The position numbers were made by a program, and so were the translations under genes. From Candidatus Saccharimonadota bacterium (GTDB lineage: Bacteria > Patescibacteriota > Saccharimonadia > Saccharimonadales > Saccharimonadaceae): a DNA stretch of 39,853 nucleotides. Within the stretch, counting starts at the first letter, position 1, and every line of letters begins with the position of its first letter. Where the stretch lies: assembly GCA_027492465.1 (NCBI GenBank), contig JAPUET010000032.1, positions 1 through 39,853 of the forward strand, written 5' to 3'. Positions 1 to 39,853 of the stretch are shown in pieces. A model generated the notes under the pieces. The model had not been told where the DNA came from. It made no database searches and worked only from the letters and a program-made list of their open reading frames with translations.

Positions 1-594
1 GAAGGCAAAAAAGATTTTGTAAAGAATCTTATCGCCTACAATATTATTCTTGAAGGCATTTGGTTTTATAGTGGCTTTATGGTCGCGTTGTCGTTTCGAC
101 AACGTAACTTAATGCGTAACTTTGGTAGCCTTATGGATTGGATTATCCGTGATGAAAGTTTACACCTAAAGTTCGGTATTAATCTGATTTTGACCGTGCT
201 TGAAGAAAACGAAGATCTTCAGACCGAAGAGTTTGCAGACGAGATTAAGCAGATGATTCTTGATGCCGTTGAAATGGAGGAGCAATACAACAAAGATTTG
301 CTTCCAAAGGGCATTCTTGGTCTTAATGCAGATTATGTCAATCAATACGTGAAATACCTTACCGATCGTCGCCTTGAAGAGCTTGGTTTTGGTGCACACT
401 ATAATGTATCAAACCCAGCTAAGTGGATGGCCGCAGCAAACGATACGCTTGAGCTGGTGAACTTCTTTGAAAGTACCAATACTAGCTACGAAGTAAACGC
501 CACCAAATCTACGGGAGCCGAAGGACAAAGCCCGGCAGCCGACCGCGGCGAAAATGATCCAGACAATCAGATTGATAAAGGAAATGAAGGCTAA
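1..594 (+). CDS. nrdB: Class I ribonucleotide reductase small (beta) subunit, 3' part
   Basis: This is the C-terminal ~197 residues of a gene that begins before the window; the frame is open from base 1. Class I RNR beta subunits hold the di-metal/tyrosyl radical centre used to reduce ribonucleotides to deoxyribonucleotides, together with the large subunit. The visible diagnostic segment is RDESLHLKFG, the helix carrying the metal-ligand Glu and His in the family, followed by the usual helical C-terminal part. The last ~45 residues are a Ser/Asn/Asp-rich, probably disordered tail that would reach the large subunit. An intrinsic terminator follows at 616-646. The class Ia/Ib/other subtype cannot be decided from this part. 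Confidence 0.9.
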   Translation, partial: EGKKDFVKNLIAYNIILEGIWFYSGFMVALSFRQRNLMRNFGSLMDWIIRDESLHLKFGINLILTVLEENEDLQTEEFADEIKQMILDAVEMEEQYNKDLLPKGILGLNADYVNQYVKYLTDRRLEELGFGAHYNVSNPAKWMAAANDTLELVNFFESTNTSYEVNATKSTGAEGQSPAADRGENDPDNQIDKGNEG

Positions 595-615
595 AACAAC
601 GTAAAGCTATACAGG

Positions 616-646
616 GTAGGTGCGGGAGATGACCGTACCTACTTTT
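616..646 (+). terminator. Intrinsic terminator after nrdB
   Basis: A 10-bp stem (616-625 with 633-642, one G-U wobble) closes a 7-nt loop and is followed by TTTT. It ends the ribonucleotide reductase transcript before the next gene pair. Confidence 0.75.
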
Positions 647-660
647 GTGTGGAGAGATGC

Positions 661-734
661 ATGAATTTGACACCCTATTTACCTAAAAGACTACAGAGTG
701 CTATATGAAAATCAAAGTTGAGGGTAACGCATGA
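661..734 (+). other. Two tiny overlapping upstream ORFs before the nitroreductase-like gene
   Basis: An ORF of 15 codons (661-708) with GGAG at 651-654 ends in an ATGA overlap with a 9-codon ORF (705-734), which itself ends in an ATGA overlap with the ATG at 731. If translated, ribosomes would be passed by termination-reinitiation into the 731 gene. The peptides show no recognisable motif, and the arrangement could be chance in a 70-nt stretch. A competing ATG at 657 in another frame weakens the case. Confidence 0.3.
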
Positions 735-1738
735 ATGAGAAACAAGCACGCTTTTTTCAGCTAGTTAGTATGTATCCATCGCCACACAATGGACAGCCGA
801 TGGTACTAAAAAAGATTAACGAGACAACGTATGACCTTTATTTTCAGACTGCTCGCGGATTAACGGCCACCCCAATCTCATATCTTTTTAGCTTTACGAC
901 GATTGGAGTATTTGTTGAGTATATCGAGGCTTGCGGCCGGGCGCTGGGTCATGTAGTGACGGTGAACGTGAAGCTGCCTACAGTTGAGGCAATGGCGCAA
1001 AGTGATAGTGACTTGCTCTGTGGTCGCATGACCATTGCATGGTCAGCTACCGCTGCAGACGAAAGACTAGTGGCAGCGATTGAATTTCGCCAGACTTCAC
1101 GAAAAAAGTATAGTCGCGGACTTTTACCCCAGGAAAAAACACAGCTTGCAACGTTAATGAGCGAGGGCCAAAGATTGATCTTTTTGCCTAATCGTGAGGC
1201 TATGCAGACGATTTGGCTTAATCAACGCGCCGTGTTTGATGATATGTTTGATAACGAGGTTCGGTCGGAACTTGCACACTGGCTGCGCACATCACATAAG
1301 GAAAAAATTGCTAAGAAAGATGGGCTTTCGTATGATTGTATGGAGCTCAGTGGCACGATGTTGCGGCTTGTACTGCAGCATTACAAAGTGTTACACTGGC
1401 CAATTATCGCCCCACTTCTGAAGCGATACTATATGCGCACTATGAAAGATTCAAGTACGGTGGGGTACTTGCTTTCAACCTTTGAGACCGAGCACCAATC
1501 ATTTGAGATTGGCAAAACGATCACCCGAATGTGGCTCGAATTAAGCCGTCATCACAAATATCTTCATCCGTTTGGCACAATAGTATCAAACAACCAAGCG
1601 CATAATGATTTTGTTCAACTTGTAGGCCTAGAAGATGAGTCACGCGACAAAGACTATGTTGTATTTATTTTTCGTGCCGGAACGTCAGAGGTTCCGGTAA
1701 GAAGTGAACGATTAGGCATAATGCATATGGTAGAGTAG
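731..1738 (+). CDS. Nitroreductase-like (Acg-type) flavoprotein
   Basis: This 335-residue protein resembles the Acg/nitroreductase branch of FMN oxidoreductases. The N-terminal SPHNGQP corresponds to the S-x-H-N-x-Q-P flavin-contact motif of Acg-like proteins, and RQTSRKKY near residue 120 corresponds to their R-x-T-x-R-x-x-Y segment. No membrane segment is seen. A GAGGG site precedes the ATG at 731. The next gene starts 4 bp after the stop, so the two are very likely co-transcribed and may act on one substrate with the downstream adenylate-forming enzyme. The substrate is unknown. Acg-like proteins are sometimes flavin-sequestering rather than catalytic, so enzyme activity is not assured. 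Confidence 0.65.
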   Translation: MNEKQARFFQLVSMYPSPHNGQPMVLKKINETTYDLYFQTARGLTATPISYLFSFTTIGVFVEYIEACGRALGHVVTVNVKLPTVEAMAQSDSDLLCGRMTIAWSATAADERLVAAIEFRQTSRKKYSRGLLPQEKTQLATLMSEGQRLIFLPNREAMQTIWLNQRAVFDDMFDNEVRSELAHWLRTSHKEKIAKKDGLSYDCMELSGTMLRLVLQHYKVLHWPIIAPLLKRYYMRTMKDSSTVGYLLSTFETEHQSFEIGKTITRMWLELSRHHKYLHPFGTIVSNNQAHNDFVQLVGLEDESRDKDYVVFIFRAGTSEVPVRSERLGIMHMVE

Positions 1739-1742
1739 AAAC

Positions 1743-3275
1743 ATGTTAGAAAAATTTTATATTTTTGTGGTGGCCACGCTTGATCGTATTATCTGGACAA
1801 TAGACTTTGGACCGAGTGTACATAAATTACTTCTAGCACCTGATCTTGGAGATTTTCGAGTATTTTTGGGTAAAATTCGTGCGATTCGTGTTTATCGACG
1901 TTCTCGGCGCAACGTACCCGCTTATAAGGACTATACCGAGCGTCATGCTCATGCAGGACCAAAAATTGCACGTGGATCTGCCAGCTTAAATGACGTCCCC
2001 GAGACTGATAAGACGGAATATATAAAACGGTATTCCTTGCTTGAAAAAGTGCAGTACGCTAAATTACCGAAAAGTGGTGTAATGTTTGACGAGTCGTCGG
2101 GAAGCAGCGGCAAGCCAACAAGTTGGGTGCGTGGGCGCAAGGAACGACGTATGACACGACGTATTATGCAGGTCGCGTTTCAGCATTTTATTGGAGACAA
2201 GCAGCCAATTATCCTGAATTGTTTCTCAATGGGTGCTTGGGCTACGGGCTTGAATACAAGCTTGTGTTTAATTGATATTGGGAGGGTTAAGTCAATTGGT
2301 CCAGACATAACAAAGGTAGTCGATACCTTACTTGAGCTTGGACCAGAGCATGACTATTTAATTCTTGGCTATCCCCCGCTCTTACGTCAATTGACTGCTC
2401 GAGAAGATATAGATTGGACACGGTACCGGATTTCAGGCGTATATGGCGGTGAAGGTATGAGCGAAACAATGCGGGCATACCTCGAGCGGTATTTTGAAAA
2501 GGTGGTTGGCTCATATGGCGCCTCTGATCTAGAAATTAATATTGCCCATGAAAACGAATTTACGATTGGTTTGCGTAAAGCGCTGACAACTGACGAAAAG
2601 TTACGTAAACTCCTATTAAAAGAAACGCACGGCATTGTTCCTATGGTGTTTCAGTACAATCCCTATGATTACTTGTTTGAAACTAACGACAAAGGCGAAC
2701 TACTTGTAACTATTTGTCGAACGTATAATCTTAGTCCGCGGATTCGTTATAATATTCATGACCTTGGTCATGCTACCGATTTTTATAAGCTTCGTGCACT
2801 ACTCAAAAAGCGTGGATATGGCCATTTGCTCGACACGGTAGAGTTAGACTTCGGCGTGCTGTTTCATTATGGTCGCAGCGATCTCTCAGTTGACTATAAT
2901 GGCGCCGTAGTAGGGCCTGAAGAAGTCCGTCAGATTATCGAGAAAGATGAATTGTCGGAGCATATTAATACCTTTAGACTTATCAGTTATGAAGATCGAG
3001 AAGCGAAAAAGCATCTTCTTATTGCACTTGAGGCAAATAGCGGGAGTGACATTTCGGCTAACGACCAAGATATGCTTGTTGGTCGAATTATCGCTAGCCT
3101 GCAAGTAAGCAACCTAGACTTTAAATCGGCAATTCGCACGGCAGAATTATCTCCAGAACTTCGCGTGTATGGGCGGAGCGAAGGTATTTTTGACGCTGAA
3201 CATACTAAGTTAAAAAACGATTATATTTGGAATATCGACTATAAAAAAGCAAAAGAAGAAAAAATTGTAGACTAA
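1743..3275 (+). CDS. PaaK/CapK-like adenylate-forming enzyme
   Basis: This 510-residue protein has the landmarks of the phenylacetate-CoA ligase (PaaK/CapK) branch of the ANL superfamily. The phosphate-binding loop is SSGSSGKPTSW near residues 118-128. A GSYGASDLE segment near residue 258 matches the adenine-binding motif. A GELLVT...RIRYNIHDLG stretch matches the A7-A8 region. The family adenylates a carboxylate and usually passes it to CoA or another thiol or amine. It lies 4 bp behind the nitroreductase-like gene. The acceptor and the acid are unknown, and no carrier protein is seen nearby. Capsule-related CapK function is an alternative. Confidence 0.7.
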   Translation: MLEKFYIFVVATLDRIIWTIDFGPSVHKLLLAPDLGDFRVFLGKIRAIRVYRRSRRNVPAYKDYTERHAHAGPKIARGSASLNDVPETDKTEYIKRYSLLEKVQYAKLPKSGVMFDESSGSSGKPTSWVRGRKERRMTRRIMQVAFQHFIGDKQPIILNCFSMGAWATGLNTSLCLIDIGRVKSIGPDITKVVDTLLELGPEHDYLILGYPPLLRQLTAREDIDWTRYRISGVYGGEGMSETMRAYLERYFEKVVGSYGASDLEINIAHENEFTIGLRKALTTDEKLRKLLLKETHGIVPMVFQYNPYDYLFETNDKGELLVTICRTYNLSPRIRYNIHDLGHATDFYKLRALLKKRGYGHLLDTVELDFGVLFHYGRSDLSVDYNGAVVGPEEVRQIIEKDELSEHINTFRLISYEDREAKKHLLIALEANSGSDISANDQDMLVGRIIASLQVSNLDFKSAIRTAELSPELRVYGRSEGIFDAEHTKLKNDYIWNIDYKKAKEEKIVD

Positions 3276-3299
3276 TTTTGCCATATTTTTGTAAAAACG

Positions 3300-3342
3300 C
3301 TATATCTGGGGTAATGACAATAAAACAACACTCTATATCTGG
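3300..3342 (+). repeat. Two 10-bp direct repeats upstream of pyrG
   Basis: The sequence CTATATCTGG occurs at 3300-3309 and again at 3333-3342, 33 bp apart (about three helical turns). The downstream copy sits where a -35 box would be for the pyrG -10 (3364-3369), and no good -35 is present there. This geometry fits a pair of activator or repressor sites, but no regulator is identified. Confidence 0.35.
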
Positions 3343-3360
3343 CGTAGAGGCTGTCTTTAA

Positions 3361-3369
3361 TGGTACAAT
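3361..3369 (+). promoter_or_regulatory. Extended -10 promoter of pyrG
   Basis: TGG followed by TACAAT (3364-3369) forms an extended -10. It ends 8 nt before the ATG at 3378, so the transcript would have almost no leader. Confidence 0.5.
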
Positions 3370-3377
3370 GAAATCCC

Positions 3378-4979
3378 ATGGAGATGCAAAAATCTATGGG
3401 TAAAAAGACACAATATATTTTCGTAACAGGGGGTGTCCTCTCAGGGGTAGGTAAGGGGATCACCGCAGCGAGTATTGGTGCTGTTTTTCAGGCCAAAGGG
3501 CTGACTGTTTCTATACAAAAATGCGACCCGTATCTCAATGTAGATGCGGGTTTGCTTAATCCTGCCGAACACGGCGAATGCTTTGTTACTAAAGACGGTG
3601 CCGAAACGGACTTGGACCTAGGGCATTATGAACGTTTTTTGGATTTGGAATTAACACAAAAGAACGCTACACTCAGCGGCCGGCTCATGCGCGATCTGAT
3701 TGCCGATGAGCGCGCGGGCAAGTTTGGCGGCAAAACGATTCAGTTGGTGCCGCATCTCACTAACGCAATTCAAGCCGCGATTATCGAGGCGAGCGAGGGT
3801 AGCGATGTGCATATTGTCGAGATTGGCGGTACGGTGGGCGACTACGAGGGCCTGGCGTTTATCGAGGCAATCCGCGAATTCGGCCGTAAGGTTGGGAGCG
3901 ATAACGCACTCTACGTGCATGTAGTATACGTACCGTTTATCGGTACAAGCAAAGAATTTAAATCTAAGCCCGCGCAGAACGCACTTAATGATCTACGTGG
4001 GTTTGGTATTGTGCCCGATGCCGTGATTGTGCGAACGGACGACCCAGCGCCGGAATCAATTGTGCGCAAAATTGCCCTGTTTGGCGGTGTGCCTGAAGAA
4101 AATGTGCTGCTAATGCCAAATGTTGACAGCGTATTTCGTATTCCTGAAAAAATTGCGTCGAGTACGCTTATGCCACTGCTCGAAACCTTCACCGGAAGCA
4201 GTAAAACACCAGATCTAAGCAGCTGGCAACAACTTATTGCTCGACAAACTGCTGAGAAAAGTACAACAATATCGATTGGGCTCGTCGCGAAATACCTTGA
4301 TAACGAAGATACATACATTTCGGTGCTAGAGGCGCTAAAAGCTGCTGCCTGGAGTGAAGGCCTAGGGTTGAAGGTGCAATGGATCAATGCCGAAACGGCA
4401 AACGAAGAGGAATTTGCGGCCGTAGACGGCTTGTTGGTGCCGGGCGGGTTTGGCGGCCGCGGCGTAGAGGGTAAAATTGCTGCTGCCGACTTTGCACTGA
4501 CATATAATAAGCCGTACCTCGGTATTTGCCTTGGTCTGCAAGTGGCGGTCATTGCTGCCGCGCGCCGCAGCGGGCTAGGGGAGGCCAATAGTACCGAATT
4601 TAACCCCGATACCCAGCACGATGTGGTGTATATCATGGACGGCCAGCAGGGTAAAGAATCGACGGGTGGCACGCTGCGCCTAGGCGATTACCCTGCAAAC
4701 TTGAGGGCTGGTTCGCTAGCGGAACAGCTGTATGCTGCTAGTGATATTACCGAGCGCCACCGTCACCGCTATGAAGTGAATCAGGCGTATGCCGAAGCGA
4801 TTGAAAACGGCGGCTTAACAATCAGCGGTACCAGCCCTGACGGTAAGTTGGTAGAGTTCGTGGAAGGCAAGCAGGACGGTTTCTTCATCGCGACCCAAGC
4901 TCACCCAGAATTTCGCTCTCGCCCCATGCGTGCCCATCCGCTATTTGTCGGGCTTATTCGTGCTGCCAAGGCTCAGTGA
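3378..4979 (+). CDS. pyrG: CTP synthase
   Basis: CTP synthase converts UTP, ATP and glutamine to CTP. The N-terminal synthetase domain begins with the characteristic FVTGGVLSGVGKGI P-loop and continues through CDPYLN and the GEVFVT-like GECFVT region. The C-terminal class I glutamine amidotransferase domain shows the oxyanion strand GGFGGRG, the nucleophile elbow GICLGLQ, and a late His-x-Glu (HPEF). At 533 residues it has the normal length. Two starts are possible: ATG 3378, 8 nt after a -10 box, or ATG 3396, which begins directly at the conserved MGKKTQYIF. I use 3378; the extra six residues are not conserved in the family as I know it. Confidence 0.95.
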   Translation: MEMQKSMGKKTQYIFVTGGVLSGVGKGITAASIGAVFQAKGLTVSIQKCDPYLNVDAGLLNPAEHGECFVTKDGAETDLDLGHYERFLDLELTQKNATLSGRLMRDLIADERAGKFGGKTIQLVPHLTNAIQAAIIEASEGSDVHIVEIGGTVGDYEGLAFIEAIREFGRKVGSDNALYVHVVYVPFIGTSKEFKSKPAQNALNDLRGFGIVPDAVIVRTDDPAPESIVRKIALFGGVPEENVLLMPNVDSVFRIPEKIASSTLMPLLETFTGSSKTPDLSSWQQLIARQTAEKSTTISIGLVAKYLDNEDTYISVLEALKAAAWSEGLGLKVQWINAETANEEEFAAVDGLLVPGGFGGRGVEGKIAAADFALTYNKPYLGICLGLQVAVIAAARRSGLGEANSTEFNPDTQHDVVYIMDGQQGKESTGGTLRLGDYPANLRAGSLAEQLYAASDITERHRHRYEVNQAYAEAIENGGLTISGTSPDGKLVEFVEGKQDGFFIATQAHPEFRSRPMRAHPLFVGLIRAAKAQ

Positions 4980-4989
4980 GTGGCCGCGG

Positions 4990-5637
4990 CTAGTTGTATC
5001 GTTTATTCCAAAGCGTGCGGAAACAGCCAGTACAAAATCCGGCTAATTCATGGTTCTCGAGCTCTTTTGCTTGGGTGATTGCTTCTTCAACCGTTACGCA
5101 TTGCCGCATAGTGCAGGTATCGGCACAATGTCCCTGATAAATACCTTCTCTGCTATCGGGCTTGAGGTAATCGGATGCTTTGTTTAAGCCTCTTAAGTGA
5201 GCAAATTCGTGGCGTGCCACGTGCCGGGTATGCAGGCGCTGCAGCCCAGGGTCGTTTGTATACCGCATGACTCGCGCAATCGACTGGACAGAGAGTCCAA
5301 GGCTAGCCCAGGTGCATCCAAAGACGAAGTTCGTTCGCTCGTTAAATAAGTCCGTATCTAAGAGTATGAAGTCGGGTACGGCGGGATTTCCTAGGTCTGT
5401 GTTGTTGACCATATCAAGCGCAAAATCAGTGACATTTACCTGTCCACGCCGATGATTCAGGGTCTCGGCTGCGTAAGCGGAAATTACTTGAGCCGCTTTT
5501 TCTCCGTCAGTTACCAAAGGAACATCAAATCCTTGTATAACCAAGACATCATTAATACCACTTGCAGCAGCCTCTAAAAGATCTCTACGGCCTGAAAGCA
5601 CTTCCTGCGAACTATTAATACGTGCTCGATCTATCAT
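4990..5637 (-). CDS. Archaemetzincin-like zinc metalloprotease
   Basis: This 215-residue protein carries HEFAHLRGLN, matching the zinc-binding HExxH-x-x-G-x-x of metzincins. It is followed by a Cys-rich segment GHCADTCTM and, 26 residues later, FCTGC, the arrangement of structural zinc ligands in archaemetzincins (a CxxxCxM block, then CxxC). Archaemetzincins are aminopeptidase-like enzymes of poorly known cellular role. No signal peptide is evident, so it is probably cytoplasmic. There is an unusual insertion between the HExxH helix and the distal ligand. I start it at 5637 because a TATAAT box ends exactly 6 nt upstream; a longer start at 5673 would lie upstream of that promoter. Confidence 0.7.
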   Translation of the reverse strand: MIDRARINSSQEVLSGRRDLLEAAASGINDVLVIQGFDVPLVTDGEKAAQVISAYAAETLNHRRGQVNVTDFALDMVNNTDLGNPAVPDFILLDTDLFNERTNFVFGCTWASLGLSVQSIARVMRYTNDPGLQRLHTRHVARHEFAHLRGLNKASDYLKPDSREGIYQGHCADTCTMRQCVTVEEAITQAKELENHELAGFCTGCFRTLWNKRYN

Positions 5638-5643
5638 AAGTAT

Positions 5644-5649
5644 ATTATA
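5644..5649 (-). promoter_or_regulatory. -10 box of the archaemetzincin-like gene
   Basis: On the minus strand TATAAT (preceded by TGC, an extended -10) ends 6 nt before the ATG at 5637, predicting a leaderless mRNA. Confidence 0.6.
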
Positions 5650-5690
5650 GCACAAATAGTAAGCATATGTCAAACAAGTAAGCGCAATAC

Positions 5691-5719
5691 TTGACTTTAT
5701 ATAACGTTTATGCTAATAT
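5691..5719 (+). promoter_or_regulatory. Sigma-70 promoter of the 55-residue protein
   Basis: TTGACT (5691-5696), a 17-bp spacer and TAATAT (5714-5719) end 6 nt before the ATG at 5726. Both boxes and the spacing are near-ideal, so transcription should start at the A of the start codon. Confidence 0.7.
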
Positions 5720-5725
5720 AAAAAT

Positions 5726-5893
5726 ATGGCAGAAGAAAAACAAACACCACAACTTGCACCAATTAACGATTCTATGAGCCCGGATGATATTGACATGCTT
5801 CGGGAAGTGCTTGAAGACGCCCACTCGCGTGGTATCACGCCGGTTTCGGTGTATAAGCAAGACGAATTAATTATCGACGATTTCGAGCAATAG
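5726..5893 (+). CDS. Small acidic protein of unknown function (55 aa)
   Basis: A 55-residue ORF beginning MAEEKQTP and containing a helical MSPDDIDMLREVLEDAHSRG segment, then an acidic tail ending IIDDFEQ. I do not recognise it. The strong, correctly spaced promoter immediately before it and a terminator-like hairpin directly after it support a real gene. It is soluble with no membrane segment. A role as a small regulatory or adaptor protein is possible but unsupported. Confidence 0.6.
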   Translation: MAEEKQTPQLAPINDSMSPDDIDMLREVLEDAHSRGITPVSVYKQDELIIDDFEQ

Positions 5894-5928
5894 GTAGCGA
5901 CATTACCGCTGCTTATTTTCTTGTTTTT
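5894..5928 (+). terminator. Probable intrinsic terminator
   Basis: A 6-bp stem (5894-5899 with 5907-5912, one wobble) and 7-nt loop are followed by a T-rich run ending in TTTTT. It would end the 55-residue gene's mRNA. Confidence 0.5.
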
Positions 5929-6026
5929 AAGGATGGTTCTTTGCGTGGCGGTAAAATTTTTAGACGGGTTATAGCTGGTGGCATGCTGCATGAGTAGAAA
6001 ATAACCTAGTGCACCGTGACCTCTGG

Positions 6027-6032
6027 TATAAT
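6027..6032 (+). promoter_or_regulatory. Extended -10 box of argS
   Basis: TGG-TATAAT ends 7 nt before ATG 6040. This rules against an upstream ACG/ATG-type start at 6016, which would precede the transcription start. Confidence 0.55.
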
Positions 6033-6039
6033 AAAGCAA

Positions 6040-7704
6040 ATGGAGCAGCGTGTAGCGGAAATTGTTCAACAAGCGTACGGCATCAACACAGATGTTAGTT
6101 TGTCTCGACCCGAGCCCCAATTTGGTGACTATGCGACTAATGTAGCCTTGCAGCTAGCCAAGCAGGTGGGTAAAAACCCGCGCGAGATTGCCGAAACGAT
6201 CGCCGCTAAATTGCGTGAAACTGGCGACTACGCCAAGGTAGAAGTAGCCGGTCCTGGCTTTATTAATATTACGCTGAGTGCGGATGCGCTGCTGGCTGCC
6301 GTTCGCCAAGAGCCTCGCCCCTTTAACGCAGGGCGTAATATAGTGCTAGAATACAGCTGCCCAAATGCTTTTAAAGAGCTGCATACCGGCCACCTGTACC
6401 AAACGGTGTTTGGTGATATTTTGGCGCGGTTACTACTAGTAAGCGGTGCCAAAGTAAACCGTACGAGCTTTGGTGGTGATGTCGGCCTGCATGTGGCAAA
6501 GTGCCTGTGGGGTATGCGCGAAACATTGGGCGGCGAGCACCCAGAGAAACTTGGCGAGATTGATAACGACGCCTTTGCTCGCTCGCGCTGGATTAGCGAC
6601 TGCTACGTAAAAGGTGCCAAGGCGTACGAAGAAAATGAGGCAGTAAAGGCCGAGATTGATGAGCTAAATAAGACGATTTACGGGTTTCATAACGATGATG
6701 ACCACGAATCGCCACTAGCGAAGATGTACTGGGAAACCCGCCAGTGGAGCTTTGATTATTTTGATGCGTTTTATAAAACAATCGATGTAGCATTGATGCG
6801 CTACTACCCAGAAAGCACCACCGCACCAACTGGGCTAGAGGTGGTGCGCGAGCAGCTGGCCAGGGGTAATTTAACGGAATCTGACGGTGCCGTGGTGTTT
6901 GAAGGTGACGAATCAAAACACTTGCATACCCGCGTGTTTATCACTAGCAAGGGGTTACCTACCTACGAAACCAAAGATATTGGCGTGATATGGCAAGAAA
7001 AGGCCGATTACGGCTTTGACCACCGCTACCTGATAACCGGCAACGACCAACGCGAATACATGCGCGTGGTGTTTGCCGCAGCCGAAACGTTCCGCCCAGA
7101 GCTCGCTGGCACCATGACGCACCTGACCAACGGCACGGTGAAGTTTGCTGATGGCAAAAAAATGAGCTCGCGCCTAGGTAACGTGACCCGCGCGGTGGAC
7201 GTAGTGGATAGTGTGCGCGAAAAGGTGAGAGCGCTGGTGGATGACGAATTGCTGGTAGATAGTGTGACATTGGGTGCGATAAAATATGTGTTCGCTAAGT
7301 ATAAACTGGGTGGCGACATTGCCTTTGATGTGGACGAAACAGTGAGCCTGGCCGGTAATTCTGGCCCGTACTTGCAGTATGCGCATGCTCGTGCCCGCCG
7401 TATTTTAGAAAAAAGCGGCAAGAGCTTTGTGATGCCAGCGAGCCTGCACGACGAAGATTATGCACTGACCCGTAAACTGGGCGAATACACTGAGGTAATT
7501 GAGCTGGCTGCGCGCCAGTGCGAACCGCACCACATATGTAATTATTTGTTCGAGCTAGCGCAAGAATTTAACCGCTACTATGAAAAGAACCAGGTAATTG
7601 GCGGTGATAAAGAAGAGCATCGCCTAGGCCTAGTGGCGCTCTATGCCGATACGCTACAGGCCGGGCTTTCGATTCTTGGAATTCATGCTCCAGAGAAAAT
7701 GTAA
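6040..7704 (+). CDS. argS: Arginyl-tRNA synthetase
   Basis: This 554-residue class I synthetase charges tRNA-Arg. In order: the N-terminal Add-1 domain (FGDYATNVALQLAKQ), the HIGH motif written HTGH within a region corresponding to family SPNxxKxxHxGHLR, the KMSKS loop written KMSSRLGN, and the C-terminal DALR anticodon-binding domain (LQYAHARARRIL onward). The HIGH region reads YSCPNAFKELHTGH, where Ala-Lys-Pro/Met of typical ArgRS is replaced, a moderately divergent version. The start at 6040 is chosen from the -10 box 7 nt upstream. Confidence 0.95.
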   Translation: MEQRVAEIVQQAYGINTDVSLSRPEPQFGDYATNVALQLAKQVGKNPREIAETIAAKLRETGDYAKVEVAGPGFINITLSADALLAAVRQEPRPFNAGRNIVLEYSCPNAFKELHTGHLYQTVFGDILARLLLVSGAKVNRTSFGGDVGLHVAKCLWGMRETLGGEHPEKLGEIDNDAFARSRWISDCYVKGAKAYEENEAVKAEIDELNKTIYGFHNDDDHESPLAKMYWETRQWSFDYFDAFYKTIDVALMRYYPESTTAPTGLEVVREQLARGNLTESDGAVVFEGDESKHLHTRVFITSKGLPTYETKDIGVIWQEKADYGFDHRYLITGNDQREYMRVVFAAAETFRPELAGTMTHLTNGTVKFADGKKMSSRLGNVTRAVDVVDSVREKVRALVDDELLVDSVTLGAIKYVFAKYKLGGDIAFDVDETVSLAGNSGPYLQYAHARARRILEKSGKSFVMPASLHDEDYALTRKLGEYTEVIELAARQCEPHHICNYLFELAQEFNRYYEKNQVIGGDKEEHRLGLVALYADTLQAGLSILGIHAPEKM

Positions 7705-7715
7705 AAAGTTAGTAC

Positions 7716-7744
7716 TTGCGTAGACGTAAATAAAAGTGTATACT
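7716..7744 (+). promoter_or_regulatory. Promoter of the GC-rich attenuated gene
   Basis: TTGCGT (7716-7721), 17-bp spacer, TATACT (7739-7744), then exactly 6 nt to an ATG at 7751. The geometry equals that of the other leaderless promoters in the window. Confidence 0.55.
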
Positions 7745-7750
7745 TATGCC

Positions 7751-7819
7751 ATGTCGAACGCATGCAAACAACATGATCTCATTCTGCTCGTGATGTTTGA
7801 CGCGTCCTCGGCAGGTTAG
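7751..7819 (+). CDS. Putative 22-residue leader peptide
   Basis: A leaderless ORF of 22 codons starts at the predicted transcription start. It encodes Met-Ser-Asn-Ala-Cys-Lys-Gln-His-Asp, then Leu-Ile-Leu-Leu-Val at codons 10-14, and stops at 7817-7819. Its last codons overlap the 5' strand (7806-7812) of an antiterminator helix. The branched-chain run is reminiscent of ilv/leu leader peptides. Translation is inferred, not shown. Confidence 0.4.
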   Translation: MSNACKQHDLILLVMFDASSAG

Positions 7820-7879
7820 TTTTTCTGGAACTGAGAACCAAAGCCGAGGAGGATCCCTCGGCGTTTTTCGTTTCAGAAA
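7805..7879 (+). promoter_or_regulatory. Candidate transcription attenuator
   Basis: Three segments can form mutually exclusive helices. TCCTCGGC (7805-7812) pairs with GCCGAGGA (7843-7850) as an antiterminator. GCCGAGG (7843-7849) pairs with CCTCGGC (7856-7862), followed by GTTTTTCG, as an intrinsic terminator. An outer stem (7822-7831 with 7870-7879, one wobble) would stack around the terminator. The first segment lies inside the leader ORF. The hairpin could alternatively be a late terminator for argS. Confidence 0.5.
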
Positions 7880-7927
7880 CCTTTCACAGGCGGGGCGATG
7901 GTCGCCCCCAACGACAAGGAGGAAGTT

Positions 7928-8161
7928 ATGTCCGATCCTGCCATCAAGGAGGCCGTACTCGCAGCCCTGAAGGAGCGTGGTCCTGTCTCCGCGACCTCGT
8001 ACCGCGGACTGCGGGACCAGCTGGGCCTGCAGTGCACCCTCACCCAATTCTCGAAGGCGGTGAGGTCGCTGCACTACAAGCCCGGGGCTCGCCGCCTCCA
8101 GCTCAGCAGCTGGCGGGGCGTGGAAGGAGAGACGCGCTTCTGGCGTGTCTCTCCCCTCTGA
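7928..8161 (+). CDS. Small GC-rich basic protein, unknown function (77 aa)
   Basis: A 77-residue protein beginning MSDPAIKEAVLAALKERG. Its helical segment with SATSYRGLRDQLGL and LTQFSKAVRSLHY could form a small helix-turn-helix or winged-helix fold, and the C-terminus FWRVSPL would be a final strand; this is a guess from pattern only. Codons are strongly G/C-ending, unlike its neighbours. The start at 7928 follows a perfect AAGGAGG site (7916-7922); an ATG at 7898 lies inside a hairpin and lacks an SD. The SD is complementary to a 15-nt element 320 nt downstream. The 3' end of the coding sequence itself folds into a long hairpin (GGAGAGAC with GTCTCTCC). Likely acquired from a GC-rich source. 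Confidence 0.65.
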   Translation: MSDPAIKEAVLAALKERGPVSATSYRGLRDQLGLQCTLTQFSKAVRSLHYKPGARRLQLSSWRGVEGETRFWRVSPL

Positions 8162-8167
8162 GGATAG

Positions 8168-8247
8168 GCTAGCTAGATTACCATCTGGCTAGGGCTCCGG
8201 AGGACAGTAGTAGGTGATCCCGAACCTGTTCTCCGGGGTTCGACCCC
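8168..8247 (+). other. Structured 3' untranslated element
   Basis: Downstream of the GC-rich gene the RNA can form a 10-bp hairpin (CTAGCTAGAT with ATCTGGCTAG, loop TACC), then a second arm pairing CCGGAGGAC with GTTCTCCGG around an inner AGGT/ACCT stem, then GGGG-TTCGA-CCCC. It does not fit a tRNA. A noncoding RNA or an mRNA stability element are both possible. Confidence 0.4.
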
Positions 8248-8275
8248 AACTTCCTCCTTGTCATTTCTCACACAA

Positions 8276-8303
8276 TTGTTTACTCTAGATTCAAAATTAT
8301 ATA
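8276..8303 (+). promoter_or_regulatory. Probable mscL promoter
   Basis: TTGTTT (8276-8281), a 16-bp spacer and TATATA (8298-8303) precede mscL. The AGGAG at 8304-8308 would then sit at the transcription start, so the exact start site is uncertain. Confidence 0.4.
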
Positions 8304-8319
8304 AGGAGATTATAGACTA

Positions 8320-8730
8320 ATGGCTGAAACGAAAACAGCGAAAAGTAAAGTAGCGGTAGCACGTGCAAAAGCTCAGGAACGTGCGACCAAGATGAAGGAC
8401 GGCGCTAAGGGTCATGGTAGTGGGTTTGTAGATTTTATTCGTACTCAAGGAGTGGTTGGCCTAGCGGTGGGCTTGGCGATTGGTGCTGCAGCTGGCGATA
8501 CCGTAAAGAAACTTGTTGAGGGCTTTATTAACCCAGTAGTACAGTTTATTGTTGGTTCACAATCAGCACTCGCGAGTGCAGAGTGGAAACTTGAATTACT
8601 GGGCCGCGAGGCTGACTTTAAGTGGGGTGCGTTTGTTAGCTCGCTTATCACTCTGCTCGCAACGGCACTGGTGATTTATTTGATTATTCATTGGCTCAAG
8701 CTAGATAAGCTCGATAAGAAGAAAGATTAA
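8320..8730 (+). CDS. mscL: Large-conductance mechanosensitive channel MscL
   Basis: This 136-residue membrane protein opens under membrane tension and protects against osmotic downshock. The first transmembrane helix carries the family signature FIRTQGVVGLAVGLAIGAA (family: F..RGNVxDLAVGxIIG). The second, SSLITLLATALVIYLIIHWL, follows a short periplasmic loop. The N-terminus has an extra ~33-residue Lys/Ala-rich stretch before the amphipathic helix, longer than usual. A basic C-terminus completes it. An AGGAG lies 11 nt upstream of the ATG. It sits between two GC-rich foreign-looking genes but has the composition of the rest of the window. Confidence 0.85.
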   Translation: MAETKTAKSKVAVARAKAQERATKMKDGAKGHGSGFVDFIRTQGVVGLAVGLAIGAAAGDTVKKLVEGFINPVVQFIVGSQSALASAEWKLELLGREADFKWGAFVSSLITLLATALVIYLIIHWLKLDKLDKKKD

Positions 8731-8751
8731 GGATTAGATACCGCTTTACCT

Positions 8752-8782
8752 AAAGAGGTCACCAAACCGGTGACCTCTTTGT
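8752..8782 (+). terminator. Intrinsic terminator after mscL
   Basis: A perfect 12-bp stem (8752-8763 with 8769-8780) around a 5-nt AAACC loop ends in TTTG. Because of the flanking A's it might work weakly in both directions. Confidence 0.75.
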
Positions 8783-8804
8783 AGGGTGAGTAAGTTTTAT
8801 AAAC

Positions 8805-8826
8805 AAAAAATCGCCCGGGTGGGCGA
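8805..8826 (-). terminator. Intrinsic terminator for the minus-strand GC-rich gene
   Basis: On the minus strand, stem TCGCCC/GGGCGA (8821-8826 with 8811-8816, 4-nt loop) is followed by TTTTTT. It lies 70 nt after the stop of the 8897-9274 gene. Confidence 0.7.
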
Positions 8827-8853
8827 GGAATTAACTAGCTTGTAGTGCTGCGT

Positions 8854-8887
8854 GGGCGCGCCGCGGGATTGCTCCCGCGACGCGCCC
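8854..8887. repeat. Very stable GC-rich hairpin
   Basis: GGGCGCG (8854-8860) pairs with CGCGCCC (8881-8887), then a 2x2 internal loop, then GCGGGA with TCCCGC around a TTGC tetraloop. It lies between the minus-strand GC-rich gene and its terminator and could block 3' exonucleases or be a protein-binding site. Confidence 0.6.
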
Positions 8888-8896
8888 GATCCGGAC

Positions 8897-9274
8897 TCAA
8901 GCCACGCGTGCGAGGCGCAGCTCCGGCCGGCGTCGGCCGCTGTTTGTCCCGAGACGACCGGCTCGGTCGTACTTCTGGGACTTGCGGCGCGACCCGGTGG
9001 TCGGCACGGCCAGGCCGATCTCGAGCCGGTACCGGCTGGCCTTCAGGAGGTCCTTCTCCTGAAGGCCGTCCAGTGCCATCTGGATGACGACGTCCTGCTG
9101 TGCGCGGCACTTGCCAATGTCGCACTTCCGGAACATCCTCCTCCGGATGAAGTTGACGGCCGGTTCGTCGTCCGTGTTGGGTATGCCGTTGTACCGCTGG
9201 GCGATGCCCAAGATACGGCCGGTCGCGATGGCCAGCATTGCCTCGGTCGGACGAAACGCGATGGACTTTGACAT
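8897..9274 (-). CDS. GC-rich basic protein of unknown function (125 aa)
   Basis: A 125-residue protein beginning MSKSIAFRPTEAMLAIATGR, with a conspicuous RRRMFRKCDIGKC segment and a very basic C-terminal third (GRRRPELRLARVA). I do not recognise it; the basic character suggests nucleic-acid or ribosome binding. Codon use is strongly GC-ending, as in 7928-8161 and unlike neighbours. The start is supported by GAGGAG (9279-9284) 4 nt upstream on the minus strand, a plausible promoter beyond that, and a hairpin plus terminator after the stop. A long plus-strand ORF over the same bases (8852-9271) lacks such signals and is probably a GC artefact. Confidence 0.55.
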   Translation of the reverse strand: MSKSIAFRPTEAMLAIATGRILGIAQRYNGIPNTDDEPAVNFIRRRMFRKCDIGKCRAQQDVVIQMALDGLQEKDLLKASRYRLEIGLAVPTTGSRRKSQKYDRAGRLGTNSGRRRPELRLARVA

Positions 9275-9290
9275 GAGTCTCCTCGGTCAG

Positions 9291-9308
9291 CCTAGGGGGA
9301 TACCTAGG
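9291..9308. repeat. CCTAGG inverted repeat in the 5' leader
   Basis: Two palindromic CCTAGG hexamers (9291-9296, 9303-9308) separated by 6 nt lie between promoter and SD of the minus-strand GC-rich gene. They may be a leader hairpin or an operator. Confidence 0.4.
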
Positions 9309-9316
9309 ATTTATTT

Positions 9317-9344
9317 ATTTTATCACAAATCATACAAAAAGCAA
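9317..9344 (-). promoter_or_regulatory. Probable promoter of the 8897-9274 gene
   Basis: On the minus strand TTGCTT (9344-9339), 16-bp spacer, TAAAAT (9322-9317). The leader would be about 36 nt and include a CCTAGG hairpin and the SD. Confidence 0.4.
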
Positions 9345-9411
9345 TAGCTGAGGATGTATTTTTAAAGTCTTTTACAAATTGGCGAAATCGAGCCTCAACC
9401 AACAGAGGTGG

Positions 9412-9417
9412 TATAAT
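9412..9417 (+). promoter_or_regulatory. Extended -10 box of orn
   Basis: TGG-TATAAT ends exactly 6 nt before ATG 9424, predicting a leaderless transcript. Confidence 0.6.
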
Positions 9418-9423
9418 AGCCTT

Positions 9424-9972
9424 ATGACAAAACCCGCCTTTAAACCAAAATACATCCTTTGGATGGACCTCGAGATGACCGGACTGGATCCGGCTGAAGA
9501 CCGTATACTCGAGGTAGGAGCCATTATTACCGATTGGGATTTTACAGAAGTTGCGAGTTTTGAGGCGGTAAAAAAGGTGGGGCCTGCTCTTGTAAAGAAA
9601 CGAATGGTGGGAGACTTTTGGGAGCAAAATGCTAACACGCGTGATGCATTAATTGCTCAGAATGAACTCGGCAAGAACGGCCGTACGATAGAAAATGAAT
9701 TACTAGCATTTATTGATGAGTATATTGGCACCGAAGGCAAAGTGCTTCTTGGGGGGAATTCAATCCATCAAGACAGACGTTTTATTGTGAACGAATGGCC
9801 ACGGCTTGACGAGAGGTTGCATTACCGTATGCTTGATGTAACTGCTTGGAAGGTGGTATTTGAAGGAAAATATGGCAAAAAGTTTGCAAAACCCGAGACG
9901 CACAGGGCGCTCAGTGACATTCGCGGCTCGATTGAAGAGCTAAAATATTATTTGAAAAAGGTAAAAGCATGA
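9424..9972 (+). CDS. orn: Oligoribonuclease (DEDDh 3'-5' exonuclease)
   Basis: This 182-residue enzyme degrades 2-5 nt RNA oligomers to mononucleotides, finishing RNA turnover begun by PNPase and RNase J encoded later in the window. The DEDD motifs are visible: WMDLEMTGLDP (Exo I), then HQDRRFIV (Exo II, in a GNSIHQDRRF context typical of Orn) and HRALSDIRGSIEEL (Exo III with the catalytic His and Asp). Length matches the family. The start at 9424 follows a -10 box by 6 nt; an upstream start at 9379 would precede the promoter. It overlaps the next gene by ATGA. Confidence 0.93.
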   Translation: MTKPAFKPKYILWMDLEMTGLDPAEDRILEVGAIITDWDFTEVASFEAVKKVGPALVKKRMVGDFWEQNANTRDALIAQNELGKNGRTIENELLAFIDEYIGTEGKVLLGGNSIHQDRRFIVNEWPRLDERLHYRMLDVTAWKVVFEGKYGKKFAKPETHRALSDIRGSIEELKYYLKKVKA

Positions 9973-10310
9973 ACCATAAACAGCTGGAGGAGTATTTGCT
10001 CAGTTTTTCAGGTGCATGGCTGGACTATCCGTTTGGAGAAGGAACGGCAGTATATAAAGTGGGCCATAAGGACGTGCCTGGGCAGAATGAAAAGATGTTC
10101 GCGATCATCGCCGAGAATTCAAAGCCACTGCAGGTGAGTTTAAAATGCGATCCTCAGCTGGCCGTGCATTTACGCGAAAAATACGAGACGGTTGTGCCAG
10201 GCTATCACTTGAATAAAAAGCACTGGAATACGATTATTTGCACTGGGCAGCTGGGTGATGATGAAATACAAGACCTTGCGCGCCTCAGTTACCGACTCGT
10301 TACCGAGTAG
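9969..10310 (+). CDS. MmcQ/YjbR family protein
   Basis: This 113-residue protein has the family core: a GAWLDYPFGEG opening, KMFAIIAE, VSLKCDP, then the PGYHLNKKHWNTI signature. YjbR-like proteins adopt a CyaY-like fold and have been called DNA-binding, but their role is not established. It is translationally coupled to orn through a 4-bp ATGA overlap and its 3' end overlaps the converging membrane-protein gene by 11 bp. Confidence 0.85.
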   Translation: MNHKQLEEYLLSFSGAWLDYPFGEGTAVYKVGHKDVPGQNEKMFAIIAENSKPLQVSLKCDPQLAVHLREKYETVVPGYHLNKKHWNTIICTGQLGDDEIQDLARLSYRLVTE

Positions 10311-11007
10311 GACTAGATTCGAACTTGTCGTATACCTTGAGAATGGTGTCGATATTTTCGGTAGCGCTTTTGACAAAGCCCAGGATTTCTTCGTTTTTGG
10401 TGCTGCGTTTTAGTTTGGCCAAGCTACTTTTAAGTAGGGTAAGCTCGTAGGTCATTTGGCTGGTATAAATAGTGTCGAGCGTGCCACGCTGATATGATTC
10501 ATCAAGCGTTTTTGTAAGTGTTTCTTGGTAGGTTTTTTCGGTTTTGGTGGCGTTGGATTTTTCGCTTGTTTTGATTTTTCGGTCGGTAAGAATTGTTTGA
10601 ATGTCGGTTTTCATAGAGGTAAGCGACGAGCTAAGCGAGGCATTCGCTTCGGAAATAACCGTCTCTTTAAGGTGAGACTGCTGGGCTTCGGTAACGGTTT
10701 TTAGCGTGGCAATACGCGCCGCAACAGTGGGTAGCTGTTCGTTAACATTTGGACCGCCGGCACTTGAGATGAGAATGATGCCAAAGAGTGCAGAAATCAG
10801 CACGCCGCCAATGAGCGCGATAACCGCAAAACGATTGACGGTTTTTTGCTCTTTTGGCGCAATTTGATTGAGGTAGTCGACACTGTAGCTTGGCGTGCTT
10901 TGTTCTGAAGACGCCGCTTGCCAGCCGTTCGTATTGACTGGAGGCATACTACTAGAAGTGCCCTGGGGGCTTTGAGGCGGTTGTGAGTAGCGTCCGTCAG
11001 GATTCAT
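10300..11007 (-). CDS. Single-pass membrane protein with Ser/Thr-rich helical domain
   Basis: A 235-residue protein I do not recognise. The first ~50 residues are Pro/Ser/Gln-rich and disordered. One transmembrane helix follows around residues 62-82 (FAVIALIGGVLISALFGIIL), then a ~150-residue Lys/Ser/Thr-rich helical region, probably extracytoplasmic. A similar plan (one helix plus helical outer domain) is seen in the 35209-36036 protein. The start at 11007 is supported by a TTTAAT box ending 6 nt upstream; a 52-residue longer reading would be divergent over the dnaG promoter. Confidence 0.6.
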   Translation of the reverse strand: MNPDGRYSQPPQSPQGTSSSMPPVNTNGWQAASSEQSTPSYSVDYLNQIAPKEQKTVNRFAVIALIGGVLISALFGIILISSAGGPNVNEQLPTVAARIATLKTVTEAQQSHLKETVISEANASLSSSLTSMKTDIQTILTDRKIKTSEKSNATKTEKTYQETLTKTLDESYQRGTLDTIYTSQMTYELTLLKSSLAKLKRSTKNEEILGFVKSATENIDTILKVYDKFESSPTR

Positions 11008-11013
11008 AGTTCT

Positions 11014-11019
11014 ATTAAA
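11014..11019 (-). promoter_or_regulatory. -10 box of the 10300-11007 membrane protein gene
   Basis: TTTAAT on the minus strand ends 6 nt before ATG 11007. Confidence 0.45.
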
Positions 11020-11079
11020 GCATAACCACCTCTTGAGGGAAAGATGCGATAAAAGGTGGAGCAAGTTATGGTCAGGAGG

Positions 11080-11085
11080 TATACT
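11080..11085 (+). promoter_or_regulatory. -10 box of the dnaG-rpoD operon
   Basis: TATACT ends exactly 6 nt before ATG 11092; no clear -35 is seen. Confidence 0.55.
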
Positions 11086-11091
11086 AAGGTT

Positions 11092-12840
11092 ATGCAGGGA
11101 GAGGTGAAGGAGGAAATTCGCGCACGGCTCAATATTGAGGATGTGGTTGGCGAATATGTGCACCTAAAGCGTGCTGGGCGGAACTTTAAAGGTCTAAGCC
11201 CTTTTAGCGGCGAGAAAACGCCGAGTTTTTTTGTAAGCCCTGATAAAAACATATGGCATGATTTTTCAAGTAACAAGGGCGGTGACATTTTTGCCTTTGT
11301 CATGGAGGTAGAGGGAGTTGATTTTCGTGGTGCCTTAGAGCAATTGGCGCGAAAAGCGGGCATAGAACTTGCCGATTACGAATCGGCAGGCGCAAAACAA
11401 TTGGCAGCGCGAAAAAAGCGTTTAATTGAGGCCAATGAACTGGCAGCACGGTACTATCAGCAGTGTTTGCTGCGTAATCAGCATGCGATTGAGTATGTGT
11501 TTAAAACACGCAGGCTTTCTAAGCGAGTGGTGCAAGATTTTCAGATTGGCTACGCCCCCGACACGGGCATGGCATTAACCAATACACTGATAAAACGCGG
11601 GTTCAATAAAAAAGAAATAGCCGACGCAGGGCTTTCGAACCGTTATGGTGGCGATATGTTCCGTGGCCGTATGATGGTGCCGCTGATGGACGGGACGGGG
11701 CAGGTAATTGGATTTACCGGCCGCATAATTGGCGATGTGCCCAATGCGCCAAAATACCTGAATACACCGCAAACTCTCATTTATGACAAAAGCCGACATA
11801 TTTTTGCATTGAGTCAGGCAAAAGAAGCGATTCGAAATAGCGAATATGTGGTGGTGGTAGAGGGAAACCTTGATGTAGTGAGTAGTCACCAGGCGGGTGT
11901 TCGCCAAACGGTGGCGACAGCGGGCACGGCGATGACCGAACCGCATCTGCGCGCCCTCAAGCGCTTGACGGGCGATGTGCGCCTTGCGTATGACGGTGAT
12001 AAGGCCGGCGTGGCAGCAACCGAGCGAGCGATTGCGATTGCCGCGCAAGTTGGCGTCGATTTAACGATTGTGAGCTTGCCGGAAGGCGCCAAAGACCCTG
12101 ACGAACTAATTCAGAGTGATCCGCGCAAGTGGCAGCGGGCGATTGACGATGCGACACCCGCAATTGACTGGATTTTGGCGCAGTATTCCGAGCGCGTTGA
12201 TATGAGCACCGCCGTAGGCAAGCGCGCCTTTACAACGGCCGGCCTGACACTCACCCAAACTTTGCCGGACCCGGTAGAGCAAGAACATTACGAGCAAAAG
12301 ATTGCCGAAATGGTGGGGAGCTCACTAGAGGCTGTGCGCGCAAAAGCGGCACAGAACGGTACCGACGCAAAACAGTTAAAGCCAATAAAATCTACTACTG
12401 AAGCGCCAGTGGTTAATTATGTGTACGAAGACGATGTGCTCTCGCTCGCAGCGGTTGACGGCCCAAGCCAAGAGCTATTTGCCCACGCCAATATAGACCT
12501 ATTTCATGAGGCACATCGCCAAGCGTTGGCTCGCTACTATGCAGCGCATCCCGGGACAGTCTTGAGTACTACTCCAAAAGAGTTGCAAAAATATGATACC
12601 TATGTAAAAATAGTCCTATTACGCGCTGATGAGCGATACGCGGATATGGACGGCAACGACCGTTACTATGAAGCCGCACGACTCTTACGGCAGATAGAAC
12701 ACGAATACAAGAAACAAACCCAAGGAAAACTTATTGCTGAACTGCGTGATGCTGAAGCTGCGGACGATGAATCGCGAGCTGATGAATTGCGTGGACAGCT
12801 GAACCAATTAATTAAGGAGATAGCGCGTGGCAAACGATGA
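11092..12840 (+). CDS. dnaG: DNA primase DnaG lacking zinc-finger ligands
   Basis: This 582-residue primase makes RNA primers at the replication fork. The N-terminal CHC2 domain is recognisable ([17 protein letters not shown], then [11 protein letters not shown]), but the ligands expected as C-P-F-H and C-F-G-C are Ser/Ser and Asp/Ser-Asn, so all four zinc ligands appear lost. The core follows with a TOPRIM segment [17 protein letters not shown], then GTAMTEPH and [13 protein letters not shown], which retain the acidic metal residues. The C-terminal ~170 residues are less conserved and should contact helicase. The start at 11092 follows the -10 box by 6 nt. It overlaps rpoD by 14 bp, the classic dnaG-rpoD arrangement. 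Confidence 0.92.
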
Positions 12841-13822
12841 TCAGCTGCCTGAAGATGCACAAGATAGTAACGAAGAAGAACTGGTAACGCCGGATTTTGA
12901 CGAACCGGCAATTGATGAACTTATCGATGAAGATGAAGATACACCTGAAGATATTTTAAATTCTGGCCAGTATTTTGATGACATTTCCGATGATTCGGTG
13001 CGGTTGCACCTTCGTGAAATTGGTAAAATCCCGCTTCTTAACGCCGAAGAAGAGCTGGCGCTTGCTCAACGAGTTGTGGCTGGTGATAAAAAGGCAAAAG
13101 ACAAAATGGCCGAGGCAAATATGCGACTTGTCGTGAGTATTGCAAAGCGCTATAGCGGCCGTGGGCTTGATTTCCTTGATCTCATTCAAGAAGGTCATAC
13201 CGGCCTTCTTCGCGCCGTTGAAAAGTTTGATCCCGACAAAGGGTTTAAGTTTAGCACTTACGCAACGTGGTGGATTCGCCAAGCAATTACGCGTGCCATT
13301 GCTGACCAAGCGCGAACGATTCGTATTCCGGTACATATGGTTGAAACGATCAATAAGTTGTTAAGAACACAACGACGCATGACTCAAGAACTGAACCGCG
13401 AGCCATCTATTGAAGAGCTTGCTAAAGAGCTTGAGATGGAGCCCGAAAAAGTTGAATACGTCATTAAAATCAAGCAAGATATTTCGAGCCTTGACGCTGG
13501 CGTGGGTCGCGACGGCGAAGATGACGGCGAATCGGTACTCGGTGATTTTATTGTGGATGAAGAGAGCGAAACCCCCGAGACCTCAGCGAGTAACCAGCTC
13601 TTAAAAGAGCAGGTGCAAGCTGTACTTTCAACACTATCTGAACGCGAGCAAAAGATTGTAAAAATGCGTTTTGGCCTAGAAAACGGCAAAAGCCATACGC
13701 TTGAAGAAGTGGGGCAGGAATTTGCCGTGACGCGTGAGCGTATTCGTCAGATCGAGGCCAAAGCGCTTGCGAAACTTCGTAAGCACAAAGACGCAAAAAA
13801 GCTCTACGAATACCTACAGTAA
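12827..13822 (+). CDS. rpoD: Primary sigma factor (sigma-70/SigA)
   Basis: This 331-residue sigma factor directs RNA polymerase to housekeeping promoters such as those listed here. An acidic N-terminal ~45 residues replaces region 1.1. Region 1.2 follows ([16 protein letters not shown]), then region 2 ([20 protein letters not shown] and [14 protein letters not shown]), region 3 ([15 protein letters not shown]), and region 4 with the helix-turn-helix [20 protein letters not shown]. Region 2.2 reads EGHTGL rather than the common EGNIGL. The start is GTG at 12827 with AAGGAGA 7-8 nt upstream, inside the end of dnaG. Confidence 0.95.
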
Positions 13823-13831
13823 TCGCTTGGT

Positions 13832-14077
13832 TTATTGTCGAGTCGATAGAATGACAAGGGCGAAAAACCCTAACATCATAATCGAGAGTAAGTTAAATAC
13901 GATACCCAAAACACTGAGCGTTTTTGACGCGCCAGCTCTAGCTAGCTGAATAGTGGAAATAAGAGAAAATATAAGGCCAATTGGCCCAAGGCCTACAAAG
14001 GCTAAGATAATACCCGTAACTCCGGTAGCGTGGCCGGCAGTATTATGGGCGGCGCGAGCGGGCAGAGTATTACTCAC
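13832..14077 (-). CDS. Small two-helix membrane protein (DUF4190-like)
   Basis: An 81-residue membrane protein starting at GTG 14077, overlapping the stop of the upstream kinase gene by 8 bp, so coupled translation is likely. Two hydrophobic segments, GVTGIILAFVGLGPIGLIF and LSVLGIVFNLLSIMMLGFFA, flank a short loop (STIQLARAGAS), the pattern of DUF4190-type small membrane proteins. Function is unknown. A longer frame reaching 14176 lies inside the kinase gene and is not supported. Confidence 0.55.
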   Translation of the reverse strand: MSNTLPARAAHNTAGHATGVTGIILAFVGLGPIGLIFSLISTIQLARAGASKTLSVLGIVFNLLSIMMLGFFALVILSTRQ

Positions 14078-14654
14078 GAAACCTAATTTCTTCGAGCAAA
14101 GCATCGATTCGTTCACGAAATGACTCTGGGTTTGTATCGTTATGCATAAAGTAGTCAGCGACGGCAATCGGGCCACCTTTTTCGAGGTTTTCGATCTCGT
14201 TCCAGTCGCACTTATCTACTTCTTCGGAGGTCATTGGTCGTTCAGGACGAGTTGCCATGCGCTGTTTACGCAGGTGTTTTGGTGTTACGACTGCAACGAC
14301 AGTCATTTCGCCCGGAAATTCGTGCTTTAGTATTTTATATTCAGTCCACGTATAAAGGCCATCGACTATAATTCGGTGCTGACCGGCGGCAATGAGGTCG
14401 TGGATTTCTTGCATGGCACGCTTTACGACATAGTCTTTGCCTTCATGTTCGCGAATATCTTCGCGGAATGTTGCTTCGCGATCCCAATCACTGCCAGGCT
14501 CTATACCCGCTTCACGCATTGCTTTATGTATAATTCCGCCAAAATAGACTTTTGGGTAGCCTTTTGCGGTAAGATATTCAACCGCGGAGGTTTTACCACT
14601 GCCAGTAAGGCCGACGAATGCGAGGAGTTTTACTGAATGTTTATTAGCTGTCAT
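14070..14654 (-). CDS. P-loop nucleotide kinase (dephospho-CoA kinase/AAA_18-like)
   Basis: A 194-residue P-loop protein. Walker A is FVGLTGSGKTSAVEYL near residue 15. A central VDGLYTWTEYKIL and RKQRMATRPERPMTSEE correspond to the strand and LID arginines of dephospho-CoA kinase/UMP-CMP-type folds. The substrate cannot be fixed: dephospho-CoA and dNMPs are alternatives, and the N-terminal TGSGKT context differs from canonical CoaE TGGIGSGKS. The start at 14654 is set by TACAAT ending 6 nt upstream. It is followed by an overlapping small membrane protein gene. Confidence 0.65.
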   Translation of the reverse strand: MTANKHSVKLLAFVGLTGSGKTSAVEYLTAKGYPKVYFGGIIHKAMREAGIEPGSDWDREATFREDIREHEGKDYVVKRAMQEIHDLIAAGQHRIIVDGLYTWTEYKILKHEFPGEMTVVAVVTPKHLRKQRMATRPERPMTSEEVDKCDWNEIENLEKGGPIAVADYFMHNDTNPESFRERIDALLEEIRFRE

Positions 14655-14660
14655 AGCATT

Positions 14661-14666
14661 ATTGTA
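14661..14666 (-). promoter_or_regulatory. Extended -10 box of the P-loop kinase gene
   Basis: TGT-TACAAT on the minus strand ends exactly 6 nt before ATG 14654. Confidence 0.55.
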
Positions 14667-14754
14667 ACAAAACAGTTTCGCTAGTGCTTGCAAACCCCGA
14701 CCTGCTAATCGTACTATACAGTAAAGTAAAATAGGTAAAGAGCGGGGGACTGAG

Positions 14755-16284
14755 TTGGACTATCTGATTGAAAAGCACGAAAGAGATGCAGCGGAGCGAC
14801 CAGGCGCTGGGAAACGTGCTCGAGCGGTAATTGCTTTTGTTGAATTGGCGCAGAGAATTGAAGCTGGCGTTACGGCCGTTGAACGTCAGATAGAGCTGAT
14901 TCGTGCTATGGATAAACCGACAGCAAAAAGATTCTTAAAGGGTACAAAACGGATGCTAAAAAGTCTGGAAACACTTTCCGCGGCCGAGGCTCCCGAGGTT
15001 ATTGAGGCAAGGGTTGAAGCACTCGAATCTACTAGATCGTCGACTGATCTTGGAGCAAACCATGATGATTTAACAAGCTCTGTGCCTGAAGCTCCCGAGG
15101 CGCCTCAAATATCTCCTCCGCCCATACTAGAGCCTCAAGGCGTAGATGTGCGGCCACCTGATCCCATCGTAGAGCAAGCGAGAAACGCTTCGGTTGAGCC
15201 TGTTCGTGCTGACGTTGGCGTCCCAGACGAGGCATCGTTGGCACTCTTGAGCCAGCTCGACGCAATACAAGATATGTCTGAAGCAGTTAACCGGGCGCTC
15301 GACTTGGCGAATGAAGTCCTAACGGAGGCGCAATTAGGCCAAGATGAGCAACACGGCATTGCTATAAAACGTCTAGAGAGCCTTCTTGATAGCGTTATAG
15401 GCGAGACCAACATGACGACACTTGATGCTGATGATGAGTATATTGCCTCCTTGATAGCCAAATATATAAATGCCACACAAAAAGCACTAATGTCTTCTCG
15501 TATAGTCAACGCTGCATGCGCGTGGGCTTACTGGAGAGGTGCACCGCTTGAAGATATTGCCCACTTGAGGGGAATAACAAAACCGGGCGCGAAAGGCCCA
15601 GATGTCCATAACTCGGTCGCTGCGGTGAAGCAGGGCATTCTAAGAGCAAACCGGATGGTGCTGCGGCCAGAGAATCCGGCAGACGGGACCACTCGGAGCC
15701 CCGAATCAGTAGCAGAACTTGATGAGAAAGGGTCACGAGAAGTTACGGCTGAGACGTCTGAACTGATGCCCGCAGAACCGACACTAGACAAGGAAAACTA
15801 TGAAGAGGAGCCAGACTATGTTCGGCTAGCTAACGATCTATTGTCGGCCTTAAACTTTGGTGAAGATTTTCGTCGAGCAGCTGAAGAATTGCTCAATCCT
15901 AATGCCAAGACCCATCAGCTTAGCGATAATAAATTGGATATTATTCGAAAAATTCGGAAACTTGCGCTTATACGAAATTCCAAAGGAAAAGATATTTTTG
16001 GTGAATTTGAAGAATGCAGCGTCTTTGCTCGCAAGGATGACCAGGCTGTCTCTCGCGCTACCGCACGTACTCGTCAATTTGTAGGGTTATTTTGGCAGAA
16101 CGGTCGTATTATAGAGAAATCTCCTCTTACGATTGCCCAACAAAGTAGTACTCGTAATGCACCTAGCGATAGGACCCGTTTTATTGGTGACTTTAATGCC
16201 GGCATAGAGGCGCTTATCGAAAGAATAAATGCGCGCAAATCTACTGAAGCTGAGCGACCTGAATTTACATTTGGTAACAAATAG
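14755..16284 (+). CDS. Unknown 509-residue protein upstream of the WhiB-like gene
   Basis: I do not recognise this protein. It starts at TTG 14755, the only start near the upstream in-frame stop, behind a GCGGGGGA purine-rich site. In order it has a helical N-terminal ~75 residues, an acidic Pro-rich linker (~85-165), a helical segment ending in RIVNAACAWAYWRGAPLEDI followed by HLRGITKPGAKG that looks like a helix-turn-helix, a second acidic linker, and a C-terminal helical domain rich in Arg/Lys. No membrane segment or signal peptide is visible. The stop is 4 nt from the WhiB-like gene, so the two are probably one operon. A DNA-binding or regulatory role is suggested only by context. Confidence 0.6.
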   Translation: MDYLIEKHERDAAERPGAGKRARAVIAFVELAQRIEAGVTAVERQIELIRAMDKPTAKRFLKGTKRMLKSLETLSAAEAPEVIEARVEALESTRSSTDLGANHDDLTSSVPEAPEAPQISPPPILEPQGVDVRPPDPIVEQARNASVEPVRADVGVPDEASLALLSQLDAIQDMSEAVNRALDLANEVLTEAQLGQDEQHGIAIKRLESLLDSVIGETNMTTLDADDEYIASLIAKYINATQKALMSSRIVNAACAWAYWRGAPLEDIAHLRGITKPGAKGPDVHNSVAAVKQGILRANRMVLRPENPADGTTRSPESVAELDEKGSREVTAETSELMPAEPTLDKENYEEEPDYVRLANDLLSALNFGEDFRRAAEELLNPNAKTHQLSDNKLDIIRKIRKLALIRNSKGKDIFGEFEECSVFARKDDQAVSRATARTRQFVGLFWQNGRIIEKSPLTIAQQSSTRNAPSDRTRFIGDFNAGIEALIERINARKSTEAERPEFTFGNK

Positions 16285-16288
16285 GGCT

Positions 16289-16969
16289 ATGGTGGCACGG
16301 GGCGAGATAGAACCTAAAGAGCGGTACGATCACGAGCAAAGTAACGCGATATTGTATTGGTTGCAATATCCCTATAGTGCATCTGAGCCAGAATTGCCAC
16401 CGATCTTTTTCGCAAGAATAAAAGAATTAGGACTAAGGAGTCCGATTGAGCTGTTGTCGCGCCTTCCTATGTTCGACGAGCTTTCAAGACAGGCAGCGAT
16501 GGTGTACTGTGCTGGATTTCCTATGGGTATGATCCAGCAACAGTCAGAATTGAATGAAGCCTTACATACACTGTTAGATACCTTAAAATCTCAATCAAAA
16601 AGCTCTGTTTTGCCAACATCCAAGATGGTCTCGTCGGAGCTTATCGACGCAAGGACTTTAAGGCGCGAGAGGATATTTAGGAATGCTCTTGATATACCTT
16701 TTGCAAGTATAGCTGAGGTGGGTAGAACCGCTTATAGCGGGACGGTGCAAGCGCTTGAGTGGCAAGAAGATGCGCTGTGTGCACAGACAGACCCTGAACT
16801 ATTCTTTCCTGAAAAAGGCGGTTCAACTCGTGAAGCCAAGGCGGTTTGTTTTTCGTGTGAAGTCCGATCGGAGTGTTTAGGGTATGCCCTAGAAAACAAT
16901 GAGCGGTTTGGTATATGGGGCGGCCTTTCAGAACGTGAGCGACGTAAGCTTAAAAAGCGCGCAGAGTAG
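16289..16969 (+). CDS. WhiB-type Fe-S protein with extra N-terminal domain
   Basis: A 226-residue protein whose last ~70 residues are a WhiB domain: WQEDALCAQTDPELFFP, then CFSC, then SEC, giving C-x22-C-x2-C-x5-C, the four ligands of the WhiB [4Fe-4S] cluster. The turn GIWGGLSERERRKLKK is the G[VI]WGG motif with its basic DNA-contact tail. WhiB proteins bind the primary sigma factor region 4 and regulate transcription. The N-terminal ~150 residues are unusual for the family, which is normally 80-140 residues in total. They contain a segment AAMVYCAGFPMGMI that resembles AACAWAYWRGAPLEDI of the preceding gene. The start at 16289 directly follows the upstream stop; a longer frame from 16229 overlaps it. 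Confidence 0.8.
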   Translation: MVARGEIEPKERYDHEQSNAILYWLQYPYSASEPELPPIFFARIKELGLRSPIELLSRLPMFDELSRQAAMVYCAGFPMGMIQQQSELNEALHTLLDTLKSQSKSSVLPTSKMVSSELIDARTLRRERIFRNALDIPFASIAEVGRTAYSGTVQALEWQEDALCAQTDPELFFPEKGGSTREAKAVCFSCEVRSECLGYALENNERFGIWGGLSERERRKLKKRAE

Positions 16970-16980
16970 GGGTTTAGGTT

Positions 16981-17008
16981 TTGTTCCCTCAATGCAACAG
17001 AGTATACT
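16981..17008 (+). promoter_or_regulatory. polA promoter
   Basis: TTGTTC (16981-16986), 16-bp spacer, TATACT (17003-17008), exactly 6 nt to ATG 17015. Confidence 0.6.
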
Positions 17009-17014
17009 AACTAT

Positions 17015-19546
17015 ATGAAGCGGCTGGTGATAATTGACGGCAAGAGTGTGTTTTATCGCGGCTATTATGCTATGCCGAATCTTTCGACGGCTGACGGCAC
17101 GCCAACGGGCGGGGTGTATGGGTTTGCTGCGCTCAGCCTGGAACTTATCAAAAAACTAAAGCCAGACTATGTCTGTGTAGCGTGGGACAAGCCAAAAACG
17201 AACATCCGCAAGCGCCTAGAAATTTATCCTGACTATAAGGCCGGCCGTAAGCCCGCTCCCGCTGATTTTTACGCGCAAATCCCCATTTTACATGAGCTAC
17301 TACAGGCCTTTAGCTGGCCACTCTACGAACTTGACGATTACGAAGCCGACGATATTATGGCAACATTAGCGCATAAGGCGGCTGGACAAGACATAGAAGT
17401 ATGTCTTATTACCAGCGACTTGGATGCTCTGCAGGCAATTGAGCCACTAGTGCATGTATACGCGCTGAAAAAAGGTCTCACAAATATTGATTTATTTAAG
17501 CCCGAAACGTTTACCGAAAAATACGGCCTGCGGGTTGATCAGTTCCTCGACCTAAAAAGCCTGAAAGGTGATAGTAGCGATAATATTCCGGGCGTACCTG
17601 GGATTGGCGAAAAAACGGCCGTGCAACTATTGCAGCAGTACGATACGCTTGATGGTATTTACGAAAATCTGTGGCAAGTGAAAGATAGTGTTCGCAAAAA
17701 ACTCGAAACTGGCCGCGAGCTTGCCGAGGTAAGTAAAAAAGTCGCCGAACTGTGGTTTGATGCGCCAATTGCGCTCGACTTGCCGGCCATGGACGTGAAC
17801 GATCTCGATACGGCAAAATTAAAAGAATTACTTTTACGTCTGGAATTTAGAAGCTTGCTACGCGGTTTGCCTGATCATATGCAAAACCACGAAGTAGCAG
17901 GCGAGGAAGGGGGCCTAAGTGTTGTAGAGTCAGTGGAAGAGCTGCCAAAGTCTCAGGCGAGTGCTGTCTTAATGATGGCAGAATGCTTGATTGCGTGGCA
18001 AGATGGTGACGATACAATATGGTTGAGCCACGAACGCGGCAAAGCGGCAAAATTGCCTCTTAAAGAGGCAATTAAAATTCTTGAACATGTAGCGGTTGTT
18101 GGCCATAACACTAAGCACCTACTCAAAACTATGCTTGCGGCGGGCGCAGCAAAGCTTCCAGCGCTAAAACACGACACCGAGCAAGGTTCGTTCCTGTTAA
18201 ATCCATTACGAAAATCACGCGAACTAGTAGATCTTGTGGGGTTAGAATCGATTGATGATCCAAAGCTTGCAATTAGTGCCATTTGGGCGCTCTACGACGA
18301 GCAGAAGCAGGCGCTTGAAAGCCTACCGGAGCTTGCACGAGTAGCGGGAACGATGGATTTTCCGCTTATTCCGGTGCTTGCACGCATGGAATATCGCGGC
18401 ATTTTATTGAACTCCTCGCTGCTTGCGGAAATGGATAGACAACTGACGAAAGATGTCGCAGCAATTCAGGCTGAAATGTTTACAATGGCTGGGTATGAGT
18501 TTAATATCGCAAGCCCGGCACAACTTGGCGAGGTACTTTTCACGAAGTTGCAATTGCCAACGCAAGGGGTAAAAAAGGGTAAAATGGGCTACTCGACGGG
18601 TCAAAAAGAACTCGATAAATTGCGTGGTCAGCACCCAATCGTTGAACTGATTGAACAATTTCGTGAGCTCACTAAGCTCCAAAATACTTACGTACAAACC
18701 CTGCCGCAGCAGGCCGATAGCGCAGGAAGAATCCATACGACGTTCAAGCAAGATGTGGCCGCCACGGGCCGTCTAAGTAGTACCGACCCGAATCTGCAAA
18801 ACATTCCTATTCGCACGGAACTAGGCCGCAAAATTCGCGATGCGTTTGTACCCGATGAAGGTAATGTGTTTGTGAGCGCTGACTATTCGCAGTTTGAGCT
18901 ACGCCTTGCTGCGATTCTCGCGGGCGACGAAAAAATGATCAACGACTTTAACGCTGGTACTGATATTCACGCCAAGACTGCGAGCGAAGTTTACCACGTG
19001 CCGCTCGACGACGTAACGAAAGAGCAGCGTCGCCGCGCGAAAGTGGTGAATTTTGGCGTGCTCTATGGCATGAGCCAGCATGGCCTGGCGGCCGCGGCGA
19101 ATATGAGTTTTGCTGATGCCCAGCACTTCATTAATGAATATTTCCGGGTTCGTCCGCACGTAAAAGCGTATATTGATACGACAATCAAAAAGGCGCACGA
19201 CGACGGATTTGTTGAAACAATGTTTGGTCGTCGGCGCTGGACACCAGATGTAAAATCGAGTAACTTTGTTGTTCGGCAGGCTGCCGAACGGGCTGCTGCG
19301 AATATGCCGATTCAAGGGACCGAGGCAGACCTCATGAAGCTTGCCATGATCGAAGTCGACAAGCGCTTAGAGGGCAGGGGTGAGCAATTGTTACAAATCC
19401 ATGACAGCATATTAATCGAATGTCCAAAAGACCAAGCAGGGGCAATAAGTGAAATGCTGGTAGATACCATGGAAAACATTTATCCAAACCTGGGTGTAAA
19501 ATTGCAGGTAGACGTGCACACTGGGAGCAATTGGGGAGAAGTATAA
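17015..19546 (+). CDS. polA: DNA polymerase I
   Basis: This 843-residue repair and Okazaki-fragment polymerase has an N-terminal 5'-3' exonuclease/flap domain (YELDDYEADDIMATLA, ITSDLDALQ, LKGDSSDNIPGVPGIGEKTA). A degenerate 3'-5' exonuclease-like region (~300-440) lacks the acidic DxE and Asp motifs of proofreading enzymes. The C-terminal polymerase domain has motif A DYSQFELRLAAILAGD, motif B RRAKVVNFGVLYGM and motif C QIHDSILIE. The start is fixed by TATACT ending 6 nt upstream. def begins immediately after its stop. Confidence 0.95.
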   Translation: MKRLVIIDGKSVFYRGYYAMPNLSTADGTPTGGVYGFAALSLELIKKLKPDYVCVAWDKPKTNIRKRLEIYPDYKAGRKPAPADFYAQIPILHELLQAFSWPLYELDDYEADDIMATLAHKAAGQDIEVCLITSDLDALQAIEPLVHVYALKKGLTNIDLFKPETFTEKYGLRVDQFLDLKSLKGDSSDNIPGVPGIGEKTAVQLLQQYDTLDGIYENLWQVKDSVRKKLETGRELAEVSKKVAELWFDAPIALDLPAMDVNDLDTAKLKELLLRLEFRSLLRGLPDHMQNHEVAGEEGGLSVVESVEELPKSQASAVLMMAECLIAWQDGDDTIWLSHERGKAAKLPLKEAIKILEHVAVVGHNTKHLLKTMLAAGAAKLPALKHDTEQGSFLLNPLRKSRELVDLVGLESIDDPKLAISAIWALYDEQKQALESLPELARVAGTMDFPLIPVLARMEYRGILLNSSLLAEMDRQLTKDVAAIQAEMFTMAGYEFNIASPAQLGEVLFTKLQLPTQGVKKGKMGYSTGQKELDKLRGQHPIVELIEQFRELTKLQNTYVQTLPQQADSAGRIHTTFKQDVAATGRLSSTDPNLQNIPIRTELGRKIRDAFVPDEGNVFVSADYSQFELRLAAILAGDEKMINDFNAGTDIHAKTASEVYHVPLDDVTKEQRRRAKVVNFGVLYGMSQHGLAAAANMSFADAQHFINEYFRVRPHVKAYIDTTIKKAHDDGFVETMFGRRRWTPDVKSSNFVVRQAAERAAANMPIQGTEADLMKLAMIEVDKRLEGRGEQLLQIHDSILIECPKDQAGAISEMLVDTMENIYPNLGVKLQVDVHTGSNWGEV

Positions 19547-20206
19547 ATGGGCGAAAACCATAGAATCGAGAAGGTGGATAATCAACACCTTGATCTTGTT
19601 GATCCTGCCCAATTTGCAGATCTACTTAACTCTGTGGCAACGGAAGTCTCAGACCGAGATGTTTGCTCTCTAGAAACGCAGTTCATTATTAGCGAAATGC
19701 AGCGTTTGGCGGCGGGCAAAGGTAGAAACGGTGAAGATACGCGTCAGATGGTAGGGCTTGCGGCCCCACAGCTCGGCGTCAGTAAAAGAATTATTACGAT
19801 TGATATGACAGCGACCGGTGCGTTGCAGGAGCAGAATATCGTCGCTATCATTAACCCACGCCTTAGTCATACGGGTGGTCAAGTGGTAGATGGACGCGAA
19901 GGTTGTTGGTCGTGTGGGAGCTTTTGTGCGAACGTACCGCGGTTTTCACGGGTCGTGCTTGAGGGTTATGATGAAGACGGAAAACCCCTTATCTACAAGC
20001 TTGAGGGTTTCGTTGCTAGGATTGCTCAGCATGAAGTCGATCACTTGGACGGTATCCGATGTATCGATAGAGTTCCTGAAGACGAAGACTGGAGACTTCA
20101 CGATGTAAAGCCAGAAGAATTCGAAAGATACCGTACGGACTGGCCGCACTGGAAAAAGACATTTTCTCGCTCTGAATGGGAGAAATTTAAGGTCGGGGAA
20201 GTATAG
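19547..20206 (+). CDS. def: Peptide deformylase
   Basis: Removes the formyl group from nascent protein N-termini. All three family motifs are present: GLAAPQLGVS (motif I), EGCWSCGSF (motif II with the metal Cys) and QHEVDHLDGI (motif III, HExDHLxG). At 219 residues it has an unusually long N-terminal ~40 residues and a long C-terminal extension rich in Trp and charged residues. The ATG abuts the polA stop with no gap, so it is co-transcribed with polA. Confidence 0.92.
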   Translation: MGENHRIEKVDNQHLDLVDPAQFADLLNSVATEVSDRDVCSLETQFIISEMQRLAAGKGRNGEDTRQMVGLAAPQLGVSKRIITIDMTATGALQEQNIVAIINPRLSHTGGQVVDGREGCWSCGSFCANVPRFSRVVLEGYDEDGKPLIYKLEGFVARIAQHEVDHLDGIRCIDRVPEDEDWRLHDVKPEEFERYRTDWPHWKKTFSRSEWEKFKVGEV

Positions 20207-20257
20207 GTACGCTAGATATGGTATACTTTTTATACAAGCTAACAATACAAAATAAAC

Positions 20258-21217
20258 ATGATTTTTACTACTCACCGTTCTCACTGGCGAAGATTCAGGC
20301 CCCTTAGAAGGCGTAAGCAAGAGCTGAAGTGGCGCGATCGTCGGCAAGATACACAGCACCTTGTCGCTCCCGAGCCGGTTGTATTTACACCGGTGCGTGA
20401 GGATATTTTTGATCGTGCAGAGCAAGAAGTTCTCGCACTCTTGCAGCGTCGGCCGGAAGTTCATGCGCTCGATAAAGAAATCAATCGCTTGCGAGCGCGA
20501 CATCAAAAATCGGGCCTTGCCCGCGACGGCTTAGTGGCGCTTTTGGCGCAGGCTCCACGGGCGGTGTTGGCACAGTTGCAGATGGATCAATTTCCGCACG
20601 GCTATCGTAATAAACAGGAGCGCCTTTTTGAACTGATTGATTTTAATGACACCCTCGTGGGAGTGATCTTGGCGCTGGACGATGCTCATCGACAATTGTT
20701 TGCCGAAGCCGTAAAGCAAGCTGCCGACCGTATTTGTAAGCGTGTTGGTGCGCCGTGCTTTACAAACGAGCAGTGGACGGCAATCATTCGTGGGCTCACC
20801 CGGGAAGTAGCGGTGTATTCAGCGGCGACTGAGCATGGCTTTGATGCGTGGCTTACCGATCGCGTTCATGATGCGCTTGGTGTTGATATGCAGGTGCGCG
20901 ACCCTGAGAGCGGTCGATACATCAATATTGACGTTAAAACGCCCAGCTCCTTTCGGCATCGTATGGAACAACTTGTGCATGAAAATCGCCTGACTGAACG
21001 CGAGCTTCTACATGGCGATCAACAAAATTACATTATCGAACACAATGGACGCGGTAAGCGTAGGGTAGAAGTGGTAGTGCTATGTATCTTGCCTGATCTT
21101 TTTGGTGAACTTGCCGATTGGCACTTTGTGAACCCGGCACCAATGCGTGATATGCTCAATAAATTAATTCGCGAACACGGCCTTACCGACCGACGTTACG
21201 GCACGCCGCTGGCATAG
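20258..21217 (+). CDS. Candidate PD-(D/E)XK-fold nuclease, otherwise unknown
   Basis: A 319-residue protein I do not recognise by name. The first ~30 residues are extremely basic (HRSHWRRFRPLRRRKQ). A helical middle part follows. Around residues 190-235 the sequence reads GLTREVAVYSAA, then ALGVDMQVRDPESGRYINID and VKTP: a Glu, then G-V-D, then D-V-K ten or so residues later, which fits the E...D...(D/E)-x-K catalytic pattern of PD-(D/E)XK nucleases. Helical segments rich in His, Arg and Glu follow. No SD is seen before ATG 20258, and TACAAA ends 6 nt upstream. Nuclease activity is inferred from motif spacing only. Confidence 0.5.
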   Translation: MIFTTHRSHWRRFRPLRRRKQELKWRDRRQDTQHLVAPEPVVFTPVREDIFDRAEQEVLALLQRRPEVHALDKEINRLRARHQKSGLARDGLVALLAQAPRAVLAQLQMDQFPHGYRNKQERLFELIDFNDTLVGVILALDDAHRQLFAEAVKQAADRICKRVGAPCFTNEQWTAIIRGLTREVAVYSAATEHGFDAWLTDRVHDALGVDMQVRDPESGRYINIDVKTPSSFRHRMEQLVHENRLTERELLHGDQQNYIIEHNGRGKRRVEVVVLCILPDLFGELADWHFVNPAPMRDMLNKLIREHGLTDRRYGTPLA

Positions 21218-21231
21218 TTGTTTTCTCCTAA

Positions 21232-21260
21232 TTGACACCGGTATACATCTGTGACACTAT
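21232..21260 (+). promoter_or_regulatory. Promoter of the 21267 gene cluster
   Basis: A perfect TTGACA (21232-21237) with 17-bp spacer to CACTAT (21255-21260), 6 nt before ATG 21267. The weak -10 is compensated by the ideal -35. Confidence 0.5.
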
Positions 21261-21266
21261 AGCTGT

Positions 21267-21863
21267 ATGTACAGAGGATCAAATCCTAGGGTCTTGCCCA
21301 TCATTGTCATTATTATCGTGGTTGCGCTTGTTATTGCGGCGCTCGTTACGGTTGGACGAATGATTTTTAGTGGCGGTTCTTCGAGCACCGAGAATAAGGG
21401 GACCTCGTTGCAAGATGTGGTGTTAGATACGACAGCAGAACGCAGTGTTCGCTGGACGGTTCGCGGACCAATTGTGGCCGACGAGAAATTCCGTAGCTAC
21501 CAGATCACCGTTACGCCGAGTAGTCGCACGTTTGTCACTTATTCAGGATATCTTGATCAAGTAATGGACACAAAAACGTACGACAATAACGTGAAGGCGT
21601 ATGAAGAGTTTGTGTATGCGCTCGACAAGGCAAGCGTTGGCAAAACACGCAGCAGCTCAAACACCGATTTTCGTGGTGTTTGTGCAACGCGCGGCATTGC
21701 CTATATGTTTGAAACACTGAATGACTCCACGGTAGATAATTCTATCTGGAGCTCTACCTGTAAAGATTCACCGGGCACAATGGGAGCTGATCCGCTTAAA
21801 GTGCACGCTTTATTTGTTAATCAAATCCCAGATTTTGCACCATTATTTAACGAAATTTACTAA
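21267..21863 (+). CDS. Membrane-anchored protein of unknown function (198 aa)
   Basis: One N-terminal transmembrane helix (residues ~10-32, VLPIIVIIIVVALVIAALV) is followed by a Ser/Gly linker and an outer domain of ~150 residues with two Cys (GVCATRG and SSTCKDS) that could form a disulfide. It is likely exposed outside the cell. I do not recognise it. Its TAA overlaps the ATG of the HAD gene by one base (TAATG), so the three genes 21267-23309 form a tight operon, although their functions seem unrelated. Confidence 0.6.
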   Translation: MYRGSNPRVLPIIVIIIVVALVIAALVTVGRMIFSGGSSSTENKGTSLQDVVLDTTAERSVRWTVRGPIVADEKFRSYQITVTPSSRTFVTYSGYLDQVMDTKTYDNNVKAYEEFVYALDKASVGKTRSSSNTDFRGVCATRGIAYMFETLNDSTVDNSIWSSTCKDSPGTMGADPLKVHALFVNQIPDFAPLFNEIY

Positions 21864-22426
21864 TGATAAAAGCGATTATTTTTGACTGCTTTGGTGTACT
21901 GTACGGGGGAAGTCTCGAAAAGCTTACTTCAATGGCACCCTCCGAAAAACGGCAAGAAGTACACGATGCCAACATTGCTAAAGATTACGGCTATATCGAC
22001 TACAATGAATATTTACAGCAAATTAGTGAATTAACAGGTGTGACACCGCAAGAAGTTGACAGTATCATCGCGCAACATCATATTCCAAACGAAGAGTTAA
22101 TTGAGTATGCAGGGAAATTGAAGCATCGCTATCAAACCGCTTTGCTCAGTAATATCGGTGATACGGTTATGGATCGATTATTTGATGGCTCTGTTGAAGA
22201 AAAATTTACTCATGTCTTTCTCTCTTACAAAATAGGACTTGCCAAGCCAAACCCAGAAATCTTTAGTTATACTGCACAGCAGCTCGGAGTTACCCCAGAA
22301 GAATGCGTAATGATAGATGACCTTGCAAATAACTGCGAGGGAGCTCAGGTAGCGGGGATGCACACAATTCAACATATCAGCAACCAGACAACAATCGAGC
22401 GCTTACAAGCATTGCTAGGAGAATAA
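21863..22426 (+). CDS. HAD-superfamily hydrolase (YihX-like)
   Basis: A 187-residue haloacid dehalogenase-type phosphatase. Motif I is IFDCFGVLYG, retaining the nucleophile Asp and the F-D-x-x-G-V-L form seen in YihX-like HADs rather than DxDxT. Motif II is ALLSNIGD, motif III Lys lies in GLAKPNPEIF, and motif IV is VMIDDLANNCEGA. The ~70-residue helical cap lies between motifs I and II. The substrate is probably a sugar phosphate or nucleotide but is not determined. It is one base apart from mutM. Confidence 0.85.
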   Translation: MIKAIIFDCFGVLYGGSLEKLTSMAPSEKRQEVHDANIAKDYGYIDYNEYLQQISELTGVTPQEVDSIIAQHHIPNEELIEYAGKLKHRYQTALLSNIGDTVMDRLFDGSVEEKFTHVFLSYKIGLAKPNPEIFSYTAQQLGVTPEECVMIDDLANNCEGAQVAGMHTIQHISNQTTIERLQALLGE

Positions 22427-22427
22427 G

Positions 22428-23309
22428 ATGCCCGAACTTCCTGAAGTGGAAACAATCCGACGAGGGCTTGCACGACTTATCGTTGGCAAGACTATAAGTG
22501 GTAGTGAAAATTACAACAGCACGAAGAGTTTTCCAAATACTACTGCTGATGTCGAACAATTTTTGTACGGAGCAAGTGTTACGGATGTACGTCGTCGTGC
22601 AAAAGTCTTGCTCATTGATCTTTCGAGCGGTTACACGCTCGTGACTCATCTGAAAATGACCGGGCAAATTATCATTGTGGAAGGCGGCGATCGGTGGGGA
22701 GGCGGGCATCCGAGTGATTCATTTATTCATACACTTCCTGACAATACGACGCGTGAGCGGCTAGATTTTACCGACGGTTCGCGCCTGTATTTTAACGACC
22801 TTCGCAAGTTTGGCTGGATGAAACTGTACCCTAGTTTAGAAGTTCCGAATATCGATTTTATGCAGAAGGTTGGTCCAGAGCCACTCGAAGATACCTTTAC
22901 GAGCAAAGAATTTATCCCACGCATTCGTAGGCGTAACGGCACAACTGTCAAGGCGGCGATTCTTGACCAAACAGTGCTCGCAGGAGTGGGGAACATTTAT
23001 GCGGATGAAGGGCTATGGGGTGCAAAAATTCATCCGGCCACCCGCGTGCGGGAGGTGAGCGATGCTGCGCTTGCCGAGCTGTTACAGCGCATTAAAGATG
23101 TGATGAACCTAAGCATAGAAAAAGGCGGCAGCACCGACAAAAACTACGTTGATGCCGAGGGTAAAAAGGGCAGTTACCTTAAATTTGCCAATGTCTTTCG
23201 CCGCGAAGGCCAAACCTGCCCTCGCCACCCCGATGTTGTGATAGAAAAAATACGTGTCGCAGGTAGGGGTACCCACATTTGCTCGGTATGTCAGCCTATG
23301 CCACAATAA
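22428..23309 (+). CDS. mutM: Formamidopyrimidine-DNA glycosylase
   Basis: Excises oxidised purines such as 8-oxoguanine and cleaves the abasic site. The N-terminus MPELPEVETIRRGL contains the catalytic Pro (after Met removal) and Glu. TVLAGVGNIYADEGLW is the conserved helix-two-turn-helix (GVGNIYADE), and the C-terminal zinc finger is present as C-P-R-H near residue 264 and C-S-V-C near 287. The second ligand is His instead of Cys. The RGTHIC segment contains the conserved Arg of the DNA-binding turn. It is last in the operon with a GGAGA site inside the HAD gene end. Confidence 0.95.
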   Translation: MPELPEVETIRRGLARLIVGKTISGSENYNSTKSFPNTTADVEQFLYGASVTDVRRRAKVLLIDLSSGYTLVTHLKMTGQIIIVEGGDRWGGGHPSDSFIHTLPDNTTRERLDFTDGSRLYFNDLRKFGWMKLYPSLEVPNIDFMQKVGPEPLEDTFTSKEFIPRIRRRNGTTVKAAILDQTVLAGVGNIYADEGLWGAKIHPATRVREVSDAALAELLQRIKDVMNLSIEKGGSTDKNYVDAEGKKGSYLKFANVFRREGQTCPRHPDVVIEKIRVAGRGTHICSVCQPMPQ

Positions 23310-23450
23310 ACTGCTCCGATAACAATAGAAAGTGATGGGCGGTTCGATAAAAAAATCACAAAAATACGCTATAGCGCAAAAAGGTGATTGATGGGCCATG
23401 AGTACGCTTCCTACCTGTTAAGGGATTATCCTTTTAACCACTAGCATCTC

Positions 23451-23777
23451 TTATCCGAGAACTTGATACAACGAAAATGCCCACATTAACGTGCAGATAC
23501 TACCAATGACAATAGGAAGTTTACGATCTGGGGTGGTGAGTTTGGGATTTCTAAGGTGCATAACGGCTGCTATGATGGCGGCTAAGTTGAGCGCGAGGCT
23601 TGGAAGCGCAGCTACTAATATCGCTATAAAGCCTAGTTGTGAGCTACCTTCCGGTAGTTTGCTGATGGTGGAAATGATGGGCATAGCTAGCAAGAATAAA
23701 ATGGGAAGCGCCACGAATGACACAGCTCCAAAGACACTTAATTGAATAACTCGTTTGCGTGTTGGGTAACTATTCAT
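23451..23777 (-). CDS. Small multi-pass membrane protein (108 aa)
   Basis: Three hydrophobic stretches (SVFGAVSFVALPILFLLAMP, FIAILVAALPSLALNLAAII, LPIVIGSICTLMWAFSLYQV) predict three membrane helices. I do not recognise a family. Two starts are possible: ATG 23777 with TATAGT 7 nt upstream, or ATG 23825 (16 residues longer) with a weaker AT-rich box. I use the shorter. It is divergent from holA. Confidence 0.5.
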   Translation of the reverse strand: MNSYPTRKRVIQLSVFGAVSFVALPILFLLAMPIISTISKLPEGSSQLGFIAILVAALPSLALNLAAIIAAVMHLRNPKLTTPDRKLPIVIGSICTLMWAFSLYQVLG

Positions 23778-23849
23778 ATAGCTCACTATATCATGATTCC
23801 GGTATATGACAGCCGTCGTTTCCATTTGCGAGATATTTACAGATAAAGG

Positions 23850-23857
23850 TATACTAT
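23850..23857 (+). promoter_or_regulatory. -10 region of holA
   Basis: TATACT (23850-23855) overlaps TACTAT (23852-23857); the latter ends 6 nt before GTG 23864. Confidence 0.45.
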
Positions 23858-23863
23858 AAAGAA

Positions 23864-24808
23864 GTGGTATACCTGATTTTGGGAGAGAATACGTATAAGG
23901 CCGAGCAGGAATTGGCGCGGATTGTTGCCGATGCGAAGATAACGCCCGAACGATTAGATGCGGGCAGCTTGACGGCGAATACTTTGGCTGACATTGTGCG
24001 TGGCGGATCGCTATTTAGCGAAAAGCGGTTGGTGGTGTTGCGCCAATTATCTGATAATAAACCGGTATTTGAGAAGCTTGCTGAGTGGGCAGGGGAGCTT
24101 ACTGGCGATACGACTCTCATTTTAATTGAACCAAAACTTGATAAGCGCACGAAAGCATATAAAACGCTTACCAAAAAAGCAACCGTCATCACCGCCGAAC
24201 CGCTAACAGAACGCGATCATGTAGCGGCGGAACAGTGGCTCGATACGCTTGCGAGCAAGCACGGCGTGCACCTTTCTCGGGCGCAGATTCGCGATATGGT
24301 GAACCGAGTGCTTGTGGCCAGTGACAAACCTGCTCAGCGTACTATCGACCAAATGCAGCTTGCCAGGAGTATAAAAGCCCTCGAAGGTGTGTCCGAGGTT
24401 ACAGATGATATGATTGCGACCATCTTGCCGCCCGCAGCAGGGGATACGGTGTTTGTTGTGCTCGAATTTGCTGCTGCGCGCCAGCATGATAAACTTGCGA
24501 CCCTACTTGAAGAGCTAAGCCGTAACGAAGACGGCCACCAAACCTTTGCTCTACTAACAAGCCAGTGGGCTCAGTTAGTCTCGGTTGCGCTCGCCGATAC
24601 TCCGCCAGCAACTATTGCTGTAGAACTCGGCATACATCCGTTTGTTGCAAAAAAGTTTGCCGAGCTTTCACAGCAATTTACGCGCTCGCAGCTAAAAGAC
24701 ATCACCACCCTTGCGGCCGACCTAGATGCGAAAATGAAACTATCACAGGTGACACCATGGGACGGTATACACCGCCTTGTTTACGCAATCAGCTCACGTA
24801 CGAAGTGA
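23864..24808 (+). CDS. holA: DNA polymerase III delta subunit (clamp loader)
   Basis: This 314-residue protein fits HolA, the clamp-loader wrench subunit that opens the sliding clamp. MVYLILGENTYKAEQELARI corresponds to the degenerate nucleotide-binding opening of HolA (family: ..LlyGeE.yl..e.l..i). LFSEKRLVVLRQL is typical clamp-contact context, and FALLTSQWAQLVSVA and IHPFVAKKFAEL match the C-terminal collar domain. It starts at GTG, and no ATG fits the N-terminus. It converges with rpsT across a shared terminator. Confidence 0.85.
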   Translation: MVYLILGENTYKAEQELARIVADAKITPERLDAGSLTANTLADIVRGGSLFSEKRLVVLRQLSDNKPVFEKLAEWAGELTGDTTLILIEPKLDKRTKAYKTLTKKATVITAEPLTERDHVAAEQWLDTLASKHGVHLSRAQIRDMVNRVLVASDKPAQRTIDQMQLARSIKALEGVSEVTDDMIATILPPAAGDTVFVVLEFAAARQHDKLATLLEELSRNEDGHQTFALLTSQWAQLVSVALADTPPATIAVELGIHPFVAKKFAELSQQFTRSQLKDITTLAADLDAKMKLSQVTPWDGIHRLVYAISSRTK

Positions 24809-24839
24809 ACTTACGGCTTACAGTAGGTTGCGATCACTA

Positions 24840-24868
24840 AAACAGCCCTCCTTAGAAGAGGGCTGTTT
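24840..24868. terminator. Bidirectional terminator between holA and rpsT
   Basis: An 11-bp perfect stem (24840-24850 with 24858-24868) with a 7-nt loop, flanked by A's and T's on both sides, so it can serve both converging genes. Confidence 0.8.
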
Positions 24869-24886
24869 GAGTCTAGACACAAGAGG

Positions 24887-25285
24887 TTAAGATTTAGGCG
24901 TAGCTTTTTTCGCTGGAGCCTTTTTTACAGCTGGTTTAGCGGCAGCGGCTTTAGTAGCAGGCTTCTTGGTAGCTGGTTTTTTCGTTGCCGGAGCGGCTTT
25001 GGCTGCTGCTGGCGCTTTTTTCTTTGTAGCTGCTGTTAGCTTAACGCCGGCTTCTTTTGCCACTTTAGAGAGACCAGCTTTGCGGCGGCTTGCGGTCGCT
25101 TTTTTGATGAGGCCTTTTTTAACGGCAGTGTCGATTTCGCTTTGGGCAGCGCTAAGGGTAGAGGTGCTCGGCTTTGCCATAAATGCCTTAGTAGCAGTTT
25201 TGATATCGCGTTTTGTTGCAACGTTGCGCTCGCGGCGCTTAGCAGTTTGCTTCATACGTTTAATGGCTGATTTGATGATTGGCAT
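24887..25285 (-). CDS. rpsT: Ribosomal protein bS20 with Ala/Lys/Pro tail
   Basis: The first ~80 residues are normal S20, a helical 16S-binding protein: MPIIKSAIKRMKQTAKRRER, then TATKAF, and the C-terminal helix with KKGLIKKATASRRKAGLSK. The last ~50 residues are an Ala/Lys/Pro repeat tail (KKPATKKPATKAAAAKP) reminiscent of histone H1-like tails, making 132 residues instead of ~87. It has its own promoter and an AAGGA site in a ~40-nt leader. Confidence 0.93.
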   Translation of the reverse strand: MPIIKSAIKRMKQTAKRRERNVATKRDIKTATKAFMAKPSTSTLSAAQSEIDTAVKKGLIKKATASRRKAGLSKVAKEAGVKLTAATKKKAPAAAKAAPATKKPATKKPATKAAAAKPAVKKAPAKKATPKS

Positions 25286-25331
25286 GGGGTTCCTTATCTC
25301 TGTTAGAGCTGTTATTTACAATCAACGATTG

Positions 25332-25360
25332 ATTATACTGTAAACACCTCTGTATGTAAA
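25332..25360 (-). promoter_or_regulatory. rpsT promoter
   Basis: On the minus strand TTTACA (25360-25355), 17-bp spacer, TATAAT (25337-25332). A leader of about 40 nt with SD follows, so rpsT is not leaderless. Confidence 0.65.
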
Positions 25361-25374
25361 GTGTGGCAAATATA

Positions 25375-25404
25375 TTGACGCCATGAAACCACTTATGGTA
25401 TAGT
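25375..25404 (+). promoter_or_regulatory. Promoter of the DHH-like gene
   Basis: TTGACG (25375-25380), 18-bp spacer, extended TGG-TATAGT (25399-25404), then a ~40-nt leader with AGGAAA before ATG 25451. Confidence 0.6.
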
Positions 25405-25450
25405 GAAGCCAAACTCGTCAAAAAGAAAATAAAAATAGCAGGAAACACCA

Positions 25451-27205
25451 ATGCCAGACGCGAATGCACTCAAGCAAATTGTCGACAAACTCAAGGATTC
25501 GAATAATGTTCTTGTGACGGTAAATAGTAGCCCGTCGGTCGATGAACTTTCGGCTGCACTTGGCATTACGCTGCTACTTAACAAGCTAAACAAGCACGCT
25601 ACAGCGGTATTTAGCGGTGCCATACCACCGGCAATCGAGTTTTTGAACCCGGAAAAAACATTTGAAAATACGGTAGATAGTCTGCGAGATTTCATCATCG
25701 CCTTAGACAAAGAAAAGGCCGACCACTTGCGCTATAAAGTGGTCGATGACATGGTGAAAATATTTATCACGCCGTATCGAACAACGATTAACGAAAATGA
25801 CCTTGAGTTTAGCCAAGGTGACTACAATGTTGAGCTGGTGTTGGCGGTTGGCGTGCGTGCTGAGGCCGATCTAGACAAGGCCCTTGCCAGCCACGGCCGA
25901 ATTTTGCACGATGCTACAGTGGCGGCGATTAGTCTTGGCGAGCCAAGCAATTTGGGTGGAATCGAATGGAACGATAGGGGAGCGAGCAGCTATAGCGAGC
26001 TATTATTCCAGCTTGCTGAAGGGCTAAAAGCAGATAAAAACTTGCTTGACGAACAAATTGCGACGGCATTTTTGACCGGTGTAGTTGCCGCAACTGATCG
26101 GTTTAGTAATGAAAAGACGACCAGCAAGGCAATGACAATTGCCGCTCAGTTAATGTCGGCCGGTGCAAACCAGCAGCTCATTGCAACGAAACTGCAAGAA
26201 GAATCAGCAATTTCGGAAACTCCGGCAGCTCCAGAAGAGCCAAGCCCAGTTGCAGCTAAGGAAGAGCCGGTAGAAGAGGAGCAAAAGTCCGACGATGGCA
26301 GCATCGGTGCCCTCTCGATTTCTCATGTTCCCGAGGGCGATGTTGACGACGTAAAAGAGGTTGTTGAGACTGAGAAGTCAAAAGAAGCGCTTGATCGTGC
26401 TGAAGAAGAGTTGGCGCTACAGACCGATAAGGTGGCAACAAGTAGGCAAGAAGATGCAACTGAAGCCGCCGAAAAGAAATTGGCTGAAGAGCTTTCAGTA
26501 CCACTCGCGCCTTCAACGGACGAACTGAAAGACAAACTTACTGCTGACCTTGGTGAATTTAATGGCCCGATCGTCGCACCAAAAGAAATGGCAGAGCCGA
26601 GTCTCGGAGGGACATTAAATGCGACCACCGAACAGGCTGCCGAAGACAAGCGTCGCGAGATAGAAGATGATAAGAATCGAACGATTTTAAGCCATGGTGG
26701 CTCGTATACGACCGACAAGCCAACAATGCAGGCACCTCTCAACGCAACTATCGCAGATACGGGCGCCGAGCCAGAAGTGCGCGATATCTTTAAAGATGCG
26801 ACACCGGCCGAGTTACCGAATACGCACGCTGAAACAATTCAGCCACCAGAGCCTAAAGAAGCGCCTACGCTTGCTGAAATAGAAGGACAAAATCGTGATG
26901 ATCACGCCGATGCGCGTGCCGCGATTGATGCCGCCTTAGGCTCAAGCGCACCAACAGCCGATCCTGTTCAGGGCACAACCACCCCTCAGCCGGTAGAAAA
27001 CGGTTTACCACCGCTTCCGCCACTGCCTCCTATGCCTGATTTCTCAACGTTACCACCGCTTCCGGGCGAGGCATCGGCTGCGCCCGTAGTCCCAGAGAGT
27101 GTTTCAGTCCCCGATGCCCTCGGTGATGTTTTGCCGCCCGCTCCAGCACCTGAGCCAGTTGCGCCAAATGACCCTGCTCAGTTCAAAATTCCTGGACAAT
27201 CGTAG
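25451..27205 (+). CDS. DHH/NrnA-like phosphoesterase fold, catalytically degenerate, with long disordered tail
   Basis: Residues ~1-255 align in pattern with NrnA-type DHH proteins: NVLVTVNSSPSVDELSAALG matches the SHxNPDGDAxGS region, and AAISLGEPSNLGGIEWNDRG plus ASSYSELLFQLAEGL matches the IDHHxSNxxFGxxNxxDxxASSTxEL region. The acidic/His catalytic motifs are mostly replaced (NPDGD to SPSVD; DHH to SLG), so hydrolase activity is doubtful. Residues ~256-584 are acidic, Glu/Ala then Pro-rich, and disordered. In many bacteria a DHH gene sits before truB, as here (interrupted by a minus-strand gene). It may be an RNA-binding scaffold rather than an enzyme. Confidence 0.65.
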   Translation: MPDANALKQIVDKLKDSNNVLVTVNSSPSVDELSAALGITLLLNKLNKHATAVFSGAIPPAIEFLNPEKTFENTVDSLRDFIIALDKEKADHLRYKVVDDMVKIFITPYRTTINENDLEFSQGDYNVELVLAVGVRAEADLDKALASHGRILHDATVAAISLGEPSNLGGIEWNDRGASSYSELLFQLAEGLKADKNLLDEQIATAFLTGVVAATDRFSNEKTTSKAMTIAAQLMSAGANQQLIATKLQEESAISETPAAPEEPSPVAAKEEPVEEEQKSDDGSIGALSISHVPEGDVDDVKEVVETEKSKEALDRAEEELALQTDKVATSRQEDATEAAEKKLAEELSVPLAPSTDELKDKLTADLGEFNGPIVAPKEMAEPSLGGTLNATTEQAAEDKRREIEDDKNRTILSHGGSYTTDKPTMQAPLNATIADTGAEPEVRDIFKDATPAELPNTHAETIQPPEPKEAPTLAEIEGQNRDDHADARAAIDAALGSSAPTADPVQGTTTPQPVENGLPPLPPLPPMPDFSTLPPLPGEASAAPVVPESVSVPDALGDVLPPAPAPEPVAPNDPAQFKIPGQS

Positions 27206-27207
27206 TC

Positions 27208-27894
27208 TTACTCCTGTACCAAAAAGTGCTCTAGACCCACATTCTCTCCCTTATGCGAGAGTACTATTTGGTAGTCTTGGCGCTGTGTGTGGTGTTTTTG
27301 CATGATTTGGATAATTTCGTCGCGGTACTCACGGGCATCGATCGTTTTGCTAATTTCTTCGCTAGAGTGGCCTTTATCGGCGTAAATCCAATCAATATTG
27401 TAGGATGGTGATGACTCGTCGCTATTGCAGTAATAATTTATACCAGAAAGCGGAAAACCATCGGTTTTTAGCTTGTAAAAAACAAATGTAGCGGCGCGTG
27501 CGGCAACAATATGATCAATGTGGCCCGTAAGCCCGTTAGGGTCGAGAGTAAGGAATTCTGCTTCGAATGGTTCGCTATAGGTAGCGCATCGCTCACGGAC
27601 GATGGCCTCCACCTCGATAGAGATCTCTTGCATAGCGATGTTGTCGAGGTGGCCGTCGGGACGGTAGAGGTTTTGTAGCGACGTCGCACCCATGCATTCG
27701 CCAGCGGCGCGCCATTCGGCTTCGCGTACCTGGCCAAGGTTTTCGAGCTGGTCGGGGTTCTGGCCCGACTCGCCGCAGGTAAGTGCGATAAGGTGCACAT
27801 CAGTTCCCTCGGCAATGGCTTTCACGATCATGCCGCAGGGGCCAAAGGCTTCATCGTCGGGATGGGCAAATATGCCAAATAGCAGCTTCTTCAT
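27208..27894 (-). CDS. PIG-L/LmbE family zinc deacetylase
   Basis: This 228-residue enzyme has the family N-terminus FGIFAHPDDEAFGPCGMI (AHPDDE metal and catalytic motif) and the distal zinc-ligand motif GHIDHIVAARA. PIG-L enzymes deacetylate N-acetylglucosamine conjugates, including thiol cofactors and glycolipids; the substrate here is unknown. It sits tail-to-tail with the DHH-like gene (2-bp gap) and divergent from truB, with only 23 bp between start codons and a shared palindromic -10 box ending 7 nt before its ATG. Confidence 0.88.
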   Translation of the reverse strand: MKKLLFGIFAHPDDEAFGPCGMIVKAIAEGTDVHLIALTCGESGQNPDQLENLGQVREAEWRAAGECMGATSLQNLYRPDGHLDNIAMQEISIEVEAIVRERCATYSEPFEAEFLTLDPNGLTGHIDHIVAARAATFVFYKLKTDGFPLSGINYYCNSDESSPSYNIDWIYADKGHSSEEISKTIDAREYRDEIIQIMQKHHTQRQDYQIVLSHKGENVGLEHFLVQE

Positions 27895-27901
27895 AGACTC
27901 C

Positions 27902-27909
27902 AGTATACT
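27902..27909. promoter_or_regulatory. Palindromic -10 box shared by PIG-L and truB
   Basis: AGTATACT equals its own reverse complement, so it presents TATACT on both strands: 8 nt before truB ATG (27918) and 7 nt before the PIG-L ATG (27894). The whole intergenic region is 23 bp, so the -35 regions lie inside the opposing genes. Confidence 0.6.
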
Positions 27910-27917
27910 AGTAAATA

Positions 27918-28601
27918 ATGGAAGACGGAATTATACTCATTGATAAACCGGCAGGCTGGACCAGTTTTGATGTGGTGGCAAAAATTCGGGGCAAGATTCG
28001 CCGAGACTATGCCGAACGGGCTATTAAGCCAACTAAACGACAGCTACGCGTAGGGCATGCGGGAACACTCGATCCGTTTGCGACAGGGTTATTAATTGTC
28101 TTGCTTGGTGATGCTACCAAAAAAGCGACCGAATTTCTGAAGCTCGATAAGGTGTACGAGGCGGAGATTATTTTAGGGAAAGAAAGTACCACTGGTGATC
28201 CGGAAGGTGAAATAACCGATACTTCTTCGTTGGTGCCAAGTGGTGAAGAGGTGCGCGTAGCACTACGACAGTTTACGGGAGAAATTACTCAGCGCCCACC
28301 GATTTTTAGCGCCATTAAAATTAATGGCCAGCGCGCCTATAAACTAGCTCGCGACGGTAAAGAGGTAGAGATTCCTGAACGTCAGGTGATGATTTATAGC
28401 CTAGAGTTAGTAGAATATGACTATCCATCACTCAAAATTCGCACCCATGTTGGTAGCGGAACATATATTCGTAGCCTGGCTGTAGACATTGGTAAAACAC
28501 TCAGAACGGGGGCGTATTGTCATGCCTTGCGACGCACCAATGTTGCGGATTTTACTATTGCATCGGCAAAACGTGTCGATGAGTTTCTGGCGGAGGCTTG
28601 A
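27918..28601 (+). CDS. truB: tRNA pseudouridine-55 synthase
   Basis: Makes pseudouridine 55 in the tRNA T loop. GIILIDKPAGWTSFDVV is the N-terminal signature and GHAGTLDPFATGLL carries the catalytic Asp (GTLDPxAxG). PPIFSAIKINGQRAY and GSGTYIRSLAVDIG complete the family motifs. At 227 residues it is short, lacking the C-terminal PUA domain of ~300-residue homologs. The start is supported by the -10 box 8 nt upstream. Confidence 0.93.
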   Translation: MEDGIILIDKPAGWTSFDVVAKIRGKIRRDYAERAIKPTKRQLRVGHAGTLDPFATGLLIVLLGDATKKATEFLKLDKVYEAEIILGKESTTGDPEGEITDTSSLVPSGEEVRVALRQFTGEITQRPPIFSAIKINGQRAYKLARDGKEVEIPERQVMIYSLELVEYDYPSLKIRTHVGSGTYIRSLAVDIGKTLRTGAYCHALRRTNVADFTIASAKRVDEFLAEA

Positions 28602-28626
28602 AATTTAAGAGGTTATCTGATACAAT
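28598..28626 (+). promoter_or_regulatory. rpsO promoter
   Basis: TTGAAA (28598-28603) overlapping the end of truB, 17-bp spacer, extended TGA-TACAAT (28621-28626), 8 nt before ATG 28635. Confidence 0.6.
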
Positions 28627-28634
28627 CGCTAGTT

Positions 28635-28901
28635 ATGATATCAAAAGATAACAAAGCGAAAGCTATAGCTTTGACTCAGGTTGCAAAGAACGACGTTGGG
28701 AGCCCTCAGGCTCAAGTGTCGGTTTTGACGGCTCGTATCAAAGAGGTGACTGAACATCTAAAAGCCAACAAGCACGACAATATGGCGCGCCGTGGGTTGA
28801 TTCAGATGGTGGGGCGACGCAAGAAGCTCCTCAAATACCTTGAGACGAACGACTTTGAGGCCTACAAGGCTGTACTTGAAAAACTAGGACTACGAAAGTA
28901 A
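28635..28901 (+). CDS. rpsO: Ribosomal protein uS15
   Basis: This 88-residue protein of the 30S platform binds 16S rRNA early in assembly. Typical segments are DVGSPQAQVSVLTARI (family DTGSxExQVAxLTxRI) and HDNMARRGLIQMVGRRKKLL. Length is exactly the family's. It has its own leaderless-type promoter and a strong terminator. truB-rpsO order is conserved in bacteria; pnp, usually next, lies 4 kb downstream here. Confidence 0.96.
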   Translation: MISKDNKAKAIALTQVAKNDVGSPQAQVSVLTARIKEVTEHLKANKHDNMARRGLIQMVGRRKKLLKYLETNDFEAYKAVLEKLGLRK

Positions 28902-28908
28902 TCCGCAA

Positions 28909-28940
28909 AAAAACTCCCCGGCACGCGCCGGGGAGTTTTT
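28909..28940 (+). terminator. Intrinsic terminator after rpsO
   Basis: A 14-bp stem (28909-28922 with 28927-28940) containing CCCCGGC/GCCGGGG with a 4-nt ACGC loop and T5 tail. It also abuts the next promoter. Confidence 0.85.
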
Positions 28941-28945
28941 AAGTG

Positions 28946-28951
28946 TATACT
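28946..28951 (+). promoter_or_regulatory. -10 box of the ABC exporter operon
   Basis: TATACT ends exactly 6 nt before ATG 28958 and starts 6 nt after the rpsO terminator. Confidence 0.55.
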
Positions 28952-28957
28952 AAATGT

Positions 28958-29863
28958 ATGACGAGCGTACTTCGGCTCAAAAATGTATCAAAACACTTTG
29001 GCACTACTAAGGCACTTCACGACGTTTCGTTCATCGTGAAAAAAGGCGAAGTCGTGGGGTTTGTGGGTGCGAATGGTGCAGGTAAAACGACCACAATCAG
29101 TACAATTCTTGGGTTTATTGCTGCGAGCGAGGGTGAAGCAGTGGTGCTTGGTAGAATGGTAACGCCAGCGACGGCGCATCGCGTGCATGGCAAGATTGGC
29201 TACGCGGCGGGCGACATGGAGCTTCCGCCGCGTCTGACTGGCCGACAGTTTTTGCAGTTTGTGCTGGCCCAAACGAAGGGCAATCACGAGGCGAAACTGA
29301 CAGAACTTATAGCGGCCTTTAAACCAGAGCTCAATAAAAAAATTGGTACCTTGAGCCGTGGTAACAGGCAAAAAATCGCCTTGGTTGCGGCATTTGTGAC
29401 TGAGCCGGAATTAATTATCCTTGACGAACCAACGAGTGGACTCGACCCAGTGATGCAAGAAGTTTTTTTGAGGCTAGTACGCGAAGCGCAGAGTGCGGGG
29501 GTGACAATTTTTATGTCGAGTCATTACCTCAGCGAAGTGGCCGACGTTTGTAGTCGTGTTATTTTGATGCGGGATGGCAGGGTGATTCGTGATCTTTCGG
29601 CCAAAGAGATGCTAGCAAAAAGCGGCAAGGCCGTTCGCGTGGTTTCGGGGCATAAAACGCTGCATCCGCCTCAGGGTGCCGAAGACACTAAGCTGACACA
29701 CGAAAATGGCAAGACGGTATTGTCTTTTGTGTCTCATCTTGAACCCGCCAAGCTACAGGTGTGGGTGGCCGGAATCAAACAGCTTGAAGACATTGAAATT
29801 ACTGAATACAACCTGGAAGGTGTGTTTGCGTCGCTGTATGAAGACGAGGAGAAGGCTCTATGA
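28958..29863 (+). CDS. ABC transporter ATP-binding protein
   Basis: This 301-residue ATPase drives the membrane protein encoded next. Walker A is GANGAGKTTT, the Q-loop region is around KIGYAAGDMEL, the signature motif is TLSRGNRQKI (variant of LSGGQ), Walker B is LIILDEPTSGLDP, and the switch His is in MSSHYLSEVADV. The ~85-residue C-terminal extension is typical of CcmA/NatA-type exporters of the ABC-2 class. The substrate is unknown; antibiotic, lipid or peptide export are alternatives. It overlaps the permease gene by ATGA. Confidence 0.92.
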   Translation: MTSVLRLKNVSKHFGTTKALHDVSFIVKKGEVVGFVGANGAGKTTTISTILGFIAASEGEAVVLGRMVTPATAHRVHGKIGYAAGDMELPPRLTGRQFLQFVLAQTKGNHEAKLTELIAAFKPELNKKIGTLSRGNRQKIALVAAFVTEPELIILDEPTSGLDPVMQEVFLRLVREAQSAGVTIFMSSHYLSEVADVCSRVILMRDGRVIRDLSAKEMLAKSGKAVRVVSGHKTLHPPQGAEDTKLTHENGKTVLSFVSHLEPAKLQVWVAGIKQLEDIEITEYNLEGVFASLYEDEEKAL

Positions 29864-30654
29864 TGCGCTCGGTATTCTTAAAAACACTGTACGACCGACG
29901 CTGGTTTATACTCGGCTGGGCGATCGCGTTTATTGGGCTTTCTGCGCTGCTGACGTCGTTTTTCCCGGCAATGAAAGTAAGCGGGCTTGATGCGTTAGTG
30001 CAAAATATGCCACCGGCATTTAAAGGGTTAATTGGTGACTTGGGCCTGCTTGCGTCGTTCGATACCTACATCGGCTCGCAGCTGTTTGATATTCGTTTGC
30101 CACTGATTGGCGGAATTATGGCGATTATTTTAGGGCTGGGGTTAAGTAGTGCCGAGGAAGAATCGGGTGAACTCCGTACGATTACGGCAATGCCGATTAG
30201 CCGTTTAAAGACTATCGTGCATAAATGGCTGGCGCTTGTCGTGATAGCCGGAGTGATGGTAGCCGCAATCGCTGCGGGCATTTACGCGGTATTGCCGTTT
30301 CTTGATGACGTGAGTTTGCCAAACGAAGCAATTGTTCGCCTGCTTGGCCTAAGTTGGCTGCTTATAGTGACATTTGGCACCATTCCGTTTGCTGCTGGCA
30401 TGGCAGTGGGCAAACGCGCTGCCGCGATGGCGGTGGGGGTGGTGGTAGTGATCGGGAGTTTTATTTTATCGACATTCGGTTCAGCGGTTGATTGGCTTGC
30501 CGACTACGAAAAATTATCGTTACTGTACTATTTCCCTGCAAACGAAATGGTACGTGGGAGCGTAAACTGGCCAGATGTGTGGTTGCTTAGCGGCCTGACG
30601 TTTGGTGCGCTGCTTATCGCAACCATCCTCTTTCGCCGTCGCGATATCGGCTAA
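29860..30654 (+). CDS. ABC-2 type permease
   Basis: A 264-residue integral membrane protein with about six helices: WFILGWAIAFIGLSALLTSF, IGGIMAIILGLGLSS, LALVVIAGVMVAAIAAGIY, LLGLSWLLIVTFGTIPFAAG, MAVGVVVVIGSFILST and LLSGLTFGALLIATILF. The coupling-type cytoplasmic segment SAEEESGELRTITAMPISRL is typical of ABC-2 permeases (E-x-G-T/L...P-x-x-R). It is coupled to its ATPase by ATGA overlap. It probably works as a homodimer with two ATPases. Confidence 0.88.
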   Translation: MMRSVFLKTLYDRRWFILGWAIAFIGLSALLTSFFPAMKVSGLDALVQNMPPAFKGLIGDLGLLASFDTYIGSQLFDIRLPLIGGIMAIILGLGLSSAEEESGELRTITAMPISRLKTIVHKWLALVVIAGVMVAAIAAGIYAVLPFLDDVSLPNEAIVRLLGLSWLLIVTFGTIPFAAGMAVGKRAAAMAVGVVVVIGSFILSTFGSAVDWLADYEKLSLLYYFPANEMVRGSVNWPDVWLLSGLTFGALLIATILFRRRDIG

Positions 30655-30658
30655 GCGT

Positions 30659-30741
30659 GCTATACTAAAACAACTACGCTACATCCGGACGAGCCGGATC
30701 AATAGCATTCTAAACCATTTACCAGAGGAACATTATTTTTT
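30659..30741 (+). promoter_or_regulatory. Leader and promoter of the GreA-like gene
   Basis: TATACT lies at about 30661-30666, followed by a leader with a hairpin ATCCGG/CCGGAT (5-nt loop) near 30683-30699 and an AGAGGAA site at 30724-30730. The gene therefore has a real 5' untranslated region. Confidence 0.4.
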
Positions 30742-31200
30742 ATGCATGAACCATACTTATTGCCCGACGACCGGGTTGTCGCCCAGACACGCATTGCCGA
30801 ACTTGAGCAACTGATTCAAGATCTTGGCGAAGATTTTAGAGATGCGTTTACGCAGAGTAGCGAAACCTGGCACGATAACTCGCCGTTTGAAGCAGTCCGA
30901 GATAAACAATCTATGTATGCGGCAGAGCTCAACCAGCTACGGACACTCATTCGTTCAAGCACACTTATTAAGCCTAAGAAAAGGCGCGGTACGGTCGGTA
31001 TCGGCAGTCTTGTGGCACTTGAAAATGACAAACAATACTTTATTGGTGGTGATTGGACCGCAAAAGCCGGCCGTCGAGTGGATGGAATCTACTGGGTGAG
31101 CCGTTATTCGCCAGCCGCAACGGCACTGCTTGGCAAAAGGGTTGGAGAAGTAGTTGCTATCGCGGGGCACGAGGAAGTAATTCGGAGCATTAGCTCGTGA
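30742..31200 (+). CDS. GreA/GreB-like transcription cleavage factor
   Basis: A 152-residue protein with the Gre layout. An N-terminal coiled coil (~15-75, RIAELEQLIQDLGEDF and AVRDKQSMYAAELNQLRTLI) would enter the RNA polymerase secondary channel. The C-terminal FKBP-like domain (~85-150) holds the conserved VGIGSLVALEN and SRYSPAATALLGKRVGEVV (family SPLAxALLGKxVGD). The coiled-coil tip has LGEDFRDAFTQ, with acidic residues where Gre factors hold their catalytic Asp/Glu pair, but the alignment is uncertain. It could rescue backtracked polymerase or be a Gre-fold anti-factor such as Gfh1. Confidence 0.75.
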   Translation: MHEPYLLPDDRVVAQTRIAELEQLIQDLGEDFRDAFTQSSETWHDNSPFEAVRDKQSMYAAELNQLRTLIRSSTLIKPKKRRGTVGIGSLVALENDKQYFIGGDWTAKAGRRVDGIYWVSRYSPAATALLGKRVGEVVAIAGHEEVIRSISS

Positions 31201-31229
31201 GTGTTTGGCCGGGCGGGAGTCGTATCTGC

Positions 31230-31781
31230 TTAGCGAATAATTTCTCTAATTTCGCTGAGCCAACGGTTGCCTTCGTTCGCCAACTCGGCGTCGTCCATGC
31301 CCATACCGACAAGCCATTCATCGTTTGCCGTAAACCCGTAGTAGGTGGCTTCGATAGGGTAGCGGCGTTCAGTTTGTTTCTGAACAAGTACGGCTAATTT
31401 AATTTCTCGGGCTCCCATGCTTTCTAAATGCAGACGTACGAATTCGGCAGTGATACCTTTATCGAGTACATCATCAATAATAATGACGCAGCGCCCTTTG
31501 ATATTCGTCGAAGGTGCAAGGTCGGTAACAATACGAGGCTCGTGGGCCGAAGTGCCACTCCCATATGTGCTAACCATCATGTAGTCGATTTCTGGGTGCA
31601 TATCTGGCGCCAGCTGTGCAATCGTAAACATCAGCCTGCTCGCAAACGGCGCTGCCCCACGAAGTAGGGCAACAAACAGCGGCTTATCGGCGCTATGATC
31701 GGCGATGATTTCTTGTGCTATCCGAGTTATTTCATGAGTAATCTGGGCATTGGTATAGAGTGTATTGTAGCGTTCTTTCAT
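31230..31781 (-). CDS. hpt: Hypoxanthine phosphoribosyltransferase
   Basis: This 183-residue purine salvage enzyme joins hypoxanthine or guanine to PRPP. It shows FVALLRGAAPFASRLM (family GxLkGa..F..DL) and MVSTYGSGT, and the PRPP loop VIIIDDVLDKGITAEF (family hhhhDDhxDTGxT) with DKG in place of DTG. WLVGMGMDDAELANEGNR resembles the FVVGYGLDYxExYRN C-terminal motif. The start at 31781 is set by TATACT ending 6 nt upstream; a 17-residue longer frame precedes the promoter. Confidence 0.88.
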   Translation of the reverse strand: MKERYNTLYTNAQITHEITRIAQEIIADHSADKPLFVALLRGAAPFASRLMFTIAQLAPDMHPEIDYMMVSTYGSGTSAHEPRIVTDLAPSTNIKGRCVIIIDDVLDKGITAEFVRLHLESMGAREIKLAVLVQKQTERRYPIEATYYGFTANDEWLVGMGMDDAELANEGNRWLSEIREIIR

Positions 31782-31787
31782 AGCCCA

Positions 31788-31793
31788 AGTATA
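31788..31793 (-). promoter_or_regulatory. -10 box of hpt
   Basis: TATACT on the minus strand ends exactly 6 nt before ATG 31781. Confidence 0.6.
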
Positions 31794-31853
31794 GCTTATA
31801 TCTGGTTGAAAAGAGCGGATAACCATAAGCATATTAAAATATAAATATAACTA

Positions 31854-31882
31854 TTGTCAATATTCTCAGCGAGGCGTATTGT
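31854..31882 (+). promoter_or_regulatory. Promoter of the Asn/Thr-rich protein gene
   Basis: TTGTCA (31854-31859), 17-bp spacer, TATTGT (31877-31882). A ~60-nt leader contains a 7-bp hairpin with GCG loop (31922-31938) directly before the AGGGGGA SD. Confidence 0.5.
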
Positions 31883-31948
31883 ATTAACAACGAACGGTGA
31901 GGGTCCGTCTAATAACTATTATTTCTCTGCGAGAGAAAAGGGGGATAT

Positions 31949-32686
31949 ATGAGTACAGCTATCACCAACGTAAACGACAATCAGATGCTGAAATTTGCTG
32001 TCGTAATGGTAGCATCGGTTGCTACAGCGGTTACGGCCTCAACACTTATTATTATGTCGCTGCTCGGCGGTCCATCGGCCAATGCAATGACAACACAAAA
32101 TAACAATACTCAATCGGGTGTGAGTGCTTCAATGTGCGTAGACCCAAGCCTTGCCACCGCTGCCAATCCTAGCGATGTTGCTCCTGCGAGTGCGAGTGCA
32201 AGTGATGCGAGCGTCTCTCCGCTGATGGGCGCAAAGACTGCTAGTGTCTATGTGCGTCCGCTTCTCGCTGGTGGCGTGAGCGGTTCATTCAATACGACAA
32301 ATAGTAATACCACCACAACTACCACTACATTCAACACCACGACTACAACTATTCGTGACAACGGCAATAGCTACTCGGCAAGCTGGAATAATGGTAACAC
32401 TGCGGTGTTTGCACCAACTACCAACACGAGCCAAAATAACGGCAACACGAATAACCAAAACAATGGTAATTCAAGTGCTAACACAAGTACTGTTAACACC
32501 ACCACGAACACTACAACCACTACCAACACGAGCCAAAACAACGGCAACACGAACAACCAGAATAACGGTAACACAACCGAAAACAACCCAACTACCACTA
32601 CAACGACGAACACTAGTCAGAATAATGGTAACCAAGACAACGATAATAACGGCAACACCTACTCTGCAGAGGCTTCAATCTTCTAA
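31949..32686 (+). CDS. Secreted or surface Asn/Thr-rich repeat protein
   Basis: A 245-residue low-complexity protein. A hydrophobic segment at residues ~14-38 (LKFAVVMVASVATAVTASTL) followed by GGPSANA-M looks like a signal peptide with an A-x-A cleavage site, or an anchor. The mature part is Ser/Ala-rich, then dominated by Thr runs and NNGNTNNQNNGN-type repeats, three related blocks beginning with TNTSQNNGN. Such Asn/Thr-rich repeat regions are typical of surface-exposed or adhesive proteins; in an episymbiont it might face the host cell, but that is inference. It has its own promoter, a strong AGGGGGA site and a terminator. Confidence 0.75.
   Translation: MSTAITNVNDNQMLKFAVVMVASVATAVTASTLIIMSLLGGPSANAMTTQNNNTQSGVSASMCVDPSLATAANPSDVAPASASASDASVSPLMGAKTASVYVRPLLAGGVSGSFNTTNSNTTTTTTTFNTTTTTIRDNGNSYSASWNNGNTAVFAPTTNTSQNNGNTNNQNNGNSSANTSTVNTTTNTTTTTNTSQNNGNTNNQNNGNTTENNPTTTTTTNTSQNNGNQDNDNNGNTYSAEASIF
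32420..32640 (+). repeat. Three imperfect coding repeats in the Asn/Thr-rich gene
   Basis: Blocks starting at about 32420, 32522 and 32605 each encode TNTSQNNGN followed by further Asn/Gly repeats, separated by Thr-rich linkers of differing length. Silent differences between copies (AAT/AAC, AAA/CAG) suggest they are not very recent duplications. Confidence 0.75.
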
Positions 32687-32714
32687 TTAAGCCCGTGCAT
32701 GAGCTGTTACAAAA

Positions 32715-32743
32715 AACTACCACCTCAGGTTGGGGTGGTAGTT
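32715..32743 (+). terminator. Intrinsic terminator after the Asn/Thr-rich gene
   Basis: A 10-bp stem AACTACCACC/GGTGGTAGTT (32715-32724 with 32734-32743) followed by TATTTTG. Confidence 0.75.
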
Positions 32744-32769
32744 TATTTTGGTAAAAATGATGTAATATA

Positions 32770-32798
32770 TTGACTTTTTTAGACTAAAGTACTATAAT
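32770..32798 (+). promoter_or_regulatory. Near-consensus promoter of a small ORF/RNA
   Basis: TTGACT (32770-32775), exactly 17 bp, TATAAT (32793-32798). It is the best-matching sigma-70 promoter in the window, with no long gene until pnp at 33088. Confidence 0.7.
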
Positions 32799-32811
32799 AC
32801 TACTTATTCTT

Positions 32812-32913
32812 ATGAATATACAATCCAGTGAAGGTGGGAATTCAGACCAACTTGATGGTATCGATAATCTTTGTCGTCGTGGCGACGAGGTCATCGAATA
32901 CATTTTTACGTAG
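32812..32913 (+). CDS. Possible 33-residue small protein
   Basis: A 33-codon ORF beginning MNIQSSEGGNSDQLDG starts 7 nt after the predicted transcription start of the strong promoter. It has no SD. It is acidic with one Cys and no membrane segment. The same RNA could instead be a small noncoding RNA or part of the pnp leader. Confidence 0.35.
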   Translation: MNIQSSEGGNSDQLDGIDNLCRRGDEVIEYIFT

Positions 32914-32978
32914 AGTAGAGCCGTCCATTGCGGTGTTTATGAGGACGCTTAGGGGCGGACCTACTACTTTAAGTATGG

Positions 32979-32984
32979 TATACT
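32979..32984 (+). promoter_or_regulatory. Extended -10 box of pnp
   Basis: TGG-TATACT, with a ~97-nt leader to ATG 33088 that includes AAGGAGG at 33074-33080. Confidence 0.5.
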
Positions 32985-33087
32985 ATGATATGAACAAACC
33001 CCTGTAGAAGGTGATAGAGACAAAAGTTTGCTTACTCGAGCTTTTACCCCTGTTACTCTCTGCAGACATAAAAAAGGAGGCAGATTC

Positions 33088-35205
33088 ATGTCGATTATTA
33101 ACCCTAGTGGCAAGGAAATTTTTTCTGTTACCACTGAACTTTGTGGTAAACCACTAACCCTAGAAGTAAACCGCGTAGGGTTTCGTACCACCGCTAGTGT
33201 ATTAGTAACCTATGGCGACACCGTAGTGCTCGGCACTACCCAGGTAGGTAGTCGCCCCATTCAGCTCGATTACTTTCCGCTAAGTGTCGATTACGAAGAA
33301 AAAATGTATGCAGCGGGTAAAATTAGCGGTAGTCGATTTATTAAGCGCGAAGGCCGTCCAAGTGACGAAGCAATTTTGATTGGCCGTATTATTGACCGTC
33401 CAATCCGCCCGCTGTTTCCTAAAGGCTATCGTGCGGAAGTGCAGGTGGTTGCTAGCGTCCTCAGTATGGACCCTGCGTTCCGCCCAGATATGGTAGCGAT
33501 GATTGCAGCGAGCAGTGCGCTGAGTATTAGCGGTGCACCATTTGATGGCCCAGTAGCTGGCCTGCGTGTTGGCCGTGTCAATGGCGAATTCAAGGCATTT
33601 TTGAGCCCCGAAGAGCGTGAGGAGAGCGATCTCGACCTCGTTGTCGCCGGCATTGAAAGTGGCGTCGTGATGGTAGAAGCAGGCGCGAATGAAGTGGATG
33701 AAGAAGTCGTCATTGAAGCAATTGCGTGGGCGCATAAAGCGATGCAACCTGCCATCGCATTGCAACGCGAACTCGCCGAAAAGGTGGCCAAAGCGCCAAT
33801 TGAGTATGAGTTGGTATTGCCAAATGAAGATATCCAGAAAACCGTTGACAACTGGGCGCACGAAAAGTTTGGCGAAAAGCTGCAAAAGCCGTATCCAGAG
33901 CGCAACGAAATGGTCAACGAAATCCGCTGGAAATTCCACGAAGAAATGGCCGAGAAACTCGACGAAGAGTACGATGCTGTGCGCGATGAATACGACGAGG
34001 CCTTTACAATGGCACTCCATAAAGATGTGCGTCGCGGCATTGTTGAGAACCAAACCCGCCCAGATGGCCGTAAGCTCGATGAAATTCGTGTGCTTTCAAG
34101 CGAAGTAGGGGTATTGCCGCGTACGCACGGTTCGAGTATCTTTACTCGCGGCGTCACTCAAGGGTTGAACATTGTAACGCTTGCGCCACTAAGCTTTGCG
34201 CAAATTGTCGACACCATGGAAGTAACCGACGGCGAACGCCGCTACATGCACCACTACAACGCACCAGGCTACACAGTAGGTGAAGTGCGTCGTCTTGGTT
34301 CCCCGGGCCGCCGAGAAATCGGCCACGGCTACCTTGCCGAACGTGCAGTGATGCCAGTGCTACCAACCGAAGAAGAGTTCCCGTATGCAATTCGAAGCGT
34401 CACTGAAATCATGAGCCAAAACGGCTCAACTAGCATGGCTGCTACGTGTTCAAGCGTGTTAGCGTTAATGGATGCTGGTGTACCGCTAAAACGACCAGTG
34501 AGTGGTATCGCTATGGGCTTAATGATGGATGGCGACACGCCATACGTTTTGAGCGACATCGCCGATGCCGAAGACTTTGCTGGCGATATGGACTTCAAGG
34601 TAACGGGTACCGAGAAGGGTATTACTGCAGTACAGATGGACATGAAGCTTCATGGCCTACCCGTAGAAGTGTTGGCGCAGGCTATTCGCACCAGTACACC
34701 GGGGCGTAAGCACATCTTAGAGCATATGCTTACAACCATTGCGGCACCGCGTACTGCGCTTAGTCCATATGCACCACGTATCGAGAAAATTAAGATTAAC
34801 CCAGATAAGATTGGTGCTGTCATTGGTAAGGGTGGTGAGGTTATCAACAAGATTACTGCCGAAACTGGCGCAATGATCGACATTAAAGATGACGGGCTGA
34901 TTACCGTTGCAAGTTCAGATACCGAGAGTATTGAGCGTGCACTTGAATGGATCCGCGGCCTGACCGAAGAACCAGAAGTCGGCAAGATTTATAAGGGTAA
35001 GGTGGTCACGATTAAAGACTTTGGTGCCTTTGTAAATATTATGCCTGGAACCGACGGCATGCTTCATATTAGTCAAATTAGCGATACGCGTGTTGAGAAC
35101 GTCACCGATGTACTGAAAGAAGGGCAAATGGTAACTGTTAAATTGGCTGGTATCGACGAAAAAGGCCGGCTTAGTCTAACAATGAAAGGTGTTCCACAGG
35201 AGTAG
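33088..35205 (+). CDS. pnp: Polynucleotide phosphorylase
   Basis: This 705-residue 3'-5' phosphorolytic RNase is a trimer central to RNA turnover. Two RNase PH domains come first: VLVTYGDTVVLGTTQVGS near residue 30, and the second after TRPDGRKLDEIR near residue 320, with SSEVGVLPRTHGSSIFTRG and VTDGERRYMHHYN. Catalytic-region GDMDFKVTGTEKGITAVQMD follows. The KH domain (~565-625, IGAVIGKGGEVINKI) and S1 domain (~630-705, YKGKVVTIKDFGAFVNI) complete it. The start at 33088 has an ideal AAGGAGG; an upstream TTG frame from 33028 has none. It is followed 3 bp later by a membrane protein gene. Confidence 0.97.
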   Translation: MSIINPSGKEIFSVTTELCGKPLTLEVNRVGFRTTASVLVTYGDTVVLGTTQVGSRPIQLDYFPLSVDYEEKMYAAGKISGSRFIKREGRPSDEAILIGRIIDRPIRPLFPKGYRAEVQVVASVLSMDPAFRPDMVAMIAASSALSISGAPFDGPVAGLRVGRVNGEFKAFLSPEEREESDLDLVVAGIESGVVMVEAGANEVDEEVVIEAIAWAHKAMQPAIALQRELAEKVAKAPIEYELVLPNEDIQKTVDNWAHEKFGEKLQKPYPERNEMVNEIRWKFHEEMAEKLDEEYDAVRDEYDEAFTMALHKDVRRGIVENQTRPDGRKLDEIRVLSSEVGVLPRTHGSSIFTRGVTQGLNIVTLAPLSFAQIVDTMEVTDGERRYMHHYNAPGYTVGEVRRLGSPGRREIGHGYLAERAVMPVLPTEEEFPYAIRSVTEIMSQNGSTSMAATCSSVLALMDAGVPLKRPVSGIAMGLMMDGDTPYVLSDIADAEDFAGDMDFKVTGTEKGITAVQMDMKLHGLPVEVLAQAIRTSTPGRKHILEHMLTTIAAPRTALSPYAPRIEKIKINPDKIGAVIGKGGEVINKITAETGAMIDIKDDGLITVASSDTESIERALEWIRGLTEEPEVGKIYKGKVVTIKDFGAFVNIMPGTDGMLHISQISDTRVENVTDVLKEGQMVTVKLAGIDEKGRLSLTMKGVPQE

Positions 35206-35208
35206 GGT

Positions 35209-36036
35209 ATGAGTCGCAAAAAGAACTTGCCTACATGGTTTAGTCGGCGAACGCTGATTATAGCTGTGGCAAGTGTGGTGGGGGTTGGAGTGCTACTCGT
35301 GGGCTGGCAATTTATTGCCAAGCTCCAGGCGCGCGATGACTATATGGCGGCACTTGCAAAAACGAACACTGTCGTTAAAACATACAATACCGTGGTAAAA
35401 GAGATTGAGGCCATGACGAACGCGGCGTCTAACCGGACTGCCACAGAAAGTGATTTGCAGCAGTCAACAGATAGCTACGACGAAGCAGTAAAGCACTATA
35501 CTGAAGCAGTCGCCGAGCTGCAGAGTGAGCGTGGAGTAACGAGGCCGAATGTGGCGGGCACATTTAATACCTTTATCGATGCGAACAAAAAATTTACTGC
35601 CGCAACCAGCGATCGTACAACGATCGTGAAGGCAGTATTTACCACTACGCACCACTGTAATGCCCAAACACTTGGGGCGATGGACACAAGCGACCTAACA
35701 AAACTCACTGAAGCCTATGACAAAACATTTTCACCGTGTGTGAAGGGTATTGAACAACTGGCTAGTGCAAAGAATAGCGAGGTAGCTGCTACGGGTAAGC
35801 GCTCGAAAGAGTATTTTGACTCGCTCAAAACTCATGTCGAAGCAATGCAAAGCAATTACCAAGCGGGCAACCGTACACAGTTTGAATCCGAATACAAAGC
35901 GTTTCTCTCGCTTGCCGAGTCGGTGCCCGAGCATACTAATACAACAGCGGTCCTCGTAGAGTACAATAAGCTATTGCCCGGAGATCAGCTGACGCAACTT
36001 GCGACACTGCTAGCGCAAGAGGTGAAAAAGTCGTAA
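35209..36036 (+). CDS. Membrane-anchored helical protein of unknown function (275 aa)
   Basis: A basic N-terminus (MSRKKNLPTWFSRR) precedes one transmembrane helix (residues ~15-37, LIIAVASVVGVGVLLVGW). The outer ~235 residues are predicted helical and Ala/Thr/Lys-rich, with two Cys (HHCNAQ and SPCVKG) that may bond. The design resembles the 10300-11007 protein. I do not recognise a family. It is 3 bp after pnp and 18 bp before the uracil-DNA glycosylase gene. Confidence 0.6.
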   Translation: MSRKKNLPTWFSRRTLIIAVASVVGVGVLLVGWQFIAKLQARDDYMAALAKTNTVVKTYNTVVKEIEAMTNAASNRTATESDLQQSTDSYDEAVKHYTEAVAELQSERGVTRPNVAGTFNTFIDANKKFTAATSDRTTIVKAVFTTTHHCNAQTLGAMDTSDLTKLTEAYDKTFSPCVKGIEQLASAKNSEVAATGKRSKEYFDSLKTHVEAMQSNYQAGNRTQFESEYKAFLSLAESVPEHTNTTAVLVEYNKLLPGDQLTQLATLLAQEVKKS

Positions 36037-36054
36037 TTTTGAACGGAGGTAGGT

Positions 36055-36657
36055 ATGTCACACCAGCAACAATCACAACTCGATGCGCTGAAAGATGAGA
36101 TTATTGCTCAGGGCGTTTGCCCAGAACTTGCGGCGAGTGCAACCCAGCTTGTAATAGGCGATGGCAATCCGAATGCCGACATTGTGTTTATTGGTGAAGC
36201 ACCGGGTAAAAACGAAGACGAACAGGGACTACCCTTTGTTGGCGCAGCAGGCAGGTTCTTGAACGAAATGCTTGCCGCAGCAAAGCTTGATCGCAGCGAT
36301 GTATATATTACCAACATTGTGAAGTACCGTCCGCCCAATAACCGCGACCCAGAGCTAGAGGAAAAGCGAGTATTTTGGCCCTATCTTATGCGGCAACTCG
36401 AAATTATTCAGCCGCGCGTAGTAATAACGCTGGGCCGTCATAGCGGTGCGGCATTTATTCCGGATCTTGTGATCTCGCGCGATCACGGCCACGCCCGTAA
36501 GGTGAAGTTTCACGAAAGCGAGTGGCTCGTTATTCCGCTGTACCACCCGGCCGCGGCCCTGTATAACGGTTCTATGCGCCAGGTGTTGATTGACGATTTT
36601 ATTGCTGCCGCTAAAGTTGCTACTTTACCCCTGTCATCATCAGGACAGTTGTCATAA
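36055..36657 (+). CDS. Family 4-type uracil-DNA glycosylase lacking most Fe-S ligands
   Basis: This 200-residue protein clearly belongs to the UDG superfamily, families 4/5: GEAPGKNEDEQGLPFVGAAG is motif 1, TNIVKYRPPNNRDPE the conserved middle motif, and PLYHPAAALYNG motif 2. In family 4 enzymes four Cys bind a [4Fe-4S] cluster (CxxC near the N-terminus, VKCRPP, and a later Cys). Here one N-terminal Cys remains (GVCPEL), but the partner is Leu, KCRPP is KYRPP and the fourth site is Phe. The fold is probably kept without the cluster. A GGAGG site precedes ATG 36055. Confidence 0.85.
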   Translation: MSHQQQSQLDALKDEIIAQGVCPELAASATQLVIGDGNPNADIVFIGEAPGKNEDEQGLPFVGAAGRFLNEMLAAAKLDRSDVYITNIVKYRPPNNRDPELEEKRVFWPYLMRQLEIIQPRVVITLGRHSGAAFIPDLVISRDHGHARKVKFHESEWLVIPLYHPAAALYNGSMRQVLIDDFIAAAKVATLPLSSSGQLS

Positions 36658-36672
36658 AATAGCATAAGCTTC

Positions 36673-36701
36673 TTGACAAAATAAGAAAAATAGAGTACAA
36701 T
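36673..36701 (+). promoter_or_regulatory. Promoter of the DPF-repeat protein
   Basis: TTGACA (36673-36678), 17-bp spacer, TACAAT (36696-36701), then a ~38-nt leader with AAAGGAA before ATG 36746. Confidence 0.7.
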
Positions 36702-36745
36702 GGGGTTTATAAAGTGATAACACAAAAAACAAAGGAACCACCACA

Positions 36746-37384
36746 ATGCGAACCGACCCCATACCAAGTCGCGATGACGATCCATTTGCTAATGACTCAG
36801 CGACATCAATAGATACGAGGGTTGACCCATTCTCAGATACGCAGGAAGAGTCAACGCTACCAGTGGCTCAACGCGCTAAGGTTGGCGGCCGCGTATTTGG
36901 TTCGTTAACGACGCTATGGCGCGGTAAGGCTAGACTAGACGCTGCCAACGCGATGCCTACCAAGGGTGACCCATTTGAGGACGACCTAATACCGCCAGCG
37001 CATAAAGGTGATAGTCCATTTGATGATACTCGAGAGGAATTGCAAGCAGCGGCGGTTGCGAACGCCAACATCGCCCCTACGCAGTTAATAGCGACGGAAC
37101 AGTTGCAAGGAGTGCCCGATGTAGAGTCTGCCGAGATAAATAGAGCAGGCGCAGAAGTAAGGCGAACTTTATACGGTATAATCGGCGGTCCCCAGTTGAT
37201 GAGCGAGTCCTACTATTCCGACGGAAAGCCTCGTCCACGTACAATGATGGAAGACCCAACATTAGGGCCGGGGCAGCTTGCCGATAGGATTTTACGAGAT
37301 CCTACCGTGCAGCCTACGCCTGAGCAGAGTACGGCATTACGCGAAGCTCTGGCCGCCTACGAAAAAGCGGGCGGTAGTCTCTAA
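36746..37384 (+). CDS. Acidic DPF-repeat protein of unknown function (212 aa)
   Basis: A soluble, mostly disordered protein. Four short acidic motifs of the form D-P/S-P-F or D-P-F occur: DDDPFAND, RVDPFSDT, KGDPFEDD and GDSPFDDT, spaced 15-50 residues apart within the first ~95 residues. The rest is Ala/Glu/Pro-rich with a short region RRTLYGIIGGPQL. I do not recognise it. The near-consensus promoter suggests good expression. Repeated DPF motifs suggest a multivalent docking region, without known partner. Confidence 0.6.
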   Translation: MRTDPIPSRDDDPFANDSATSIDTRVDPFSDTQEESTLPVAQRAKVGGRVFGSLTTLWRGKARLDAANAMPTKGDPFEDDLIPPAHKGDSPFDDTREELQAAAVANANIAPTQLIATEQLQGVPDVESAEINRAGAEVRRTLYGIIGGPQLMSESYYSDGKPRPRTMMEDPTLGPGQLADRILRDPTVQPTPEQSTALREALAAYEKAGGSL

Positions 37385-37465
37385 TAACTATAAATTCATA
37401 GGTTTTATAAAACGCTGATGAGGGTGGTTCGGGAACGGGCCACCACTTTCATGTGTCGCAACCCA

Positions 37466-37493
37466 TTGACTTTTCGTCCCACTTTGCTACAAT
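37466..37493 (+). promoter_or_regulatory. Promoter of the RNase J gene
   Basis: TTGACT (37466-37471), 16-bp spacer, extended TGC-TACAAT (37488-37493), followed by a ~100-nt leader. Confidence 0.65.
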
Positions 37494-37509
37494 AATAACT
37501 ACTTGTAAA

Positions 37510-37543
37510 GAGAGGGCAATCGACTTACATATCGAAGCCTCTC
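37510..37543 (+). promoter_or_regulatory. Stem-loop in the RNase J leader
   Basis: GAGAGG (37510-37515) pairs with CCTCTC (37538-37543); inside, TCGA pairs with TCGA around a 7-9 nt loop. It lies near the 5' end of the mRNA for an RNase, where such stems can control stability or autoregulation. Confidence 0.45.
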
Positions 37544-37598
37544 GCAATCTGAATTCGAAATTACATAATTTTTATACCTAAAAGGAGATAAAAACAAC

Positions 37599-39746
37599 AT
37601 GGGACAACGACGTCTCGCTAAACCTGCACCAGATGATGCCGCAAAACGGCCACAAAATCAGCAACCAAAGCAAAAATCGAACAATAGCGTACTAAACGCT
37701 ACCACCACCCGTAAAGGCGAAGTATTTCGTGCCCAGCGCCGCACGTCGGAAGGCGTGAATATGCAGGCGAGCCAGCATATTATTAATGTTCCCGTGAACA
37801 AATCACGCTTCAACGGCTACAACGGCCAGCAATTTAGCCTTAGTATGCAGCCGAAAAAGCCACGTGCACCGCGGCCTACGCTAAAAATTATCCCTATCGG
37901 TGGTGTTGGTGAAATGGGTATCGGTAAAAATATGACCGCTATCGAGTACGATAATGATATTTTGGTAATCGACATGGGCTTTTTATTCCCAGGCAGCGAC
38001 TACCCGGGTATCAACTACATTACCCCAGACATCACGTGGCTTGAAGAAAACAAACACCGCATCCGCGGGCATGTGTTCACGCACGGGCACCTCGATCACA
38101 TTGGGGCGTTCCGCCACTTGGTGCCCAAAATTCCTGCACCAGTGTATGCCAGTAAGTTTACCCTTGGTATGCTGCAGCGCACTATGGAAGAGACCGATGG
38201 TAGCTACGAACCGGACTATAACGAACTGAACCCCGAAGCACACGATATTGTACAAATTTCTGATGCATTTAGTATTGAGCTTGTGCGTGTGAACCACTCA
38301 ATCCCCGACGCTACAGCGGTGATTGTGCGTACTCCAGTGGGTAACATTCTCGCAAGTGGTGACTGGCGCATCGAAGATAATCCGGTTGACGGCAAAAAAT
38401 TCGACTTTCCGCGCATCAGCGAAGTGCAGCAAAAAGAAGGCTTTTTGGTATTCTTGAACGAGTCGACCAACTGTGAAAGCGACGGAACGCACACGCATGG
38501 CGAATTCGATATTCAGCACAGTATGGGCGAGGTGATGGATAAATTTCCAAATGGCCGGGTGATCATTTCGAGCTTCTCGAGCCAGCTGCACCGCATGCAA
38601 CTAATCTTAGACGAAGCACAAAAACACGGTCGTAAGGTGGCATTTGCCGGCTATAGCATGATCCAAAACCTCGAGGTTGCTCTTCGCACCGGCGCTATCA
38701 AGGTGCCAAAAGACACCGTCATGAAGATGGAAGACATTATTAAGTTGCCCGATAGCAAGGTAACGATTGTATGTACCGGTAGCCAGGGCGAATTTTCGGC
38801 GGTGCTAAACCGCATGGCTAGTGGTGCCCACAAATACATCAAGATTAAAAACACCGATGTGGTGGTATTTAGCTCTAACCCAATTCCGGGCAATGAAAAA
38901 TACGTGGTTCGTACGGTCGATGGTCTCATGCGCGAAGGTGGCGAAATTATCCAAAACGGTAAAACGCACCTTACTGGTGTGGGTCCGCTCCACCTCTCGG
39001 GACATGGCTACTACGAAGACCATATTAAGGTGATTCAGGCCGTCAATCCAACCTATTACATTCCGTATCATGGTGAATTTCATATGCTTGTGCACAATGC
39101 CGAGCTTGCCGAAAAAGAGTGCGGAATTGCGAAAGATCACATTTTTGTTTGTGACGCAGGCGACATTGTAGAGTTCGACCACGAAGGCGCACGTAAAATC
39201 GGTCGTGTTCATGTTGGCGGCGTTATGTACGACGATAGCGGTGCCGTTGTTTCTGAAGTAGTGTTGAAAGATCGTATTCACATGAGTCAAGAAGGCATGT
39301 TTGTAGTAGTGCTCACCGTGCAGCGCGGGAGCGGACGCTTACTCACCAGCCCAGATATCATTAGCCGCGGATTCATTTACCTTCGCGATAGCGAAGAGCT
39401 CATGGGTATGATTCGAGCGTACATTAAGCAAAAAGCGGCTCGGGCATTTGCCGGCAAATATGACATCGAAGTAATCAAAAAAGAGATCAAAGATGAGGTA
39501 ACACATATCTTGTACGATCAAACGCGCCGTACACCAATTGTGATACCGGTGATTAATGAAATCGGTGTGGTGTCGAAGCAGCAAAACGCCAAACAAGGTC
39601 AGCAACGACCAGGTGAAAATTCTAATCAGGGTCAAAAGCAGCAGCGCCCGTTCAGGCCTGGGCCGTCAAACCGCAAATTTCCACCTCGACAAATTCCCGA
39701 TAGCGAAGTGCAAATTCCTAAAAACTCTGACGTGCCCAGCTACTAG
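37599..39746 (+). CDS. rnj: Ribonuclease J
   Basis: This 715-residue metallo-beta-lactamase/beta-CASP RNase has 5'-3' exo- and endonuclease activity. The ~90-residue N-terminal extension is Gln/Asn/Lys-rich and disordered. The core begins LKIIPIGGVGEMGIGKNM, followed by the metal motif FTHGHLDHIGA, then VRVNHSIPDA and SGDWRIEDNPVDG. The beta-CASP domain contains VCTGSQGEFSAVLNRM, and the late His of PLHLSGHGY plus YIPYHGEF follow. A C-terminal domain precedes a Gln/Arg/Pro-rich tail. AGGAG is present ~10 nt before the ATG. With pnp and orn it supplies the main RNA-decay set here. Confidence 0.95.
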   Translation: MGQRRLAKPAPDDAAKRPQNQQPKQKSNNSVLNATTTRKGEVFRAQRRTSEGVNMQASQHIINVPVNKSRFNGYNGQQFSLSMQPKKPRAPRPTLKIIPIGGVGEMGIGKNMTAIEYDNDILVIDMGFLFPGSDYPGINYITPDITWLEENKHRIRGHVFTHGHLDHIGAFRHLVPKIPAPVYASKFTLGMLQRTMEETDGSYEPDYNELNPEAHDIVQISDAFSIELVRVNHSIPDATAVIVRTPVGNILASGDWRIEDNPVDGKKFDFPRISEVQQKEGFLVFLNESTNCESDGTHTHGEFDIQHSMGEVMDKFPNGRVIISSFSSQLHRMQLILDEAQKHGRKVAFAGYSMIQNLEVALRTGAIKVPKDTVMKMEDIIKLPDSKVTIVCTGSQGEFSAVLNRMASGAHKYIKIKNTDVVVFSSNPIPGNEKYVVRTVDGLMREGGEIIQNGKTHLTGVGPLHLSGHGYYEDHIKVIQAVNPTYYIPYHGEFHMLVHNAELAEKECGIAKDHIFVCDAGDIVEFDHEGARKIGRVHVGGVMYDDSGAVVSEVVLKDRIHMSQEGMFVVVLTVQRGSGRLLTSPDIISRGFIYLRDSEELMGMIRAYIKQKAARAFAGKYDIEVIKKEIKDEVTHILYDQTRRTPIVIPVINEIGVVSKQQNAKQGQQRPGENSNQGQKQQRPFRPGPSNRKFPPRQIPDSEVQIPKNSDVPSY

Positions 39747-39761
39747 GTACTTAGTACTCAT

Positions 39762-39795
39762 AAAACGAGAGTCCTAGCTATAGGACTCTCGTTTT
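39762..39795 (+). terminator. Intrinsic terminator after RNase J
   Basis: A 15-bp perfect stem (39762-39776 with 39781-39795) with a GCTA loop and T5. Confidence 0.85.
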
Positions 39796-39805
39796 TATCC
39801 CCCCC

Positions 39806-39836
39806 TTGACAACCCCCCTCGGGGGGGGGGTACCAT
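39806..39836 (+). promoter_or_regulatory. Promoter-like pair with homopolymer spacer
   Basis: A perfect TTGACA (39806-39811) and a TACCAT (39831-39836) are separated by 19 nt consisting of A, six C, TC and ten G. A run of seven C also lies just before the -35. The gene it would serve is outside the window. Confidence 0.4.
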
Positions 39837-39853
39837 AGATGTAAACTAACCAC

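What the first reader, a model, noticed from the sequence alone, without database searches (positions are those of the whole stretch)
7751..7879. Attenuator with leucine/isoleucine/valine leader peptide upstream of a GC-rich gene
A leaderless 22-codon ORF with Leu-Ile-Leu-Leu-Val at codons 10-14 overlaps the first strand of an 8-bp antiterminator (7805-7812 with 7843-7850). That helix competes with a 7-bp terminator (7843-7849 with 7856-7862) followed by T5. A ribosome finishing the ORF would cover the first strand and favour termination; stalling in the branched-chain run would leave it free. This is trp/ilv-type logic, with a leaderless leader peptide, controlling a gene of unknown function.
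Basis: partly seen in the sequence, partly recalled or inferred. Interest (0 to 1): 0.65.

Follow-up and report, generated by a model that had tools for sequence, protein, structure and literature searches.

The report
Conserved translation-sensing attenuator in Saccharibacteria
In several lineages of the tiny bacteria called Saccharibacteria, a short leader peptide gene and two competing RNA hairpins sit in front of a rapidly changing winged-helix gene and look built to switch that gene on when ribosomes fail to finish the peptide.

Summary
The window is from a Saccharibacteria genome. Homologues of the controlled gene, found first by protein search, lie in the same argS-mscL slot with the same kind of leader. 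A covariance model built from five leaders then found 26 in one family. Every one has a 20-24-codon ORF whose last codons form the antiterminator strand. The antiterminator is formed in 94.0% of pair cells and the terminator in 97.7%, each with covariation above all 500 shuffles. Of 210 terminators in this genome, only this one has such a competing strand (0.15 expected). The controlled gene encodes a fast-evolving, predicted winged-helix protein. A second conserved element was missed: the Shine-Dalgarno region pairs over 9-15 bp with the 3' UTR in 20 of 28 loci. Most likely it is a ribosome-mediated attenuator that switches on when the ORF is not translated to its stop; the signal is open. 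It works like trp/ilv and vmlR attenuators but matches no Rfam family.

The parts
7716..7744 (+). Likely promoter: TTGCGT (7716-7721), 17-nt spacer, TATACT (7739-7744)
   Evidence: Read from sequence; not picked up by the consensus scan. A -10-like element just upstream of the leader ORF recurs in relatives. Inferred.
7751..7819 (+). Leader ORF, 22 codons, MSNACKQHDLILLVMFDASSAG*
   Evidence: Sequence; intact ORF of 20-24 codons in all 26 family members; codon second positions conserved.
7778..7798 (+). Conserved hydrophobic run, codons 10-16 (LILLVMF): proposed stalling region
   Evidence: second base T invariant at two codons; gapless alignment between the run and strand 2 in the 25 leaders compared.
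7752..7761 (+). Strand 1: can pair with 7802-7813 (anti-antiterminator, 1:2)
   Evidence: MFE fold; mean 1:2 probability only 0.51 over 26 leaders. Weak.
7805..7812 (+). Strand 2 (antiterminator 5' arm), within the last codons of the leader ORF
   Evidence: pairs with 7843-7850; 94.0% of cells paired across 26 leaders, with covariation.
7843..7850 (+). Strand 3, shared by antiterminator and terminator
7843..7868 (+). Intrinsic terminator hairpin (7843-7849/7856-7862) and T5
   Evidence: 97.7% of cells paired across 26 leaders, with covariation.
7913..7927 (+). Shine-Dalgarno arm GACAAGGAGGAAGTT, complementary to 8248-8262
   Evidence: 15 bp perfect; top score of 565 ORFs in this genome.
7928..8161 (+). 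Controlled gene X, 77 aa, predicted winged-helix protein, no Pfam family
   Evidence: homologues in the same slot.
8248..8262 (+). 3' UTR anti-Shine-Dalgarno arm AACTTCCTCCTTGTC
   Evidence: own-locus pairing of 9-15 bp in 20 of 28 loci, permutation p < 5e-5.
6016..7704 (+). argS, upstream neighbour (arginyl-tRNA synthetase)
   Evidence: PF00750, PF05746, PF03485.
8320..8730 (+). mscL, downstream neighbour
   Evidence: PF01741.

Best explanation
This is a ribosome-mediated transcription attenuator of a family restricted, in what was searched, to one family of Saccharibacteria. RNA polymerase starts near 7751 and a ribosome translates the 22-codon leader ORF. If the ribosome reaches the stop codon it covers strand 2 (7805-7812), so strand 3 pairs with strand 4, the terminator forms and the downstream gene stays off. 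If the ribosome stalls in the hydrophobic run (codons 10-14), or fails to arrive, strand 2 pairs with strand 3 as soon as strand 3 emerges, the terminator cannot form and polymerase reads into a small winged-helix gene. Read-through mRNA is limited again by a 15-bp duplex between its Shine-Dalgarno region and its 3' UTR. Shown here: the anatomy, its conservation, covariation of both alternative helices, coding-type conservation of the leader, and conserved SD/3' UTR complementarity. Inferred: the promoter, actual read-through, the direction of the switch, and the role of the 3' UTR pairing. Unknown: the signal. I put shortage of aliphatic amino acids, and arrest by the hydrophobic nascent chain or by translation inhibitors, at comparable odds.
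For: Homologues L104, L106, L107, L108 and L118 were found by the protein, not by the leader, and still carry the leader. Model R1 found 26 leaders at E < 1e-5 in 394 family genomes; every locus read in full lies in the argS-X-mscL slot. Antiterminator 94.0% paired and terminator 97.7% paired; changed-both-sides cells and covariation score are reached by 0 of 500 shuffles; slides by 1-3 columns lose the pairing. Concerted changes of all three strands, e.g. L143 CCTCGAC/GTCGAGG/CCTCGAC and L148 TCTCGGC/GCCGAGA/CTCGGC. Leader codons differ at positions 1/2/3 in 55/31/57% of pairs. Window model: no ribosome, antiterminator 0.99 before strand 4 is made; ribosome in the run, 0.96 antiterminator at full length; ribosome at the stop, 0.00 antiterminator and 0.70 terminator. 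Only 1 of 210 terminators in the genome has such a competing strand. SD/3' UTR: 20 of 28 loci, permutation p < 5e-5.
Against: No expression data. At equilibrium the full-length leaders favour the terminator even with a ribosome in the run (means 0.76 against 0.18), so the switch must be kinetic in most members. The 1:2 hairpin is weak (0.51), so an untranslated leader is predicted to read through. The distribution is patchy: 1 of 13 genomes in the window's own genus at a convincing score. The model was seeded with similar leaders, so the conserved GCCGAGG core is partly ascertainment. L110 and L119 have a terminator and the SD/3' UTR pairing but no clear leader peptide.
Confidence: 0.87

Rival explanations
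1. Branched-chain amino-acid attenuator in the strict sense: Leu, Ile and Val codons sense charged tRNA and starvation turns the gene on.
For: Median 5 of the 7 run codons are Leu, Ile or Val; codon positions -8, -7 and -5 are Leu/Ile/Val in 80, 96 and 92%. Spacing suits stalling there. An ilvD-less genome probably has to import these amino acids.
Against: Leu/Ile/Val are about 72-81% of the run's hydrophobic residues, which I estimate to be near what ordinary protein composition gives; Met, Cys, Phe, Gly and Arg are tolerated and one member has only 2. The controlled gene is not a biosynthetic or transport gene.
Confidence: 0.3
2. Nascent-chain or drug-dependent arrest uORF: a ribosome-targeting compound or the hydrophobic peptide itself stalls the ribosome, as in vmlR-, erm- or toiL-type leaders, and the winged-helix protein mounts a response.
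For: Hydrophobicity, and Phe (18 of 25, then Leu/Ile) at position -3, are conserved at amino-acid level. vmlR has the same layering of attenuation plus SD sequestration (PMC9226507); toiL senses several translation inhibitors (PMC12121999).
Against: No known arrest motif was shown; no resistance gene downstream; PADLOC and Pfam give nothing convincing.
Confidence: 0.35
3. The hairpin is only the argS terminator and the upstream complement is coincidence.
For: The terminator lies 140 nt after argS and would stop argS transcripts too.
Against: 0.15 expected by chance in this genome; conserved with covariation in 26 genomes; relatives lacking the insert show no such unit in the short argS-mscL gap.
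Confidence: 0.03
4. The unit is a mobile or recombining cassette whose ends are the SD/3' UTR inverted repeat, and the pairing acts in DNA rather than RNA.
For: Patchy presence in a fixed slot; inverted repeat arms around the gene.
Against: Arms differ between loci but match within each, always include the Shine-Dalgarno site and lie inside the presumed transcript, not at the ends of the insert.
Confidence: 0.05

Closest known systems
Ribosome-mediated attenuators of trp/his/ilv operons, incl. the ilvB-II motif of Corynebacterium (PMC10272879)
   Same: Short leader ORF, antiterminator and intrinsic terminator sharing a strand, ORF end overlapping strand 2, Leu/Ile/Val-rich leader.
   Different: Downstream gene is a winged-helix protein, not a biosynthetic operon; residues conserved as hydrophobic; second layer of SD/3' UTR pairing; different lineage and no Rfam match.
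vmlR leader of Bacillus subtilis (PMC9226507)
   Same: uORF stalling, competing antiterminator and terminator, plus a structure that hides the Shine-Dalgarno site of the gene.
   Different: The SD partner here lies in the 3' UTR across the whole gene; the gene is not an ABC-F factor; inducer unknown.
toiL-topAI of Escherichia coli (PMC12121999)
   Same: uORF that reports ribosome stalling to a downstream gene.
   Different: toiL acts on SD access and Rho-dependent termination; here an intrinsic terminator is used.
icaR mRNA of Staphylococcus aureus (PMC3868564)
   Same: 3' UTR pairs with the Shine-Dalgarno region of the same mRNA.
   Different: icaR uses a UCCCCUG motif; here 9-15 bp, covarying between loci, combined with an attenuator.

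Membership tests
Ribosome-mediated transcription attenuator (trp/ilv type) | Translatable leader ORF under codon-level selection | tested here: met
   26 of 26 intact ORFs; codon positions differ 55/31/57%.
Ribosome-mediated transcription attenuator (trp/ilv type) | Mutually exclusive antiterminator and intrinsic terminator | tested here: met
   94.0% and 97.7% of cells paired, covariation score 0/500 shuffles.
Ribosome-mediated transcription attenuator (trp/ilv type) | Stop codon and run placed so that a finished or stalled ribosome masks or frees strand 2 | tested here: met
   Strand 2 begins 8-17 nt before the stop in all 26 members and the run keeps a fixed distance; modelled footprints.
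Ribosome-mediated transcription attenuator (trp/ilv type) | Leader codons match the amino acid made by the downstream operon | tested here: not met
   Downstream gene is a predicted winged-helix protein; no ilvD in the genome.
Ribosome-mediated transcription attenuator (trp/ilv type) | Measured read-through that depends on leader translation | not testable with these tools
   Needs experiment.
Known Rfam leader families | Match at the family's gathering score | tested here: not met
   No match in the window or in ten related loci; only chance matches at relaxed threshold.
Antibiotic-responsive uORF attenuators (vmlR, erm, whiB7, toiL) | Inducer-dependent ribosome arrest on the uORF | not testable with these tools
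   Needs toeprinting or ribosome profiling.
Antibiotic-responsive uORF attenuators (vmlR, erm, whiB7, toiL) | Downstream resistance, toxin or response-regulator gene | tested here: inconclusive
   Winged-helix fold could be a regulator; no family match.
5'-3' UTR pairing mRNAs (icaR type) | 3' UTR complementary to the SD region of the same mRNA | tested here: met
   20 of 28 loci, own-locus specific, permutation p < 5e-5.
5'-3' UTR pairing mRNAs (icaR type) | Pairing shown to reduce ribosome loading or trigger RNase III cleavage | not testable with these tools
   Needs experiment.
Winged-helix proteins | H-E-H-H-E-E winged-helix fold | tested here: met
   AlphaFold2 pLDDT 82 and 90 for two sequence groups; structural matches mostly winged-helix, best Z 8.4, but Foldseek E no better than 0.016. 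A predicted fold, not a solved one.

The most novel reading that the evidence does not exclude
A previously undescribed two-layer control unit of Saccharibacteria: a uORF attenuator that detects failing translation (hydrophobic nascent-chain arrest rather than amino-acid starvation), followed by an mRNA that closes its own Shine-Dalgarno site with its 3' UTR, guarding a fast-diverging winged-helix protein possibly used in conflict with phage or host.
Probability: 0.25. Interest if true: 0.8.

Novelty: new variant of a known kind. Interest (0 to 1): 0.66.

Why it matters
I found no report of ribosome-mediated attenuation in Saccharibacteria in the papers searched; the only paper shown that matched all terms was off topic, and most subscription papers and bioRxiv preprints are not held. 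From general knowledge, these episymbionts have few regulators and depend on other bacteria for nutrients, so a conserved translation sensor would show directly what they respond to. The unit is compact, occurs in many species in one fixed place, and can be tested in an ordinary laboratory host. It also offers a natural series of covarying SD/3' UTR duplexes for studying a form of control known from few examples.

Tried and rejected
Rfam, Pfam, PHROGs, NCBIfam and PADLOC: nothing convincing. Protein search in phages and plasmids: nothing significant; the single viral-contig match (L032) is a short stretch that I set aside without following. Rejected: chance match, argS terminator only, tRNA element, DNA-level inverted-repeat cassette. 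MAFFT alignments of whole leaders misplace the terminator by 1-2 nt, so the first search model used sequences with linkers and loops trimmed by hand; natural sequences were used for all pair counts (A8). Matches in other families of the order are weak: two were read and did not look like the unit, and the third (L156) was not read because my script printed nothing useful for it. Profile comparison did not link gene-X group A to the other groups by sequence, but linked the other two groups to each other. A scan of SD-preceded ORFs in this genome showed no other GC-rich orphan gene with a comparable SD/3' UTR duplex.

Full report
WHAT WAS CLAIMED AND WHAT IS THERE. All coordinates in the finding are correct. 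The leader ORF (7751-7819) encodes MSNACKQHDLILLVMFDASSAG. TCCTCGGC at 7805-7812, inside its last codons, is the perfect complement of GCCGAGGA at 7843-7850. GCCGAGG at 7843-7849 also pairs with CCTCGGC at 7856-7862 ahead of T5. The minimum-energy fold extends the terminator into a longer hairpin, 7822-7878. The neighbours are argS and mscL.

MORE THAN CHANCE IN THIS GENOME. I read nearly the whole genome and looked for terminator-like hairpins with a GC-rich 8-bp complement of the 5' arm 15-50 nt upstream. There are 210 hairpins and exactly one hit, this one; shuffled upstream regions give 0.15.

RELATIVES, FOUND WITHOUT USING THE LEADER. The 77-aa product has no Pfam family, and no homologue was found in 59 other relatives or by a first scan of GTDB contigs. 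A family-wide search found homologues in other genera, and a profile added two more. They sit in the same argS-mscL slot and most carry the same kind of leader: MPKTCKTDILLLVVFALSSA*, MKTITYNQNLIRDILIVMPSAS*, MTSTQRQFGLILIVRFDVPSA* and MTCMQRQFGLILIVRFDVPSA*. L118 has a different strand sequence, GGCGAaGAGT with ACTCcTCGCC, and a related peptide (pairing read by eye).

THE FAMILY. A covariance model from five leaders found 26 leaders at E < 1e-5 among 394 genomes of the family. Those read in full lie between argS and mscL upstream of a small ORF (part of the output was cut). Ten of the 14 genomes of the richest genus carry it. In the rest of the order there are only three weak matches; the two I read did not look like the unit.

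COVARIATION OF BOTH STATES. On the 26-leader alignment (A8) the antiterminator is formed in 94.0% of cells and the terminator in 97.7%. Changed-both-sides cells and covariation scores exceed all 500 shuffles, and sliding the partner by 1-3 columns loses the pairing. The alignment was fitted to the terminator helix only, so the antiterminator count is the more independent one. In L143 (CCTCGAC / GTCGAGG / CCTCGAC) and L148 (TCTCGGC / GCCGAGA / CTCGGC) all three strands changed together; L149 resembles L143 but its strand 4 has one mismatch. Shared ancestry inflates such counts, and the seeds were alike; both are reasons for caution.

THE LEADER IS A PEPTIDE GENE. All 26 members have an ORF of 20-24 codons. 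In codons -9 to -1 before the P/S-S-A codons, sequence pairs differ at codon positions 1, 2 and 3 in 55, 31 and 57% of cases; at codons -5 and -3 the second base is always T. That is conservation of hydrophobic residues. Leu/Ile/Val fill positions -8, -7 and -5 in 80, 96 and 92%, but their share of the hydrophobic residues (about 0.72-0.81, worked out) is close to my estimate for ordinary proteins. The spacing between run and strand 2 does not change, whereas the linker between strands 2 and 3 varies from 17 to 45 nt. Some members have TATACT about 7 nt before the ATG, as here; others have an AGGAA-type site, so leaderless initiation is not part of the design.

HOW IT PROBABLY WORKS. Partition-function modelling: before strand 4 is made, the antiterminator forms with mean probability 0.92, with no ribosome or with a ribosome in the run, and 0.00 with a ribosome at the stop, which leaves the terminator at 0.94. 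For the window with a ribosome in the run, the antiterminator stays at 0.96 at full length. Completing the ORF therefore favours termination, and stalling or absence favours read-through. In most other members the full-length equilibrium favours the terminator, so the decision would have to be kinetic. The 1:2 hairpin is weak (0.51). These are models; no step has been measured.

A SECOND ELEMENT. GACAAGGAGGAAGTT (7913-7927), which contains the Shine-Dalgarno site, is the exact complement of AACTTCCTCCTTGTC (8248-8262) in the 3' UTR. Of 565 SD-preceded ORFs in this genome it scores highest. In 20 of 28 loci the gene's own 3' UTR pairs with its SD region over 9-15 bp; a permutation of partners gives p < 5e-5. 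All eight loci without it belong to genus g17, where L134 keeps it. This resembles icaR of S. aureus (PMC3868564) and suggests control of translation of read-through mRNA.

THE CONTROLLED GENE. AlphaFold2 gives H-E-H-H-E-E folds with pLDDT 82 for the window protein and 90 for a second group that cannot be linked to it by profile comparison. Structural matches are mostly winged-helix proteins, best Z 8.4; Foldseek E-values are weak. Mean identity to the window protein is 26%, against 50% for the argS C-terminus and 64% for mscL, so the gene evolves fast while its leader is kept. A DNA-binding regulator is the natural guess but is untested.

Right: the three strands, the ORF, the attenuation logic. 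Overstated: branched-chain sensing and leaderless initiation. Missed: the SD/3' UTR pairing, the winged-helix product and the conservation of the slot. The genome lacks ilvD although all 14 controls have it, so the unit does not control branched-chain synthesis by that route.

PLACE AMONG KNOWN SYSTEMS. It works like trp/ilv attenuators and the ilvB-II motif (PMC10272879) and, in layering attenuation with SD sequestration, like vmlR (PMC9226507). toiL (PMC12121999) is a precedent for a uORF that senses translation inhibitors. It matches no Rfam family, and the one feature tying such leaders to amino-acid pathways, a matching biosynthetic operon, was tested and not met. I file it as a new variant of a known kind.

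Noticed in passing
window 8897-9274 (-), and L050, L055, L059, L064, L075, L077: Many small GC-rich (62-76%) genes are scattered in this 46% GC genome; several have an AT-rich promoter, a hairpin leader, a strong Shine-Dalgarno site and a GC-rich terminator. Origin unknown.
   Followed up: partly
L009, argS-mscL interval of G011: A same-genus relative has a different GC-rich ORF in the same slot, with a leader hairpin and terminator but without this attenuator.
   Followed up: no
L125, L128, L130, L135, L141, L144, L145, L147: Genus g17 keeps the attenuator but has mostly lost the SD/3' UTR pairing, kept in L134.
   Followed up: no
L158, upstream of hisS: A genome of another family has a short ORF and a strong terminator ahead of hisS, possibly a separate attenuator.
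   Followed up: no
L038, L039, L040, L100: Collagen-like repeat proteins share an N-terminus of the form MxRLPxPGxDxGxWGxILNDYLSxAH.
   Followed up: no
L110 and L119: Two homologous loci have a terminator and SD/3' UTR pairing but no recognisable leader peptide, so the attenuator may have been lost or changed.
   Followed up: partly
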